DNA of 57,885 nucleotides from Gemmatimonadota bacterium (lineage in GTDB: Bacteria; Gemmatimonadota; Gemmatimonadetes; Palauibacterales; KS3-K002), in the NCBI GenBank assembly GCA_020344375.1, contig CP070823.1, positions 1,080,899 to 1,138,783 of the forward strand. Reading direction: 5' to 3'. Shown one piece after another: positions 1 through 57,885 of this stretch. Each line of letters starts with the position of its first letter. Within the stretch, counting starts at the first letter, position 1. The notes below the pieces were generated by a model. The model was not told where the DNA came from. It did no database searches and saw only the letters and a list, made by a program, of their open reading frames with translations. Position numbers and translations under genes: made by a program.

Positions 1-1
1 G

Positions 2-103
2 CACATGGCACAGGCCAGCACGGCTGAACCAGAGCGGACCGCTGAGGCGCTCAAGAAGGTGACCGAGATCGTGCGTCCGATGCTAGAGCAGGCCAGAGCG
101 TGA
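2..103 (+). CDS. C-terminal tail of an unidentified protein, cut by the window start
   Basis: An open frame enters from the left edge and stops with TGA at 101-103. About 33 residues are visible, ending in a Lys/Glu-rich, probably helical stretch (LKKVTEIVRPMLEQARA). No family can be recognised from so little. The stop overlaps the ATG of the next gene (TGATG), so the two are probably co-translated. An ATG at 5-7 lies in frame, but with only a few bases visible upstream I cannot tell whether it is the start or an internal Met. Confidence 0.4.
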   Translation, partial: HMAQASTAEPERTAEALKKVTEIVRPMLEQARA

Positions 104-429
104 TGGCGGCCGAGTGGCTGGGGGACAAGCTGGCGCAGTCACCGGAGCCGTTGCGGGGTCGCCTTGAGACGGCTGTCGGCCAGCTTGATGGCGAAGCCGA
201 ACTCTGCACGGCCTTGTTTGCAGCTGCCTGCCAGCTGCTGGAGTCGACACGCGGCCGTCTGGACCGGCGCGAGGCGGCGTTTGACCTGCTGACCGCCGAT
301 GGCTTGCTGACCCTCGCCTGCGAGGCTGCGGCGTTTGACGATCCGGAGGGGCTGGCGCGACGCTGCCAGGCCATGGGCCCGGGCGGCGAGTTCGGACGCC
401 TCGCTGAGCGCTGGGTGGGGAGGAGCTGA
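103..429 (+). CDS. Small helical protein of unknown function
   Basis: This frame encodes about 108 residues that are rich in Ala, Leu, Arg and Glu and look all-helical. There is no signal peptide, membrane segment or recognised motif. The ATG at 103 overlaps the preceding TGA and is preferred over the GTG at 100. Two cysteines occur mid-protein (around ELCTALFAAACQLLE) without a metal-binding spacing. The gene sits between an unknown upstream gene and a CpsB-type phosphatase, and its last codons contain the GGGGAGGAG purine run that could serve as a ribosome binding site for the following gene. Its function is unknown; a small adaptor or regulatory protein of the same operon is possible but not supported by any motif. 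Confidence 0.55.
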   Translation: MAAEWLGDKLAQSPEPLRGRLETAVGQLDGEAELCTALFAAACQLLESTRGRLDRREAAFDLLTADGLLTLACEAAAFDDPEGLARRCQAMGPGGEFGRLAERWVGRS

Positions 430-473
430 CGGACATCGCGAGATCGCACCGTAGGCAAGCAGAGCCACCGGAA

Positions 474-1259
474 CTGACGGACCTCCACACTCACGTCATC
501 CCCGGTGTGGATGACGGCGCGCCTGATCTGGAGAGCGCGCTCGCTGCGCTTCGTACGCTCTTGGCTGACGGCGTGAGGGCCGTTGCCGCGACGCCCCACC
601 TGAACGCTTCGGACCTGAATGGTACCCGGCGCGCGCGCGCCGAGGCGGGTTGGCAGCGGCTCGTCGAGGTCGCGAAAGCCAGCTTGCCAGGACTCGAGCT
701 CTACCGCGGCTACGAGATCCAGCTCGACGTCCCGGAGTTCGATCTGAGCGATGCCGGCCTGCGCCTGGCCGGCAGCCGGTTCGTGCTGGTGGAGTTTCAG
801 GCGTTCACGGTGCCCGAGCGGTCGGCTGACGCGCTAGCGCGAATCGGAGAGGGAAGCTATGTGCCGATCATCGCGCACCCGGAACGCTACTGGGGTTATG
901 ACCGGTCCCACAGCGTAGTACCCGAATGGCGAGCTGCAGGTGCGTTGTTACAGGTGAACAGCGGTAGCCTGTTGGGAGAATACGGTGAGCACATCAGGAT
1001 GGTAGCTCAGCGCTTTCTGAGTGAGGGGTGGATTGATGTCCTCGCATCTGACAACCACGCGCGGCCGAACCGCTCTCCCTCGCTGCGGCCGGCCTGGGAC
1101 TATCTGGTGCGTCGGGGTCTCGCGCGGGAGGCCGGGCTCCTGCTCGAGACGAACCCGCAGCGCATCTTGGGAGACGAGATGCCGGTGACGGTGGGCCCTG
1201 TTGAAGCTGCGGGCGGCGTGTTCAAACGCGTTGCCCGCGCGCTGAGAGGTGGCCGCTGA
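474..1259 (+). CDS. CpsB/CapC-type PHP-domain phosphatase
   Basis: The protein (about 261 aa) belongs to the PHP-fold metal-dependent tyrosine phosphatase family (CpsB/YwqE/Wzb-like), which in Gram-positives dephosphorylates BY-kinases of polysaccharide export. Visible motifs are DLHTHVIPGVDDGA at the N terminus, TPHLN, RGYEIQ, AHPERYWGY and ASDNHARPNR; together these supply the metal ligands. The first ATG/GTG/TTG in frame is the GTG at 507, but it lies downstream of the essential DLHTH motif. The frame is open only back to a stop at 405-407, leaving CTG codons at 411, 426 and 474. I chose the CTG at 474 because it gives M-T-D-L-H-T-H, the usual family beginning; its Shine-Dalgarno is weak. 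The CTG at 426 overlaps the previous stop and is the alternative. No polysaccharide genes are nearby, so the substrate is unknown. Confidence 0.8.
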   Translation: MTDLHTHVIPGVDDGAPDLESALAALRTLLADGVRAVAATPHLNASDLNGTRRARAEAGWQRLVEVAKASLPGLELYRGYEIQLDVPEFDLSDAGLRLAGSRFVLVEFQAFTVPERSADALARIGEGSYVPIIAHPERYWGYDRSHSVVPEWRAAGALLQVNSGSLLGEYGEHIRMVAQRFLSEGWIDVLASDNHARPNRSPSLRPAWDYLVRRGLAREAGLLLETNPQRILGDEMPVTVGPVEAAGGVFKRVARALRGGR

Positions 1260-2029
1260 TGATGACCGAACGGCTTGTCGATCTGAAAGGAAAGAAAGCG
1301 ATCGTAACAGGTGGATCACGCGGCATCGGCCGGGCCACAGCGATCCTGCTCGCCCGTGCCGGCGCCCACGTGGGGATCGCGTACCGGGCGCGTGACGATC
1401 AGGCCACTGACACGGTAGCCGAGTTGCGGCGGCTCGGCAGCAGTGCGTGGTCCGTCGCCGCTGATCTGGGTGAGCCGGAAGGCGTGGCCAAGCTCTTCGA
1501 GCGGTGCGACGGCGAGTTCGGCTGGCTGGACATCTTCGTCGCGAATGCAGGGATCTGGCCGCCCGAGTACGTCGCGCTTGTCGAGATGCCGGACGAGCAG
1601 TGGGGCGAGGTGATCAAGGCAAACCTGACCTCTGTCTTCCTCACTGCCCGCGAGGCGGCGCGCCGAATGGCGGATGGCGGCAAGATTGTCATTGTGAGTT
1701 CGACGGCCGGCCAGCGAGGCGAGGCAGGCCATAGCGACTATGCTGCCACGAAGGGCGCGATCATCTCGTTCGTGAAGTCGCTGGCTGTAGAGCTGGCCGC
1801 GCGGGACGTACAGGTCAACTCGGTAGCCCCAGGCTGGGTGGAGACTGATATGGCGGCGCCAGCACTCGAGGGCGAAGAGCGAGAGAAGGTGCTGGCAACA
1901 ATTCCGCTCAGGCGCCTGGCGAGCCCCGAGGACATCGCAGGTCCGATCCTATTCCTCTGCTCGAAGCTCGCACGCCACGTGACGGGAGAGGTGCTCAACG
2001 TGAACGGCGGCAGCGTCCTCTGCGGCTAG
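1259..2029 (+). CDS. Short-chain dehydrogenase/reductase, FabG-like
   Basis: This is a classical SDR of 256 aa, about the length of 3-oxoacyl-ACP reductases. The cofactor motif TGGSRGIGRA lies near residue 17, NAG appears in NAGIWPP, the catalytic Ser lies in IVIVSSTAG and the YxxxK pair in DYAATK. The C-terminal region has the PGWVETDM and NVNGGSVLCG signatures typical of FabG-type enzymes. The residue after the second beta strand (AYRARDD) is compatible with NADPH use. Two ATGs lie in tandem at 1259 and 1262; the first overlaps the preceding TGA, implying translational coupling to the PHP phosphatase. Isolation from fab genes makes the actual substrate uncertain; a secondary FabG or an unrelated alcohol/ketone reductase are both possible. 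Confidence 0.85.
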   Translation: MMTERLVDLKGKKAIVTGGSRGIGRATAILLARAGAHVGIAYRARDDQATDTVAELRRLGSSAWSVAADLGEPEGVAKLFERCDGEFGWLDIFVANAGIWPPEYVALVEMPDEQWGEVIKANLTSVFLTAREAARRMADGGKIVIVSSTAGQRGEAGHSDYAATKGAIISFVKSLAVELAARDVQVNSVAPGWVETDMAAPALEGEEREKVLATIPLRRLASPEDIAGPILFLCSKLARHVTGEVLNVNGGSVLCG

Positions 2030-2031
2030 AG

Positions 2032-3288
2032 GTGGAAGGTACACGCAAGAGACTCGACGTCCCCGACGCTGTCTGCGAGATCGCGAAGCGGCTGGAAGAC
2101 AGCGGCTACGAGACTTGGGCCGTCGGGGGCGCGGTGCGCGACGCATTGCTCGGCGGCTACCGGTCCGACTGGGATCTGGCGACCGCCGCTCGGCCCGGCA
2201 CCGTGCGCAAGCTGTTTCGCCCGTCCTACCCTATCGGCATTCAATTCGGCACCGTCGGCGTGAGGGGAAGCGACGGTCGAGTGTACGAGGTGACCACGTT
2301 CCGTCGCGACATCGAGACGGATGGTCGCCATGCAGTGGTCGAGTATGCCGCCACGATCGAGGAGGACCTGGCGCGCCGTGACTTCACGGTCAACGCCGTC
2401 GCCTACCACCCGCTGCATCACACTTTCCTCGATCCCTTCGCCGGGAGGGAGGATCTCGAACGCAGAGTGCTCCGGTGCGTAGGCGAGCCGGCACAGCGCT
2501 TCGCCGAAGACTATCTGCGCGTGCTGCGCGGCCTCCGGTTTGCCGGCCGCTATGGGCTGGAGATCGAGCCGGCGACATGGGAGGCACTGACCGCAGCGAT
2601 GCCAAATCTCCCACGACTCTCGGCGGAGCGGATCCGGGAGGAGATCCTGAAGTTGCTGGCGGCGCCTGGCGCCTCGTCTGGCCTGGCGCTCTACCGGACG
2701 TCCGGTGCGCTGGCGGTCGTCGTGCCCGAGCTCGCCGATCTGGGTGACGGCGAGTGGGAGGAGATCCTCTACGCGATCGACGGACTACCGGCACATCGTG
2801 GACATCTTAGGCTGGTCGCACTGCTGGCGCCGGCTCGCTCGAGGATCGAGGATCTGATGATGCGGCTCAGGTTCTCGAACGCTGAGATGCGTGACACTCT
2901 GGAGTTGCGGGCTGCCCTGGCCGTGCCGGTCGACGTCGCTGGCGATGTTGTCGGCGCGCGCCGTTGGCTGCGGGATGTGGGACCCGAGCGGGCCCATGAT
3001 ACACTGCGGCTCCATTTCGCCCGCGCACGTGCGCGCGGTGCTGGGCCCACGGAACGACGCGACCTTGCCTCGCGTGCACGGCTCGTGCTCCAGGTGCTGC
3101 GGCGGGGCGACCCGGTCACGGTCGAGGATCTGGCGATCGATGGGCACGATCTCAAGGCGCTCGGACTGCAGCCGGGCCCCGAGTTCCGCCGCATCCTGGA
3201 ACGCTGCCTGGAGGTCGCCATCGGGCGACCCGAGCTCAACCAGCGCGAGACGCTGCTCGACTATGTACGTGAAGAGCTCTGCCGATAG
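2032..3288 (+). CDS. cca: CCA-adding tRNA nucleotidyltransferase / poly(A) polymerase family
   Basis: A class II nucleotidyltransferase of 418 aa. It shows the GGAVRD motif, the metal-binding DWDLAT (DxD), the EVTTFRRDIETDGRHA strand, EEDLARRDFTVNA and the neck-helix motif RVLRGLRFAGRYGLEIEP. These assign it to the CCA-adding enzyme/poly(A) polymerase family, which completes or repairs tRNA 3' ends from CTP and ATP. The C-terminal part is helical, with no HD phosphohydrolase motif evident. Start is GTG 2032, two bases after the stop of the SDR. The tRNA-Gln in this window has no encoded CCA, which fits a requirement for this activity. Sequence alone cannot separate a full CCA enzyme from a CC- or A-adding or poly(A) enzyme. 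Confidence 0.88.
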   Translation: MEGTRKRLDVPDAVCEIAKRLEDSGYETWAVGGAVRDALLGGYRSDWDLATAARPGTVRKLFRPSYPIGIQFGTVGVRGSDGRVYEVTTFRRDIETDGRHAVVEYAATIEEDLARRDFTVNAVAYHPLHHTFLDPFAGREDLERRVLRCVGEPAQRFAEDYLRVLRGLRFAGRYGLEIEPATWEALTAAMPNLPRLSAERIREEILKLLAAPGASSGLALYRTSGALAVVVPELADLGDGEWEEILYAIDGLPAHRGHLRLVALLAPARSRIEDLMMRLRFSNAEMRDTLELRAALAVPVDVAGDVVGARRWLRDVGPERAHDTLRLHFARARARGAGPTERRDLASRARLVLQVLRRGDPVTVEDLAIDGHDLKALGLQPGPEFRRILERCLEVAIGRPELNQRETLLDYVREELCR

Positions 3289-3327
3289 CGGTGCAGGAAT
3301 GACACGCCCAATCGTCCGCGTTGAAGC

Positions 3328-4710
3328 ATGAACGAAGAGCTGGACCTCTTCCCCGGCGCTGACTCGGTGCGGCCGACGCGTCGCGGGATAGCCGATGAAT
3401 CCTCACCGGCGGCGCCGCTGGCGACACGGATGCGCCCCCGTTCACTGGACGAGTTCGTGGGACAGGTCCACCTGGTCGGGCCGGGCCGTGTGCTTCGCGA
3501 GATGATCGAGCGCGACGAGCTGCAGTCGCTGATCTTCTGGGGGCCGCCCGGTAGCGGCAAGACGACGCTCGCCCGGATCATCGCCGAGCGGACCAACGCC
3601 GCTTTCGTGCCGTTCAGCGCCGTGACCGAGGGAGTGCCACGTGTTCGGCAGATCATCGCCGAGGCGGACGAGCGACTACATAAGACGGGTCGCCGCACCA
3701 TCCTGTTCTGCGACGAGATCCACCGCTTCAACCGTGCGCAGCAGGATGCCTTCTTGCCCCATGTCGAGGCAGGGACGGTCATCCTGATCGGCGCTACCAC
3801 CGAGAACCCCAGCTTCGAGGTGAACAGCGCCCTGCTGAGTCGATCGCGGGTCCTCGTGCTCGATCAGCTTGATGAGGCCGACCTGCGGACGATCTGCGAG
3901 CGGGCGCTGGCGGACGGGGCACGCGGTCTGGGCGGGCTGGGGCTCGTGGTGGACGACGACGCGCTGGAACTGCTGGCGTACGCGGCCGACGGTGATGCGC
4001 GAGGCGCGCTGGCAGCGCTGGAAGTCGCGGCGTCGATGATCGGCGCCGGTGGGCACATCACCCGGGCGGTCGCGACCGAGGCGATACCGCGGCGCTATGC
4101 TCGCTACGACAAGTCGGGGGAAGAGCACTACAACTTGATCTCGGCGCTGCACAAAGCGGTTCGGGGCTCCGACCCGGATGCGGCCCTCTACTGGCTGGCG
4201 CGCATGCTCGATGGTGGGGAAGACCCCCTCTACATCGCGCGGCGGCTCATCCGTATGGCCACTGAGGACATCGGGCTCGCCGACCCGCGGGCGCTGTCCG
4301 TTGCTGTGGCTGCCAAGGACGCCTACCACTTCCTCGGTTCGCCAGAGGGCGAGCTGGCGCTGGCCGAGGCGGCCGTCTATCTGGCCACGGCGCCGAAGTC
4401 GAACCGGGTGTACGAAGCGTTCGGCCGAGCCAAGGAGCTGGCGCGTGAAACGCCCGCCGAGCCGACACCCCTCCACGTGCGGAACGCGCCCACGCGACTG
4501 ATGAAGGAACTCGGCTACGGCGCGCACTATCGCTACGATCACCGCGAGCCCGACGCCTACGCGCCGCAGGAGTACTTGCCGGACTCGCTCACGGGCCGGC
4601 GCTTCTACGAGCCGTCCGGTCGAGGGTTCGAGGCGGAGATCGCGAAGCGGCTCGAGGTCTGGGCGGCGAAGCGGCGGGCGGCGCGGGAGAGAGAGCACCG
4701 CGGATCCTGA
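3328..4710 (+). CDS. rarA: Replication-associated recombination ATPase RarA/MgsA
   Basis: A 460-aa clamp-loader-like AAA+ ATPase. Motifs in order: RPRSLDEFVGQVHLVG near residue 36, Walker A GPPGSGKTT near 72, Walker B ILFCDEIHRF, sensor 1 IGATTENPSFEVN and SRSRVLVL. The C-terminal MgsA tetramerisation region includes HYNLISALHKAVRGSDPDAA and GGEDPLYIARRL. RarA acts at stalled or gapped replication forks and binds SSB and DNA ends. Length and motif order match the family closely. Start ATG 3328 follows the cca stop by 39 bases, and the TTGAAGC just upstream gives no strong ribosome binding site. The 3' neighbour is an unrelated membrane protein, so this looks like the end of the 1259-4710 run. 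Confidence 0.93.
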   Translation: MNEELDLFPGADSVRPTRRGIADESSPAAPLATRMRPRSLDEFVGQVHLVGPGRVLREMIERDELQSLIFWGPPGSGKTTLARIIAERTNAAFVPFSAVTEGVPRVRQIIAEADERLHKTGRRTILFCDEIHRFNRAQQDAFLPHVEAGTVILIGATTENPSFEVNSALLSRSRVLVLDQLDEADLRTICERALADGARGLGGLGLVVDDDALELLAYAADGDARGALAALEVAASMIGAGGHITRAVATEAIPRRYARYDKSGEEHYNLISALHKAVRGSDPDAALYWLARMLDGGEDPLYIARRLIRMATEDIGLADPRALSVAVAAKDAYHFLGSPEGELALAEAAVYLATAPKSNRVYEAFGRAKELARETPAEPTPLHVRNAPTRLMKELGYGAHYRYDHREPDAYAPQEYLPDSLTGRRFYEPSGRGFEAEIAKRLEVWAAKRRAAREREHRGS

Positions 4711-4731
4711 AACCACACCACGCACGGCCGC

Positions 4732-4746
4732 GTATACGTTGACGGG
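4732..4746 (+). repeat. 15-nt motif copy A flanking the CPBP gene
   Basis: GTATACGTTGACGGG lies in the rarA-CPBP gap. A second copy, GTATATCTTGACGGG at 5640-5654, lies in the next intergenic gap; 13 of 15 positions match and both are in the same orientation. The TTGACG core resembles a -35 box, but no convincing -10 follows at 16-18 bases in either copy. It could be a regulator site or a promoter element; function is not established. Confidence 0.35.
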
Positions 4747-4836
4747 GTGCTCCTCCATCCGATCGTCCCGTGCGTTGTTCCTGACCTGGCGCGGACCGCC
4801 TCCCGCCACCATCTCGCATCCCTGGAGATATAAGCC

Positions 4837-5541
4837 ATGAAGGAGCGAAAGGTTTCGGAACCGGTGTCCCTGTTCTCGGTCTACGCGGCCTGGATCGTCG
4901 TCGGGGAACTCGCTCCCTATCTGAACCGCCTGGTTGGACTGGGGAGGTATCATACCTGGCTGCTGGCAGCCATTCGGATGACGCTGCTGGTGCTGGTGAC
5001 CTTCGCGTACATCCGCGCTATCGAGAAGAGGCCGTTCTGCTCCGGGTTCAACCTGAGCTTTCAGCAGATACCGAAGAACATCCTCTGGGCCGTCGTGTTC
5101 TTCCTCGTGGCGGGCCTGATCCTCATGCCGTATCAGTTCTTCGTCGTCAGGCCACTGACCGAGGGCTTCGTGACCGCCTCGGCCGGGATCTCGCACGAAG
5201 CCGCGCGCCCCTTCGCTGACCGGCTGGTCGAGTACCTGTACATCGTGTACGAAGGGATTGTCGAGGCTCTGATCTTCATCGGCTTCTTGCTCGACCGTTT
5301 GGCCAGACGCTGGGGCTGGCTGGCGGCGATCCTGGTGAGCAACCTCGCGTTCGCCCTCTGGCACTATGACTACCTGGCGAGCGGGCTTCTAACGGGAAGC
5401 TTGATGATGATCCTGACCTTCTTAGCCGGTGTCCCCGAATCACTGAGCTACGTCAAGACCAAGAACAGCCTGAGCCCCATTATCTGCCATACACTCATAG
5501 ATTCGCCCATGTCAATCAGGATCCTGCTCGGCATGGTGTGA
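4837..5541 (+). CDS. CPBP-family (Abi/Rce1-like) membrane protein with degenerate motif 1
   Basis: A 234-aa protein with about six to seven hydrophobic segments. The C-terminal half fits the CPBP intramembrane protease fold: a motif-1 region YEGIVEALIFIGF, motif 2 FALWHY (FxxxH), and a last helix with SPIICHTLID (HxxxD). In active members motif 1 is EExxxR; here the second Glu is Ala and the Arg position is hydrophobic, so catalysis is doubtful. Family members include prenyl-protein proteases, bacteriocin-immunity proteins and many uncharacterised proteins. Start ATG 4837 has a GGAGAT ribosome binding site upstream. The gene stands alone between rarA and hflX and is flanked by two copies of a 15-nt motif. 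A role in membrane stress or immunity is conjecture. Confidence 0.7.
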   Translation: MKERKVSEPVSLFSVYAAWIVVGELAPYLNRLVGLGRYHTWLLAAIRMTLLVLVTFAYIRAIEKRPFCSGFNLSFQQIPKNILWAVVFFLVAGLILMPYQFFVVRPLTEGFVTASAGISHEAARPFADRLVEYLYIVYEGIVEALIFIGFLLDRLARRWGWLAAILVSNLAFALWHYDYLASGLLTGSLMMILTFLAGVPESLSYVKTKNSLSPIICHTLIDSPMSIRILLGMV

Positions 5542-5639
5542 TCTCGGGCGAGAGACACGCGGACACGTATTCGGTGCCGAACTGGCGGACGTCACCGCTC
5601 GCAGAGCTGTGGCCGGAGAATCGTTCGCGCCGGCAGGGT

Positions 5640-5654
5640 GTATATCTTGACGGG
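5640..5654 (+). repeat. 15-nt motif copy B flanking the CPBP gene
   Basis: GTATATCTTGACGGG, matching the copy at 4732-4746 in 13 of 15 positions and in the same orientation. It lies about 100 bases after the CPBP stop and 76 bases before the proposed hflX start, so it could belong to the hflX control region. Confidence 0.35.
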
Positions 5655-5684
5655 ACGGCTATCGCAATTGCACCGTTAGGTCAA

Positions 5685-5697
5685 CCAGTTTAACTGG
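5685..5697. promoter_or_regulatory. Short perfect inverted repeat upstream of hflX
   Basis: CCAGTT-T-AACTGG is a 6-bp perfect inverted repeat around one base, in the AT-richer part of the CPBP-hflX gap, ending 18 bases before the proposed hflX start. It is too tight for a stable hairpin and looks more like a dimeric protein-binding site. Operator function is only a suggestion. Confidence 0.3.
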
Positions 5698-5715
5698 AAG
5701 GGGTCAAGGTAAGAG

Positions 5716-7023
5716 ATCGCTAACACGCTCATCGAGATAGAGGCACCGCAGGAGCGGGCGATCCTGCTGAGCGCGCCAGGCCGGGGCGTCAGCAGGCAGG
5801 AGGCCCGTGATCATCTCACCGAGCTGACGTCCCTGGCGGATACGGCGGGGGCGACCGTCGTGGCCACGGTTCAGCAGTCACTCCAGGCTCCTCATCCTGC
5901 CTACTACATCGGTACCGGCAAGGTCGAGGAACTACGCGCAGTCGTCAGTGACAGGGCGGGCAGCCTGGTCATCTTCGACGAAGATCTCACGCCCATGCAG
6001 GGCCAGAAGTTGGAGGAGATGCTGGGCGTGCGGGTGATGGACCGGACTGAGCTGATCATCGACATCTTCGCGCTCCGCGCCCGGAGCGCTGAGGCGAAGA
6101 TGCAGGTCGAGCTCGCGCAGCTTGAGTATCTCATGCCGCGGCTCCGGCGGATGTGGAGCCACCTGTCGCGGATCCGCGGGGGTATCGGACTGCGCGGCCC
6201 GGGCGAGATGCAGCTGGAGACGGACCGGCGGATGATCAGGCGCAGGATCCGGGAGCTCAAGAGGCGGTTGTGGAAGGTAGCGCAGCAGCGTGCCACGGAG
6301 CGTAAAGGCCGTGCAGGCGAGTTCCGGGTCGCGCTAGTCGGATATACGAACGCGGGCAAGTCGTCGATACTGGCAGCGCTCTCGGGGTCAGAGCTGTTCA
6401 TAGAAGACCGGTTGTTCGCCACACTCGACTCCGCGACACGGGCCGTCGATCTCGGCGAGGGCTTCCAGGCTTTGGTCACCGATACGGTCGGATTCATTCG
6501 CAAGCTGCCCCACCATCTCGTGGCATCTTTCCGGGCGACGCTGGAGGAGGCGAATGGGGTCGACTTGCTGTGCCACGTGGTGGACGTGGCGCACCCGCGT
6601 TGGGAGGACCAGTACGAGGTGGCGGAGGGTGTGGTGGCCGATCTGCAGTTCAATGTGAAACGCAAACTTGTCGTGTTCAACAAAGTCGACCGGCTGACTC
6701 ACGTGGAACAGGCTGCGATCAAGGAGCGAGCGGAAGCGCTCCTGGGATCGCACGTCTTCAGCTCGACTGTGGAACCGGCTGGGTTGGACACGCTCCGCGC
6801 CATGCTGAGACAGGCGATCCGCGAGGGTTGGCGTACCGTGATGCTGAGCATCCCGGCGAGCGCCGGTAGCCTTCTGGCCGAGGTGTACCGGGAGGGCGAG
6901 GTCCTCAGGCGTGAGGAGCGCGGCGTTTCCATCCAGATGACGGCCAGGCTGCCGATGGACGTGCTGGGTCGCCTGAGGTCACGGCAGGACGTGGCGATCT
7001 TCGAGGCGCCACCGGCGGCCTGA
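5716..7023 (+). CDS. hflX: Ribosome-associated GTPase HflX, apparently without a canonical start codon
   Basis: HflX binds the 50S subunit, splits stalled or hibernating ribosomes and hydrolyses GTP. The conserved core is complete: APHPAYYIGTGKVEEL, the linker RGGIGLRGPGEMQLETDRR, G1 GYTNAGKSS, G3 DTVGFIRKLPHHLVASF and G4 NKVD. The first ATG/GTG/TTG in frame is the GTG at 5860, but typical N-terminal HflX sequence (ERAILLSAPGRG, QEARDHLTELTSLADTAGATVV) is encoded upstream of it. That frame is open to a TAA at 5710-5712 and holds no ATG, GTG or TTG; its first CTG (5764) already lies inside the conserved strand. ATC 5716 has AAGG six bases upstream and is my tentative start; ATC 5731 or ATA 5737 are alternatives, as is a base error in the sequence. 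Full length would be about 435 aa. Confidence 0.85.
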   Translation: MANTLIEIEAPQERAILLSAPGRGVSRQEARDHLTELTSLADTAGATVVATVQQSLQAPHPAYYIGTGKVEELRAVVSDRAGSLVIFDEDLTPMQGQKLEEMLGVRVMDRTELIIDIFALRARSAEAKMQVELAQLEYLMPRLRRMWSHLSRIRGGIGLRGPGEMQLETDRRMIRRRIRELKRRLWKVAQQRATERKGRAGEFRVALVGYTNAGKSSILAALSGSELFIEDRLFATLDSATRAVDLGEGFQALVTDTVGFIRKLPHHLVASFRATLEEANGVDLLCHVVDVAHPRWEDQYEVAEGVVADLQFNVKRKLVVFNKVDRLTHVEQAAIKERAEALLGSHVFSSTVEPAGLDTLRAMLRQAIREGWRTVMLSIPASAGSLLAEVYREGEVLRREERGVSIQMTARLPMDVLGRLRSRQDVAIFEAPPAA

Positions 7024-7024
7024 T

Positions 7025-7891
7025 ATGTCGCGGGCATATTGGATCGTCGGGTCGGGCCGGATGGGGCTATCGCTCGGCTCGGTACTTGCCACGTCGGAGG
7101 GCACAAGCGAGGTGCTGTTGGTCGGCCGGCGTGAGCGAGCGCCTGAGCACTCGGTGCTGCGGCAGCCGGTAGCCCGTTACACTCACGGATTCCCAGGTCC
7201 CCCGGCCCGGGGGACCCGAGTGCTGCTGGCGGTCCCGGACGGTGCGATCACCGAGGTCGCGGCTGGCGTTGCCGCATTGGGCGCGCCGGGTGAACGCTGT
7301 GTGGCGCTGCACCTCAGTGGTGCACAGCCAGCCGGAATACTGGCGCCGCTGGCGGAGCGCGGCTACGCCATCGGATCTCTTCACCCGTTGCAGACGGTTG
7401 CCGATCCTCAGAGCGGTGCGGAGCGGCTCCGCGATGCGTTCTTCACTTTCGAAGGCGATTCGGAGGCCCGGGGCGCAGCGGCGGAGATCGTCGAGGCGGC
7501 GGAGGGGCGTCTGCTGGAGCTTCATGCGGCGGACAAACCTCGCTATCATGCAGCGTGTGTGTTCGCTTCCAATTATGTTGTTGCGTGTGCCGCCGTGGCG
7601 ACGCGCCTGCTGGCGGAGGCGGTGAGTATCAGTCAGGAAGAGGCGGCTCGGGCCCTCCAGCCGCTGTGGCGTGGGGCGGTCCAGAACCTGGATCAGCTGG
7701 GGATCACACGGGCCTTGACGGGTCCCGTGGCTCGTGGGGATGTCGAGACGCTACGAGGTCACCTGGCAGTGCTTGACGCTGACACGCGTGAGCTGTACCG
7801 GCAACTGGCGCTGCGGGCTCTGGATCTGAGCCGGCAGTTGGGACTCGACGCCGCGGTCGCTGATGCGATCGAGGCGGAGCTCCGTGCCTGA
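7025..7891 (+). CDS. Rossmann-like plus DUF2520 protein (YqeC/ProC-like reductase fold)
   Basis: A 288-aa protein. The N-terminal Rossmann fold begins IVGSGRMGLSLGSVL (GxGxxG-type dinucleotide loop). Strands such as VLLAVPDGAITEVA and the GSLHPLQTV segment follow, then an all-helical C-terminal DUF2520 domain with YHAACVFASNYVVA and ALTGPVARGDVETLRGHL. The arrangement resembles F420/NADP or pyrroline-5-carboxylate reductases and ketopantoate-type dehydrogenases; homologues often sit near panBC genes, which are absent here. The substrate is unknown. ATG 7025 lies one base after the hflX stop, so the pair is co-transcribed. A strong GC-only 8-bp hairpin occurs inside the gene at 7196-7216. The family call is solid; the function is not. 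Confidence 0.82.
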   Translation: MSRAYWIVGSGRMGLSLGSVLATSEGTSEVLLVGRRERAPEHSVLRQPVARYTHGFPGPPARGTRVLLAVPDGAITEVAAGVAALGAPGERCVALHLSGAQPAGILAPLAERGYAIGSLHPLQTVADPQSGAERLRDAFFTFEGDSEARGAAAEIVEAAEGRLLELHAADKPRYHAACVFASNYVVACAAVATRLLAEAVSISQEEAARALQPLWRGAVQNLDQLGITRALTGPVARGDVETLRGHLAVLDADTRELYRQLALRALDLSRQLGLDAAVADAIEAELRA

Positions 7892-7909
7892 AGACGGGAG
7901 AGTGCGGCG

Positions 7910-8647
7910 ATGAGGTTGTACATCAATCTCGATCATGTCGCGACGGTTCGCGAGGCGCGCAAGACCGATGAACCCGATCCCGTGCGCGCGGCCGTGCTGG
8001 CCGAGCTGGGCGGTGCCCAAGCGATCACCGTGCATCTCCGTGAGGACCGCCGGCATATCAATGAGCGAGATGTGCTGCTCTTGCTGAAGACGGTCCGGAC
8101 GGGTGTGAACCTCGAGCTGGCGGTCGAGGAAGAGGTGCTTGAGTTTGCGCTCGAGCACCGTCCTGTGCAGGCGACGCTCGTGCCGGAGCGGCGTGAGGAG
8201 ATCACGACCGAGGGCGGATTGGATCTCGGGGAGGCGAAGCGGCAGCGGCGAGTGGCCGACGCGGTGGGTCGGTTGCGCCAGGCAGGTATCCGGACGTCCC
8301 TGTTCATCGATCCCGTGGAGCCGACGATTCGGGTGGCGAAGGAACTGGGGGCCGAGGCAATCGAGCTGCACACCGGTGAGTACGCCAACGCGGCAAGGGA
8401 CGCTCGCGAGGGGCAGTTGGTGCGCCTGCGGCGTGCCGCGTCGCTGGGTCGCGAGATCGGACTGGCGGTACATGCCGGGCACGGTCTGACCTACGAGAAC
8501 GTGACCCCAGTGGCGGCGATCCCCGAGATCGAGGAGCTCAACATCGGGCACTCCGTTGTGAGTCGGGCGATATTTGTGGGAATGGAACGAGCCGTGCGGG
8601 AGATGCTGGAGCTCGTTCAGGCGGCGCGAGGCCGGTTGGGGGGTTAG
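7910..8647 (+). CDS. pdxJ: Pyridoxine 5'-phosphate synthase
   Basis: PdxJ condenses 1-deoxy-D-xylulose 5-phosphate with 3-amino-2-oxopropyl phosphate to form pyridoxine 5'-phosphate in the DXP-dependent vitamin B6 route. The 245-aa length fits the family. Diagnostic segments are YINLDHVATVREAR at the start, TVHLREDRRHINERD, VTLVPE-type VQATLVPERREEITTEGGLD, SLFIDP, ELHTGEYANA, VHAGHGLTYENV and NIGHSVVSRAIF. The ATG at 7910 is 18 bases after the DUF2520 gene with a GGGAGAG-type site upstream. No other pdx gene is in the window. Presence of PdxJ implies the DXP-dependent pathway, consistent with an MEP pathway enzyme (IspE) further along the same run of genes. Confidence 0.95.
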   Translation: MRLYINLDHVATVREARKTDEPDPVRAAVLAELGGAQAITVHLREDRRHINERDVLLLLKTVRTGVNLELAVEEEVLEFALEHRPVQATLVPERREEITTEGGLDLGEAKRQRRVADAVGRLRQAGIRTSLFIDPVEPTIRVAKELGAEAIELHTGEYANAARDAREGQLVRLRRAASLGREIGLAVHAGHGLTYENVTPVAAIPEIEELNIGHSVVSRAIFVGMERAVREMLELVQAARGRLGG

Positions 8648-8651
8648 GCGT

Positions 8652-10073
8652 ATGCCCCGGACATTGCTGGAGTTCTTCGTCGACGAGGCGACCGAGTATC
8701 TGGATAAACTGCAGCAGACGCTCGGTGAAGCGGGCACGCCGGACGCGGACGAATTGAGACGCTGCGCACGCGCGCTACGTGGAAGCGCCCGTATGGCGGA
8801 TCAGGAAGCCATCGCCCGAGTAGCGGGCGCGGTGCAGGCTCTGGCGACCGAGCTGACAGCGGGTGGTCGCCATTGGAGCAGAGGGCTCCGTGAGAGCCTC
8901 GAGACGTCGCTGGCCGAGATGAGGGTGATGGTGAATTCGGTGAAGGAGCCGCCGGCTGACCTCGCAGCGCGTGCGGAAGCGCTGGCGCGCCGGCTGGGAG
9001 AGCCGATGGCGCCGCCGACGCCGCCACCGAAAGATGATGAGAGGTTCCGCCGCTACTTGGGCACGGAGCTGCGCGGCCTCGCCACGGATATCGGCGAGTC
9101 GCTGGGCGTGCTGGAGCGTGATCCCCGGAACCGGGAACCGCTGAAGAAGTTGCTGAGGCGTATTCGGCCGCTGCGAGGCATCGAAGGCGTCGATGAGATT
9201 CCCGCCGTAGGTCCGGCGCTGGCTGCGGTGGAAGAGGTGATCCTGAAGATCGCTGACACCAGCGCTACGGTCGGGCCCGGACACCTGGCCCTCTTCCGGC
9301 GCGCGCGACAGTCTCTCGACGACGTCGCCACCGAGTTCATTCGCGGTGAGGCACCGAGCGCCATGGTGGCGCGCGGCTTGGAGATCGAGGATCTCAAGGA
9401 ACAGATTCTCGACACCGCAGCCCAGCGCGAGATCACCTGGATCAGCGAGTTATTCCTCGATGAGGTGGGACCGCACATCGAGGCGTGCCCGATGGCGGAA
9501 CGTGGCGCCGGCTCTTGGGACGCCTTTTTCGCTCTGGAGGCGACGGCCAGCCTCGACACCATCGATCGCCTGCGCGAGGAGATCGCCCGCGATCCGGAGG
9601 CGCGCAAGGCCGGTGAGCGGCTGACGTTCGCGTTCAGGCAGCTGCGGGAGCGCGCCGTCACCTTCGGTCACGCGGACCTCGGGAGGGTGGCGCGACGGGC
9701 GGGAGCGGCGCTCCGCGCTGCGCTCGACGGGCCGCCGTGGCGATTGCAGTCCATCGTCGTGGATCTCGCCCCGACGGTTGCGGAGCTCCGCTCTTACCTT
9801 GAGACGACCGCGAAAGAGGATCGCATCGGTGCGGTGAGACGGGCCGAAGATTCGTTGGACGCGGCGACACAACCTGATCGTGAGCCCCCGGTACCCATCG
9901 AATCCCTGACCTACAGCGCCGATGACGCAGTGGCGCGCGCCAGGTCGCTGACCGACGAGATCGGGGGGATTCTGCAAGTAGCACAGCCTGACGTCAGCCG
10001 CGCGCACGTTCTGCTGGAAGAGGCGCTCGGTCTGCTGGAGCACGCCCTGGTTCAGACCGGTACGCAGCAATGA
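8652..10073 (+). CDS. HPt-like helical protein lacking the phospho-acceptor histidine
   Basis: A 473-aa, largely helical cytoplasmic protein. The first 100 residues resemble a histidine phosphotransfer domain: LLEFFVDEATEYLDKLQQTL followed by RRCARALRGSARM. In CheA/ChpA-type HPt domains this position reads RxxHxLKGSA; here the His is Arg (residue 40) while the surrounding L-x-G-S-A is kept. Further helical segments follow, including IRPLRGIEGVDEIP and FRQLRERAVTFGHADLGRVARRAGAAL. They look like repeated HPt-related bundles, again without a clear acceptor His. No kinase, P5 or CheW domain is present. ATG 8652 starts five bases after the pdxJ stop, and the last bases overlap the next gene (ATGA). 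A scaffold or phosphotransfer antagonist role is inference. Confidence 0.62.
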   Translation: MPRTLLEFFVDEATEYLDKLQQTLGEAGTPDADELRRCARALRGSARMADQEAIARVAGAVQALATELTAGGRHWSRGLRESLETSLAEMRVMVNSVKEPPADLAARAEALARRLGEPMAPPTPPPKDDERFRRYLGTELRGLATDIGESLGVLERDPRNREPLKKLLRRIRPLRGIEGVDEIPAVGPALAAVEEVILKIADTSATVGPGHLALFRRARQSLDDVATEFIRGEAPSAMVARGLEIEDLKEQILDTAAQREITWISELFLDEVGPHIEACPMAERGAGSWDAFFALEATASLDTIDRLREEIARDPEARKAGERLTFAFRQLRERAVTFGHADLGRVARRAGAALRAALDGPPWRLQSIVVDLAPTVAELRSYLETTAKEDRIGAVRRAEDSLDAATQPDREPPVPIESLTYSADDAVARARSLTDEIGGILQVAQPDVSRAHVLLEEALGLLEHALVQTGTQQ

Positions 10074-11092
10074 CCGGCCGCTGGCAGACGGTCGTCGGAA
10101 TCACCGTCAGCCTGCTGTTGCTCTATTGGGCTCTCCACGATGTGTCGCTGGCCGAGCTCTGGCACCACATGCGGACCGCGAACCTGTGGTTGCTGGCGCT
10201 TTCCATCACGATACAGACGGCAGGCTTCCTCATCCGCGCCGCCCGCTGGAAGGTTTTTCTGAAGCCTGCTTTGGCCGACCCGAGTTACCATGCCCGCTTC
10301 GCAAGCACCTGCATTGGCTTCATGGCCAACAACCTGCTGCCCGCGCGCGTCGGGGAGTTTGCGCGAGCCTACGCTCTCAGCCGCAGCCAGCCGATCAGTG
10401 TGAGCGCGTCTTTCGGCTCGCTGGTCGTGGAGCGGCTGTTCGACGGACTGACCCTCGCTGCTTTCCTGGCTGCGCCCCTCTTTCTTCCGGGCTTTCGCGT
10501 GGCGCCGGGACTGGGAGACGAACTGATCGGTCGGGTGATTGGCGTGCTGGTGATCTTCGGCGGCGCCGGCGTGGCATTGCTTGTATTGATCTGGCGGCCC
10601 GACCTGGCGGGCCGCGTCTTTCGCGCGACACTGGGCCGCCTGCTCCCCAGACGGGCGGCTGACAAGATCGCCGAGATCATGAAGTCGTTCATCGCGGGGC
10701 TGGGTGCGATGCGCAGCCCAGGGCTGGTGATGGCCGGGTTTGCCTGGTCCTTCCTGCATTGGTTCTGGGGCGCGCTGGCCCTCTACGTGGGGATGCTCGC
10801 GTTTGGCATCACTGGGCCGGGCTATCTCGGCGCGGTCTTTGTGCAAGCCGTGAACGCGTTCGGCGTCTCGATTCCCTCGTCACCCGGCTTCTTTGGGCCA
10901 TTCGAAGCGAGCGTCAAGCTTGCCCTCTTGCCGTTCGGTGTACCAGCCAGCCAGGCCGTTAGCTACGCGGCGGCGTTCCACGTCGGATCGTTCGCCCCCG
11001 TCACGTTTATCGGGATCTACTACCTGGGCCGGCTCGGCCTGTCGTGGGGCGAGGTCGGGCACAGCGAAGATATTGTGGAGGGAAGCACTTGA
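10070..11092 (+). CDS. Flippase-like integral membrane protein (LPG synthase TM / UPF0104 family)
   Basis: A 340-aa polytopic membrane protein with about seven to eight segments. Family hallmarks are RAARWKVFL after the second helix, GFMANNLLPARVGEFARAYAL, SLVVERLFDGLT, and a late segment VSIPSSPGFFGPFEASVKLAL. This is the membrane part shared by lysylphosphatidylglycerol synthases (MprF), YbhN and the TIGR00374 proteins, implicated in lipid flipping or glycolipid transport. The soluble lysyl-transferase domain of MprF is absent. ATG 10070 overlaps the stop of the HPt-like gene by 4 bases, and its own stop overlaps the ispE TTG start. Substrate is unknown; coupling to a degenerate HPt gene is unusual. 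Confidence 0.82.
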   Translation: MTGRWQTVVGITVSLLLLYWALHDVSLAELWHHMRTANLWLLALSITIQTAGFLIRAARWKVFLKPALADPSYHARFASTCIGFMANNLLPARVGEFARAYALSRSQPISVSASFGSLVVERLFDGLTLAAFLAAPLFLPGFRVAPGLGDELIGRVIGVLVIFGGAGVALLVLIWRPDLAGRVFRATLGRLLPRRAADKIAEIMKSFIAGLGAMRSPGLVMAGFAWSFLHWFWGALALYVGMLAFGITGPGYLGAVFVQAVNAFGVSIPSSPGFFGPFEASVKLALLPFGVPASQAVSYAAAFHVGSFAPVTFIGIYYLGRLGLSWGEVGHSEDIVEGST

Positions 11093-12018
11093 GTCGCGAG
11101 CGACAGGCGCCTGCGCGCCGGGGATCGAGTGCTGTGGCTAGCGGCTGGCTGGAGACGGTGGCTCAGGCCAAAGTCAATCTTCGGCTGCGCATCCACCCGC
11201 GTGGTCCGGATGGTTTCCATCCCATTGAGACGGTCTTCTGCCGGATCGATCTGGCTGATCGGCTGCGATTGCGCCGCCGGCACGAACCCGGTGTGAAGCT
11301 GGGTGTCAGTGGCCCGGAGCGAGCGCCGGGAGGGCCGGAGAACTTGGCAGCGCGGGCGGCAGCACTCTTTCTGGAGCGCGCCGGGCTTGCCGGCGGCGTG
11401 GAGATCGAGCTCGAGAAGCGTGTGCCGCCCCGCTCGGGTCTCGGCGGCGGCTCGAGCGATGCAGCGGCGGTACTCCGATTGCTCTCTCGCAGCGTCGAGT
11501 CACCGCCCGGCCTGGATGAGCTGCTGCACGTGGCGGCGGAGCTCGGCGCCGACGTGCCGTTCTTCGTGGCTGATCATCCCCTGGCTTTCGCCTGGGGCCG
11601 CGGGGATCGCCTCCTCGCTTATCCGGCCGTCCCGGTGCGACCCGTGTTGCTCATCCTGCCTGAATCAGCCGTCTCGACGACGGTGGCGTTCGCGCTCTGG
11701 GACAGAGCACGTGAGGACACGGGGGAAGCCTCTTCGGTTGAGCCGACGCTGACACACTGGCCTTCGCTCTCTACGTGGCAGGGCATCCGCGCTGGGGCCG
11801 TGAACGACTTCGAGCCCGTCATCTTCCGCGAGTACCCGGCGCTGGGTTCGCTCCGGGCGAAGCTCGCTGAGACGCAGCCGTTGTTCTCCTTGCTCTCCGG
11901 GAGTGGCGCGGCCCTGTTCGCCGTCTACGAGAGCGAGCAGGAGCGCGATGCGGCGGCGTCGCAACTGGCTGCTGAGTTGAAGGGCGTGAGGCTAGTCAGC
12001 GCTCGCGGGCCTGTGTGA
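11089..12018 (+). CDS. ispE: 4-diphosphocytidyl-2-C-methyl-D-erythritol kinase
   Basis: A GHMP-superfamily kinase of the MEP isoprenoid pathway that phosphorylates CDP-methylerythritol at the 2-hydroxyl. Motifs: AQAKVNLRLRIHPRGPDGFHPIETVFC at the N terminus, the GHMP ATP loop PPRSGLGGGSSDAAAVL, GADVPFF, and the C-terminal SLLSGSGAALFAVY. Start TTG 11089 overlaps the preceding stop (TTGA) and has GGAGG seven bases upstream; GTG 11134 is an alternative that would shorten a basic N-terminal extension of about 15 residues. The gene ends convergently with the JAMM-like gene; the two coding ends overlap by 23 bases on opposite strands. The other MEP genes are not in the window. Confidence 0.92.
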   Translation: MSRERQAPARRGSSAVASGWLETVAQAKVNLRLRIHPRGPDGFHPIETVFCRIDLADRLRLRRRHEPGVKLGVSGPERAPGGPENLAARAAALFLERAGLAGGVEIELEKRVPPRSGLGGGSSDAAAVLRLLSRSVESPPGLDELLHVAAELGADVPFFVADHPLAFAWGRGDRLLAYPAVPVRPVLLILPESAVSTTVAFALWDRAREDTGEASSVEPTLTHWPSLSTWQGIRAGAVNDFEPVIFREYPALGSLRAKLAETQPLFSLLSGSGAALFAVYESEQERDAAASQLAAELKGVRLVSARGPV

Positions 12019-12592
12019 GCGCAGTGGCGCGCGGATCCTCCCAGAGTTGGGTCTGCACCAGCTGTCCGGGCGGTGGCAGCAGCAGGGCGATGTCGCTCGC
12101 GATGGAATCAACATCGCTGTGCTTCCAGTACGCATAAGTGCGCGGGGCGCAGGAGACGATGCTCACGAGAGCGCCATGCCGACGCTGGAAGTCGCTGATG
12201 TCGGTGCGCGACAGATAGCAGTTGCGGGCGTGCGCCTCGGGGCTCGCGTTGGCGAGGCTGAGACCTGACGGAGGGTGATTGTGCCAGGTGCCCACGGTGC
12301 GGCGATTCGGCTTGCAGCTTGCGGCCTGCACGCGCCCTGTCTCGGAGGTCAAGATATGGGGCATTCGGAAGTCGGTGATGTAGAGGTCTGCCCCGCGACG
12401 CTCCCCCTCCAGACAGAGCACGAGTTCCGTGTCGAAATTGCCGAACATCAGGGCGAGGTTATCGGCGACTGCAGGGGAGAGCACCACGTTCTGAAATCCG
12501 TCCATGCTGGCTGACGCCCGCGGGCCGAAGCTCGCAGGCTGGCCCGTGCTCAGGGCCGTTAAGCAGATCAGCAGCCAGCAGATGCGTTTCAC
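11996..12592 (-). CDS. Secreted JAMM/MPN-like metallopeptidase-fold protein
   Basis: A 198-aa protein with an N-terminal signal peptide (MKRICWLLICLTALSTGQPA). The core resembles a JAB/MPN domain: a Glu-bearing helix-strand region (TELVLCLEGE, candidate Glu 56), GTWHNHPPSG with His 104 and His 106, and LSRTD giving Ser 128 and Asp 131. This order (E, HxH, SxxD) is the JAMM zinc site, but the HxH-to-S spacing (about 22) is longer than the usual 10 or so. Cysteines at 93, 125 and 148 could form a disulfide after export. JAMM proteins cleave isopeptide or amide bonds; a periplasmic member is unusual and no substrate is suggested by neighbours. Its 3' end overlaps ispE antisense by 23 bases. Confidence 0.6.
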   Translation of the reverse strand: MKRICWLLICLTALSTGQPASFGPRASASMDGFQNVVLSPAVADNLALMFGNFDTELVLCLEGERRGADLYITDFRMPHILTSETGRVQAASCKPNRRTVGTWHNHPPSGLSLANASPEAHARNCYLSRTDISDFQRRHGALVSIVSCAPRTYAYWKHSDVDSIASDIALLLPPPGQLVQTQLWEDPRATALTQARER

Positions 12593-12668
12593 GTTGCCTA
12601 CGTCCAGGTCTTGATCTGGCCGGTCCTGCCGATGAGATTGCGCAGTAGTCTTGCCAAACCGCTCTCGT

Positions 12669-12739
12669 TGGCCCGTCGTCTAAAGGCAGGACGCTGGACT
12701 TTGGATCCAGAAATGGTGGTTCGACTCCACCCGGGCCAA
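12669..12739 (+). tRNA. tRNA-Gln, anticodon TTG
   Basis: A complete cloverleaf can be drawn. The acceptor TGGCCCG (12669-12675) pairs fully with CGGGCCA (12732-12738), and the discriminator is A at 12739. The D stem is GTC/GAC. The anticodon stem CTGGA/TCCAG encloses loop CTTTGGA with anticodon TTG at 12701-12703. The T stem is GGTGG/CCACC with loop TTCGACT. The bases after the discriminator are TCC, so CCA is not encoded and must be added. It is isolated from other RNA genes and antisense to no real gene. Confidence 0.96.
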
Positions 12740-13201
12740 TCCACAGCATGCCCTCTTGAGCCCAGCCTGGTGAGCAGCTGTTCGCGAGCAAGCCAATCCA
12801 GTCGCTCTTGATAGCTGAGTTCACTCTCGGTTTCCGTCTGAAGCTCCAGGCGAGCTTGGATCGGCTGCTGGTGTGCGTTCGCGCTGGGGCCGGGTGTGCG
12901 CATGTGACTCCCTCCTCTCGAACTGTCCGTGGACCCTAGGGAGCAGGGACCGTGCCTGGGTCTGTCGGCGGCTCTAACTCTTTGTGCTATTTAGACCTAC
13001 GACATTCCCACCGGGTCGCTGCACTGAGCGGGCGCGGGCGCGGATGCTACCGTATGGTAACCGGGACGGTGACGTGGATCGGAACGAGTGGCCAGCGACT
13101 GGACACGGCCGAGGCGCGGGGGCCGCTAGGTTCGAGCTTGGCGAACGCTTCTGGCGCTCGTGCGCCGCTGGAGTGTTGCCGCGGGGTGCGCCTCTGCGCT
13201 G
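12740..13201. other. Intergenic stretch with no supported gene
   Basis: The 462 bases between tRNA-Gln and the exchanger gene hold no frame with recognisable protein features or a credible start. A minor GGCGC-TCGT-GCGCC hairpin occurs near 13155, downstream of the exchanger stop on its strand, and might assist termination. Nothing else stands out. Confidence 0.45.
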
Positions 13202-14149
13202 TCAGGAAGGCAGAGCCAGCAGGATCACGAACGCGAAGTACGCGGTCACCAGTATGCCGCCCTCCAGGCGGGTCAGTCGGAGCGTTGTCCAGACGAACGG
13301 GAGCACGAGGATGCTCACGGCGAGCATCACGGGCGCTTCGACGCGGATGACTGACACGGGAACGCCGAGGGGGCGTGCGAGGGTAGCGCAGCCGAGCACC
13401 GCCAGCAGGTTGAAGACGTTGGAGCCAACCACGTTCCCCACCAGGATGTCGCCCTCGTCCTGAATCGAGGCGGCGACCGAGGTGGCGAGTTCCGGGAGGG
13501 AAGTTCCGAGGGCTACGACCGTGAGGCCGACGGCGAGCTCGGAGATTCCCAGGAGGCGGGCCACTGTGGCGGCGCCGTTCACGACCAGGTGGGCACCGGC
13601 GAGGAGCGTGCCGAGCCCGATGACGGTGAGAAGTAGGTGGCCGAGCACAGTCCCCCCGGCTGGCACGAACTTCTGGTACTCGACCTCGATGGCCGGGGAC
13701 TCGCGCCGCGCTCCCTCGAGGAGGTACAACGTGTAGGCGATGAACCCAACGAACAAGGTGATCCCGTCCCAGCGGTTCAGGTCCCTGTCCAAGGCGAAGA
13801 CGTAGAAGGCGACGGAGGCGAAGATCATGATGGGGACTTCCCGCGTCAGGAGCCGCATCTGGACGCGGATAGGGCGGATGAGGGCGGCGAACCCGAGGAT
13901 CAGGGCGACATTGGCGACGTTGGAACCGACGACGTTGCCGATGGCGATGTCGCCGCTGTGGCGGACGGCGGCCACCACGCCGACCAGCAGCTCGGGCATG
14001 GAAGTACCCATGGCTACGACCGTGAGGCCGATGACGAGGGCGCTGACGCCGAGCTTGCGGGCCAGTCGCGAGGCTCCCCGGATCATCAGGTCGGCGCCCA
14101 CGTAGAGCGCCACGAGGCCTAGGACGAAGATGACGAGTGGCGTTGTCAT
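13202..14149 (-). CDS. Calcium/sodium (CaCA-family) antiporter, YrbG-like
   Basis: A 315-aa inner-membrane exchanger with the two inverted alpha repeats of the Ca2+:cation antiporter superfamily. Alpha-1 contains VVAMGTSMPELLVG and GDIAIGNVVGSNVANV; alpha-2 contains VVALGTSLPELATS and GDILVGNVVGSNVFN. Each repeat keeps the Glu/Asn ion-binding residues (SMPE, GSN and SLPE, GSN). About ten hydrophobic segments are visible, as in NCX_Mj and YrbG. Direction and ion choice (Na+/Ca2+ versus H+/Ca2+) cannot be read from sequence. The gene is divergent from prs with a 130-base gap and has no operon partner. Start ATG 14149 directly opens the first helix. Confidence 0.92.
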   Translation of the reverse strand: MTTPLVIFVLGLVALYVGADLMIRGASRLARKLGVSALVIGLTVVAMGTSMPELLVGVVAAVRHSGDIAIGNVVGSNVANVALILGFAALIRPIRVQMRLLTREVPIMIFASVAFYVFALDRDLNRWDGITLFVGFIAYTLYLLEGARRESPAIEVEYQKFVPAGGTVLGHLLLTVIGLGTLLAGAHLVVNGAATVARLLGISELAVGLTVVALGTSLPELATSVAASIQDEGDILVGNVVGSNVFNLLAVLGCATLARPLGVPVSVIRVEAPVMLAVSILVLPFVWTTLRLTRLEGGILVTAYFAFVILLALPS

Positions 14150-14220
14150 TGGCTGGGAAATGTGGAACGCAAGGGCCTCCGGGACAAGCCGGGCGGTGGA
14201 ACCGAAGACGTGCAGCTGAG

Positions 14221-14249
14221 TTGACGCCTGGTCAGGCGCTGGATAACTT
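14221..14249 (+). promoter_or_regulatory. Predicted sigma-70-type promoter for prs-rplY-pth
   Basis: TTGACG (14221-14226), a 17-base spacer and TAACTT (14244-14249) form a good housekeeping promoter. The expected transcription start near 14256 gives a leader of about 25 bases containing AGGGG eight bases before the prs GTG. Confidence 0.6.
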
Positions 14250-14279
14250 GCGAAGCTTTCGATTCCAGGGGCTTAAACC

Positions 14280-15242
14280 GTGACCGATACATCAGACGTC
14301 GATCCCAAGAGCCACGAGATGATGCTGCTCTCGGGGTCCGCCAATCGGCCGCTTGCAGAGCGGATCGCCAAGGAGTTGGGCAGGACGCTCTGCGATGTGA
14401 CGATCAAGCGCTTCGCCGACGGCGAGATCTTCGTCCGTATCGACGAGAACGTACGGGGCCGCGACGTCTTCATCATTCAACCCACGGCTCCGCCCGCCGA
14501 GAACATCATGGAGCTGCTGCTGCTCCTCGATGCGGCGAGTCGTGCATCGGCGGCGCGCGTGACGGCGGTAATTCCCTACTATGGATACGCGCGCCAGGAC
14601 CGGAAGGATCAGCCGCGTGTGGCGATCGGCGCGAAGCTGCTGGCGAACCTGATCAGCACAGCCGGCGCGGACCGGGTCGTCGCGATCGACCTTCACCAGC
14701 ACCAGCTGCAGGCGTTCTTCGATATTCCCGTCGATCACCTGTACGCACTCCCGGTCTTTGCCGAGCACTTCAAGCGCCGGGATCTGGAGCCGCTGGTGGT
14801 GGTGGCGAGCGATGTGGGTGCGGCCAAGATGGCGCGCGGATTCGCCCGACGCCTGGGCGGCGAGATCGCGATGATCGACAAGAGTCGCCCGGCTCACAAC
14901 GTGGCTGAGGCGGTCAATGTGGTTGGTGATGTCAAGGGGAAGACCTGCCTCATCCCGGACGACATGATTGACACCGGCGGGACGGTGGCTGAAGCGGTTC
15001 GGGCGCTTCAGCAGCGCGGTGCGAAGAGGATCTTCGTGTGTGCCACACACGCACTGCTGAGTGGGCCGGCGGTGGCGCGCTTGTCGGAGTTGCCAGTTAC
15101 GGAGGTCGCGGTCACCGATACGATTTGCGTGCCGGAGGAGAAGCGCTTTGCAGGGCTGCAGATTCTGCCGGTGGCGAACCTTCTGGCCCGTGCCATCCGC
15201 TATATCCACGAGAACGAGAGCGTGAGCAGCCTATTCGAATAA
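14280..15242 (+). CDS. prs: Ribose-phosphate pyrophosphokinase (PRPP synthetase)
   Basis: A class I PRPP synthetase of 320 aa that transfers pyrophosphate from ATP to ribose 5-phosphate, feeding purine, pyrimidine, His, Trp and NAD synthesis. Diagnostic segments: LLSGSANRPLAERIAKELG, KRFADGEIFVRIDENVRG, the ATP-binding YYGYARQDRKDQPRV, DLHQHQLQAFFDIPVDHLYA, the flexible loop DKSRP (DKRR region) and the PRPP/ribose-5-P loop DDMIDTGGT. It has the typical bacterial layout, with rplY and pth immediately downstream, a conserved arrangement. Start GTG 14280 has AGGGG at optimal distance and lies just behind a strong predicted promoter. The N terminus extends about ten residues beyond the usual start. 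Confidence 0.96.
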   Translation: MTDTSDVDPKSHEMMLLSGSANRPLAERIAKELGRTLCDVTIKRFADGEIFVRIDENVRGRDVFIIQPTAPPAENIMELLLLLDAASRASAARVTAVIPYYGYARQDRKDQPRVAIGAKLLANLISTAGADRVVAIDLHQHQLQAFFDIPVDHLYALPVFAEHFKRRDLEPLVVVASDVGAAKMARGFARRLGGEIAMIDKSRPAHNVAEAVNVVGDVKGKTCLIPDDMIDTGGTVAEAVRALQQRGAKRIFVCATHALLSGPAVARLSELPVTEVAVTDTICVPEEKRFAGLQILPVANLLARAIRYIHENESVSSLFE

Positions 15243-15294
15243 CGAGCTGCGCGGCTGGGGAGCATCTGGCCGACATTGCAGGGGATGTGATGTA

Positions 15295-15969
15295 ATGACG
15301 ACGCGAGTAATACTTGAGGCTCAGCTGAGAACGGAGACGGGGAAGGGCGCGGCGCGTTCGCTGCGGCGCCAAGGGTACGTGCCTGGCGTCATCTACGGGC
15401 ATGGCGAGGAGACACGTGCCTGCAAGGTCAACACGAAGGAGCTCGAGCGACTGCTGACGTCGGGTTCGTACGAGAGCACGCTGATAGAGCTGAAGCTCGA
15501 CAACGGTGACACGCCACGCGTGTTGATCCGCGAGGTTCAGGTTCACCCCTACAGATCCGAGGTCCTGCACGTCGATTTCCTGGCCGTGCACAGGGGCGAG
15601 AAGGTCAGGCTCGAAGTCCCGGTCCGCTTGGATGGTGTTGCCCGCGGAGTGAAGGAGGGCGGCATCCTGGAGCACCTGCGGCACGAAGTCGAGATTCGCT
15701 GCGATCCTGATCAGATCCCGGAAGCATTGGAGCTCGACATCTCGGAACTCGGCATCGGGGACAGCGTGACGGTCGTCGATCTGTCAACGCCCGCGGGCGT
15801 GGAGATCCTCAGCGATTCCTCGGTGGCGATCGCGGCCATCGTCCCGCCTGCGGCGCTCAAGGTCGAGGAGGTTGTTGAGGAGGTAGAGGCCGTCGAGGAG
15901 GAAGCCGAGCCCGAGGTCATCGGTCGCGGCAAGCCTGCCGAGGAGGAGGCCGAGGAACAGGAGCAGTAG
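15295..15969 (+). CDS. rplY: Large ribosomal subunit protein bL25, CTC (long) form
   Basis: bL25 binds 5S rRNA. The 224-aa product is the long general-stress (CTC) type: an N-terminal bL25 domain (TEAQLR-like start, GKGAARSLRRQGYVPGVIYG, HPYRSEVLHVDFLAV) and a C-terminal TL5/CTC beta domain (VRLEVPVRLDGVARGVKEGG, then ALELDISELGIGDSVTV). The last about 40 residues are a Glu-rich acidic tail (VEEVVEEVEAVEEE and so on), probably disordered. The tail's final codons also carry the AGGAG ribosome binding site for pth, whose CTG start lies three bases after this stop. Start ATG 15295 follows prs by 52 bases. Confidence 0.94.
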   Translation: MTTRVILEAQLRTETGKGAARSLRRQGYVPGVIYGHGEETRACKVNTKELERLLTSGSYESTLIELKLDNGDTPRVLIREVQVHPYRSEVLHVDFLAVHRGEKVRLEVPVRLDGVARGVKEGGILEHLRHEVEIRCDPDQIPEALELDISELGIGDSVTVVDLSTPAGVEILSDSSVAIAAIVPPAALKVEEVVEEVEAVEEEAEPEVIGRGKPAEEEAEEQEQ

Positions 15970-15971
15970 CC

Positions 15972-16559
15972 CTGAAAGCCGTAATCGGACTGGGCAACCC
16001 GGGGGCCCGGTACGAGGCCACGCGCCACAACGTCGGCTGGTGGCTTCTCGATCTGCTCAAGCGACGCTGGTCCGCAACTCCGTTCCAAGAAGAGGATCTC
16101 TGGCTCCGCTCCACAGCCGAGCTGTCCGGGGTGGGCGAGCTCTGGCTGATCAAGCCGCTGGTCTACATGAATCACTCTGGGATAGCGGTACGGGCCCTGG
16201 TGGATTCCACCTCGCTGGATGTGCAGCGCGATCTGCTGATCGTGGTGGATGACGTGGCACTTGATCCCGGTCGTCCGCGTTTCCGGGCACGCGGCTCGGC
16301 GGGTAGTCACAACGGTCTTCAGTCGGTTGAGTACACTCTCGGCACTCGTGATTACCCTCGGCTTCGCATCGGTGTTGGCACTGCCCCGCCGGGCGTCGAT
16401 CTGGCCGATTGGGTTCTGTCGGAGTTCGACGATCCGGCGGATGAGGATGCCGTACTAGACGTGCTCCCGCGTCTCGCGGACGGCGTCGCGGTGTGGGCGC
16501 GGGAAGGCATCGAGATGGCGATGAATCGCTACAACGTTCCATTGGATCGCGAGGAATGA
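15972..16559 (+). CDS. pth: Peptidyl-tRNA hydrolase, CTG start
   Basis: Pth releases the peptide from peptidyl-tRNAs that drop off ribosomes. The 195-aa frame has the complete family signature: [23 protein letters not shown] at the very N terminus (with catalytic His in RHNVG), [48 protein letters not shown] and DWVLSEF. The first ATG/GTG/TTG in frame lies far inside the gene, well past the active site, so the true start must be upstream. CTG 15972 precisely precedes [10 protein letters not shown], where the family has MK, and is preceded by AGGAG (15959-15963) at 8 bases. Earlier in frame nothing fits because the rplY stop region intervenes. It is co-transcribed with prs and rplY. Confidence 0.94.
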
Positions 16560-16581
16560 CGTTGCAGACCAAGGAGGGTCG

Positions 16582-18633
<2,052 letters not shown>

Positions 18634-18657
18634 TCGGTTCCGGCGCACCTAGATTGA

Positions 18658-18694
18658 TGAAGCTCCGGGGGGCACCGGCGCCTCCGGAGCTTCA
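18658..18694 (+). terminator. Strong terminator-like hairpin after hppA
   Basis: TGAAGCTCCGG (18658-18668) pairs perfectly with CCGGAGCTTCA (18684-18694): 11 bp around a 15-base loop. No T-run follows, so it may be a Rho-assisted terminator or a 3'-end stabiliser. It closes the prs-rplY-pth-hppA operon, 32 bases before the ychF start. Confidence 0.55.
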
Positions 18695-18726
18695 CCGTAG
18701 CGAGGCCCCAGCAGGGTGCGTTTCCG

Positions 18727-19821
18727 ATGAGTCGCGTACTGAAAGCCGGCATTGTGGGATTGCCCAACGCGGGCAAGTCGACGCTGTTCAACGCACTCAC
18801 CGCGGCGGGTGTTCCCGCCGAAGTCTATCCTTTCACGACAATCGATCCCAACCTTGGTGTGGTCGAGGTGCCGGATCCCAGGCTGGATCGCCTGTTCGAG
18901 ATCGTTCAGCCGCCTCGAAAGGTGCCCGCGGTCGTCGAGTTCGTCGACATCGCCGGCCTCGTGGAGGGTGCGCACCGCGGCGAGGGTCTCGGCAATCGCT
19001 TTCTCGCTCACATCCGCGAGGTGGAAGCGCTGATCCACGTAGTCCGCTGCTTCGACGACCCGAACATCGCTCACCCGGCGGGCTCTGTAGATCCTGTGCG
19101 TGACGTCGGCACGGTGGAGACCGAGCTGCTGCTGGCTGACCTCGAGACCGTGGACAAGCGACTCGACCGGGTGCAACGGACGGCACGGAGTGGTGATCGC
19201 GATGCGCAACGCGAGGTCGAGAGCCTGAACCGCGTGCGAGAATGGCTGAATGCGGGCCGCCCGGCTCGCGACGTCGAGTGCGGGGAGGGGGAGGATGAGA
19301 TCATCAACTCGCTGTTTCTGCTGACGAGGAAACCCATCCTCTACGTGGCCAACGTTGCCGAGTCCAGCATCTCCGGCGGGGACGAGCCGGCAGCGGCACT
19401 CGCCAGCGCTGTCGGAGCCGACCAGGCTCTGGTCCTCTGCTGCCGGCTAGAGGCAGAGCTTCTGGACTTGGAGCCTGAGGAGCGGCGCGAGTACCTCGAG
19501 GCCGTGGGCCTCGAGCGACCGGGCGTCGAGCGGCTGATTCAGGCCACCTACAGACTGTTGGGCCTGATCACGTTCTTCACCTTCAACGAGAAGGAAGTGC
19601 GCGCCTGGACGATCCCGCGAGGGACGCTTGCGCCCCAGGCGGCCGGGGTCGTGCATTCCGACTTCGAGAAGGGCTTCATTCGCGCAGAGACGGTGAGCTA
19701 CGCCGATTTCGAGCAAGTGGGATCGCTGAAAGCCGCCCGCGACCAGGGGCTCGTCCGTGCTGAGGGACGGGGCCACGTCGTGGAGGACGGTGATATCCTG
19801 CTGTTCCGGGCTCATACCTGA
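18727..19821 (+). CDS. ychF: Ribosome-associated ATPase YchF/Ola1
   Basis: A 364-aa Obg-superfamily P-loop protein that prefers ATP and binds the ribosome. Motifs: G1 [14 protein letters not shown] at residue 8, [12 protein letters not shown]3 [20 protein letters not shown], a G4 region YVANVAESS (the NxxE form typical of YchF instead of NKxD), a coiled-coil-like helical insertion ([21 protein letters not shown]), and a C-terminal TGS domain ([37 protein letters not shown]). Size and order match the bacterial family. No strong ribosome binding site precedes ATG 18727. It lies between the hppA hairpin and the rpsF promoter, so it may be monocistronic. Confidence 0.94.
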
Positions 19822-19839
19822 GGAGCTCTGCCGGGGAGC

Positions 19840-19868
19840 TTGAGATTGGGTCCAACTTCGGGTAATAT
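19840..19868 (+). promoter_or_regulatory. Predicted strong promoter of the rpsF-rpsR-rplI operon
   Basis: TTGAGA (19840-19845), a 17-base spacer and TAATAT (19863-19868) give the best promoter match in the window. About 104 bases of leader precede rpsF. That length could hold an autoregulatory S6:S18 binding structure, but I could not identify the conserved motif by eye. Confidence 0.7.
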
Positions 19869-19978
19869 TGGCGCGTTCAGGAACTAGCCTGCCGTGACAA
19901 CGTACCTGCTCCGTCCCGGTCACTGGACGGGGCCTAACGAGTTCGGACCTGCGAGCTCAGGCCAAAGGGAGGTGACGA

Positions 19979-20362
19979 ATGCGCGACTACGAGATCGTCT
20001 ACATCTTCGATTCCGCCCTCGATCGCTCGGTCATCGATGAGAAGCTGGAGCGGTTCAACCAGCTAATCGCTGGGGACGGCAAGGGCGAGATCGTGGCCCT
20101 GGAGCATTGGGGAAAGCGACAGCTCGCCTATCCCATCCACAAGCACGAGAACGGTTACTACGTGGTCGTCCAGCTCCGGACTGACCCGGAGAACCTTCCG
20201 GAGTTCGAGAGGGCTATCAAGCTGGACGAGGCCGTTCTGCGATACTTGGTTGTACTCTCTGAAGGTGAGCTTCCCACGCCGCAGTCGGCGGTTGACACAA
20301 GACCGAAGTTCAGGTCGCGGGATGACGACGAAGACGAGCTGGATGAGAACGGAGAAGACTGA
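19979..20362 (+). CDS. rpsF: Small ribosomal subunit protein bS6
   Basis: bS6 (127 aa) forms a heterodimer with bS18 on the 30S platform. Hallmarks: MRDYEIVYIFDSALD start, a GEIVALEHWGKRQLAYPIHKHENGYYVVVQLRTDPE middle with the conserved W-G-R-L-A-Y-I core, then EFERAIKLDEAVLRYLVV. The C terminus carries an acidic tail (DDDEDELDENGED). ATG 19979 is preceded by GGGAGG at 6 bases. In many bacteria ssb sits between rpsF and rpsR; here rpsR follows directly after 67 bases. Confidence 0.97.
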   Translation: MRDYEIVYIFDSALDRSVIDEKLERFNQLIAGDGKGEIVALEHWGKRQLAYPIHKHENGYYVVVQLRTDPENLPEFERAIKLDEAVLRYLVVLSEGELPTPQSAVDTRPKFRSRDDDEDELDENGED

Positions 20363-20429
20363 GGCCAGCGGAACGCTACCCTGGCTGGTGGCTGGAGGGA
20401 ACGACTCTGAGAGAACAGGGCGGTAGACC

Positions 20430-20654
20430 ATGCGGAGAAGAAGACGAAAGCCGTGCTACCTTTGTGAGAACAAGATCACGGTGGTCGATTACAAGGACGA
20501 GCAGCTGCTCTCGCGCTTCATCACGGAGCGTGGGAAGATCGTGCCGAGCCGCATAACGGGGACCTGTTCCCCGCACCAGCGGCAGTTGACGCGAGCCATC
20601 AAGCGGGGCCGCTATCTGGCGTTGCTTCCCTACGTGGAAGACTACCGGCGATAG
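20430..20654 (+). CDS. rpsR: Small ribosomal subunit protein bS18
   Basis: A 74-aa basic protein with the bS18 core: [38 protein letters not shown], then [21 protein letters not shown]. The three Cys (CYLCE and GTC) and a His could bind zinc, as in C+ paralogues. N-terminal RRRRRKP is the usual basic start. It lies between rpsF and a DUF2232 gene in the conserved rpsF-rpsR-DUF2232-rplI order. Confidence 0.97.
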
Positions 20655-20661
20655 AAGGGAC

Positions 20662-21591
20662 GTGAGGTCACCACGCGGCGAGCTGGGCCGGATGGTCGGC
20701 TTCGGGGCGGTGGCCCTGGCCCTCGCGGTGACCCAGCCGCTGGTCCTGATCGGTATTCCCCTGGCGGTTCTGTTGGTGGCATACGGGCCGCGCAGCGTGT
20801 GGTCGGCTATCATAGTCGGCGCGGTCGTGGCCATGGCGGCCCTGGGTGAGCACTCAGGTCTTTGGTGGTTCGAGCGCGGCTGGCCGCTGCTCTTGGCCGG
20901 GACTTACGTGTTGACCTCGGCTTGGCGCCCGACCTGGAGTTTCTCAGCACGAGCTCTGGCCGCGCTCGGCATCGGCGTGACGGCAGTCTCGTTGAGCTTA
21001 CTGGCGAGCCCTGGGGTATGGCGCGAGCTCGACGGCTCGATGACTGTGCGGGCCAGCCAGGCAGCGGCCGCCGCGACGGAGTTGCTGGGCGGGCGGGCTG
21101 ATGGTTCGGTGCGGGCGCTGGTGGCTCGAGTCGCCAGCCTGCAGACGGCACTCTTCCCCGCTTTGCTCGGGGTGAGCTCGCTCGCTGCGCTCGGCGTGGC
21201 CGTGATCGCGCGCAAGAGGCTGGCGGGTGACGTGGGTCGTGAGGTTGGAGGTTTGCGAGGGTTCAGCTTCAACGACCACCTCGTCTGGCTCTGGCTGCTT
21301 GGCCTGGCCCTGATCGTGGCACCGGTCGGCGGGATGGCGGAGCGCGTCGGCGGCAACGTGGTGTTGTTCATGGGGGTGCTGTACGTTGTGAGGGGTGCGG
21401 CTGTGCTCCTGAGTCTGGTCGGTGGGATCTCGGTGATGACGGGAGTGGTGGGGGCAGCGGTGGCGCTGATCATCTATCCCATTCTCGCCCTGTTTCTGGG
21501 CATAGCGCTGATCGTCGGCCTGAGTGACACGTGGTTGAACGTGCGTGGCCGCATCAAGGCACGCAGTGGCGGAGGCGGGCTGTCGGGCTGA
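20662..21591 (+). CDS. DUF2232 (YybS-like) polytopic membrane protein
   Basis: A 309-aa protein with about seven to eight hydrophobic segments (for example GFGAVALALAVTQPLVLIGIPLAVLLVAYG and LVWLWLLGLALIVAPVGGMAE). Its position between rpsR and rplI and its topology match the DUF2232/YybS group, whose function is not established; a vitamin or precursor transport role has been suggested for some relatives. The C-terminal region NDHLVWLWLLGLALI...GNVVLFMGVLYVVRGAAVLLSL is the most family-like part. Start GTG 20662 lies seven bases after the rpsR stop with AAGGGA close by; ATG 20692 is an alternative. It is co-transcribed with ribosomal protein genes. Confidence 0.72.
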   Translation: MRSPRGELGRMVGFGAVALALAVTQPLVLIGIPLAVLLVAYGPRSVWSAIIVGAVVAMAALGEHSGLWWFERGWPLLLAGTYVLTSAWRPTWSFSARALAALGIGVTAVSLSLLASPGVWRELDGSMTVRASQAAAAATELLGGRADGSVRALVARVASLQTALFPALLGVSSLAALGVAVIARKRLAGDVGREVGGLRGFSFNDHLVWLWLLGLALIVAPVGGMAERVGGNVVLFMGVLYVVRGAAVLLSLVGGISVMTGVVGAAVALIIYPILALFLGIALIVGLSDTWLNVRGRIKARSGGGGLSG

Positions 21592-21618
21592 ATATCTGTA
21601 GGAAGTCAGAATCGGAGC

Positions 21619-22089
21619 GTGAACGTGGCTAAGCACCTAGAGGTCATACTGAGAAGAAAGGTCGAGGATCTTGGTGATGTGGGCGACGTTGTGAGCGTGA
21701 GGCCAGGCTACGCGCGCAACTATCTCTTGCCTCAGGGACTCGCCTACGCCGCGACCGAGCAGAACCGCCGGCGCCTTGAGCAGGAACGGGCGGCTGCCCT
21801 ATTGGCTGAGGAACGAGACCTGAGCAACGCTCGCGTGCTCGCCGAGCGACTAGAAGGCGCATCGATCACCTTCTCGATGTTGGCAGGCGAGGAAGGTAAG
21901 CTCTACGGTTCGGTGGGGCCGCGGGACATCGCGGCCCAGCTGAGCGAACAGGGCTTCGACGTGCATGGACGGCACGTCGTCATGAAGGAACCGATCAAGG
22001 CTCTCGGAGTCTATTCGGTGCCGATCCGGCTGTACCCAGAGGTGGAGGCCTCGATCAAGGTCTGGGTGGTCAAGCGAGAGGAGGAGTAG
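21619..22089 (+). CDS. rplI: Large ribosomal subunit protein bL9
   Basis: A 156-aa protein with the two bL9 lobes: an N-terminal 23S rRNA-binding domain (LEVILRRKVEDLGDVGDVVSVRPGYARNYLLPQGLAYAAT), a long connecting helix (RRLEQERAAALLAEERDLSNARVLAERLEG) and a C-terminal domain (EEGKLYGSVGPRDIAAQL, GVYSVPIRLYPEVEASIKVWVV). GTG 21619 gives a start four residues longer than the usual MKVILL. The final codons (GAGGAGGAG-type run) act as the ribosome binding site for the next gene, which begins at a CTG three bases after the stop. Confidence 0.96.
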   Translation: MNVAKHLEVILRRKVEDLGDVGDVVSVRPGYARNYLLPQGLAYAATEQNRRRLEQERAAALLAEERDLSNARVLAERLEGASITFSMLAGEEGKLYGSVGPRDIAAQLSEQGFDVHGRHVVMKEPIKALGVYSVPIRLYPEVEASIKVWVVKREEE

Positions 22090-22092
22090 GAC

Positions 22093-23898
22093 CTGGGAAT
22101 CGCGTACTGCGACGGGCATCGGCTCAAGCGGTTGTTTCTGGCGGGGACAGAGCACGTCTTCACCCACCGAGCCGAACTCGATCGCATCAACGTATTTCCG
22201 ATACCTGACGGCGACACCGGCACGAACCTGGCCCTAACGCTTCGGGCGATGGCTGACGCCTTGAAGGGTGTTAGGGACTGCTCCGTCGCAGACGTGGCGT
22301 CGCGGCTCGCGGAGGCCGGCGTCTTGGGGGCGCGGGGAAACTCGGGGATGATGCTGTCGCACTACTTCCTGGGTTTCGCCGAAGGACTCGACGGCCGGAA
22401 GCGAGCCGGGCCGGAGGATCTCGCGTTCGCCATGGGCCGGGCTTCTGAGTCCATCTATCAGTCGGTCGATCGCCCCGTCGAGGGCACTATACTCACCGTC
22501 ATCCGCGAATCCACCGAGGAGATTGATCACTTCGTGCGTCAGGTGCCTGACCTCGCGGCACTCGCCTGGCGGCTGCTCCGGGCGGCGCGCGCTTCGCTGG
22601 AGCGCACGCCGAAGCTGTTGCCTGCTCTGCGCGAGGCGAATGTCGTCGATGCGGGGGCCAAGGGGTTCGTGCGTTTCCTGGAGGGAGTGGTCGGCCTGGT
22701 CGAGGGTCGTGCCAGAGCCACGGCACCGTCGGCAACCGTGCTGGAGACACCCGACGCTGCCGCCCTCGCCAAATTCCCGGATGACCCAGATCGCGCGTTC
22801 CAGTACTGCTCCGAATTCGTTGTCCGGGGAAACCCGCTGCCGGGACGGGAGGCGATGGTCCAGGCCGTTCGGGAACTGGGGGGCTCGTTGGTCGTCACGC
22901 GTGCATCCTCCGTGGCCAAGATCCACCTCCACACGGACGAGCCGGATAGGGTCAAGCAGGCGTTGACTGCGTTGGGCAGTGACGTGGAGTGCGTGAAGGC
23001 CGAGGACATGCGGGCTCAGCACCGCCGTCGACGCCAGAAGACGGCACGCCGTGTCGCCGTGGTAACGGACAGCACATGCGATCTGCCCCCGGAGTTAGTA
23101 CTCGAGCACGATATCACGGTCGTGCCGCTCACGGTCATGTTCGGCGACGATGCCTTTCTGGATCACGTGGAGATCACACACGAGGAGTTCTTGCGACGGC
23201 TGGTCGATCCTACGCAGCCCCTGCCAACGACCTCTCAGCCTTCCCCGGCGCACTTTGAGGAGTCGTTCCGACGTGCCGCTGAACAGGCCGATAACGTGCT
23301 GGCCATATTGCTGTCGGGGGCCCTCTCCGGGACCCTCGGCCAGGCGCAAGCGGCTGCAGCACGCTTCACGGGCGCGAGTGTGCGTGTGTTTGACTCACGC
23401 TCGTCGTCTCTCGGGCTCGGACTGCAGGTGATCCGGGCAGCGGAACTGGCTCGGGAGGGCTGGGAGTTGGAGAAGATCGTCGGCGAGCTAGAGCGGACGC
23501 GCGAACGTTCTGGCTTGTACCTCACAGTTGATGACCTGCAGTACCTGCAGCGCTCGGGGCGGTTGGGAAAAGCGCGGGCCTTCGTCGGCAGCCTTCTCGA
23601 TCTTAAACCGATACTCAGCGTGGATTCGGAAGGTGCGGTTGTTCCAGTGGACCGGGTTCGGGGCCGTGAGGTGCTTGTCCAGCGTGTGCTGGAGCTGTTG
23701 AGACGGCAAGTGCCCAGGGAGCGAGCGCGGCTGCGGATGGGAGTGGTGCACGTTGATTGCCTTGACGTCGCTGATCTGCTTGCGAGTCTGCTACAGACGG
23801 AGTTCATGCCGGACGGGCTTCTGGTCCGTCCGGCCGCTGCGACGCTGTCCGCCCATACCGGGCCGGGTGCCTGGGCGGTGTTCTATCAGGCGGAGTAG
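22093..23898 (+). CDS. Fused fatty-acid kinase (FakA-like DhaL) and fatty-acid carrier (FakB-like DegV), CTG start
   Basis: A 601-aa chain with two normally separate proteins. Residues 1-200 are a DhaL/DAK2 kinase domain (DGHRLKRLFLAGTEHV, metal-binding NVFPIPDGDTGTN, GARGNSGMMLSHYFLGFAEGL, DAGAKGFVRFLEG). Residues about 225-310 are a FakA middle domain (YCSEFVVRG, GGSLVVTRASSVAKIHLHTDEP). From about 320 a DegV domain follows (VAVVTDSTCDLPPEL, TTSQPSPAHFEE, LLSGALSGTLGQA, LQRSGRLGKA, LDLKPIL). FakA phosphorylates FakB-bound fatty acid to acyl-phosphate for PlsX/PlsY. The first canonical start, TTG 22132, would remove conserved N-terminal residues. CTG 22093 gives a typical beginning and has GAGGAG six bases upstream, overlapping the end of rplI. 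Confidence 0.88.
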   Translation: MGIAYCDGHRLKRLFLAGTEHVFTHRAELDRINVFPIPDGDTGTNLALTLRAMADALKGVRDCSVADVASRLAEAGVLGARGNSGMMLSHYFLGFAEGLDGRKRAGPEDLAFAMGRASESIYQSVDRPVEGTILTVIRESTEEIDHFVRQVPDLAALAWRLLRAARASLERTPKLLPALREANVVDAGAKGFVRFLEGVVGLVEGRARATAPSATVLETPDAAALAKFPDDPDRAFQYCSEFVVRGNPLPGREAMVQAVRELGGSLVVTRASSVAKIHLHTDEPDRVKQALTALGSDVECVKAEDMRAQHRRRRQKTARRVAVVTDSTCDLPPELVLEHDITVVPLTVMFGDDAFLDHVEITHEEFLRRLVDPTQPLPTTSQPSPAHFEESFRRAAEQADNVLAILLSGALSGTLGQAQAAAARFTGASVRVFDSRSSSLGLGLQVIRAAELAREGWELEKIVGELERTRERSGLYLTVDDLQYLQRSGRLGKARAFVGSLLDLKPILSVDSEGAVVPVDRVRGREVLVQRVLELLRRQVPRERARLRMGVVHVDCLDVADLLASLLQTEFMPDGLLVRPAAATLSAHTGPGAWAVFYQAE

Positions 23899-23947
23899 AC
23901 GTCGGTCGCGGCCTGGCAGGCTGAGGCTTCCCTAGTTCAGTCGAGAG

Positions 23948-24379
23948 ATGGTTCGAGCGAGGTCGGAGCGATCTCACACATCCAGGCGGGAACCCGCGGT
24001 AGTTACTTCGGGGCCAGTCAGGTTCAGCGACCTTCCTTCGCAGGTCCGGCGAGCTGTCGAACTCTGCCAGGACCGCAAGGCCCGACAGCTTATGGTCCTC
24101 GACTTGCGCGGCCTGTCGGACGCGACCGATTTCTTTCTCATCGGCTCCGGTGACTCGGAGGTACACGTGCGTGCTATATTCGAGCACACGGTGGAAGGGC
24201 TTGCTGGCACCGGCATACGACCAGCTGGGATCGAGGGCGAGCGAGCCGGGCGCTGGGTGCTCGTAGACTACATAGATCTTGTCGTGCACGTGTTCCACCC
24301 AACCGTGCGCGAGTTCTACCAACTGGAGCGGCTGTGGGGTGACGCGCCGACGTTGCTGGTGGAGGAACCGGATACGTGA
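23948..24379 (+). CDS. rsfS: Ribosomal silencing factor RsfS
   Basis: RsfS binds uL14 and blocks subunit joining under nutrient limitation. The 143-aa product contains the family core: AVELCQDRKARQLMVLDLRGLSDATDFFLIGSGDSEVHVRAIFEHTVEGL, then GERAGRWVLVDYIDLVVHVFHPTVREFYQLERLWGDAP. The N-terminal 25 or so residues (RARSERSHTSRREP) are extra and basic. ATG 23948 has no strong ribosome binding site; a later start cannot be excluded. Its stop overlaps the GTG of the following envelope gene (GTGA). Confidence 0.93.
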   Translation: MVRARSERSHTSRREPAVVTSGPVRFSDLPSQVRRAVELCQDRKARQLMVLDLRGLSDATDFFLIGSGDSEVHVRAIFEHTVEGLAGTGIRPAGIEGERAGRWVLVDYIDLVVHVFHPTVREFYQLERLWGDAPTLLVEEPDT

Positions 24380-27300
24380 TTCGACGGATTAGACTGAGGC
24401 TGCCGGCCGGGCGAGCGCTGTCACGGCTTGCCTGGTGCGCCACCGTGATGCTCGCCTCGATCAGCGAACCAGCACACGGCCAGTTCGGTCGCAACAAGCT
24501 CCAGCACCGGGTCTTCGATTTCCAGGTCATCCAAACAGCCCACTTCGACGTTTACTACTATCCGCAAGAGCATGAGGCAGCCATAGACGCTGCGCGGATG
24601 GCGGAGCGTTCCTACAACAGGCTGAGCCGGATCCTCGGACACGAGTTTGACGAGCGCAAACCGATTGTCCTCTACGCCTCCCACAGCCAATTCCAACAGA
24701 CGAACGCCTTGCGGGGTTTTATCTCAGAGGGCACGGGCGGCGTCACGGAGTTTGCGAAGCGCCGAGTGATCCTACCGTTCACTGGCTCGTACGCCGGTTT
24801 CGAGCACGTGCTGACGCACGAGCTGGTGCATGCCTTTCAATACGACATCATCGCGCGCGGATTGGCCAGCCAGTTGGATCCACTCGGCTTCCAACTACCG
24901 CTCTGGTTCTTGGAGGGCATGGCCGAGTATCTGGCGATCGGCGAGGTGGACACCCACACGCACGCCTGGCTCAGGGACGCGGTGCTCTCGGGCTACCTGC
25001 GGACCATTCCGGAGATGTCACTGTACAGCGACTATCTGTCGTATCGTTTCGGCCAGTCAGTGATGGGCTTCGTTGGCGCGAAGTTCGGTGACGAGACGAT
25101 CGGCTTGCTACTGCAGCGGGCGATGCGGCTTGGAGTCGAGACGGCGTTCGAGATTACGCTGGGCATCTCTCTGCAACAGCTGTCTGAGGAGTGGATTGAA
25201 TCTGTCCGAACGACCTACCTACCGGAGACTGCCAGGTTCGGAGCTGCCGGCGAGATCGGCGAGCGGCTGACGGGCCACGCGTTCAGGCCGGGCTCGGGGA
25301 AGTTCGCCTCTTACCTGTCACCGGCACTCGCGCCGGATGGGCACGAGATCGTCTATCTCTCGGATCGCGGTAACAGGCTGTACGCCTTCTACGATCTCTG
25401 GTTGGCCTCAGCAGAGGACGGCAGGCCAGTCAGCCGTCTGATCAAGGCGGCGCGGAGCCCTGATTTCGAGTCACTGCGGTTTCTGAATTCCTCGGCTGCC
25501 TGGTCCGCGGATGGTCGTCATCTCGCGTTCGTTGCCCAGGTCGGTGGGCGTGATGCGCTCTACATCTATGATGTCCGCAAGCGCAGAGTGGCGCACAAGA
25601 TCGAACTCGATCTCGATGGCGCGCAGAACCCGACGTTTTCGCCGGACGGCATGCGCGTTGCCTTCACAGGGCTGCGCGGTGGGATCAGCGATCTGTACGT
25701 CGTGGACGTGAACGGCCAGCACGTTCGGCAGCTGACGGACGACAAGTACGCCGACCTCCATCCGTGTTGGTCTCCGGATGGCCGCTACATAGCGATTGCC
25801 ACGGATCGCGGGGAGGACACCGATTTCGGGGAACTCGTCTTCGGCAACTACCGCATCGCCCTTTACAGCGTGGGCCAAGGCGATCTGGAGGTGCTGCCGC
25901 GGCAGGAAGAGGGCAAGAACGTCAACCCGGTGTGGTCGCCTGATGGTGACGCGATCGCCTTCGTGTCGGACCGCACGGGGGTGAACAACGTATTCATCTG
26001 GTCGCTGGTGGAGAGTCGACTCTACCAGGTGACGGACCTGCTGTCGGGTATCACCGGCATCACACCGCTGAGCCCGGCGATCTCGTGGGCCGCGCAGGCG
26101 GACCGCTTGGCCGTGACCTACTTCGAGGGCGCGGGCTACAACGTGTACGTCATAGACGATCCCAGGGGTTTGGCGTGGCCGGTCAGTGACTCTCGTGCGC
26201 CGGTTCTCGTGGCCGAGGTCGAGGAGAGCCACGATGACAGCCTGGGCGGTGCGGAAGGAGGCCCGGCGCTTGCCGACCGCGGGCTCGTCGGCCAGTCATA
26301 CTACAGAGTGCTGGGTGGCTTCCGACCTTCAGCCGCGAGGCCGGCCGAGGGCGAGGTCGTCGTGGGGCGGGAGTTGACGGTGGCGAGTCTGCTCGAGGAC
26401 GCGCACTTGGGCCTGCCCGATACGTCGGCTTTCCAGCAGCGAGAGTACAGGCCAAAGCTCACGCCTGACGTCGTAGGGCAGCCGGTCATCGGCGCTCAGG
26501 TCGGTGGCTTCTTCGGCAACGGCATCTACGGAGGCTCCTACGTCCTCCTGTCGGACGTGTTGGGGGACCACAACGTTCTGCTGTGGGGCCAGATCGCGGG
26601 TTCGTTCGACGATGCCTATATCCTGACCCAGTACACGTACCTGCGTGAGCGCGCCAACGTGTCGATGGCCTACCAGCAGTTCCCACTCTATCGCTTCCGG
26701 GGGACGGTGCCCTCGGTGGACCCGACGGGCCAGCAAGTGCTTGAGGATCGGTTCCTGCGCGACGTCTACAGGATGCTCAGCACGGAACTCCACTATCCCT
26801 TCAACGCGTTCCAGCGGCTAGAGCTCTCGGGCGTCGGCTTCTTCATCAGCCGCGACAGCGTGGTGGACAGGGTTGGTGTGGGTATCCCGGGCGGCAGCGA
26901 TCGGGAGACCCTGCGGCTGGAGAACCTGGTGTTCGTGGGTCCCTCAGTCGCCCTGGTGTGGGACAATGCGCTCTACGGGTTCACTGGTCCGATCGCAGGC
27001 CGCCGCTATCGGATCGGGCTGGGGCGCTACTTCGGCGACGTCGGGATCACTGATCTGACGCTGGATATCCGTAACTACTGGAACCTGGGTGGGCAGTTCG
27101 TGCTGGCGACTCGAATAACGAGCTTCTCGCGGTCTGGACCCGGCGAGCAGGAGTTCCGCATCTACTGGGGCGGCCCGTACTTCATCCGCGGCTACGATGG
27201 AAGCTCCTTCAACGCTGCGGAGTGTGCGGAGTCGGGTAAGAGAGTCCGCGATCTGCTCACCACCCTGTGCCCGGTGCGAGACCAGCTCATCGGCAGCAGC

Positions 27301-27618
27301 GTCGCGCTGGCAAGCGCCGAATTCCGCTTCCCGGTCTTCAACTTCCTCGATCTCGGTTTCGTGCCGCTGGGCCTGCCTCCGGTCGACGGCGCGTTCTTCT
27401 TCGACGTGGGCGTGGCCTTCAACTCATTAGATCAGCTGGCCTGGTCACGGGGGCCAGGCGTCGACCCCGTCGATGTGCGTACGCCGATAGCTGCCTTCGG
27501 GGCAGGTCTCAGGGTGAACCTTCTTCAGAACGTGTTACGGGTCGACTACGCTGTGCCGCTGGACCGTCCCGACCACAAGTCCGGGGTCTGGTCTCTGTCG
27601 TTCGGACCGACTTTCTAG
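24376..27618 (+). CDS. Exported gluzincin protease domain + PD40 beta-propeller + outer-membrane beta-barrel
   Basis: A 1080-aa exported protein. A basic signal peptide ends near residue 35 (AHGQ). Residues about 55-260 form a gluzincin-like metallopeptidase domain: HFDVYYYP, the zinc motif HELVH (148-152) and WFLEGMAEYLA with Glu 180 as likely third ligand. Five PD40/TolB-type repeats follow between about 310 and 560 (LAPDGHEIVYLSDRG, WSADGRHLAFV, FSPDGMRVAFTG, WSPDGRYIAIATDRG, WSPDGDAIAFVSDRTG). From about 690 to the end is a BamA/Omp85-like barrel, with amphipathic strands, FVLATRITSFSRSGPGEQ, YFIRGYDGSSFN and a terminal Phe, the usual barrel end signal. GTG 24376 overlaps rsfS. A surface or periplasmic protease tethered to a barrel is the simplest reading. 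Confidence 0.85.
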   Translation: MIRRIRLRLPAGRALSRLAWCATVMLASISEPAHGQFGRNKLQHRVFDFQVIQTAHFDVYYYPQEHEAAIDAARMAERSYNRLSRILGHEFDERKPIVLYASHSQFQQTNALRGFISEGTGGVTEFAKRRVILPFTGSYAGFEHVLTHELVHAFQYDIIARGLASQLDPLGFQLPLWFLEGMAEYLAIGEVDTHTHAWLRDAVLSGYLRTIPEMSLYSDYLSYRFGQSVMGFVGAKFGDETIGLLLQRAMRLGVETAFEITLGISLQQLSEEWIESVRTTYLPETARFGAAGEIGERLTGHAFRPGSGKFASYLSPALAPDGHEIVYLSDRGNRLYAFYDLWLASAEDGRPVSRLIKAARSPDFESLRFLNSSAAWSADGRHLAFVAQVGGRDALYIYDVRKRRVAHKIELDLDGAQNPTFSPDGMRVAFTGLRGGISDLYVVDVNGQHVRQLTDDKYADLHPCWSPDGRYIAIATDRGEDTDFGELVFGNYRIALYSVGQGDLEVLPRQEEGKNVNPVWSPDGDAIAFVSDRTGVNNVFIWSLVESRLYQVTDLLSGITGITPLSPAISWAAQADRLAVTYFEGAGYNVYVIDDPRGLAWPVSDSRAPVLVAEVEESHDDSLGGAEGGPALADRGLVGQSYYRVLGGFRPSAARPAEGEVVVGRELTVASLLEDAHLGLPDTSAFQQREYRPKLTPDVVGQPVIGAQVGGFFGNGIYGGSYVLLSDVLGDHNVLLWGQIAGSFDDAYILTQYTYLRERANVSMAYQQFPLYRFRGTVPSVDPTGQQVLEDRFLRDVYRMLSTELHYPFNAFQRLELSGVGFFISRDSVVDRVGVGIPGGSDRETLRLENLVFVGPSVALVWDNALYGFTGPIAGRRYRIGLGRYFGDVGITDLTLDIRNYWNLGGQFVLATRITSFSRSGPGEQEFRIYWGGPYFIRGYDGSSFNAAECAESGKRVRDLLTTLCPVRDQLIGSSVALASAEFRFPVFNFLDLGFVPLGLPPVDGAFFFDVGVAFNSLDQLAWSRGPGVDPVDVRTPIAAFGAGLRVNLLQNVLRVDYAVPLDRPDHKSGVWSLSFGPTF

Positions 27619-27646
27619 CTCCGATCCCGTATTCTCCTGTCCTGCC

Positions 27647-27676
27647 TTGCGTTGGCGCATCCAGCCCAGCTATCTT
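27647..27676 (+). promoter_or_regulatory. Possible promoter of the SPOR-SMC operon
   Basis: TTGCGT (27647-27652), an 18-base spacer and TATCTT (27671-27676) lie 31 bases before the ATG at 27708, in a 90-base gap. The match is moderate. Confidence 0.4.
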
Positions 27677-27707
27677 CTTGTAAGCCCACGAACTCCAGCC
27701 TTTCCCG

Positions 27708-29309
27708 ATGACCGGTCCGAGGACCACAGAAACCGATCTGAAGCTGCACCTGTCGAAGCGAACGATCATCCTCGTCGGCGCAGTGCTGCTCTGGCCAGCG
27801 CTGAGCTCCTGTGACTCCGGGCAGGAGTCAGCCCGGGCAAGGGGTGGCCGCCTCGAGCGGGTCGCGTGGCTCGGCAGCTCCGAAGGCTGGGGCCTGCTGG
27901 GGCTGCCGCTGGCCGGTGGTCCGCTGACATATCGCAGAGCTGAGAACCTGGAGTCGCCGACCTGGGCGCCACCGGAGTTCGGGGGATTGACCAAAGTGTG
28001 GCCGGGTGACGGTGCGATCTGGGTCCAGTTCGACGACTCACGCATCGGGCTCTACGACTATGCGACCGGCCACTTGCTCAGTTATGAGGGATACGCCGCG
28101 ACGGAGACTGCGGTCGCCCTGCCGGGTCAAGCGGCACTGGTGATCGCCCCGGGCGGACGGGCGCTGGAGCTCGTTTCCGAGTCTGAGCCGTGGCGCTTCG
28201 AACTCGAGGGCCAGCTGCTGCGGCTGGTAGGCGTGGGAGAGGGACAGGTCGTCGCCGTCGCGGGCGGCGGCGACTCGGAGGGTGAGTTTCTGGTCCTGCA
28301 GCCGCCTGAAGAGGAACCACTCGGTCGACGCAGCGTGACGGGTGTGCGCGATTTCACCGTCACCGCTTGGGGTGAGAGGCTGTACTATCTCGCGGCGGAC
28401 TCGGGGGACCTGGCTCTGCACGGACTCAGCCTGCCGAGTCTTGAGGTCGTGGAGGAAGTCGCACTCCCGCAACCCGGCCGCGCCGTGGCGGCGACACCGT
28501 CGAGCCACCGTCTCTACATTGCAGCAGGCCGGAGCCTCTACGTCTTTGATCGCCTCCGCGGCGAGCTGATGCGTGAGATGGCGCTGCCGGCACCGGCGTC
28601 AGCGCTGCGCTTCAGTCCCAACGGTGCGAACCTGCTGGCTCGCCTGGAGGGCGTCGGTGAGGTGGCGGTTCTTCGGGTCGGCGTAGACTCGGTGCTCGGC
28701 GTTATCCAATGCGGGTGGGACGAGAATCTGCCGATGGCATTACCAGGCGGCCGACTCGTCGCTGCGCAGGGTACGGATCTCGTGCTCTACGACCTGCTCC
28801 GTTTGGGGGAGATCGCACGTGTCCAAGTCGGCGATCAGCGGGTGTGGTTGACCGTCGAGTGGCAACCGCCGCGACCACGCACTGAGCTGACCCAACGGAG
28901 CGCACGCCGGACAGAGCCAGGCGGTCGGGCGAGGGCGGTGCCTGGTGAGGAGGGGTCCGAGGAGGAGGCGGAATCTGCGGTCGGCGAAGAAGGCCCGGCG
29001 CCGGGGTATTACGCTGTTGTGCTCGCTGCACGCGCGCGCCCTGGGGTGGACGACCTCGTGACCTGGCTGCAGGGCCTCGGCTATCCTGCGACCGTCGATC
29101 CCCATGAGGACCCTATGGGTGTGCTCTGGTTCCGGGCGATGGTGGGGCCGTACGCACGACGCCCGCTGGCGGAAGCGGCAGCCCGCTCGCTTAACGCCCG
29201 CTACGGCTACAAGCCGTGGATCCTGTCGATCGAAGATACCGGAAGGGAACAGCGCAACCCGGCGGACTCGGCCGGCGCTGGCGGAGAACCTCCGGCGGCC
29301 GGCGCGTGA
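27708..29309 (+). CDS. Lipoprotein with propeller-like domain and C-terminal SPOR domain
   Basis: A 533-aa exported protein. The N terminus has a basic stretch (LHLSKR), a hydrophobic core and a lipobox ending at Cys 35 (ALSSC), so it is probably lipid-anchored. Residues about 45-390 contain repeated strands of a beta-propeller kind (RFELEGQLLRLVGVGEGQVVAV, GERLYYLAADSGDLALHGLSL, SSHRLYIAAGRSLYVFDRLRGELMREMALP), without catalytic motifs. A low-complexity Glu/Arg linker leads to a C-terminal SPOR fold (PGYYAVVLAARARPGVDDLVTWLQGLGYPATVD, VLWFRAMVGPYARRPLAEAAARSLN). SPOR domains bind denuded septal peptidoglycan. The next gene also has SPOR repeats and smc follows, suggesting a division-linked role. 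Confidence 0.75.
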   Translation: MTGPRTTETDLKLHLSKRTIILVGAVLLWPALSSCDSGQESARARGGRLERVAWLGSSEGWGLLGLPLAGGPLTYRRAENLESPTWAPPEFGGLTKVWPGDGAIWVQFDDSRIGLYDYATGHLLSYEGYAATETAVALPGQAALVIAPGGRALELVSESEPWRFELEGQLLRLVGVGEGQVVAVAGGGDSEGEFLVLQPPEEEPLGRRSVTGVRDFTVTAWGERLYYLAADSGDLALHGLSLPSLEVVEEVALPQPGRAVAATPSSHRLYIAAGRSLYVFDRLRGELMREMALPAPASALRFSPNGANLLARLEGVGEVAVLRVGVDSVLGVIQCGWDENLPMALPGGRLVAAQGTDLVLYDLLRLGEIARVQVGDQRVWLTVEWQPPRPRTELTQRSARRTEPGGRARAVPGEEGSEEEAESAVGEEGPAPGYYAVVLAARARPGVDDLVTWLQGLGYPATVDPHEDPMGVLWFRAMVGPYARRPLAEAAARSLNARYGYKPWILSIEDTGREQRNPADSAGAGGEPPAAGA

Positions 29310-29360
29310 GCCGGCGAGGCCTGGAGGGGTCTGAGGTGAGGAGTGCGGGAGGTGGGGTAA

Positions 29361-30839
29361 GTGGACGTGTCGGCGCCCAGGACTGATGTAGCCTGGCCGA
29401 ATGCCGCGACTCTCGTCCTGGCCGCTGAGAGCACTCGGCAGCGGCGCTGGGCAGTCGCTACGACGATAGAGATCGTCCGCAAGTTGGCGTTGCAGCGGCC
29501 GAAAGTGGTGCTCGCCGACCTGCAGACGCGCACCCCCTCATCGCTAGCCGCGGTCCTCGGAATGAGTGAGGCGCCCGGGATGGTCGACGTGCTCTTCCGT
29601 GCCGCGACTTTCTCCGTGGTGGTGCGCAGGCCGGAAGCGGAGACCTTCTACTTTCTTCCGATCGGTGAGGCTCCTCCACCTCTCCAGGTGCTCTACCAGC
29701 ACCCCCGTTGGAGCAAGATCGCGACGCGACTCGCGCAGACCGACGCCCATCTCTTGCTTTGCGTGTCGGCCCAAGACTGGTTGGAGGCAGGGCCGATCGC
29801 GGGATTCGAGGCCTGCATTGTACTGAACGCTGTCGGCCTGGAAGTGGAGCTGCCGGACAAGGCGCGACGGCTGGCGGAGTTCCTGGCGCCGCCCGAGATC
29901 CGGGAAGAGCAAACGAGCGGGCTCGAGCTGCCCTGGTACGCCGCGGCCGAGCCGGAGACACAGCCGATGTCGGGTTCGACGCCGCGACCGGCGCGCGATT
30001 CGCAAGCGAGACCGGTCTCGCCGGCCAAGCCTGGTGCGGAGGGTGCAGTGCCGGCGGCGGTGGGAAGACGCGGCGCGGGGCCGCCGATCTTAGCTGGACC
30101 TAGGTCCGGCCGGAACGCTGGAGTGCCAGCTGGTCGCGGCCGCGGCAAAGGCCGGGTGCGCCGTGGCATCATGCCGGTGGCCGCTTTTGCTGCAGCGACG
30201 GCCCTGTTTCTCACGTTCTATGTGACCATTGGCAGCCGGCAGGTTCCGGAGGATCCTGGATACCTGGAAGCGGCCGCCGAGACTGGGCAGGCGATACCGA
30301 GCGCGGGCACAGCCGAAGAGCGGGAAGGGGAGAGGGCTCGACTGCAGGAAGTCAGCCTGCCATATTCGGTCCTCATCGCGTCGTTCAGTTCGTATGAGGA
30401 TGCCCTGGCACGCCAGCGGGAGTGGACGCGAGCGGATCTCCCGTTCTACGTTGCGCCGACCCCGGTCCGGGGCGTCGTTTACTATCGCGTCTTCGCCGGC
30501 ATGTTGGCTGGGCGCGAGCGTGCTGAGGAACTGATGACCCAGCTGGTGCGCCAGAGGATCAAGGACACTGCTAGAGATTGGGATGTGAGACCGGCCCGCC
30601 TCGCGTTCAGCTTTGGTGTGTACTCCAGCTCTCGGGAGGCCCGCGCCACTCTCGAGACGCTGTTCGGTCAGGGAGTGCCCGCGTACATCGTGCCGGCAGC
30701 CGCCGACGGCGAGATCGCTTATCATGTCTACGCAGGCGGCTATGAGAGGCCGGAGGACGCGCGACCGCTCGAGGAGCAGATCGCGCGCGCCGGATTGGAT
30801 GTCGAACTTGTGGAAAGGGTGGGGTTGGTGTTGCAATGA
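29361..30839 (+). CDS. Degenerate ParA/BY-kinase-like domain, transmembrane helix and two SPOR repeats
   Basis: A 492-aa protein. Residues about 15-170 resemble the MinD/ParA/BY-kinase fold: TLVLAAES, the Walker A'-like VVLADLQTRTPSSLAAVLGMSEAPGMVDVLF and YFLPIGEAPPPLQVL. The last two strongly recall VLLVDADLRRPSLHRLFG...PGLTDVL in capsule BY-kinases. The phosphate-binding loop is gone: the expected GKT/S loop is ESTRQRRWAVAT. No Tyr cluster is present. A basic linker precedes a single membrane helix (PVAAFAAATALFLTFYVTI). The remainder holds two SPOR repeats (PYSVLIASFSSYEDALARQ and LAFSFGVYSSSREARATLE). Start GTG 29361; the stop overlaps smc by 4 bases (ATGA). The layout links a cytoplasmic non-catalytic domain to periplasmic septal glycan. 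Confidence 0.72.
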   Translation: MDVSAPRTDVAWPNAATLVLAAESTRQRRWAVATTIEIVRKLALQRPKVVLADLQTRTPSSLAAVLGMSEAPGMVDVLFRAATFSVVVRRPEAETFYFLPIGEAPPPLQVLYQHPRWSKIATRLAQTDAHLLLCVSAQDWLEAGPIAGFEACIVLNAVGLEVELPDKARRLAEFLAPPEIREEQTSGLELPWYAAAEPETQPMSGSTPRPARDSQARPVSPAKPGAEGAVPAAVGRRGAGPPILAGPRSGRNAGVPAGRGRGKGRVRRGIMPVAAFAAATALFLTFYVTIGSRQVPEDPGYLEAAAETGQAIPSAGTAEEREGERARLQEVSLPYSVLIASFSSYEDALARQREWTRADLPFYVAPTPVRGVVYYRVFAGMLAGRERAEELMTQLVRQRIKDTARDWDVRPARLAFSFGVYSSSREARATLETLFGQGVPAYIVPAAADGEIAYHVYAGGYERPEDARPLEEQIARAGLDVELVERVGLVLQ

Positions 30840-33800
30840 AGCTTGTCGGCATCGAGTTCCACGGCTTCAAGTCTTTCGCTGATTCGTCCCAGATCCGCTT
30901 CCACGACGGGATCACGGCCATCGTCGGTCCCAACGGCTGCGGCAAATCGAACATCTCGGATGGCTTGCGCTGGGTGCTAGGCGAGCAGCGGCCGACCGCC
31001 ATCCGCGGCTCGCGCATGGAAGAAGCGATCTTCCAGGGCACCGAACGACGCAAGCCGATTCACAGGGCTGAGGCCACGCTCCGGCTCTCCAACGAGGACC
31101 ATCTGCTGCCCGTCCCCTACACCGAGGTGGAGATCAGTCGAACGGTCTACACGGGTGGCGAGAGCGAGTACCGGCTTAACGGGTCTCTCTGCCGCCTGCG
31201 AGACATCCAGGATCTCTGTCGGGACACCGGTCTCGGCGCGAACGCCTACGCGATTATCGAGGGTCGCATGGTCGACGCGATTCTCAGCGATCGGGCGGAA
31301 GAGCGCCGCGCCATGTTCGAGGAAGCGGCGGGGATCGGCCGCTACAAAGACCGGCGCCGGGTCGCCGCACGCCGGCTTGATGAGGCCGATGCCGATCTCG
31401 CTCGGGTCGACGACCTGATCTCCGAGGTCCAGACGAAAGTGCGTAGCCTCGTACGCCAGCGCGGTCGTGCGCGCCGCTACCTCGAGTTGCGGGAGCGCAA
31501 GCTCGCCGTCGAGCTGGCCCTGGCGCAGAAGGAGCTGGCGCGGCTGGACGCGCGACACCGTGAGATCGATAGGGAGCTGCGCTCGCTGGAAGAGGCTCGC
31601 GTGCACGATGCCGCGCAGCTGCGAGCGGGTGAGGCAGAGTACGAGGCGGTGCGGACGCGCCTGGCTGACCTGGAGCGAGAGCGTGCCGACAACGCCAGGA
31701 AGTTGATGGCCGTCCGCGACCGGTTGGGGGAGCGAGAGCGGCAGAGGTTGCTGGCTGAGGAGCGCGCGCGGCACGCAAGCGCCAGGCTGGAGCAGCTGGC
31801 GGCGGAGCGTCGCGAGCTGGAGGAGCACAGGCACAGGCTGAGCGAGGAGATCGGGCGTCTGCATGAGCTGGTGGTGGAGCGGCGATCTGCTCTGGGCGAG
31901 CTTCGGGAGGGCCTCCATAGACAGCAGGTCGAGCTGACAGAAGTCGCTGAGCGGCGACAGGCGCTGGAGGCAGCGGAGTCGGCCGTTGAGTCAGAACGGC
32001 GGGCCTATCGCGAGGAGCGGGCGCGGCTTCAGGCGCGCAGCCAGGCGGCGCTAGCCGAGGCGGCCGAGCTGGCGCGGCGTGTGGGAGATGCGGAGAGCAG
32101 GCAGGCCGCGATCTCCGCAGCCATTGAGGAGGCGGCTCGGGCTGAAGAGCAGGCACGCCGGGAGGCGGAGCTGGCAGAGGACCGCTGGCGACAGGTCAGC
32201 GGGGAACTGCGCGCTGAGCGTGCTCGGTTGACTGAGTTCCAGGCGGGACACGATGAACTGCGTGGTCGGCAGGCGGCGTTGGGTGAGCGGCTGCAGGCGA
32301 TCGCCGCGCGTATCGAGGCTCTCATGCCGTTGACCTCTGGGGAAGAGGGCTTCAATCCGGCGGTACAGGCGGCGTTGGCGCGAGCCGATGGACTAGGTAT
32401 CCGGGGCATCCTGGCGCGAAGCATCGATGTGCCTGAGGCCTTCGCGGACGGCGTCGAAGCGTACCTCGGAGCCTACTTGGAGGGTTTGGTGGTGGACGAT
32501 GCTGCCGCTGTCATGCGTGTCCGCCGCTGGTTCCTCGAAGAATACGACGGTCCCGGTGGCCTTGTCGTTCTGCCGCTCGATCGGGTGAGCAGGGACGAAG
32601 ACAAGCAAGCGCCCCTGCCTGGTGCGGTTCGCGTCAGCGGGCCGGGGGCGCCCTGGGTGAGGCGCCTGCTCAAGGAGGTCGAGTTCGGAGGCGAGGAACC
32701 GGGAACCGGCCCGGCGTGGATCGGCCGGCGCGAGAGCCTGGACACACAGGGTGTGTACCGCTTCGGCCGACCGTACGCCGGAGGCGGAACCCTGGCGCGC
32801 AGGGCCGAGCTGGAGCGCTTGCGTGGCCTGGAAACCGAGCTGGCGGCGGAAGCTGACCGCCTGGCCGAGTCGGTGCGGGCCAGCGAGGCGCGGGTCGCGG
32901 GTCAGTCGGCGCAGGTCGAGCGGCTGGAAACGGCGCGTCGGGGGGCAGAAGAGGAAGCAGGGCGCCTGGCGGCACGGGCAGAGGCGGCAGCGGAGCGCCT
33001 TGAGGGGGGGCGTGAAGAGCTGGTGATCGTGCGCGACGCCGTGGCCAGGCTTGAGGAGGAGCGGGCGGCGGCGCAGCAGCGCGAAGCTGCCGACACGGAG
33101 GCACTGCGGACGTTGCGACCGGTGGGGGCAGAAACGGCCCCGGACCCCGACGAGCTCGCGGTCGTGCGGGCGAAGTGGGAGGCGCTGCGCGATCGGCTGA
33201 CGGAGATGCAGCTGGACGAAGCGAGGGCGGCGGCAGCGCTCGACCGTGCAGAACGTGAGCTCAAGGCGCAGCAGCAGGCGGAGACCAGCGCGCGGGAGCG
33301 GACGGAGCGTCTTGCTCACGAGGCGAACGAGCTTGAGGTCGGTCGTGCGCGTGTCGAAGCGGAATCGGAGGACGCCGCGGGTGACCTGGAGGGCCTCTTC
33401 GAGGAGCAGGAGCGTCTGGAGCGTGGGTCGACGGAGCTGGATGAGCGTGCCGAGGAGCTGCGGCGGAAGGTCGCGGATCTGGAGGCGCTGCTTCGCCGGG
33501 TGCAGCAGGAAGAGCGGAGCCACGCCGAGCGGCGGCACGAGCTGGAGCTGGAACGGACACAGATCGATGCCGATCTCAAGCGCACGAGTGAGCGTCTTGA
33601 GGACGAATGGGGCCGGCCATTCGAGAAGCTGTCCCAGGAGGTCGAACCGGCCGCCGGTGAGTACGCCGAGCTGCGTGAGCAGCTCACGGAGCTCTCCGAG
33701 CGTCTGGGCGGGATCGGCCTGGTCAACATGCTCGCGGAGCAGGAGTACCAGGAGGAGAGAGAGCGTCTCGAGTTTCTGGAGGCGCAACGAGCCGACCTTG

Positions 33801-34330
33801 CCAAGGCACGTGACGATCTGCGTGACACGATCCGGCAGATCAACGACACCGCATCGGCGGCGTTCCTCGAGACGCTGGAGCAGATCAGGGCCAACTTCAG
33901 GCGCACGTTCGCGACGTTGTTCGAAGGCGGGGTTTGCGACGTCTGGCTGGACGACCCCGAGGATCCCCTCGACTCCCCCGTCGAGATATCAGCGAGCCCA
34001 GGCGGCAAGCGCACGCAGCGCATTCACATGTTGTCCGGCGGGGAGCGGGCGCTCACCGCACTCGCGCTGCTCTTCGCGATCTACCTGGTCAAGCCCAGCC
34101 CGTTCTGTGTGCTCGATGAGGTTGACGCCCCACTCGATGAGACCAACATCCGGCGATTCGTCGCGATGCTCGAGGGGTTCAAGGAGGGTGTCCAGTTCGT
34201 CGTGATCACGCACAACCCCGTGACGATCGAGGCCGCCGACTGGATCTACGGCGTCACGATGGAGGAACCAGGCGTGTACAAGATCGTGGGTGTCGAGTTC
34301 AGCGAGTACGCCCGCGGGGCCGTGGCCTGA
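30836..34330 (+). CDS. smc: Chromosome segregation protein SMC
   Basis: A full-length 1164-aa SMC that forms V-shaped ATP-gated dimers compacting DNA. The N-terminal head has VGIEFHGFKSFAD and Walker A GPNGCGKSN (31-39). A long coiled coil spans about 170-500, with a hinge at about 505-650 (GEEGFNPAVQAALARADGLGIRGILARSI, AYLGAYLEGLVVDD). A second coil follows. The C-terminal head has the signature LSGGERALTALALLFAIY and Walker B FCVLDEVDAPLDETN. IGLVNMLAEQEYQEERERLEFLEAQ is the conserved entry to the second head. The ATG lies within the stop of the SPOR gene, so smc translation is coupled to it. ScpA and ScpB genes are not in this window. Confidence 0.97.
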   Translation: MKLVGIEFHGFKSFADSSQIRFHDGITAIVGPNGCGKSNISDGLRWVLGEQRPTAIRGSRMEEAIFQGTERRKPIHRAEATLRLSNEDHLLPVPYTEVEISRTVYTGGESEYRLNGSLCRLRDIQDLCRDTGLGANAYAIIEGRMVDAILSDRAEERRAMFEEAAGIGRYKDRRRVAARRLDEADADLARVDDLISEVQTKVRSLVRQRGRARRYLELRERKLAVELALAQKELARLDARHREIDRELRSLEEARVHDAAQLRAGEAEYEAVRTRLADLERERADNARKLMAVRDRLGERERQRLLAEERARHASARLEQLAAERRELEEHRHRLSEEIGRLHELVVERRSALGELREGLHRQQVELTEVAERRQALEAAESAVESERRAYREERARLQARSQAALAEAAELARRVGDAESRQAAISAAIEEAARAEEQARREAELAEDRWRQVSGELRAERARLTEFQAGHDELRGRQAALGERLQAIAARIEALMPLTSGEEGFNPAVQAALARADGLGIRGILARSIDVPEAFADGVEAYLGAYLEGLVVDDAAAVMRVRRWFLEEYDGPGGLVVLPLDRVSRDEDKQAPLPGAVRVSGPGAPWVRRLLKEVEFGGEEPGTGPAWIGRRESLDTQGVYRFGRPYAGGGTLARRAELERLRGLETELAAEADRLAESVRASEARVAGQSAQVERLETARRGAEEEAGRLAARAEAAAERLEGGREELVIVRDAVARLEEERAAAQQREAADTEALRTLRPVGAETAPDPDELAVVRAKWEALRDRLTEMQLDEARAAAALDRAERELKAQQQAETSARERTERLAHEANELEVGRARVEAESEDAAGDLEGLFEEQERLERGSTELDERAEELRRKVADLEALLRRVQQEERSHAERRHELELERTQIDADLKRTSERLEDEWGRPFEKLSQEVEPAAGEYAELREQLTELSERLGGIGLVNMLAEQEYQEERERLEFLEAQRADLAKARDDLRDTIRQINDTASAAFLETLEQIRANFRRTFATLFEGGVCDVWLDDPEDPLDSPVEISASPGGKRTQRIHMLSGGERALTALALLFAIYLVKPSPFCVLDEVDAPLDETNIRRFVAMLEGFKEGVQFVVITHNPVTIEAADWIYGVTMEEPGVYKIVGVEFSEYARGAVA

Positions 34331-34336
34331 GCAGCG

Positions 34337-35095
34337 ATGCGGCTGGTCACAGTGGGGACGGGCACCGTGGTGCCCGACCCCGAACGTGCTTCGTCGTGCT
34401 ACTGGGTCGAGCACGGCAACACGCGGATCGTCATCGATTGCGGTGCCGGCGCGCTTCAAGGTCTGGCGCGGGCGGCCTTACCCTGGGGAGAGCTTGACCA
34501 CCTCGTCATCAGCCACTTCCACGCCGATCATATCGGCGAGATCCCCTCACTGATCTTCGCGTTGCGGCACGGGCTGGAAGTCTCCCGAACCGTGCCGCTG
34601 GCGGTGTGGGGTCCGGAGGGCACGCAGCGGCTCTTCGCGGCCTGGGCCACCGCCTACGGCCCCTGGGTGATCGAGCCCGGCTTCGGGATCTCCATGCACG
34701 AGCTGCTGCCCGGTGCCCAGGGTCAGATTGGCGAACTGCTGCTGAGCGTCACGCAGACCCCGCACACGGAAGAGAGCCTGGGATTGCGGCTGGAGGCAGG
34801 TGGATCCGCGCTGGGCTACACAGGGGACACCGGCCCCAGTGAGGCGCTCGGCGAGTTCTTCCAGGGAGTCGATCTGCTTCTGGCCGAGTGCTCGCTGCCC
34901 GACGAGCTCGTGGGGAAGGATCACCTATCGCCCGCCGGTCTGGCCCGCCTGGCCAGGGAGGCCGGCGTCCGCCGGCTGGCCGTCAGCCACGTCTATCCAC
35001 AGCTGCGGCGTCTCGACGTCCCGGCTTTGCTCCGCGCCGCCGGGTACGACGGCGAGATCGTCATGGCGCGGGATGGCCTCGAACTCCAGATCTGA
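34337..35095 (+). CDS. RNase Z-like metallo-beta-lactamase-fold hydrolase
   Basis: A 252-aa protein with the MBL di-zinc site: HFHADHIGE (HxHxDH), a His in VTQTPHTEESLG, Asp in YTGDTGPSEAL and His in VSHVYPQL. The opening MRLVTVGTGTVVPDPERASSCYWVEHGNTRIVIDCGAGA is the RNase Z/ElaC-like pattern. The long exosite arm of true tRNase Z is not obvious, and the protein is shorter than RNase Z (about 300 aa). It could be a phosphodiesterase or another RNase Z-related hydrolase. Start ATG 34337 is six bases after the smc stop, so it shares that transcript. Confidence 0.8.
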   Translation: MRLVTVGTGTVVPDPERASSCYWVEHGNTRIVIDCGAGALQGLARAALPWGELDHLVISHFHADHIGEIPSLIFALRHGLEVSRTVPLAVWGPEGTQRLFAAWATAYGPWVIEPGFGISMHELLPGAQGQIGELLLSVTQTPHTEESLGLRLEAGGSALGYTGDTGPSEALGEFFQGVDLLLAECSLPDELVGKDHLSPAGLARLAREAGVRRLAVSHVYPQLRRLDVPALLRAAGYDGEIVMARDGLELQI

Positions 35096-35171
35096 GCGCG
35101 CATCCGTTTGACGTTTCCTTGACGGAGGGAGTCTACTCCTAGCCGCGTGCACCATTGCTAGGGAGGATCAG

Positions 35172-35540
35172 CTGGTCACAGCGCACGATCTGGGTGTGCT
35201 CGGGGAGCGACTGGCCGCCCGTCACCTCGAAGAACGCGGCTACGTGATCCTCAAGCGCAACTTCCGTTTCGGCCACCGTGAGATCGATCTCATCGTGCGT
35301 CGCGGCGACCTCGTGGCGTTTGTGGAGGTGAAGACTCGGGCGGGACACGGGTACGGTCATCCTCTGGAGGCGATCACGGCGCTCAAGCGTCGCGAGGTGG
35401 AACGTGTCGCGCGCCACTGGCTCCAGCGCCATGGTCGCACCGGTTTCCGTTACCGCTTCGACGCCGTGGGTGTCGCCTTGCAACGCGGTGCCGAGCCGCT
35501 TATCGAGCACATCCCCAACGCTTGGCTGCTCGGTGAGTGA
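35172..35540 (+). CDS. YraN/UPF0102 nuclease-fold protein, CTG start
   Basis: A 122-aa member of the YraN family (restriction-endonuclease-like fold; function unproven, often linked to recombination or replication genes). Motifs: LGERLAARHLEERGYVILKRNFRFGHREIDLIVRRGD, LVAFVEVKTRAGHGYGHPLEAI (catalytic-type E-x-K), then RFDAVGVALQRG. The first canonical start is GTG 35196, which would remove the conserved LG.. beginning. CTG 35172 yields M-V-T-A-H-D-L-G-V-L-G and has GGGAGG (35161-35166) five bases upstream. A 6-bp stem, CCTAGC (35138-35143) with GCTAGG (35157-35162), overlaps the first two G of that site and could modulate access. Confidence 0.85.
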   Translation: MVTAHDLGVLGERLAARHLEERGYVILKRNFRFGHREIDLIVRRGDLVAFVEVKTRAGHGYGHPLEAITALKRREVERVARHWLQRHGRTGFRYRFDAVGVALQRGAEPLIEHIPNAWLLGE

Positions 35541-35579
35541 GAAAAGGCATACGCCAGCACCCGGTTGAGAGCGACAGCG

Positions 35580-35608
35580 TTGTTGGCGGTGGCAGGGTGG
35601 CCTAGATT
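35580..35608 (+). promoter_or_regulatory. Possible promoter of the PPC-repeat gene
   Basis: TTGTTG (35580-35585), a 17-base spacer and TAGATT (35603-35608), 50 bases before the ATG at 35658. The same -10 hexamer followed by GCG occurs before dnaX. Confidence 0.4.
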
Positions 35609-35657
35609 GCGACGGGTCGTTCGTCTCCCCGGTGCCGGCCTGCAACCCGTCGAGGTG

Positions 35658-36869
35658 ATGACCGTGCTCAGCGTTAACCGGCCGAACGTAGTCGTGTCCG
35701 TTGTGCTGTGCGCTCTCCTGCTCGGTTCCACGCGATACCTTGAGGCCCAGGCGGGAGCGTCGATCCTGAGCCTGCTGGAGGCAAGAGGGCAGCTCAGCGT
35801 GGGCGGGGAGGTGCGGGGTGCGCTTTCCAGTTCCGATCACCGGTCAGCCCGCGACGCCTACATGGAGGCCTGGGCCCTCGAGGGACAGGCCGGCGAGTCG
35901 GTGACGGTCGACCTGATCTCGGACGACTTCGACGCCTACCTCTACGTCGTGGGGCCCGGGATGTATCAAACGCTCTCGGACGATGACTCGGGGGGAGCCT
36001 GCCACGCGCGTATCACGTTCACCTTCCTGGAGGACGGGACCTTCCGGGTGGTGGCGAGCTCGACAGGGCCCCGGCAGACGGGGATCTACAGCCTACGCGT
36101 GTCGGATAAGCCAGGACCGACCGCGGCGTATTCGTGCGGCGGGATCAACCCGGCCTTGCTCAGCGACCTGCCGATCGATGGCCGCACTCTGCGCGTGGGA
36201 GAGGTGGCGTCGGGTGCACTGACGGCAAGCAGTTCGAGGCCCAGCGGTGGGGCGGGAGCCGAGGCTTGGGGGCTGGAAGGCCGCGCCGGGGAGTCGGTGA
36301 CGGTAGTGCTGGAGTCAGATGCCTTCGACGCCTACCTCCTTGTCAGCGGACCGGGTCTGAGTGACGTACTCACGGACGACGATGGGGCCGGCGATCTGAA
36401 TTCCCAGATCACGTTGACCTTCCCGGCCGACGGGACATACCTGGTGGTGGCGAGCAGCGTAGCTGAGAGCGCTGTCGGGCCGTATACGCTCCGGGTCACG
36501 GAGCCGCTGGACATCAACGAGCTGCCCACGGCCGAGCGGATCATCGAGGTCGGTGGGACGATGACGGGCTGGCTGAGTTCGGCCGACCCGATCATCGGTG
36601 AGGGGCGGCGCGGGGAGGCGTGGGCGCTGATGGGCCGCGCCGGGCAGATCTACACTATCGATCTCGAGTCCTCGGAGTTTGACTGCTACCTCATGGTCGT
36701 GGGGCCAGGTTTCGGAGAGCCGCTCGTGGACGACGACAGCGGCGGCGATCTGGACTCGAGGATCAGGATCACGCTCCCCGAGGACGGGACCTACCGGGTG
36801 ATCGTGAGTTCGGCCGGTTCAGGGGAAACGGGCGAGTACAGCCTACGAGTTGAGGAAGCGGAAGGTTAG
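35658..36869 (+). CDS. Exported protein with three PPC-type beta-sandwich repeats
   Basis: About 403 aa. The ATG at 35658 gives a clean signal peptide (VNRPNVVVSVVLCALLLGSTRYLEAQA); a TTG 93 bases earlier would add a non-signal extension. Three tandem domains of about 110-120 residues share one pattern: EAWALEGQAGESVTVDL, SDDFDAYLYVVGPG, SDDDSGGACHARITFTF, EDGTFRVVASS, GIYSLRV. Repeat 2 and repeat 3 are clearly parallel (EAWGLEGRAGESVTVVLESDAFDAYL; EAWALMGRAGQIYTIDLESSEFDCYL). This fits the pre-peptidase C-terminal (PPC) family found at the ends of secreted proteases, but no protease domain is attached. A Ca2+-binding role of the Asp-rich turns (SDDDSGG, TDDDGAGD, VDDDSGGD) is plausible. Confidence 0.82.
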   Translation: MTVLSVNRPNVVVSVVLCALLLGSTRYLEAQAGASILSLLEARGQLSVGGEVRGALSSSDHRSARDAYMEAWALEGQAGESVTVDLISDDFDAYLYVVGPGMYQTLSDDDSGGACHARITFTFLEDGTFRVVASSTGPRQTGIYSLRVSDKPGPTAAYSCGGINPALLSDLPIDGRTLRVGEVASGALTASSSRPSGGAGAEAWGLEGRAGESVTVVLESDAFDAYLLVSGPGLSDVLTDDDGAGDLNSQITLTFPADGTYLVVASSVAESAVGPYTLRVTEPLDINELPTAERIIEVGGTMTGWLSSADPIIGEGRRGEAWALMGRAGQIYTIDLESSEFDCYLMVVGPGFGEPLVDDDSGGDLDSRIRITLPEDGTYRVIVSSAGSGETGEYSLRVEEAEG

Positions 36870-36900
36870 TCGGCCGGTCGGAACTCAACTGGGGCCTCCG

Positions 36901-36929
36901 TTGCTCACCTGCCGCTGCCCAGCTAGATT
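36901..36929 (+). promoter_or_regulatory. Possible promoter of the dnaX operon
   Basis: TTGCTC (36901-36906), a 17-base spacer and TAGATT (36924-36929), about 94 bases before the dnaX ATG. The -35 match is modest and the -10 better. Confidence 0.4.
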
Positions 36930-37022
36930 GCGGAACGCGGCCCCCGAGTGTTGGCTTCGGGGCGGCAGGTGGGAGGGGGCTCATCCCTGCAAACAGACGT
37001 CTGACCTCATCAACCCACTAGG

Positions 37023-38699
37023 ATGCATCGTCCCGCACTCGCACGGCTTTATCGTCCGCGCCGCTTCTCCGAGATAGTCGGCCAGGACCACGTGTCGGCC
37101 ACGCTGCGAACCGGCGTGGAGCGGGGCCGGATCGCGCACGCCTACCTCTTCTGTGGACCGCGCGGCATCGGGAAGACGACGGCTGCCCGGGTTCTCGCGA
37201 TGGCACTCAACTGCGATAACCGGGAGAACGGGGAGCCGTGCGGGGTGTGCGAGAGCTGCGAGCGAATCTGGTCGGGGCGCACATCGCTGGATGTAGTGGA
37301 GATCGACGCGGCTTCCAACCGCGGTGTGGATGATGCCCGCGACTTGCGTGAGCGGGCGATGTACGCGCCGTCGGAGGCGTCTCGCTATAAGGTCTACATT
37401 ATCGATGAGGCCCACATGCTCACGCGGGAGGCGTGGAACGCATTCCTCAAGATCCTGGAGGAGCCGCCGCCGCGGGTCATCTTCGTCCTCGCCACGACGG
37501 AGCCAGGAAAGATCTTCCAGACGGCCCCGCCGATCCTGTCACGCTGCCAGCGGTTCGACTTCCACCGCATCTCGACCGAGCTGATCCGCAAGCGTCTGCG
37601 CGAGGTCCTGCAGGCGGAGAAGGTCGAGGCGGAAGAGCTGGCCCTCATCCCGATCGTCCGCAAGGCCGACGGCGCCTTGCGCGACGCGTTGTCGGCGCTC
37701 GATCAGGTCCTTGCTTTCAGCGGCGAGCGGATCACGGCCGCCGACGTCCGCCAGGTTCTGGGGCTCGTGGAGGAGGATCTCTATTTCGGACTGTTCGAGA
37801 TTCTCTACGAAGGTCGCGCCGCGGACGTCTTCGGGTACGTCGAGAAGCTCATCGACGGCGGGTACGATCTGGAGGAGTTCTACAAAGGTCTTGGCGATGC
37901 GCTGCGTCTCCTGTTGAGGATTCGCCTCGAGGGTGCGGATTCAGGACTGTCGGCGACCCTTGAGACCGCGGAGCGCTACGTCGAGATCGCCGGACGCTTC
38001 GCTCCCGGTGACCTACTCCGGATGCTGTCGGCCCTCGCCGAGCTCGACACGGATGGCCGTTTCCGCAAGAGCGAGCAGCAGCGGATTCTCATCGAGGTGT
38101 TGCTGCTCAAGTTCGCCATGCTGGATCGCACGGTCGAACTGGAGGAGCTCATGGAGGCGGTTGGGGGCAGCCCGAGCTCACCGGCCAGTCCGGGCCGCAG
38201 CGAAGGTGCACAGTCGGCAGAGAGTACGGGTGGCGGACGCGAGGCAAAGGCGCGCAGTGCCCGGAGTCAGGTCGAGGAGCGGTCCCAGAACGATCCTGGT
38301 GGGCCGCGCAGCGGGGCTGGAGGCCCGCTGGAGGCGGCGCGCGCGGCTTGGCAGGAGATGATTGCAGAGGGTCGTGTTCTCCGTCCGGGTCAGGGGATCG
38401 CCCTTCGGGCCGCTCAGCTCCTTGAGTTGCGACCTGATGGCGGGCTGCGAGTGGCAGTCCCTAGGGGAACGCCGAGCGCTGAGGTCCTGGGGGATCCCGT
38501 CGCACGGCGACGGATCGAGGAAGAACTTTCGAAGCGTCTCGGGCGCGCCATACGCCTGGCAGGCACGGGAGAGGAAGGGCCGCTGCCTCCGCGGATCAGC
38601 CCGGAGAGCGCTCGGGCGCAGCGGCTGGCCCGGCTGGTTGAGGGTGACCAGGGCCTCCAGAGCCTCGTGGACAAGCTCGACCTCGAGCTGATTGAGTGA
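37023..38699 (+). CDS. dnaX: DNA polymerase III subunits gamma/tau
   Basis: DnaX (558 aa) is the clamp-loader motor and, in the tau form, ties polymerases together. Motifs: RPRRFSEIVGQDHV, Walker A CGPRGIGKTT, a zinc module with four Cys (LNCDNRENGEPCGVCESC), VEIDAASNRGVDD, Walker B YIIDEAHML, sensor 1 FVLATTEP, and the SRC motif LSRCQRFDFHRI. Domain III follows. The stretch from about 385 to 440 is low-complexity (Ser, Gly, Arg), and the C-terminal about 110 residues could be a short tau region. No slippery A-run frameshift site was seen. ybaB and recR follow, the conserved dnaX-ybaB-recR order. Confidence 0.95.
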   Translation: MHRPALARLYRPRRFSEIVGQDHVSATLRTGVERGRIAHAYLFCGPRGIGKTTAARVLAMALNCDNRENGEPCGVCESCERIWSGRTSLDVVEIDAASNRGVDDARDLRERAMYAPSEASRYKVYIIDEAHMLTREAWNAFLKILEEPPPRVIFVLATTEPGKIFQTAPPILSRCQRFDFHRISTELIRKRLREVLQAEKVEAEELALIPIVRKADGALRDALSALDQVLAFSGERITAADVRQVLGLVEEDLYFGLFEILYEGRAADVFGYVEKLIDGGYDLEEFYKGLGDALRLLLRIRLEGADSGLSATLETAERYVEIAGRFAPGDLLRMLSALAELDTDGRFRKSEQQRILIEVLLLKFAMLDRTVELEELMEAVGGSPSSPASPGRSEGAQSAESTGGGREAKARSARSQVEERSQNDPGGPRSGAGGPLEAARAAWQEMIAEGRVLRPGQGIALRAAQLLELRPDGGLRVAVPRGTPSAEVLGDPVARRRIEEELSKRLGRAIRLAGTGEEGPLPPRISPESARAQRLARLVEGDQGLQSLVDKLDLELIE

Positions 38700-38811
38700 G
38701 GTGGTCGGACGGCGGCACAGCCCCGGATTAGCCGAAAAAGGCTGGCCTTGCGTCACTTTTGGGTATGAGTCAACTTTGAGCGGTGTCGATGGGTGAGCGG
38801 GAGTCGCCAGG

Positions 38812-39141
38812 ATGAACAATCTTCACCAGTTGTTCCAGCTGGTCCAGCAGGGCCAGGCTCGACTGACCGAAATTCAGACGCAACTGGCAGCGAAGACGGT
38901 CACGGCCAGCAGTGGTGGGGGGTTGGTAAAGGTGGTGGCGGATGGCCAGGGCCGCATCCGCGAGATCAAGATCGATCCGTCCGTGGTTAATCCCACCGAC
39001 GTTGAGATGCTGGAGGACCTGGTGCAGGCGGCTGTGTCCGATGCCCAGGCTCGCGCCCGCCAGCTGTACGAGGAGGAGATCAATCGTATGGCCGGTGGGC
39101 TGGCCCCGTTCAACCTGGGCAATCTCTTCGGAGGCTCGTAG
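38812..39141 (+). CDS. ybaB: Nucleoid-associated protein YbaB/EbfC
   Basis: A 109-aa member of the YbaB/EbfC DNA-binding family, a tweezer-shaped dimer. Conserved features: the N-terminal helix with LFQLVQQGQARLTEIQTQLAAKTV, GLVKVVADGQGRIREIKIDPSVV, and DVEMLEDLVQAAVSDAQARARQLYEEEINRMAGGL. Gly-rich C terminus FNLGNLFGGS. It is in the usual place between dnaX and recR; the 112-base gap before it contains an imperfect TTAGCC/GGCTGG stem and a TATGAG-type AT-rich segment but no clear promoter. Confidence 0.93.
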   Translation: MNNLHQLFQLVQQGQARLTEIQTQLAAKTVTASSGGGLVKVVADGQGRIREIKIDPSVVNPTDVEMLEDLVQAAVSDAQARARQLYEEEINRMAGGLAPFNLGNLFGGS

Positions 39142-39150
39142 GGCCCAGGC

Positions 39151-39735
39151 ATGTCGGTCATCGACGATCTGGCCAGCGAGTTTTCGCGTCTCCCTGGAAT
39201 CGGTCGCAAGACCGCCTATCGGCTCACACATTACTTGTTGAAGATCCCGCCGGAGGAGGCGTGCCGACTAGCGCGGGCCATCGAGGCGATGGCCGAGCGG
39301 GTGAGGCACTGCTCGACCTGTCACAACTTGAGCGAGTCTGATCCCTGCGAGTACTGTACGAATCCGAACCGGGATCAGGCGACAATCTGCGTGGTCGAGG
39401 AGGCTTCGGATATCGCGGCGATCGACGGTTCTGGCGGTTATCGAGGTCTCTACCACGTTCTCGGGGGTTGTCTCTCACCCCTGGACGGTATCGGGCCTGA
39501 AGAGCTGAACGTGGATTCGTTGCTCGCCCGTTTGAACAGCGAGATACGTGAGGTGATCGTCGCGACGAACCCCAGCGTGGAGGGCGAGGCGACTGCCACT
39601 TACCTGCACAAGGTGGTGGCACCGCGAGGGGTTAAGGTGACCCGCCTGGCCCGGGGGCTGCCGGTGGGTGGCGATCTGGAGTACGCTGACGGTGTTACCA
39701 TCGCGCAGGCGCTGGCTGGGCGCAGGGGGATGTAG
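39151..39735 (+). CDS. recR: Recombination mediator RecR
   Basis: RecR (194 aa) acts with RecO/RecF to load RecA on gaps. Features: an N-terminal helix-hairpin-helix (FSRLPGIGRKTAYRLTHYLL), a four-Cys zinc finger (HCSTCHNLSESDPCEYCTN), a TOPRIM domain (TICVVEEASDIAAIDGSGGYRGLYHVLGG, with the E and DxD-like positions), PSVEGEATATYL, and a C-terminal RLARGLPVGGDLEYADGVTIAQALAGR. Start ATG 39151 is nine bases after ybaB. Confidence 0.97.
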   Translation: MSVIDDLASEFSRLPGIGRKTAYRLTHYLLKIPPEEACRLARAIEAMAERVRHCSTCHNLSESDPCEYCTNPNRDQATICVVEEASDIAAIDGSGGYRGLYHVLGGCLSPLDGIGPEELNVDSLLARLNSEIREVIVATNPSVEGEATATYLHKVVAPRGVKVTRLARGLPVGGDLEYADGVTIAQALAGRRGM

Positions 39736-40086
39736 ATGCGTCTGAAGAGGAGTAAGGGGTCAATCGTCACAACCAGACTGCTACGGACGGCCGGTCTGGC
39801 GCTCGCTGGTGCGGTTGCCGTCAGTGCGCTGGGCGTGCTGCTAATCCGTGACCAGGTGAACCGGCACCGTCGCGATCTGTTTAGCCCACGGCCGTTGCGT
39901 CGCTTGGCAGCCCTGACGTATATCGGACGTCACCCGCACATCGAGAACGCGCATCTGCTGCGTGATTTTCTGGGCTGGGAGACGGAGCCGATGCTGAGGC
40001 GGAGGGCGGCCTCGATTCTGGAGCGCATGGAACGGGCTCTGGCGGCCGGTTCCGATGGAGGGGCGGCGCTACCGGCAACGGACTAG
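39736..40086 (+). CDS. Small membrane-anchored protein with HEAT-like helices
   Basis: A 116-aa protein of unknown function. A basic start (LKRSKG) precedes one membrane helix (GLALAGAVAVSALGVLLI). The remainder is cytoplasmic or periplasmic and consists of two helices resembling one HEAT repeat (RRLAALTYIGRHPHIENAHLLRDFLGWETEPMLRRRAASILERMERAL). Its ATG abuts the recR stop without a gap, and its 3' end nearly touches the roadblock gene, so it is sandwiched between recR and the mglB-mglA pair. It might be a membrane partner of the MglA GTPase system, but that rests on position alone. Confidence 0.6.
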   Translation: MRLKRSKGSIVTTRLLRTAGLALAGAVAVSALGVLLIRDQVNRHRRDLFSPRPLRRLAALTYIGRHPHIENAHLLRDFLGWETEPMLRRRAASILERMERALAAGSDGGAALPATD

Positions 40087-40093
40087 TGAAGGA

Positions 40094-40594
40094 ATGAAGC
40101 CTGGCGGAGCACCCAGCTGGTCGTTCGGGGCGAGCGACTCGGAGCGAATCGAGGAGATCCTGAACAATCTCCTCTACGAATCCAACGCCCGCTGTGCGTT
40201 GCTCGTCGATCGCACCGGCCAGCTCGTGACGACAGTTGGCGAGCAGCCCGAATTCGACTCGGCCGCCTTCGCCAGCCTGACGGCAGCTGACTTCTCCGCC
40301 AACGACCAGCTCGCTGCGCTCATAGGAGAGGAGGAATTCAACTCACTCTTCCATCAGGGGCGCAGGGAGTCCATGTATCTGGCCGACGTGGGCAAACGCC
40401 TGATCCTGGTCGTGCTGTTCAACCAGCAAACGACCCTGGGCCTTGTGCGGATAAAGATCAAGGACGCCGTGGAGGGCCTCAACAGAGCGTTCGAGGAGGT
40501 ATTCGGAAGGGCTGAGGGAGAGGAGAGCCCGGCTCTTGAGCGGGGCTTCGTAGACGAAGCGGAGGACGAAATTGACCGACTGTTCCGGGAATAG
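40094..40594 (+). CDS. Roadblock/LC7 protein, MglB-like GTPase-activating partner
   Basis: A 166-aa roadblock/LC7-domain protein. The core reads ERIEEILNNLLYESNARCALLVDRTGQLVTTVGEQ, then FASLTAADFSANDQLAALIGEEEFNSLFHQGRRESMYLADVGKRLILVVLFNQQTTLGLVRIKIKDAVEGL. MglB proteins of this type stimulate GTP hydrolysis by MglA and help define cell poles. The mglA gene follows after 12 bases, supporting the assignment. An acidic C-terminal tail of about 35 residues is present. I chose ATG 40094; an ATG at 40055 would overlap the previous gene and lacks a ribosome binding site. Confidence 0.85.
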   Translation: MKPGGAPSWSFGASDSERIEEILNNLLYESNARCALLVDRTGQLVTTVGEQPEFDSAAFASLTAADFSANDQLAALIGEEEFNSLFHQGRRESMYLADVGKRLILVVLFNQQTTLGLVRIKIKDAVEGLNRAFEEVFGRAEGEESPALERGFVDEAEDEIDRLFRE

Positions 40595-40606
40595 GGGATC
40601 TCGACG

Positions 40607-41185
40607 ATGTCGATGATCAACTATGCTTCCCGGGAGATCAACTGCAAGATAGTGTACTACGGGCCCGGGCTCGGCGGCAAGACGACGAACCTGGAGTACA
40701 TATACAACAAGGTGGCGCCCAGCACCCGCGGTAAGCTGATCAGCCTAGCCACGGAGACGGAGCGCACGCTCTTCTTCGACTTCTTGCCAGTTGACCTGGG
40801 TACGATTCGAGGCTTCAAGACTCGTTTCCATCTGTACACGGTCCCCGGACAGGTCTACTACAACGCCAGCCGGAAGCTCATTCTGAAGGGCGTGGACGGG
40901 GTCGTGTTTGTCGCCGACAGCCAGATCGAGCGGCTCGACGCGAATATCGAGTCGATGCACAATCTGTACGAGAATCTCGCCGAATATGGCTACGACTTGC
41001 GGCAGATCCCGTTCGTGATCCAGTACAACAAGCGCGACCTCCCGAACGTGTCGAATGTAGAGGAGCTGGAACGCCACCTAAACCCTGATCGGGTCCCGGC
41101 CTACGAGGGCGTCGCGACCAAGGGGGTCGGCGTGTTTGACACGCTCAAGGCCGTTGCGAAGCTGGTGATCAAGTCGCTCGGCTGA
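40607..41185 (+). CDS. mglA: Polarity-type small Ras-like GTPase MglA
   Basis: A 192-aa bacterial Ras-like GTPase. Motifs: [30 protein letters not shown] (G1 GPGLGGKT), [38 protein letters not shown] (the TVPGQ replacement of DxxG typical of MglA), GVVFVADSQ, and QYNKRDLP (G4 NKRD). Closely resembles MglA proteins from Thermus and Myxococcus. MglA-MglB pairs control motility polarity in myxobacteria, yet many non-gliding bacteria have them with unknown outputs. It stands next to its roadblock partner and pgsA. Confidence 0.95.
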
Positions 41186-41200
41186 GCGGGGATCCATCCC

Positions 41201-41836
41201 GTGAACCTGCCAAACGGCATAACGGTCGCGCGCTTCGTTGCGGCGCCCGTGATCTTCGCGCTCATCCTGAGCGGAGGGTTCGGTCAACTCCTGCTGGCTT
41301 TCGTTCTCTTCCTAGGAGCGGCGATATCGGATATTTGGGATGGCTACCTGGCGCGTCGTCGTGGCCAGATCACCGACTTCGGGAAACTGGCTGACCCGAT
41401 AGCCGACAAACTCCTGGTTCTCGGTACCTTCATCCCGTTCTACATCGTCTCGCTGAGCGTCGGGACCAGCAGCGTTCGGGTGGTGCCCTACTGGGGTATC
41501 CTGCCGCTCTGGGTGTTGATCGTTGTGTTGGGTCGCGAGTTCCTGGTCACCCTGTTCCGAGGCTTCGCCAAGCGGCAGGGTGTCGTGATCCCGGCTGGGA
41601 AAGAGGGCAAGTACAAGGCATTGTTTCAGAACCTCTTCATCGGCGGCGAGATATTCTGGTTGGCCTTGCGCGCCCGTGCGCTGGAGCGCGGCTGGGATAG
41701 TCCGTTCTGGTCGTTCTGGGAGGTGTTCCACGGCTCTTTCGTGGCCATTACCCTCACGGTCGCCGTGCTGCTGACGGCCTATTCGCTGGTCGCCTACGTG
41801 TGGAAGTACCGCGCGCTGGTGGCTCGTATGTCGTAG
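41201..41836 (+). CDS. pgsA: CDP-diacylglycerol-glycerol-3-phosphate 3-phosphatidyltransferase
   Basis: A 211-aa integral membrane enzyme that makes phosphatidylglycerol phosphate. The CDP-alcohol phosphotransferase signature is seen from DGYLARRR through GKLADPIADK (pattern DGxxARx8Gx3Dx3D). The N terminus NLPNGITVARFVAAPVIFALIL is typical of PgsA, as is GREFLVTLFRG. About five to six helices. Start GTG 41201 lies 16 bases after mglA. The cinA gene follows after four bases, the conserved pgsA-cinA arrangement. Confidence 0.93.
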   Translation: MNLPNGITVARFVAAPVIFALILSGGFGQLLLAFVLFLGAAISDIWDGYLARRRGQITDFGKLADPIADKLLVLGTFIPFYIVSLSVGTSSVRVVPYWGILPLWVLIVVLGREFLVTLFRGFAKRQGVVIPAGKEGKYKALFQNLFIGGEIFWLALRARALERGWDSPFWSFWEVFHGSFVAITLTVAVLLTAYSLVAYVWKYRALVARMS

Positions 41837-41839
41837 GGC

Positions 41840-43102
41840 ATGAAGCGCGAGCTGACGGCCATCGAGATCGTCACGATTGGAGAGGAGCTGCTCAGCGGAG
41901 CCACGCTCGACTCGAATGCGGCTACGATCGCCCAGGCACTCGAGCCGCTCGGCCTGCGGGTGGTCCGCAGGACTACGGTTGGCGACGAGGCGGGCGGCAT
42001 CGCTGACGCTGTGGCTTCGGCACTGGCGCGAACCGGTGCCGTCATCACCACGGGCGGGCTGGGCCCGACGGACGACGATATCACCAAGGCGGCCGTTGCA
42101 GGCGTTCTTGGCCGCCCACTGGAGTTCCGGGAGGAGGTCTGGGCGCGGCTCAAGGAGCGCTGGGCCCGCCGCGGGAGAATCCCGGAGACGAACCGCCGGC
42201 AAGCCGAGGTGCCGGCCGGGGCTGAGGTCTTCCCCAATCCACGTGGTACGGCGCCGGGCCTTGCCGTGGAGGACGAGCGCTTGGGCCTATGTGTTCTGCT
42301 GCCCGGTCCGCCCGCAGAGGTGGAGAGCCTCGTGCAGGACGCGATCGTCGCGTTCCTGGCACAGCGGGTGAGCGGTGACGTGAAGCGGCCCTATCGATGT
42401 CAGCTGCGGACGACTGGCGTGGCCGAGTCGGCGATAGCAGAACGGGTTGGCGGTCGCCTCGACGACTTGTTGCTGGACGTTGCCTACCTGCCTGAGGTGG
42501 ACGGCGTCGATATCCGGCTGACCGGCTGGGCAAGGGACGAGGTGGAGGTCACCGAGCGGTTACACGAGGCGGTAAGGCGCCTGCGTGAGACCCTCGGGTT
42601 GCACATCTACACTGAGGGGCCGGCGGACCTGGCGCAGGTCGTGGGAGATCTGCTGCGGCAGCGGGGCCTGACGGTGACGGTCGCGGAGAGCTGCACTGCT
42701 GGTCTCATCGCCCGACGTCTAACCGAGTTCGCAGGCTCGTCCGACTACTTCTGGGGCGGTATGATCGTCTACGACGATCGAGCGAAGGTCGAGCTGCTCG
42801 GCGTAGCCGAGGAGACGCTTCGGCGATACGGCGCTGTGTCGGAGGAGACGGCGCGGGAGATGGCTGAAGGTGCCTGCCGCCGCTCCGGCAGCGCTGCCGC
42901 GATAGCGGTGAGCGGCATCGCTGGACCGGCAGGCGGAACGGAAGAGAAGCCGGTCGGCACAGTGTGGCTGGCCGTGAGACTCAACGACGAGACCGTGGCG
43001 AAGCGACGGTACTACCCTGGCACACGTGACATGGTGCGTGCACGAGCTGCCCAGGGTGGCCTGGACTTGCTGCGGCGAACGCTGTTGCAGGCAGGACTGT
43101 GA
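41840..43102 (+). CDS. cinA: CinA: MoaB-like domain plus nicotinamide-nucleotide amidase
   Basis: A 420-aa two-domain protein. The N-terminal MPT-binding/COG1058 domain has EIVTIGEELLSGATLDSN and TGGLGPTDDDITKAAVAG. The C-terminal CinA/PncC domain has TVAESCTAGLIARRLTEFAGSSDYFWGGMIVYDDRAK and ISGIAGPAGGTEEKPVGTVWLAV. The family hydrolyses NMN to nicotinate mononucleotide (PncC) and acts on ADP-ribose (N-domain); competence linkage exists in some species. ATG 41840 follows pgsA by four bases, and its stop overlaps the hydrolase start (GTGA). Confidence 0.94.
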   Translation: MKRELTAIEIVTIGEELLSGATLDSNAATIAQALEPLGLRVVRRTTVGDEAGGIADAVASALARTGAVITTGGLGPTDDDITKAAVAGVLGRPLEFREEVWARLKERWARRGRIPETNRRQAEVPAGAEVFPNPRGTAPGLAVEDERLGLCVLLPGPPAEVESLVQDAIVAFLAQRVSGDVKRPYRCQLRTTGVAESAIAERVGGRLDDLLLDVAYLPEVDGVDIRLTGWARDEVEVTERLHEAVRRLRETLGLHIYTEGPADLAQVVGDLLRQRGLTVTVAESCTAGLIARRLTEFAGSSDYFWGGMIVYDDRAKVELLGVAEETLRRYGAVSEETAREMAEGACRRSGSAAAIAVSGIAGPAGGTEEKPVGTVWLAVRLNDETVAKRRYYPGTRDMVRARAAQGGLDLLRRTLLQAGL

Positions 43103-43980
43103 GAGGAGCTCACGCCTACTTCGCTGGATCGGGCGGGATCCGGCTGCACTATCGCTGCTGGGACGTGACGTCCCCCCGGGCGGTTGTCATCGTCTGTCAC
43201 GGGCTGGGAGAGCATTCGGGCCGCTATGAAGCGCTGGCCCAGGATTTTGCCAGGGCCGGTCTGAGCACGTATGCGCTGGATCACCGCGGGCACGGGCGGT
43301 CGGACGGGCGCAGGGGGCATGTGCGGCGGTTCATCCGCTACGTTCACGACCTGGAGAAGTTCCGGCGGCGCGTGTGTGGTTCTGTGGGGTTGGAGTTACC
43401 GCTCATCTTCCTCGGTCAATCGTTGGGTGGCCTGATCCTCATCCGCTATCTCCAGGAGTACCGGGGTGTCGCTGCGCGCGGCGCTGTCCTTTCGTCACCT
43501 TTGCTGGGCGTGGCGATGGATATCCCGCGCTGGCAGGAGCAACTGGCGCGGCTCCTCTATTATGTCGTGCCGGCGCTTCCGCTGAGCACCGGTTTGCCGC
43601 CTGAGTACCTGAGTCACGACCTGCAAGTAGTGGCAGCTTACAAGCGCGACCCTCTGGTCCATGACCGAATCACCCCCCGTCTGTACGGCGAGGTCCTCCG
43701 GGAGATTGAACGTGCCCACCGCAAGGCATCCCTGCTGCGTTTGCCGCTGCTCTTCCTGGTGCCCAGCGAAGACAAGCTGGTGCGTCCGGACCTCGTGCAA
43801 CGCTATGCAGCGGCCGCGGGGCATCGGCCGCGCGTGCGGGTCGACACGCTGGCCGGCCTTTATCACGAGGCGTTGAATGAGACGACCCGGTCGAGTGTGG
43901 TTGCTGGCGTACTCGGATGGATCGAGCGGCAGATCACAGTGTATTCTCCAGCGCGAAGTGACGCGAAACCGGCAGAGTAG
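43099..43980 (+). CDS. Alpha/beta hydrolase, monoacylglycerol lipase-like (S33/Hydrolase_4)
   Basis: A 293-aa alpha/beta hydrolase. VVIVCHGLGEHSGRYEALAQDFARAG carries the oxyanion HG, DHRGHGRSDGRRGHV the strand-4 motif, and FLGQSLGGLILIRYL the nucleophile elbow (GQSLG). PSEDKLVRPDL supplies the acid and YHEALNE the His. This pattern is that of monoglyceride lipase and lysophospholipase families. There is no signal peptide, so it acts in the cytoplasm. Start GTG 43099 overlaps the cinA stop. A fatty-acid salvage role with the FakAB-like protein elsewhere in the window is conceivable but not shown. Confidence 0.86.
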   Translation: MRGAHAYFAGSGGIRLHYRCWDVTSPRAVVIVCHGLGEHSGRYEALAQDFARAGLSTYALDHRGHGRSDGRRGHVRRFIRYVHDLEKFRRRVCGSVGLELPLIFLGQSLGGLILIRYLQEYRGVAARGAVLSSPLLGVAMDIPRWQEQLARLLYYVVPALPLSTGLPPEYLSHDLQVVAAYKRDPLVHDRITPRLYGEVLREIERAHRKASLLRLPLLFLVPSEDKLVRPDLVQRYAAAAGHRPRVRVDTLAGLYHEALNETTRSSVVAGVLGWIERQITVYSPARSDAKPAE

Positions 43981-44061
43981 GGCAACCGTAGGGCTTGACT
44001 GCCGGCGCGAAAGCGGTGAGTCTGAGTCTGACACGCAGGTGACCTAAACGCGCAGAGCGAC

Positions 44062-44754
44062 ATGGTTTCTCGGAAGAAGGTGAAAAAGCAAGAAGACGAT
44101 ACCGTGAACCAGCGGTCAGCGGAGGCTGTGGAGCCAGACGCCGCGGAGGAGTTGGCAGAAGCCGGGGAGCTCAGCGAGCTGGAGTCAGAGGATGCCCTTG
44201 AGACCCTGGAGGCAATCGAGCGAGTGGCTGAGGACGCCCCGGAGGCCGAAACCCTGACCCCTGAAGAGATCATCGAGGCGTTGAGCGAGGCGTTTGCCGA
44301 ACTCGAGGACCGTCACCTGAGGCTGGTGGCCGAGTTTGACAACTTCCGCAAGCGCACCATTCGGGAGCGGGCTCAGGACACTCAGCGAGCGCAGGCGGAG
44401 TTGGTTAAGCAGCTGCTGGAGTCGCTGGACGATCTGGCCCGTGTCTCCGAGCACGGCTCGACCGACCATGATGCGGCAGCCATACTCGAGGGTGTGCAGC
44501 TCGTCGAGCGCAAGCTTCTGCGTGCTTTGGAGGTTTTCGGGCTCAGGCGCATCGAGGCCGTCGGGCAGCGGTTCGACCCGGAGGTGCATGAGGCGCTATT
44601 GACCGTTCCTACCGAGAACCCGGAAGAGGATGACCTGGTCTCGCAGGAGATGGGGCGAGGATACCTGTTCAGGGACAGTCTGCTGAGGCCTTCGCTGGTC
44701 GGGGTGAAGAAGTACAAGGCGCCTGAGGAGGGCGAGGGCGCCGATCAGGAATAG
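44062..44754 (+). CDS. grpE: Nucleotide-exchange factor GrpE
   Basis: GrpE (230 aa) releases ADP from DnaK. An acidic, disordered N-terminal part of about 75 residues comes first, then the coiled helix ELEDRHLRLVAEFDNFRKRTIRERAQ, and the beta domain LLESLDDLARV, VERKLLRALEVFGLRRIEAVGQRFDPEVHEAL and GYLFRDSLLRPSLVGVKKY. The N-terminal extension is longer than average. The 82-base gap upstream has no CIRCE element and no clear heat-shock promoter. dnaJ follows after 39 bases, but dnaK and hrcA are not adjacent. Confidence 0.96.
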   Translation: MVSRKKVKKQEDDTVNQRSAEAVEPDAAEELAEAGELSELESEDALETLEAIERVAEDAPEAETLTPEEIIEALSEAFAELEDRHLRLVAEFDNFRKRTIRERAQDTQRAQAELVKQLLESLDDLARVSEHGSTDHDAAAILEGVQLVERKLLRALEVFGLRRIEAVGQRFDPEVHEALLTVPTENPEEDDLVSQEMGRGYLFRDSLLRPSLVGVKKYKAPEEGEGADQE

Positions 44755-44793
44755 TGCGTGGATAAGGAGTAGACCGAGGGCGGGTCCTGACGT

Positions 44794-45879
<1,086 letters not shown>

Positions 45880-45880
45880 C

Positions 45881-46963
45881 CTACGGGCACGAACTCCCGC
45901 CGACAATTCGACCACCACCTAGCAGTACATCGTCCTCATAGATCGCCGCCGACTGGCCCGGCGTGACGGCGCGCTGCGCTTGGGACAGGTGGATGGCGAC
46001 ACGCTCCGCTGTGAGCGCTGTAATCCGGCCGGCGACCTCGGGCGCGCGATGGCGAATCTGTAGGCTCACCTCGACCCCCACGTCAGGCGGCTCCCCGAGC
46101 CAGTTCAACTCGCCGACGCTCACGAGGCGGGACTCCAGAGCGCTGGCCGGCCCAATGACCACCGTGCGTGTCTCAGGCTGGATCTTCACCACGTAGATGG
46201 GCTCGGGAAAGCCTCCCGGTAGTCGCTTGCGCTGGCCGACCGTGTAGCGGCAGTAGCCCTCATGGCTGCCGACGCGCCGGCTGTCCAGGGTGAGGATCGG
46301 ACCGGGCTGGAAGGCGGCGTGCTCTTGGTTCAAACGTGTGGCGAGGAAACCCGCGTAGTCTCCTCCGGGCACGAAGCAGATATCGAAACTCTCCGGCTTG
46401 TCCGCTGTCTCCAGCCCCAGCTCCCGGGCCCGCTTCCGAACCTGCTGCTTCGTCAGCTTGCCCAGGGGGAGTTCAAGGCGATCCAGCACTTCACGGTCGA
46501 TGGCCCAAAGGAAGTAGGTTTGGTCCTTCGAGCGGTCGGCGGCGCGCCGCAGCCGCGTACGTCCGTCGGAGCGCTCTATCTGCGCATAGTGACCGGTGGC
46601 GATGCGATCGCAGCCCAACATGCGGGCACGGCGCAGGAGGTCCCGGAACTTGGTGTAGGAGTTACAGCGCACGCAGGGGTTCGGTGTGCGCCCCTGGGCG
46701 TACTCAGCCACGAAGTCATCGATCACGTCGCGGGCGAATTCTTCCTCGAGGTCGAAGACGTAGTGGGGGATACCGAGCTGCTGCGCCACGGCGCGGGCGT
46801 CGACGATCCCTTCCAGCCCGCAGCAGGTCTTCGAGGTGCCAGGAGACTCCCCGTAGCACAAAGTCTTCACGGTAGCGCCCACGACATCGAAACCGCGCGC
46901 ACTGAGGAGCGCTGCGGCCAGCGACGAGTCCACGCCTCCGCTCATCGCGACGAGAACCCTCAT
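45881..46963 (-). CDS. mnmA: tRNA-specific 2-thiouridylase MnmA
   Basis: MnmA thiolates U34 of tRNA-Lys, -Glu and -Gln. The 360-aa product has the PP-loop AMSGGVDSSLAAALL at the N terminus, TCCGLEGIVDARAVAQQLGIPHYVFDLEEEF, catalytic Cys in PNPCVRCN, GHYAQI, DQTYFL, the second catalytic Cys in ESFDICFVPGGDY, and the C-terminal GQRKRLPGG. A GTG at 46993 would add ten residues; ATG 46963 gives the normal MRVLVAMSGG start and has GGGG five bases upstream. The cysteine desulfurase gene lies just upstream on the same strand, resembling the YrvO-MnmA pair of Bacillus. Confidence 0.96.
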   Translation of the reverse strand: MRVLVAMSGGVDSSLAAALLSARGFDVVGATVKTLCYGESPGTSKTCCGLEGIVDARAVAQQLGIPHYVFDLEEEFARDVIDDFVAEYAQGRTPNPCVRCNSYTKFRDLLRRARMLGCDRIATGHYAQIERSDGRTRLRRAADRSKDQTYFLWAIDREVLDRLELPLGKLTKQQVRKRARELGLETADKPESFDICFVPGGDYAGFLATRLNQEHAAFQPGPILTLDSRRVGSHEGYCRYTVGQRKRLPGGFPEPIYVVKIQPETRTVVIGPASALESRLVSVGELNWLGEPPDVGVEVSLQIRHRAPEVAGRITALTAERVAIHLSQAQRAVTPGQSAAIYEDDVLLGGGRIVGGSSCP

Positions 46964-47018
46964 CGGAACCCCGTTTGGTACCTTCGATGACACCGGTCAG
47001 CCCGCAGTAGGATCCCGA

Positions 47019-48179
47019 TCAGGACGGCGCCCTGAACTCCCGCACGCGTTGCACCAGCCTGGGAAACTTCTCCAGCACGTACTCGATGTCGGCAGCCTTT
47101 GTTCCCCAACCGATGCTCAGACGGATCGTGTTCCGGGCCAAGTCACCCTCCCGACCCATGGCCTTGATCACGTGCGAGGGCTCCACACTGCCGGTCGTGC
47201 AGGCGGAGCCTGAGGACACACAGATGCCTTCCAGGTCCAGGGAGGTGAGGAGTCCCTCGATGTCGACATCAGGGACTGAGATGTTGAGCACGTTGGGCAA
47301 CCTCTCCGGCGCGTCCCCTCCATTGACGGCGATCTCGGGAAGCGCAGCACACAGTCCTGCCTGCAGCCGATCGCGGAGCGAGCGCCATGCTGCTGCCTCT
47401 TCGTCCAGCTCGGCCGCAGCGATAGTCGCCGCCTCGGCGAAGCCGACGATGCCCGCCACGTTCTCCGTACCAGCGCGGAGCCCTCCCTCCTGGCCTCCGC
47501 CGTAGATAAGCGGCTCGAGCTCGATATCCCCCCGCACGAGCAGCGCACCGACACCTTTGGGGCCGCCGAGCTTGTGGGCGGACAGGGATAGGAGACCGAT
47601 CTGCACCTCGTCCAACTGGAATGGCAGTTTGCCGAGAACCTGGATCGCGTCGGAATGGAAGACCGCTCGGTGCTGCCGGCAGAGCGCCGCTACCTTGCCC
47701 ACGGGCTGGATTACGCCGGTCTCGTTGTTCGCCCACATCACCGATACCAGAGTCGGCCGGTCGTCCCCGGGCAGAAGCCCGGGCAGGGCCTCTGCATCCA
47801 GCACGCCGCGGCTGTCCACGGGCGCCACGCGAACGTCGTAACCGCCCGCGCCCAATGCGCGGGTTGCCTCCGTCACTGCCTTGTGCTCGATGCTTGACCG
47901 CACCACACAGCCGTCGGGGTGCCGCCGCGCAAAGCCGAGTATGGCCAGATTGTCCGCCTCACTGCCGGAGCCGGTGAAGATCAACCGGCCCGTGCTTGCG
48001 CTCAGTGCTTCCAGCACACGGCGACGTGCGGTCTCCACAGCCACGTGCGCAGCACGGCCGTGGGAGTGGATGCTCGATGGGTTGCCGAATTCAGCGCCGA
48101 GGTATGGCGCCATCGCTTCACGCACCTGCGGGCGCATGGGAGTCGTCGCGGCGTAGTCGAGATAGATGCTCTTACTCAT
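47019..48179 (-). CDS. Cysteine desulfurase (IscS/NifS/YrvO family)
   Basis: A 386-aa PLP enzyme that removes sulfur from Cys as an enzyme persulfide. Signatures: YLDYAATTPMRPQV, FGNPSSIHSHGRAA, TGSGSEADNLAI, EHKAV, MWANNETGVIQPV, PLP Lys in SLSAHKLGGPKG, GGGQEGGLRAGTEN and the active-site Cys in ICVSSGSACTTGS. The short Cys loop suits IscS-type group I. Placement directly upstream of mnmA without iscU or iscA suggests a dedicated sulfur donor for tRNA thiolation, as with YrvO; general Fe-S service cannot be excluded. The bshB1 gene lies 161 bases upstream. Confidence 0.93.
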   Translation of the reverse strand: MSKSIYLDYAATTPMRPQVREAMAPYLGAEFGNPSSIHSHGRAAHVAVETARRRVLEALSASTGRLIFTGSGSEADNLAILGFARRHPDGCVVRSSIEHKAVTEATRALGAGGYDVRVAPVDSRGVLDAEALPGLLPGDDRPTLVSVMWANNETGVIQPVGKVAALCRQHRAVFHSDAIQVLGKLPFQLDEVQIGLLSLSAHKLGGPKGVGALLVRGDIELEPLIYGGGQEGGLRAGTENVAGIVGFAEAATIAAAELDEEAAAWRSLRDRLQAGLCAALPEIAVNGGDAPERLPNVLNISVPDVDIEGLLTSLDLEGICVSSGSACTTGSVEPSHVIKAMGREGDLARNTIRLSIGWGTKAADIEYVLEKFPRLVQRVREFRAPS

Positions 48180-48340
48180 CAGCGCACACTGATCAGCTGG
48201 TTCCGCGTTTCTGAGCGGAGCAGTCGAGGATTGAGGTCAACGCACGAAAACTATGCGCGGAGGTCGTCCTGGGAAGCCGTGGTTTAGCAAGGGGAGTCAC
48301 AGGGTGAAAGGCAGGCGTCCAACCGCGGGCTTCACAACGA

Positions 48341-49054
48341 CTAGAAGGTGCTCACTGGCAGGCTCACCACGTCATCGACCTGCATCGTCTCGCGCGTGTA
48401 GAAAGGCTCTCCGTAGGCCGTGCGTATCAGAGATCCGTAGTGGGCATTCTGGATTCGGACGAGCTCGTACAGGCTGACATCCGCCGGATAGAGCTCGCCC
48501 AGCGCCTTGACGCCGTCGAACTGCGAGCCGTAGCAGCGGATCGCTTCGAGCTTGCGCTCGAAGACATCGCTGATGTCCACGACGAAAGTAGGCTTCACGG
48601 TATGTTCCCGATAGGCGAGTGCGTAGAGGACTTTCACCGGCCGGTGAGGCTCACCAGACGCTGGATGGTGCTTCAGGCCGGCGAGGTAGCAGGCATCGTA
48701 CGCCAGCTGCGAGGCGACCCGGTGGTCGGGATGTCGTCCCTCCAAGTAAGGGAGGATAACCGTGCGCGGGCGGAGTTCACGGATCGCCTCCACCAGGCAG
48801 GCGCGGCTCTCCTCATCGTTCTGGATCCGTGCGTCGGGCAGGCCGAGGTTGCGCCGCGCTGCCAGTCCGAGGATCTCGGTTGCTCGCTGCGACTCGATCT
48901 CGCGTCGCCGGGGCGTGCCTCGCGATCCCAGTTCGCCGGCGGTCAGTTCCAGGATGCCGGTCCGGTGTCCGAGGTCGGCGGCGCGGATGAGGGTGCCGCC
49001 GCACAGGAGCTCGGCATCGTCCGGGTGGGGTACGATGGCAAGCAAATCGACCAT
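48341..49054 (-). CDS. bshB1: Bacillithiol biosynthesis deacetylase BshB1
   Basis: A 237-aa LmbE/PIG-L zinc deacetylase. Motifs: LAIVPHPDDAELLCGGTL (zinc site PHPDD), TAGELGSRGTPRRREIESQRA, GRHPDHRVAS (second His motif HPDH), and YGSQFDGVKALGEL and RTAYGEPFYTRE, which match BshB1 (N-acetylglucosaminyl-malate deacetylase) rather than MshB. It produces GlcN-malate, onto which Cys is added to make bacillithiol. bshA and bshC are not in the window. It lies between the macAB-type operon terminator and the desulfurase gene. Confidence 0.93.
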   Translation of the reverse strand: MVDLLAIVPHPDDAELLCGGTLIRAADLGHRTGILELTAGELGSRGTPRRREIESQRATEILGLAARRNLGLPDARIQNDEESRACLVEAIRELRPRTVILPYLEGRHPDHRVASQLAYDACYLAGLKHHPASGEPHRPVKVLYALAYREHTVKPTFVVDISDVFERKLEAIRCYGSQFDGVKALGELYPADVSLYELVRIQNAHYGSLIRTAYGEPFYTRETMQVDDVVSLPVSTF

Positions 49055-49192
49055 GGTGCCGTTTTCACTCCGCTCTCGCCTACGGCCTCGCGCCGTGGGC
49101 GCCTGACGGACATTGAGGCACGTAGTCTAGAAACTAGCACTGTCGGGCGCCAGGACGAGTATGAGGCTTAAGATTGGATCCAAACGGTGGCC

Positions 49193-49224
49193 CGGCCCGG
49201 ATCGCTGCCCTGCGGTCCGGGCCG
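49193..49224 (-). terminator. Terminator-like hairpin after the MacAB-TolC-type operon
   Basis: CGGCCCGGA (49193-49201) pairs perfectly with TCCGGGCCG (49216-49224): 9 bp, loop 14. On the minus strand it lies 12 bases after the last permease stop and is followed by a short T-rich run (GTTTGG). Confidence 0.55.
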
Positions 49225-49236
49225 TCCGGCAGGCGG

Positions 49237-50499
49237 TTACTCGTAGCGCAGCGAGGCAACCGGGTCGAGGCGCGCCGCGCGGATCGCGGGGAAGAGGCCG
49301 AAGACGATCCCGGTGAACGCAGCGGCAGCGATAGCGACGACGATCGACCATACGGGGATGACGGCCGGCACAGGCGTGTACCTCGCGAGCGCCCACGCGA
49401 TCAGCGCACCGGCGGCGAGCCCGCAGACACCGCCCACAGTCGTCAGCGTAGCTGCCTCCACCAGGAACTGCCACATGATGTCGCGCCGTGTGGCGCCAAG
49501 CGCCTTGCGGACACCGATCTCGCGGGTACGCTCGGTCACCGAGACCACCATCACGGCGATCACCCCGATGCCCCCCACCATGAGACCGACGCTGGAGAGA
49601 GCGAACATCACAGCGAAGAGGGCCGCCGTCAGCTGGTTCCACAGGTCCATCATCTCGTCCTGCGTGACGACATCGAAATTGTTCTCGTCGCCTGGAGCGA
49701 GTCCCCGCAGAGCGCGCAGGCGCCCGGTAGCCTGATCGATGGCGCTGGACAGCCGGATCACCGGCTTGGCGACGACGGTCAGCCAGACGAGGTCGTCGAA
49801 ACTGATCCAGCGGATATTCTTCAGCAGGTACTTCTGGGCTGTGTTGAACGGCACAAAGATCCGGTTGCCGCCGAGGCTAGCGAACAGGTTGGGCGGGTGC
49901 TTGTAGACGCCGACGACCAGGAAGCTCTGGTCGCCGATCCGGAAATGCCTTCCTACGGCGTCGAGCGGCGCGAAGAGGTCGAGCGCCGTGGCGCTGTCAA
50001 TCACCGCGACCGGCCGGCCGGCTTCCTCTTCCGGTTTCGTGTAGAAGCGTCCGGCCACGATGTCGCCGGCGTCGGTCTGCATGTAATCGGAGGGCACGGC
50101 CAGTATGCTGGCCTCCGTCTCGTTGCCGCTGGTGCTGAGCCGGCTCGTCAACCAGGACAGGTCGGCCGATGCGTAGGCGTTCTCGATAGCGGAGAGGGCC
50201 TCCAGCGAACGAGCGAAACGTGCCGGAATCGGTGGGCGCCGCCGCCAGGTCGGGTCCTCCTCCTCCAGCCCGGTGCTCATCTCGACGCCATACGAGCGAA
50301 CGACGTAGAAGGTATTCGCCCCGGACGCCTCGACCTGTACGTCGAAGCTGCGGTTGACGCCCTGGATCACCGCCGCCATGAGCACGACCACCAGCACGCC
50401 GATCCCGACGCCGAGAATGGTGAGTCCCGTGCGGACTTTGCTTTGCCTGAGCGCCTGCAGCGCGATGGTTACGCCTTCCTGTAATGCCCTGACGGTCAT
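49237..50499 (-). CDS. MacB-type ABC transporter permease (second copy)
   Basis: A 420-aa permease with four membrane segments and a large periplasmic MacB_PCD domain between the first and second. The N terminus has RQSKVRTGLTILGVGIGVLVVVLMAAVIQG. The C-terminal FtsX domain contains [49 protein letters not shown] and ends in AARLDPVASLRYE. No fused ATPase is present; the separate ATPase gene is two genes upstream. Paired with the next upstream permease it probably forms a heterodimer. The gap between the two is 13 bases. Substrate unknown. Confidence 0.9.
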   Translation of the reverse strand: MTVRALQEGVTIALQALRQSKVRTGLTILGVGIGVLVVVLMAAVIQGVNRSFDVQVEASGANTFYVVRSYGVEMSTGLEEEDPTWRRRPPIPARFARSLEALSAIENAYASADLSWLTSRLSTSGNETEASILAVPSDYMQTDAGDIVAGRFYTKPEEEAGRPVAVIDSATALDLFAPLDAVGRHFRIGDQSFLVVGVYKHPPNLFASLGGNRIFVPFNTAQKYLLKNIRWISFDDLVWLTVVAKPVIRLSSAIDQATGRLRALRGLAPGDENNFDVVTQDEMMDLWNQLTAALFAVMFALSSVGLMVGGIGVIAVMVVSVTERTREIGVRKALGATRRDIMWQFLVEAATLTTVGGVCGLAAGALIAWALARYTPVPAVIPVWSIVVAIAAAAFTGIVFGLFPAIRAARLDPVASLRYE

Positions 50500-50512
50500 G
50501 GCTGCCTCGCGG

Positions 50513-51757
50513 TTACTCGTATCTCAGGGCCACGATCGGATCGAGTCGTGAGGCGCGGACGGCTGGGTAGACGCCGAACACGAGCCCTACGAACATCCCG
50601 AGGGTTACACCCACTACGATCGACCACAGCGGTACCGAGGCGGGTAGCGGCGTCGCCACATCGACCAGCTTGGCCAACACGATCCCTATGAGCATGCCGA
50701 CGCCGGCGCCGACACTGGAGAGGGTGGCCGATTCGGCCAGGAACTGTCGGGTGATGTCGATGCGTCTTGCCCCCAGCGCCTTGCGCACGCCAATCTCGCG
50801 CGTTCGCTCCAGAACCGACATCAGCATGATGTTCATGATCACGATGCCGCCGACGACGAGCGCGACCGCGACGAGGCCTGGCCCGGCTGCGAGCAGCACG
50901 TTCTTCACGGCGTTCCAAGCGTCAAGTACTTCACTTGCCGTCTCGATGGAGAAGTCGTTTTCCTCGCCCGGGCGCAACCGATGCCGAGCTCGCAAGATCT
51001 CCTCAGTCGCCTCCTGGCCTGCGACCATCGCCTCGCTCGTCCTGAACCTGATCTGGATCTGGTCGACTACATCGCGGCGGCGCGAGAAGTCGGCCTGGTA
51101 CGCGCCCCAGGGGATGACGACCGACGCGTCCCGGATATTGCCGATCAAGCCGCCCTGACGCTCGAGCACGCCGACCACGCGATAACGGAACGGTCCAAGA
51201 CGGATATCCTGTTCCAGCGGGGAGTCGTCCGGGTAGAGCTTCTTGGCGATGGCGTCGCCGATCACCGCCACCCGGATCGCGCGCGTATCGTCGATGCGCG
51301 TAAGCCCACGGCCTTCGATCACATCCCAGCCCTGAAGCGCGAGGTACTGGTCGGTTACGCCGATCAGCCGCACGTTCTTGCGCTTGTTACCCCCGCTGCG
51401 GACCTCCGGCATGAAGCGGTCGACGTTGTAAGCCATGTACCAGATGTTGGGTACGCTCTCCTGCAGCAGTCCCGCGTCGGGGGTCTTGATCCACGGGTTG
51501 CGCGACCGCTGTCGGCGCGTGCGGGCGTCCTCGCGCCCGCCCCGACGGGAGTACACGCGTTCGATCGTGATCGTGTTGATTCCGAAGATGGAGCTGGCGA
51601 AATCTTCTTCGACGTAGCGGTTCATCCCCTCGACCACGGCGATGACCGAGATCAGGAACATGACACCGACGATCACGCCGAGAAGCGTGAAGAAGGACTT
51701 CAGCTTCTGGGCCCAGACCTGTCGCAGGGCCAGGATAACGGCGTCGAAAACGTTCAC
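50513..51757 (-). CDS. MacB-type ABC transporter permease (first copy)
   Basis: A 414-aa MacB/FtsX-type permease: an N-terminal helix ([25 protein letters not shown]), a periplasmic domain with [14 protein letters not shown] and [13 protein letters not shown], and a C-terminal FtsX block [40 protein letters not shown], ending [12 protein letters not shown]. About one third identical to its neighbour by eye, with the shared [12 protein letters not shown] motif. Its ATG overlaps the ATPase stop by 4 bases. The ABC is split (ATPase, two permeases), unlike fused MacB. Confidence 0.9.
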
Positions 51758-52473
51758 AGTACCGGCGCGCCGATCATATGGCGCTCGTCGGTCTCGATCA
51801 TGCCGTCCTTCAGGGTGATCAGCCGGTTCGAGTAAGCTGCGATGTGCCGCTCGTGCGTGACGAGCAGGATCGTCTCACCCCGCTCATGCAGTTGCACCAG
51901 GATCTCCATGATCTCCTCGGAGGTCACGGAGTCCAGGTTACCGGTCGGCTCGTCCGCCAGCAGCAGCGAAGGCTGGTTGACCAATGCCCTGGCCATGGCG
52001 ACCCGTTGGCGCTCGCCGCCCGACAGCTCGCTCGGGTGGTGCGTCATCCGGTCGGCCAGCCCCACCGCGTCCAGGGCTGCCTTTGCTCGCTCATGACGCT
52101 CACGTGCCGGCATGCCGGCATAGATCAGCGGTAGCTCGACGTTGTGCAGCGCCGTCGTCCGCGGCAGCAGGTTGAACGTCTGGAACACGAAGCCGACCTG
52201 ACGATTGCGGATTCGGGCCAGCTCGTTGTCGTCGAGCTGGGAAACCTCGTGGCCGCCCAGCCAGTACTTCCCTGAGCTCGGTGTATCCAGGCAGCCGATC
52301 AAGTTCAGCAGTGTCGACTTGCCCGAGCCCGACGGGCCCATGATGGCCACGAACTCGTTCTTGTTGATCTGCATATCGATCCCGCGCAGGGCGTGGATCG
52401 TCTCGGCGCCGAGCTCGTAGTCCTTCTTCAGATCCTGCGTGAGGATGACAGCGTCGTCGGGTGGCATCATCAT
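51754..52473 (-). CDS. ABC transporter ATPase of the MacB/LolD type
   Basis: A 239-aa nucleotide-binding protein: Walker [11 protein letters not shown]-loop [13 protein letters not shown], signature [15 protein letters not shown], Walker [13 protein letters not shown] and H-loop LLVTHERH. Closest in style to MacB/LolD-like ATPases ([23 protein letters not shown] start). It overlaps both neighbours (HlyD-like and permease) by 4 bases, so all are co-translated. Confidence 0.95.
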
Positions 52474-53780
52474 GTATTCTCGTTCTCCTGCGTCTGGCTT
52501 GTCTGCCTCTGGGTGCCCTCTTCCCGCCTTGGCCTGACCAGGTTACCGTCCTCGAGCTGCCGGATGGCCTGATAGCTACCGGCCACGATGACCTCGCCCT
52601 CCTCCAGGCCTTCGAGCACCTCGAAGTGCTCACGCCCTGCGATCCCTACCTTCACCGGCCGGAAGGTGACCGTGTTGTCCTCATTGACCACGAACACGCC
52701 TTCCTGTTCCTGGGGCTCCTCCTCCTCGAGCAGCTCGATCGACTCGCTTCCCGTGTCACCGGAGGCCTGCTCCTCTTCCTGTTTCGGTGTACGGAGGGCC
52801 AGGGCGATGATCGGGATGCTCAGCACGCTGTCTCGCGTCTCGGCCACGATATCGGCGGTCGCCGAGAGATCGGTTCGTAGGTTGCCCGGAGGGCTGTGCA
52901 GGCGGATGACCACCTCGAAATCGACTGATTGGTCGGAGGTCGTACCGCTGAACCCCAACGTCCCTCCCTGGATCGAGCTGTGTGCGATCTCGGTGACGCG
53001 CCCGGTGAACATCGTATCCGGGTAGGCGTCGATTTCCACGTCCGCGCTGTCGCCCAGTTCGATCAAGGGGATGTCGGTCTCGTCCACCTCGACCACCGCT
53101 TCCATCTCCGCCAGATCCGCGATGGTCAGCAGCACCGTCCCCGGGTTGTTCATGGTGCCGACGATGGCGGTCTCGCCCTGCTCGACGTTCAGCCGCGTCA
53201 CGCGACCCGTCATCGGTGCGCTGATGACGGTCTTGGCCAACCGGTCACGCGCCTCTCTGAGGTTCGCTCGCGCCTGCGCAACGGAGTACTCGGCCGCCTG
53301 GTACAGCGCCTCCTGCACGTCGAAGTTGGTCTCGGCGGCCTCCATCTCCTCGTCCGAGATCAGCTCTGGGCTCTGTTCGCGGATGCGGCGCGTGCGATCC
53401 AGAGCTCTGCGCGCCTGGTCCCGGTTCGCCCGTGCCTGCGCTGCGGTCGCCTGAGTCGAGCTCAACGCCGCCTCGGCCCGCTGCTCTGCCGCCTGGAAGG
53501 TCGTCGGATCGATGATCAGCAGCGTGTCGTTCATCCTCACCTGCTCGCCTTCTTCGACTCGCAGATCGACGATGCGGCCCGAGACGTCGGCCTGGATGTC
53601 CACGCTGAGATGCGGCCGGATACGGCCGCTGGCGGTCACGAGCGACACGAGGTCTCGTCTCTGCACCTCCTCGGTGCGCACCTCGGTCCCTCCGCGCCGA
53701 CCCTGACGCAGCGCCAGCGTGACGAAGACGAGGATGACGATGACGACAACCGTTGCGATAAGGATCTTTCGTCTATTCAC
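52470..53780 (-). CDS. MacA/HlyD-type periplasmic adaptor
   Basis: A 436-aa membrane-fusion protein. One N-terminal anchor helix ([20 protein letters not shown]), lipoyl halves ([34 protein letters not shown] and [21 protein letters not shown]), a long helical hairpin ([29 protein letters not shown]), a beta-barrel and a membrane-proximal domain ([39 protein letters not shown]). An acidic insertion (about 360-385, [11 protein letters not shown] to LLEEEEPQ) interrupts the last region. It bridges the permeases and the TolC-like protein. Confidence 0.93.
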
Positions 53781-53807
53781 TCTCCAACTCCCAAGTCACG
53801 TTTCTGT

Positions 53808-55304
53808 CTAGTTTCCGCCCTGGGGTTCCAGCGAGCGGCCCAACGCCGCCTCCAGGGCGGCCAGCGACTGGTGAAATCCGAAGACTGCCTCAATCTGATC
53901 GACTTCGGCCTGGGCGGCTAGCGTCTGGGAATCCAGCAGTTCCAGGAACGTGCCAGCGCCCAGCTGGTAGCGTTCCTGGGCCAGCCGCAGCTCTTCGCCC
54001 GCCGTTTGCGTGTTCTCCTCCTGCAGCTGCACGGTCTGATAGGCTGTCTCCAGGTTATTGACTGCCTCGGTCACGTCGGCGCGAATTTGCAGCTCGTACG
54101 CCCGGACCTGATGGTCCATGTCATTTCTGAGCGCGATGGCCTGCTCGACCTGGAGCTGCCGGTTGAAGCCGTTGAAGATCGGGAGCGAGAAGCCAGCGGT
54201 CAGGGTCAGCGGCTGATTCGCGAAGTCGAACGGGAAAACGTCGTTCCCCTTCACAATGCTTATCGAGTCTTCCGGCGTGAAGGCCAATGCCGAGCAGTTG
54301 CCCCATTCCGGCGGCACATCGCCGGTCCGATCATAGAGCTCGGCGAAAGTATTGCAAAGCTCTACTGTGGCCGCTCTACTGCTCCGAGTCTGCACTATGG
54401 ACGATTGGAGATCAGTCTCCTCGCGCGTGAAGCCGCTCCAGCCCGCCCGCAGCGAGAGGGTGGGGAGATAGGCGGCCTTGGCGACCTTCACGCTGGAGTT
54501 CGCCGCGTCCCGGTCGGCACGCACGGCCACCAGGCTCGGATGCCGGGCCATCGCCTCGTTTACCAGGCTCTCCAGGTCGAGGCGCGGCTCGAAGACCTGG
54601 AACTCGCTCACCAGCTCGACCTGTTCGGCCGGCAGCTGCACGCCCAGCGCCTGGATCAGGCGAAGCTTCGCCACTCGCGCGGCGTTGCGGGCCTGAACCA
54701 GTGCAACCTCCGCCTGGCCCCGGGCCAAGTCGGCCTGCATGGTCTCCAGGCGAGTCCCAGCACCCACCTGCTCACGCGCCTGGGCCAGGCGCAGGTACTC
54801 CTCCGTCCGCCGCAGCTCACGCTCCGCCTGCTCCGCCCGAGCCTCCAGCCTCAGGACCTCGAGGTACACGGCGGTGACCTGGTTGTGGAGCACCAGCTCG
54901 GCGTTGTCCAATCGGCGCTCGACCGCACGGCGCTCGGCCCGGCGCTGCCCCGGCTGGAAGAGGGTCGTGCCGTTGAGCGTGTAGGACAGAGAGAAGTTGT
55001 ACTGTGAGAGCAGGACCGACGGCTGTGCGAAAGTGGCGGCGCCCAGGCGCTCCTGCCCCTGGTCCTGCCAGCCCACGCCGAACGACAAGTTGGCGTCTGG
55101 TAGGAGGAGGCTGGCGTTGGCGGCGCGCACCCCCCAGGCGGCCGGCCCGAGGTCGTTGCGCGTCTGCAGGAACAACGGGTTGTTCTTGCTGGCGAGATCG
55201 ATCGCGTCCTCGAGGGTGAGGGGTGCCCTCTGCTGGGCGCTGAGCGTGGTCGCTGCGCCGAACAGGCACAGCAGGACCGTGCGACGGGCTAGCCTCCAGT
55301 TCAT
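53808..55304 (-). CDS. TolC-family outer-membrane efflux channel
   Basis: A 498-aa outer-membrane efflux protein (OEP). Signal peptide RRTVLLCLFGAATTLSAQQ, then LTLEDAIDLASKNNPLFLQTRNDL, a first OEP repeat with long helices (AEQAERELRRTEEYLRLAQAREQVGAGTRLETMQADLARGQAEVAL) and a second with RPSLVAVRADRDAANSSVKVAKAAYLPTLSLRAGWSG and LAQERYQLGAGTFLELLDSQTLAAQAEVDQIEAVFGFHQSLAALEAALG. A 40-residue insertion around FAELYDRTGDVPPEWGNCSALAF contains two Cys (a possible disulfide). It is first in its operon and precedes the adaptor by 27 bases. Confidence 0.93.
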   Translation of the reverse strand: MNWRLARRTVLLCLFGAATTLSAQQRAPLTLEDAIDLASKNNPLFLQTRNDLGPAAWGVRAANASLLLPDANLSFGVGWQDQGQERLGAATFAQPSVLLSQYNFSLSYTLNGTTLFQPGQRRAERRAVERRLDNAELVLHNQVTAVYLEVLRLEARAEQAERELRRTEEYLRLAQAREQVGAGTRLETMQADLARGQAEVALVQARNAARVAKLRLIQALGVQLPAEQVELVSEFQVFEPRLDLESLVNEAMARHPSLVAVRADRDAANSSVKVAKAAYLPTLSLRAGWSGFTREETDLQSSIVQTRSSRAATVELCNTFAELYDRTGDVPPEWGNCSALAFTPEDSISIVKGNDVFPFDFANQPLTLTAGFSLPIFNGFNRQLQVEQAIALRNDMDHQVRAYELQIRADVTEAVNNLETAYQTVQLQEENTQTAGEELRLAQERYQLGAGTFLELLDSQTLAAQAEVDQIEAVFGFHQSLAALEAALGRSLEPQGGN

Positions 55305-55347
55305 TGGCCGAACTCCGAGCTCAGTGTTGGCATTGTCCGCAACCAGA

Positions 55348-55377
55348 AATACACATCGATAACACCTTTATTCACAA
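55348..55377 (-). promoter_or_regulatory. Possible promoter of the efflux operon
   Basis: On the minus strand TTGTGA (55377-55372), an 18-base spacer and TGTATT (55353-55348) lie 44 bases before the tolC-type ATG, in a conspicuously AT-rich patch. The -10 match is 4 of 6. Confidence 0.4.
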
Positions 55378-55621
55378 GATCGCTGAGGTATAAGCCGGGC
55401 CATCCCCTCGAACGCCGTGTTCCAGCGTCCCGGGCTCGCGGCGGCACCCGGCCTGGGCTGCGGTGCTTTTGCCCAGCCGTACGAGGCGCGTTGGCCAAGA
55501 GTTTCGCGGCGGCCGCGAGGATCAGGCCGTCTTCGGGGCCGCTGAGCAGCCCCCTGGGCGGCCTCACCTCCGGACCCGCGCGGAGGGCGAGTTATCGTTG
55601 CACGGTAGTCGCAAGATGCAG

Positions 55622-55654
55622 GCAGCTGCCGGAACCAGCGGCCCCGGCAGCTGC
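55622..55654 (-). terminator. Strong hairpin downstream of the Yip1 gene
   Basis: GCAGCTGCCGG (55622-55632) pairs perfectly with CCGGCAGCTGC (55644-55654): 11 bp with an 11-base loop, 58 bases after the Yip1 stop on the minus strand. No real T-run follows, so Rho-independent termination is uncertain. Confidence 0.5.
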
Positions 55655-55711
55655 TGCACAGCGGTGTTTCCAGGCCCCGCCCTTGGTTCCTGGGCGAAGT
55701 GGCTGGCGCGC

Positions 55712-56428
55712 TCAGGCGCCGAAGATGCTGGCGCGCGCCGCCGAGAACAGCACCCAGATCGCATACAGCGCCAGGACGGTTCCGACGCCTTTCCCCGCCG
55801 AGACGCGGCCCCCCGAGAGCCCCGACTCGATGGTGCCCAGGGCGATGGCGGACCAGATCCCGAAGATCGTGATGCTGTTCAGTAGGTGTCCTCCGAAAGA
55901 TGAAGGTACATCTGCGAGCAACAGCCCCAGTCCCAGGCTGATCCTCATGTCGCCCTTCGAGATCCAGATCGGGATAACGACCAGGAAGCCCAGCAGGTTG
56001 ATCCAGGCGATGTGAGCGGCCCCGCTCAGATACTGCTTGTAGGTGTTCTCCTGACCCATGAACACGTTGAAGGTGAGGTACAGCGCCCCGGCGATGATCA
56101 GCGCGCCGATGAACTGCACGACCAGCACGCTCACCGTGCCGCCGATGCGGGCGATCCTCAACATCGCCTCTGGATCAGGGGCCTGTTGACCCTGAGGGCG
56201 TTGCGCCGCCTGCGCTTCCATCGCCTGCCGCATGAGTTCCGGCGGGAGGAAGAAGAACACGATCGTGGCGACGATCGCCGCAATGGCCAGCGTCCAGAAC
56301 CAGGGTGAGGTCTGTCTTAGAGCCTCACCCAGCTTGCCCGGTGCTGTGAAGACCATGATCACCCGCTGCAGAAGGTTGGGCGCCGCTCCGGCGCTCACGC
56401 TTTCAGGGGCAACGCTTTCATTGTTCAT
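55712..56428 (-). CDS. Yip1-domain membrane protein
   Basis: A 238-aa membrane protein with about five helices. The opening LLQRVIMVFTAPGKLGEALRQTSPWFW is the bacterial Yip1-family start (phospholipid-membrane protein with unknown function). A QEP-rich loop (EAQAAQRPQGQQAPDPEA) follows the first helix. Later helices: VSVLVVQFIGALIIAGALYLTFNVF, AHIAWINLLGFLVVIPIWI, LLNSITIFGIWSAIALGTIES and VLALYAIWVLFSAA. In many genomes Yip1 genes sit next to MacB-type efflux genes, as here. Confidence 0.78.
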   Translation of the reverse strand: MNNESVAPESVSAGAAPNLLQRVIMVFTAPGKLGEALRQTSPWFWTLAIAAIVATIVFFFLPPELMRQAMEAQAAQRPQGQQAPDPEAMLRIARIGGTVSVLVVQFIGALIIAGALYLTFNVFMGQENTYKQYLSGAAHIAWINLLGFLVVIPIWISKGDMRISLGLGLLLADVPSSFGGHLLNSITIFGIWSAIALGTIESGLSGGRVSAGKGVGTVLALYAIWVLFSAARASIFGA

Positions 56429-56444
56429 GAGATCCTCCCTTGGC

Positions 56445-57167
56445 CTATCTCACCGCTTGATCCGTGATGTCTGACCGGACCGCGAGGAACCCTTCCTCGG
56501 GCACTTCGACCCTCATCACCCGGTCGCCGTCCAGCCAGATGTGGTGTACTGTCCTGGTGTCGCTAGTGATCGCCAGGTGACGCAGCTGGAGCTCGCGTTC
56601 GCCGATCCGGACGATTTCCATCCCGCGGTTCTCCATCGTGGCCTGCTGCTGCAACCTGTGCTGGGGCACGATGAGGACGAGCTCGCTGGATGCGGCGTTC
56701 CCAAGGACCTTCGACGCGAAGAAGTAAAGGTGGGCGATGTGCCTCTCCAGGATGGCCGCCTGGCCGCGTACGAGGAATTCCTTCATCTCGTCGCCGCGCG
56801 GGGAGCGGATGTCCAACCGCATCCGCTCACGGACGAGCCTGCCGGTGATCGAGGTGACCTCGGGGCCGTTGACCTGCAGCTCGTACCGCCGCGGCCGGCA
56901 GCGCGCTCCGACCGTCTCCAGCGCCGCGCTGACTCGCATCGTCCGGCCATCGAGCTTCAGGTTGAGCTCGGCGCCCGCCCGGTAGATGGGGCCCGCGGTG
57001 CCCGCACGTTCCTCGCGGATCACGAAACGCTCCTCGCCGATCCGCGCGTCATTCAGGAAGAGCGTGAATGTCCCGCTGTCGAATACCTGTTGCTGGACGG
57101 GCGCCGTGGGACGCGGCGCCGCCGCCAGCGCGAACAGCAGCGCCAGGAGGGCGGCACAAGGCCCCAA
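56445..57167 (-). CDS. Secreted protein of unknown function (DUF3108/DUF6134-like)
   Basis: About 240 aa with an N-terminal hydrophobic segment (CAALLALLFALAAAP), hence exported or anchored. The rest is mostly beta: DSGTFTLFLNDARIGEERFVI, LNLKLDGRTMRVSAALE, RPRRYELQVNGPEVTSITG, LQLRHLAITSDTRTVHHIWLDGDRVMRVEVPEEGFLAVRSD. That last segment resembles DUF3108-type outer-membrane lipid or sugar-handling proteins. TTG 57167 starts just four bases after the upstream stop with GGGGAG seven bases ahead; the resulting n-region lacks basic residues, so a longer start overlapping the previous gene remains possible. Confidence 0.6.
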   Translation of the reverse strand: MGPCAALLALLFALAAAPRPTAPVQQQVFDSGTFTLFLNDARIGEERFVIREERAGTAGPIYRAGAELNLKLDGRTMRVSAALETVGARCRPRRYELQVNGPEVTSITGRLVRERMRLDIRSPRGDEMKEFLVRGQAAILERHIAHLYFFASKVLGNAASSELVLIVPQHRLQQQATMENRGMEIVRIGERELQLRHLAITSDTRTVHHIWLDGDRVMRVEVPEEGFLAVRSDITDQAVR

Positions 57168-57171
57168 GACC

Positions 57172-57885
57172 CTACTCCCCGTCCTCCAGGAAGATCTTGA
57201 CTCGGATCTTGTCGAGGATGTGTTGATAGATCTTTTCACCCTTCTCTGCCGTGGCAGCTGACGGATGCCCGATCGCGCCCTCACACCCGGCGGGCGGCCG
57301 TGGCATCCGGCCGCGAAGGTAGCGCCGAAGCTGCTTCGCGTCGAGTAGGTAGTCGTGGATATCGTCGTTACGGACGAGGTCGGGCGCGAGGAAGAGCATC
57401 AGTGAGGTCTCGGCTTCTCCCGCGTGCTCCGCCTGTGTCTGCTTCTCCAGGAACTGGGAGATCTTGACACTCTGGATGTCGATAACGCGTGCCCGGGCGT
57501 GCTCGGTGACGACGGTGGTCACCGCATCGAGGTGCGGATCGTGAAAGTGCGCCGTGATCAGGACGAACTCGTCGAAGCCGTGGCCTTCCCACGCGGCCAG
57601 CAGGTCGTTCAGCGCGCGGTGGAGCGTCTTGCGCCTGATCGAGGCGGTGCCGGCGTACGCCTGTTCAGTAGCGACGTTCACCCCGTAGGCCACCGTCGGG
57701 GCGACAAGCACTCCGAACTCCGCCGACAGGTCGTGGGCCAGCCGCTCAGCGATCACGGAGTCGGTGCCCAACGGGAGATGCCGGCCGTGCTGCTCGCAGG
57801 TTCCGATTGGGATGATCAGTCGCCGGTCGCGTTCCAGGTACTCAGCGACCTCGGGCCAGGACAGCTCCGCGAGCAGCAGAGGCCG
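57172..57885 (-). CDS. Creatininase/MftE-family amidohydrolase, 5' part cut by the window end
   Basis: About 237 residues are visible, and the frame runs off the right edge. Motifs: IIPIGTCEQHGRHLPLGTDSVIAERLA (Glu, His, Asp metal ligands), APTVAYGVN, ITAHFHDPHLDAV and AGEAETSLMLFLAPDLV (second Glu). This matches creatininase-like metal-dependent hydrolases, which include creatininase, FAPy deformylase and mycofactocin MftE. The usual NGHGGN loop is altered to TAHFHDPH, so the substrate probably differs. It leads an operon with the secreted protein and Yip1; how these relate functionally is not evident. Confidence 0.82.
   Translation of the reverse strand, partial: RPLLLAELSWPEVAEYLERDRRLIIPIGTCEQHGRHLPLGTDSVIAERLAHDLSAEFGVLVAPTVAYGVNVATEQAYAGTASIRRKTLHRALNDLLAAWEGHGFDEFVLITAHFHDPHLDAVTTVVTEHARARVIDIQSVKISQFLEKQTQAEHAGEAETSLMLFLAPDLVRNDDIHDYLLDAKQLRRYLRGRMPRPPAGCEGAIGHPSAATAEKGEKIYQHILDKIRVKIFLEDGE

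Follow-up and report, generated by a model that had tools for sequence, protein, structure and literature searches.

The locus described here raises the question of whether a fatty-acid kinase and its fatty-acid carrier, the partners FakA and FakB, can be a single protein. It lies in a stretch of 57,885 nucleotides (the window) from a Gemmatimonadota bacterium (assembly GCA_020344375.1, contig CP070823.1, positions 1,080,899 to 1,138,783 of the forward strand), where one gene joins a DhaL/DAK2 kinase domain, the middle domain of FakA and a DegV domain. The features of the locus, numbered from the first nucleotide of the window, are the following.

21619..22089, + strand: rplI (ribosomal protein L9), immediately upstream; conserved neighbour
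22079..22084, + strand: AGGAGG, within the 3' end of rplI and from its sequence a likely ribosome-binding site for a start at CTG 22093
22093..23898, + strand: DAK2-middle-DegV fusion gene (predicted one-chain fatty-acid kinase), with a start at CTG 22093 or TTG 22132
22198..22689, + strand: DhaL/DAK2 kinase domain, residues 36-199; N33, D39, D41, T42, N83 and D186 invariant in 44/44 fusions
22798..23028, + strand: FakA middle (dimerisation/Zn) domain, residues 236-312; C239, H278 and H280 invariant (PMC9136124, PMC11617999)
23029..23052, + strand: short linker, residues 313-320, from the middle-domain helix to DegV in the predicted model
23053..23892, + strand: DegV (FakB-like) fatty-acid carrier domain, residues 321-600; T380, S381, S412, R490 (= FakB1 R173) and H588
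23948..24379, + strand: rsfS (ribosome silencing factor), immediately downstream; conserved neighbour

The fusion gene and its start codon

The reading frame of the fusion is uninterrupted between a stop codon at 22087-22089 and the stop codon that ends at 23898. Position 22093 is a CTG, and the earliest in-frame ATG, GTG or TTG is the TTG at 22132. Because similarity to relatives (GIAYxDG) begins at 22093, eight bases past the AGGAGG, the CTG is a plausible, non-canonical start codon. The region 22079-22132 thus holds a conserved N-terminus with no preceding ATG, GTG or TTG, and the spacing from the AGGAGG to CTG 22093 is ideal. A standard start is likewise missing at this N-terminus in the two nearest relatives (L002 and L003), and many other relatives have an ATG one to three codons upstream of it. 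Compared with the two nearest relatives, the fusion gives a dN of ~0.25 and a dS of ~1.6-1.8 (dN/dS ~0.14-0.16), and purifying selection of similar strength acts on the kinase half and the DegV half.

Domain architecture and predicted structure

Three Pfam domains are found in the fusion protein above their curated cut-offs: Dak2 at residues 36-199 (E 4e-35), FakA-like_M (PF21645) at residues 236-312 (E 1e-13) and DegV (PF02645) at residues 321-600 (E 3e-80). All three are present in 44/44 fusions scanned. FakA-like_C (PF13684) has no Pfam match in the fusion protein of the window, and the FakA_C model gives weak matches in 8/44 fusions. In FakA, this third domain, FakA_C, is a tunnel-less FakB relative that docks FakB (PMC9136124). 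The DegV carrier domain of the fusion replaces the C-terminal docking domain of FakA, rather than following a complete FakA. Among the NCBIfam models, the fusion exceeds the cut-off as a DegV domain and matches the YloV, FakA and FakB1 models strongly yet below their cut-offs (FakA and YloV, 166.9 versus 975 and 276.3 versus 396.1 bits). Such scores are expected, since the fusion comprises parts of each. Matches to the DhaL equivalog model (18.5 versus a cut-off of 138.3 bits) and to the glycerone kinase model (16 versus 575) also stay below the cut-offs.

Residue conservation was followed in an alignment of 44 fusions from about nine phyla. The catalytic residues of S. aureus FakA are N32, D38, D40, T41, N82 and D185 in FakA_N and C240, H282 and H284 in the middle domain (PMC9136124); in the fusion they correspond to N33, D39, D41, T42, N83, D186, C239, H278 and H280, with N33 just ahead of the Pfam Dak2 match. 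Together with S412 and R490, these make up 11 residues linked to the catalysis of Fak or to the pocket of the carrier, and all are identical in 44/44 fusions. R490 aligns in sequence with R173 of FakB1, a residue that catalysis requires and fatty-acid exchange does not (PMC9136124). Among the other DegV residues, T380 and S381 are shared by 41/44 fusions and H588 by 40/44. FakB1 R205 is the centre of the wedge that binds the membrane and FakA_C (PMC9136124); the position equivalent to it, R523, is an arginine in 24/44. Five additional fusions, from Listeria, Acetoanaerobium and Enterococcus raffinosus, retain all of the kinase, middle-domain, S412 and R490 residues. At the C-terminus (23893-23895), many Gemmatimonadota fusions show a glutamate directly after the last DegV strand (YQxE or similar). 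A C-terminal glutamate is found in 55/60 canonical FakA sequences (...IE), and separate FakBs are mostly without it.

The AlphaFold model of the fusion chain has a mean pLDDT of 89 and a pTM of 0.58, so that the individual domains of the model are reliable and their mutual arrangement is not. By Foldseek, the DhaL half matches S. aureus FakA_N (7RM7) with a TM score of 0.96 and an rmsd of 1.0 (~31% identity over 200 residues). The DegV half matches the fatty-acid-binding DegV 2DT8 (TM 0.92) and palmitate-loaded FakB1 (TM 0.89), and the full chain matches S. suis FakA (7W7H) with a poor global fit (rmsd 24). In the predicted model, the first DegV strand starts ~4 residues past the last middle-domain helix. 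Across the fusion family, the D305-D326 spacer measures 14-34 residues (median 20), which is so short that the DegV carrier cannot be a free shuttle. The stretch between the DhaL and middle domains is 29-52 residues long in the fusions and has low confidence in the predicted model.

The sequence-only reading of this locus had described a FakA-like kinase and a FakB-like DegV joined in one polypeptide, a description that the domain search upholds, with neither half failing and the middle domain found as well, all in one ORF. The same reading would have given way had the catalytic Asp or carrier residues been lost, and the Mg/ATP residues, the Cys-His-His site and the FakB arginine are instead invariant. 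The structure prediction that it proposed for the intramolecular complex succeeded for the domains and left their arrangement uncertain.

Occurrence in the genome and the phylum

The genome that carries the window is a single contig of 3.04 Mb, estimated to be 88% complete. In it, the fusion is the sole Dak2 gene and the sole DegV gene, and both plsX and plsY are present. A split fakA/fakB pair elsewhere in this genome was considered and rejected, as no other DegV, Dak2 or FakA_C was found. Kinase, catalytic middle domain and carrier are thus all encoded in a genome that also encodes PlsX and PlsY, as a one-chain Fak system would require.

Within the phylum Gemmatimonadota, 117/298 genomes match the fusion: 104 have it as a full-length single ORF, seven have incomplete pieces apparently truncated by contig ends, and six hold remnants. 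Loci from named Gemmatimonadetes group in one clade with those of this phylum, in keeping with its assignment to Gemmatimonadota. A chance fusion or an assembly artefact is rejected by the 104 full-length orthologues and by the same architecture in many other phyla. Outside the fusion ORF, FakA_C is found nowhere in the phylum; its one weak match is within a fusion. Among 296 genomes, DegV is always fused save for one separate copy (L033 993-1856). The genome bearing this lone DegV gene (G178) also carries the fusion. The fusion is therefore the only Fak-like system in Gemmatimonadota and no oddity of a single genome.

In four families (f1, f2, f3 and f8), the gene sits within a conserved run, rpsF ... 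rplI - fusion - rsfS. In a fifth family (f9), a gene for glycerophosphodiester phosphodiesterase lies upstream of the fusion (L031 6457-7275, L032 6157-7059), which suggests a role in phospholipid recycling. About 60% of the sampled genomes of the phylum are without the fusion gene, which is hence dispensable there. Five loci (L042, L043, L044, L045 and L047) have broken or missing copies with unchanged flanking genes, four of them with remnants between rplI and rsfS. Given these retained flanks and remnants, the fusion has been lost by decay more than once in the phylum.

Fusions in other phyla

A genome scan with ORF checking found single-ORF fusions in Gemmatimonadetes, Eisenbacteria, Neomarinimicrobiota, Aminicenantes and WOR-3, as well as in Gammaproteobacteria, Bacteroidia, Spirochaetes and Firmicutes (Acidaminobacter, Enterococcus). 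Most remaining Firmicutes matches are three-domain FakA, often with an adjoining fakB. A search of a plasmid collection added further fusions in Listeria monocytogenes, L. innocua, Enterococcus raffinosus and Acetoanaerobium. In one Bacteroidales assembly, the fusion gene lies in two overlapping frames (L067 1281-3043), so that either a frameshift has occurred or the assembly is wrong here.

Among the evidence from gene context, the strongest for acyl-phosphate synthesis is the proximity of plsY to the fusion gene in three other phyla. In a Neomarinimicrobiota locus (L054), plsY and the fusion gene share an overlap of 4 nt; in a Spirochaetes locus (L060), it precedes the gene; and in a Bacteroidia locus (L058), it lies three genes downstream. 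In Listeria, the fusion stands in an operon-like run, DUF2177 - fusion - DUF1295, and is annotated merely as 'DegV family protein' (WP_077346032.1). This cluster recurs in Listeria, Enterococcus and other phyla (L141 4579-7531, L143 3552-6504), and a DUF1295 gene also follows the fusion in L058, L059, L061, L065 and L067. DUF1295 resembles the steroid reductase and phospholipid methyltransferase families. The cluster hints at a fatty-acid modification linked to the acyl-phosphate.

In 11/14 fusion-bearing genomes checked, there is no separate FakA_C gene. Acidaminobacter and Enterococcus carry the fusion together with canonical FakA and four separate DegV proteins, so that in these organisms it is an extra, dedicated enzyme; one Bacteroidales assembly has the fusion and a FakA_C gene. 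The supposition that such a fusion would serve one dedicated carrier fits the genome of the window, which holds no second DegV or Dak2. Likewise, the plsX and plsY genes to be looked for were both there, and the fusions that might exist elsewhere turned up across phyla.

Evolutionary history of the fusion

When a tree is built from the kinase and middle domains, one branch divides 32 fused from 62 canonical sequences (SH-aLRT 97). Recent, repeated independent fusions are rejected, because the kinase halves fall on one side of this single branch, including those of Enterococcus and Acidaminobacter. The tree of the DegV halves is not cleanly one clade (three changes), and a single clade is not rejected (p-AU 0.19). 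From these sequence trees, a single origin of the fusion is likely. When the tree is rooted with DhaL, the fusions if anything form a clade (90/95), on an outgroup branch far too long to order the one-chain and three-domain forms in time, and the DAK2 halves group with FakA, well apart from the separate DhaL clade.

Proposed mechanism and alternatives

With activity, dimerisation and membrane loading inferred from the Fak literature, the fusion is quite likely a self-contained, dimeric fatty-acid kinase with a tethered carrier. The N-terminal DhaL-type domain would bind two Mg ions along with ATP; the Cys-His-His site would lie in the middle domain, which would also dimerise the chain. FakA forms its dimer by way of this domain (PMC9136124, PMC11617999), and the fusion is hence probably dimeric. 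The C-terminal DegV would be a true fatty-acid carrier in the position of FakA's tunnel-less FakB-docking domain. While tethered, it would load fatty acid from the membrane and offer the carboxylate to a DhaL domain. S. aureus FakA minus FakA_C is still active, with a KM for FakB1 that is approximately tenfold worse (0.99 versus 0.09 uM; PMC9136124), and a tethered carrier can thus plausibly replace the dock. The receiving DhaL domain is probably that of the partner subunit (phosphorylation across the dimer), the least supported step of the scheme; the short linker makes such a transfer attractive. PlsY would then use the acyl-phosphate product in phospholipid synthesis, or the product would pass to PlsX.

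Several lines count for a fatty-acid kinase: the domains, the invariant residues, the absence of FakA_C or another carrier, plsX and plsY in the genome, and the adjacency of plsY elsewhere. Against it, the lipid-gene neighbours are all in other phyla, and those in the window are ribosomal. In addition, the domain arrangement of the predicted model is uncertain at this pTM (0.58), with a linker that seems short for a DegV reaching both the membrane and the ATP site. Dispensability in the phylum and the estimated 88% completeness of the genome also count against.

The same enzyme could act in cis, each DegV serving the DhaL domain of its own chain in a dimer that is purely structural. Such an arrangement would agree with AlphaFold-Multimer models of S. 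aureus FakA/FakB, the majority of which (some with single FakA-FakB contacts) put the fatty-acid headgroup near ATP (PMC11617999), and with the low-confidence stretch that separates DhaL from the middle domain in the fusions. However, a trans arrangement was predicted by AlphaFold for S. aureus (PMC11617999) and was proposed from the S. suis structure, going by the description in PMC11617999, and the linker to DegV is short. Action in cis is possible and, on balance, somewhat unlikely.

A more elaborate proposal gives DegV a dual role in a self-docking dimer, as the loaded carrier on one chain and, through the terminal glutamate, as a FakA_C-like holder on the other. Three-domain FakA with a separate FakB would then derive from the one-chain enzyme by a duplication after which the attached copy lost its tunnel. 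The glutamate that follows the last strand in Gemmatimonadota fusions and the weak FakA_C matches (8/44) lend this slight support. Comparison of FakA_C profiles with fused and with separate DegV yielded weak matches, and the DhaL-rooted tree, with its long outgroup branch, does not favour a one-chain-first order. We consider this proposal doubtful.

The tethered-carrier kinase must also be weighed against two readings that deny the DegV half a carrier's part in it. In the first, DegV merely docks or senses and the kinase half uses separate FakB carriers, like canonical FakA. DegV and FakA_C do have a fold in common (PMC9136124, and the weak profile matches) and occupy the same chain position, and in Enterococcus and Acidaminobacter the fusion occurs alongside four separate DegV proteins. 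Yet the genome of the window offers no other DegV and the phylum a lone one among 296 genomes, and a pure dock would have no reason to keep the pocket and catalytic residues of a carrier, S412 and R490, invariant, all of which makes this reading very unlikely. In the second, the kinase acts on a different substrate, such as dihydroxyacetone or another small molecule, and DegV is a regulatory lipid sensor. Dihydroxyacetone kinases also contain DAK2 domains, and the neighbourhood in the window is ribosomal, not lipid-related. Nevertheless, the DhaL and glycerone kinase scores are far under their cut-offs (18.5 versus 138 and 16 versus 575), the FakA-specific middle domain with its Cys-His-His site is present, plsY adjoins the fusion gene in other phyla, and the DAK2 halves group with FakA and not with DhaL; another substrate is highly improbable. 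The invariance of the carrier residues, the absence of any further carrier and the proximity of plsY elsewhere speak against both readings. That the gene has lost its function and is decaying, as the remnants in six genomes of the phylum (some in the rplI-rsfS slot) and the want of an ATG or GTG at the expected start might suggest, is extremely unlikely given the intact frame, the dN/dS of ~0.14-0.16 and the retention of all catalytic residues.

Novelty and significance

No published description of, or experiment on, a one-chain fusion was found in the open-access full-text literature. Each part is familiar by itself. The open literature that was searched seems to contain no description of the one-chain arrangement in which DegV takes the place of FakA_C, of its dominance in the phylum or of its spread. 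Two models of the Fak complex conflict, and in one of them FakB gives the fatty acid directly to the kinase domain of FakA, with FakA_C merely supporting (PMC11617999). Having no FakA_C and a tunnel domain in its position, the fusion is a natural test of whether presentation by carrier to kinase suffices. It is also a fixed-stoichiometry construct for solving the structure of the active complex. A 2023 review called FakAB a Gram-positive strategy (PMC10146087); the fusion points to activation of the Fak type in Gemmatimonadota, Pseudomonadota, Bacteroidota, Spirochaetota and others.

Comparison with known systems

FakA (YloV/VfrB), the kinase subunit of Firmicutes (S. aureus 7RM7, S. suis 7W7H), has the DhaL domain, the Zn/Cys-His-His middle domain and all nine catalytic residues in common with the fusion. 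It differs in having FakA_C (PF13684) where the fusion has a tunnel-type DegV, and the fusion scores under the cut-offs of the FakA and YloV families. The FakB/DegV carriers (Thermus 2DT8, S. aureus FakB1 5UTO) share the full DegV fold (TM <=0.92) and the R173 equivalent. Unlike FakB, which is a separate soluble shuttle between membrane and kinase, the DegV of the fusion is covalently joined to the kinase in the same ORF. Dihydroxyacetone kinase DhaL is a remote homologue of the DhaL domain; the fusion chain is without the DhaK partner domain, and a very long tree branch lies between the groups. Finally, the DAK2-DegV fusions of other phyla, such as Listeria WP_077346032.1, stand in a different operon and are ~29-30% identical to the fusion of the window, with which they share the same three domains and the kinase, middle-domain and R490-equivalent residues.
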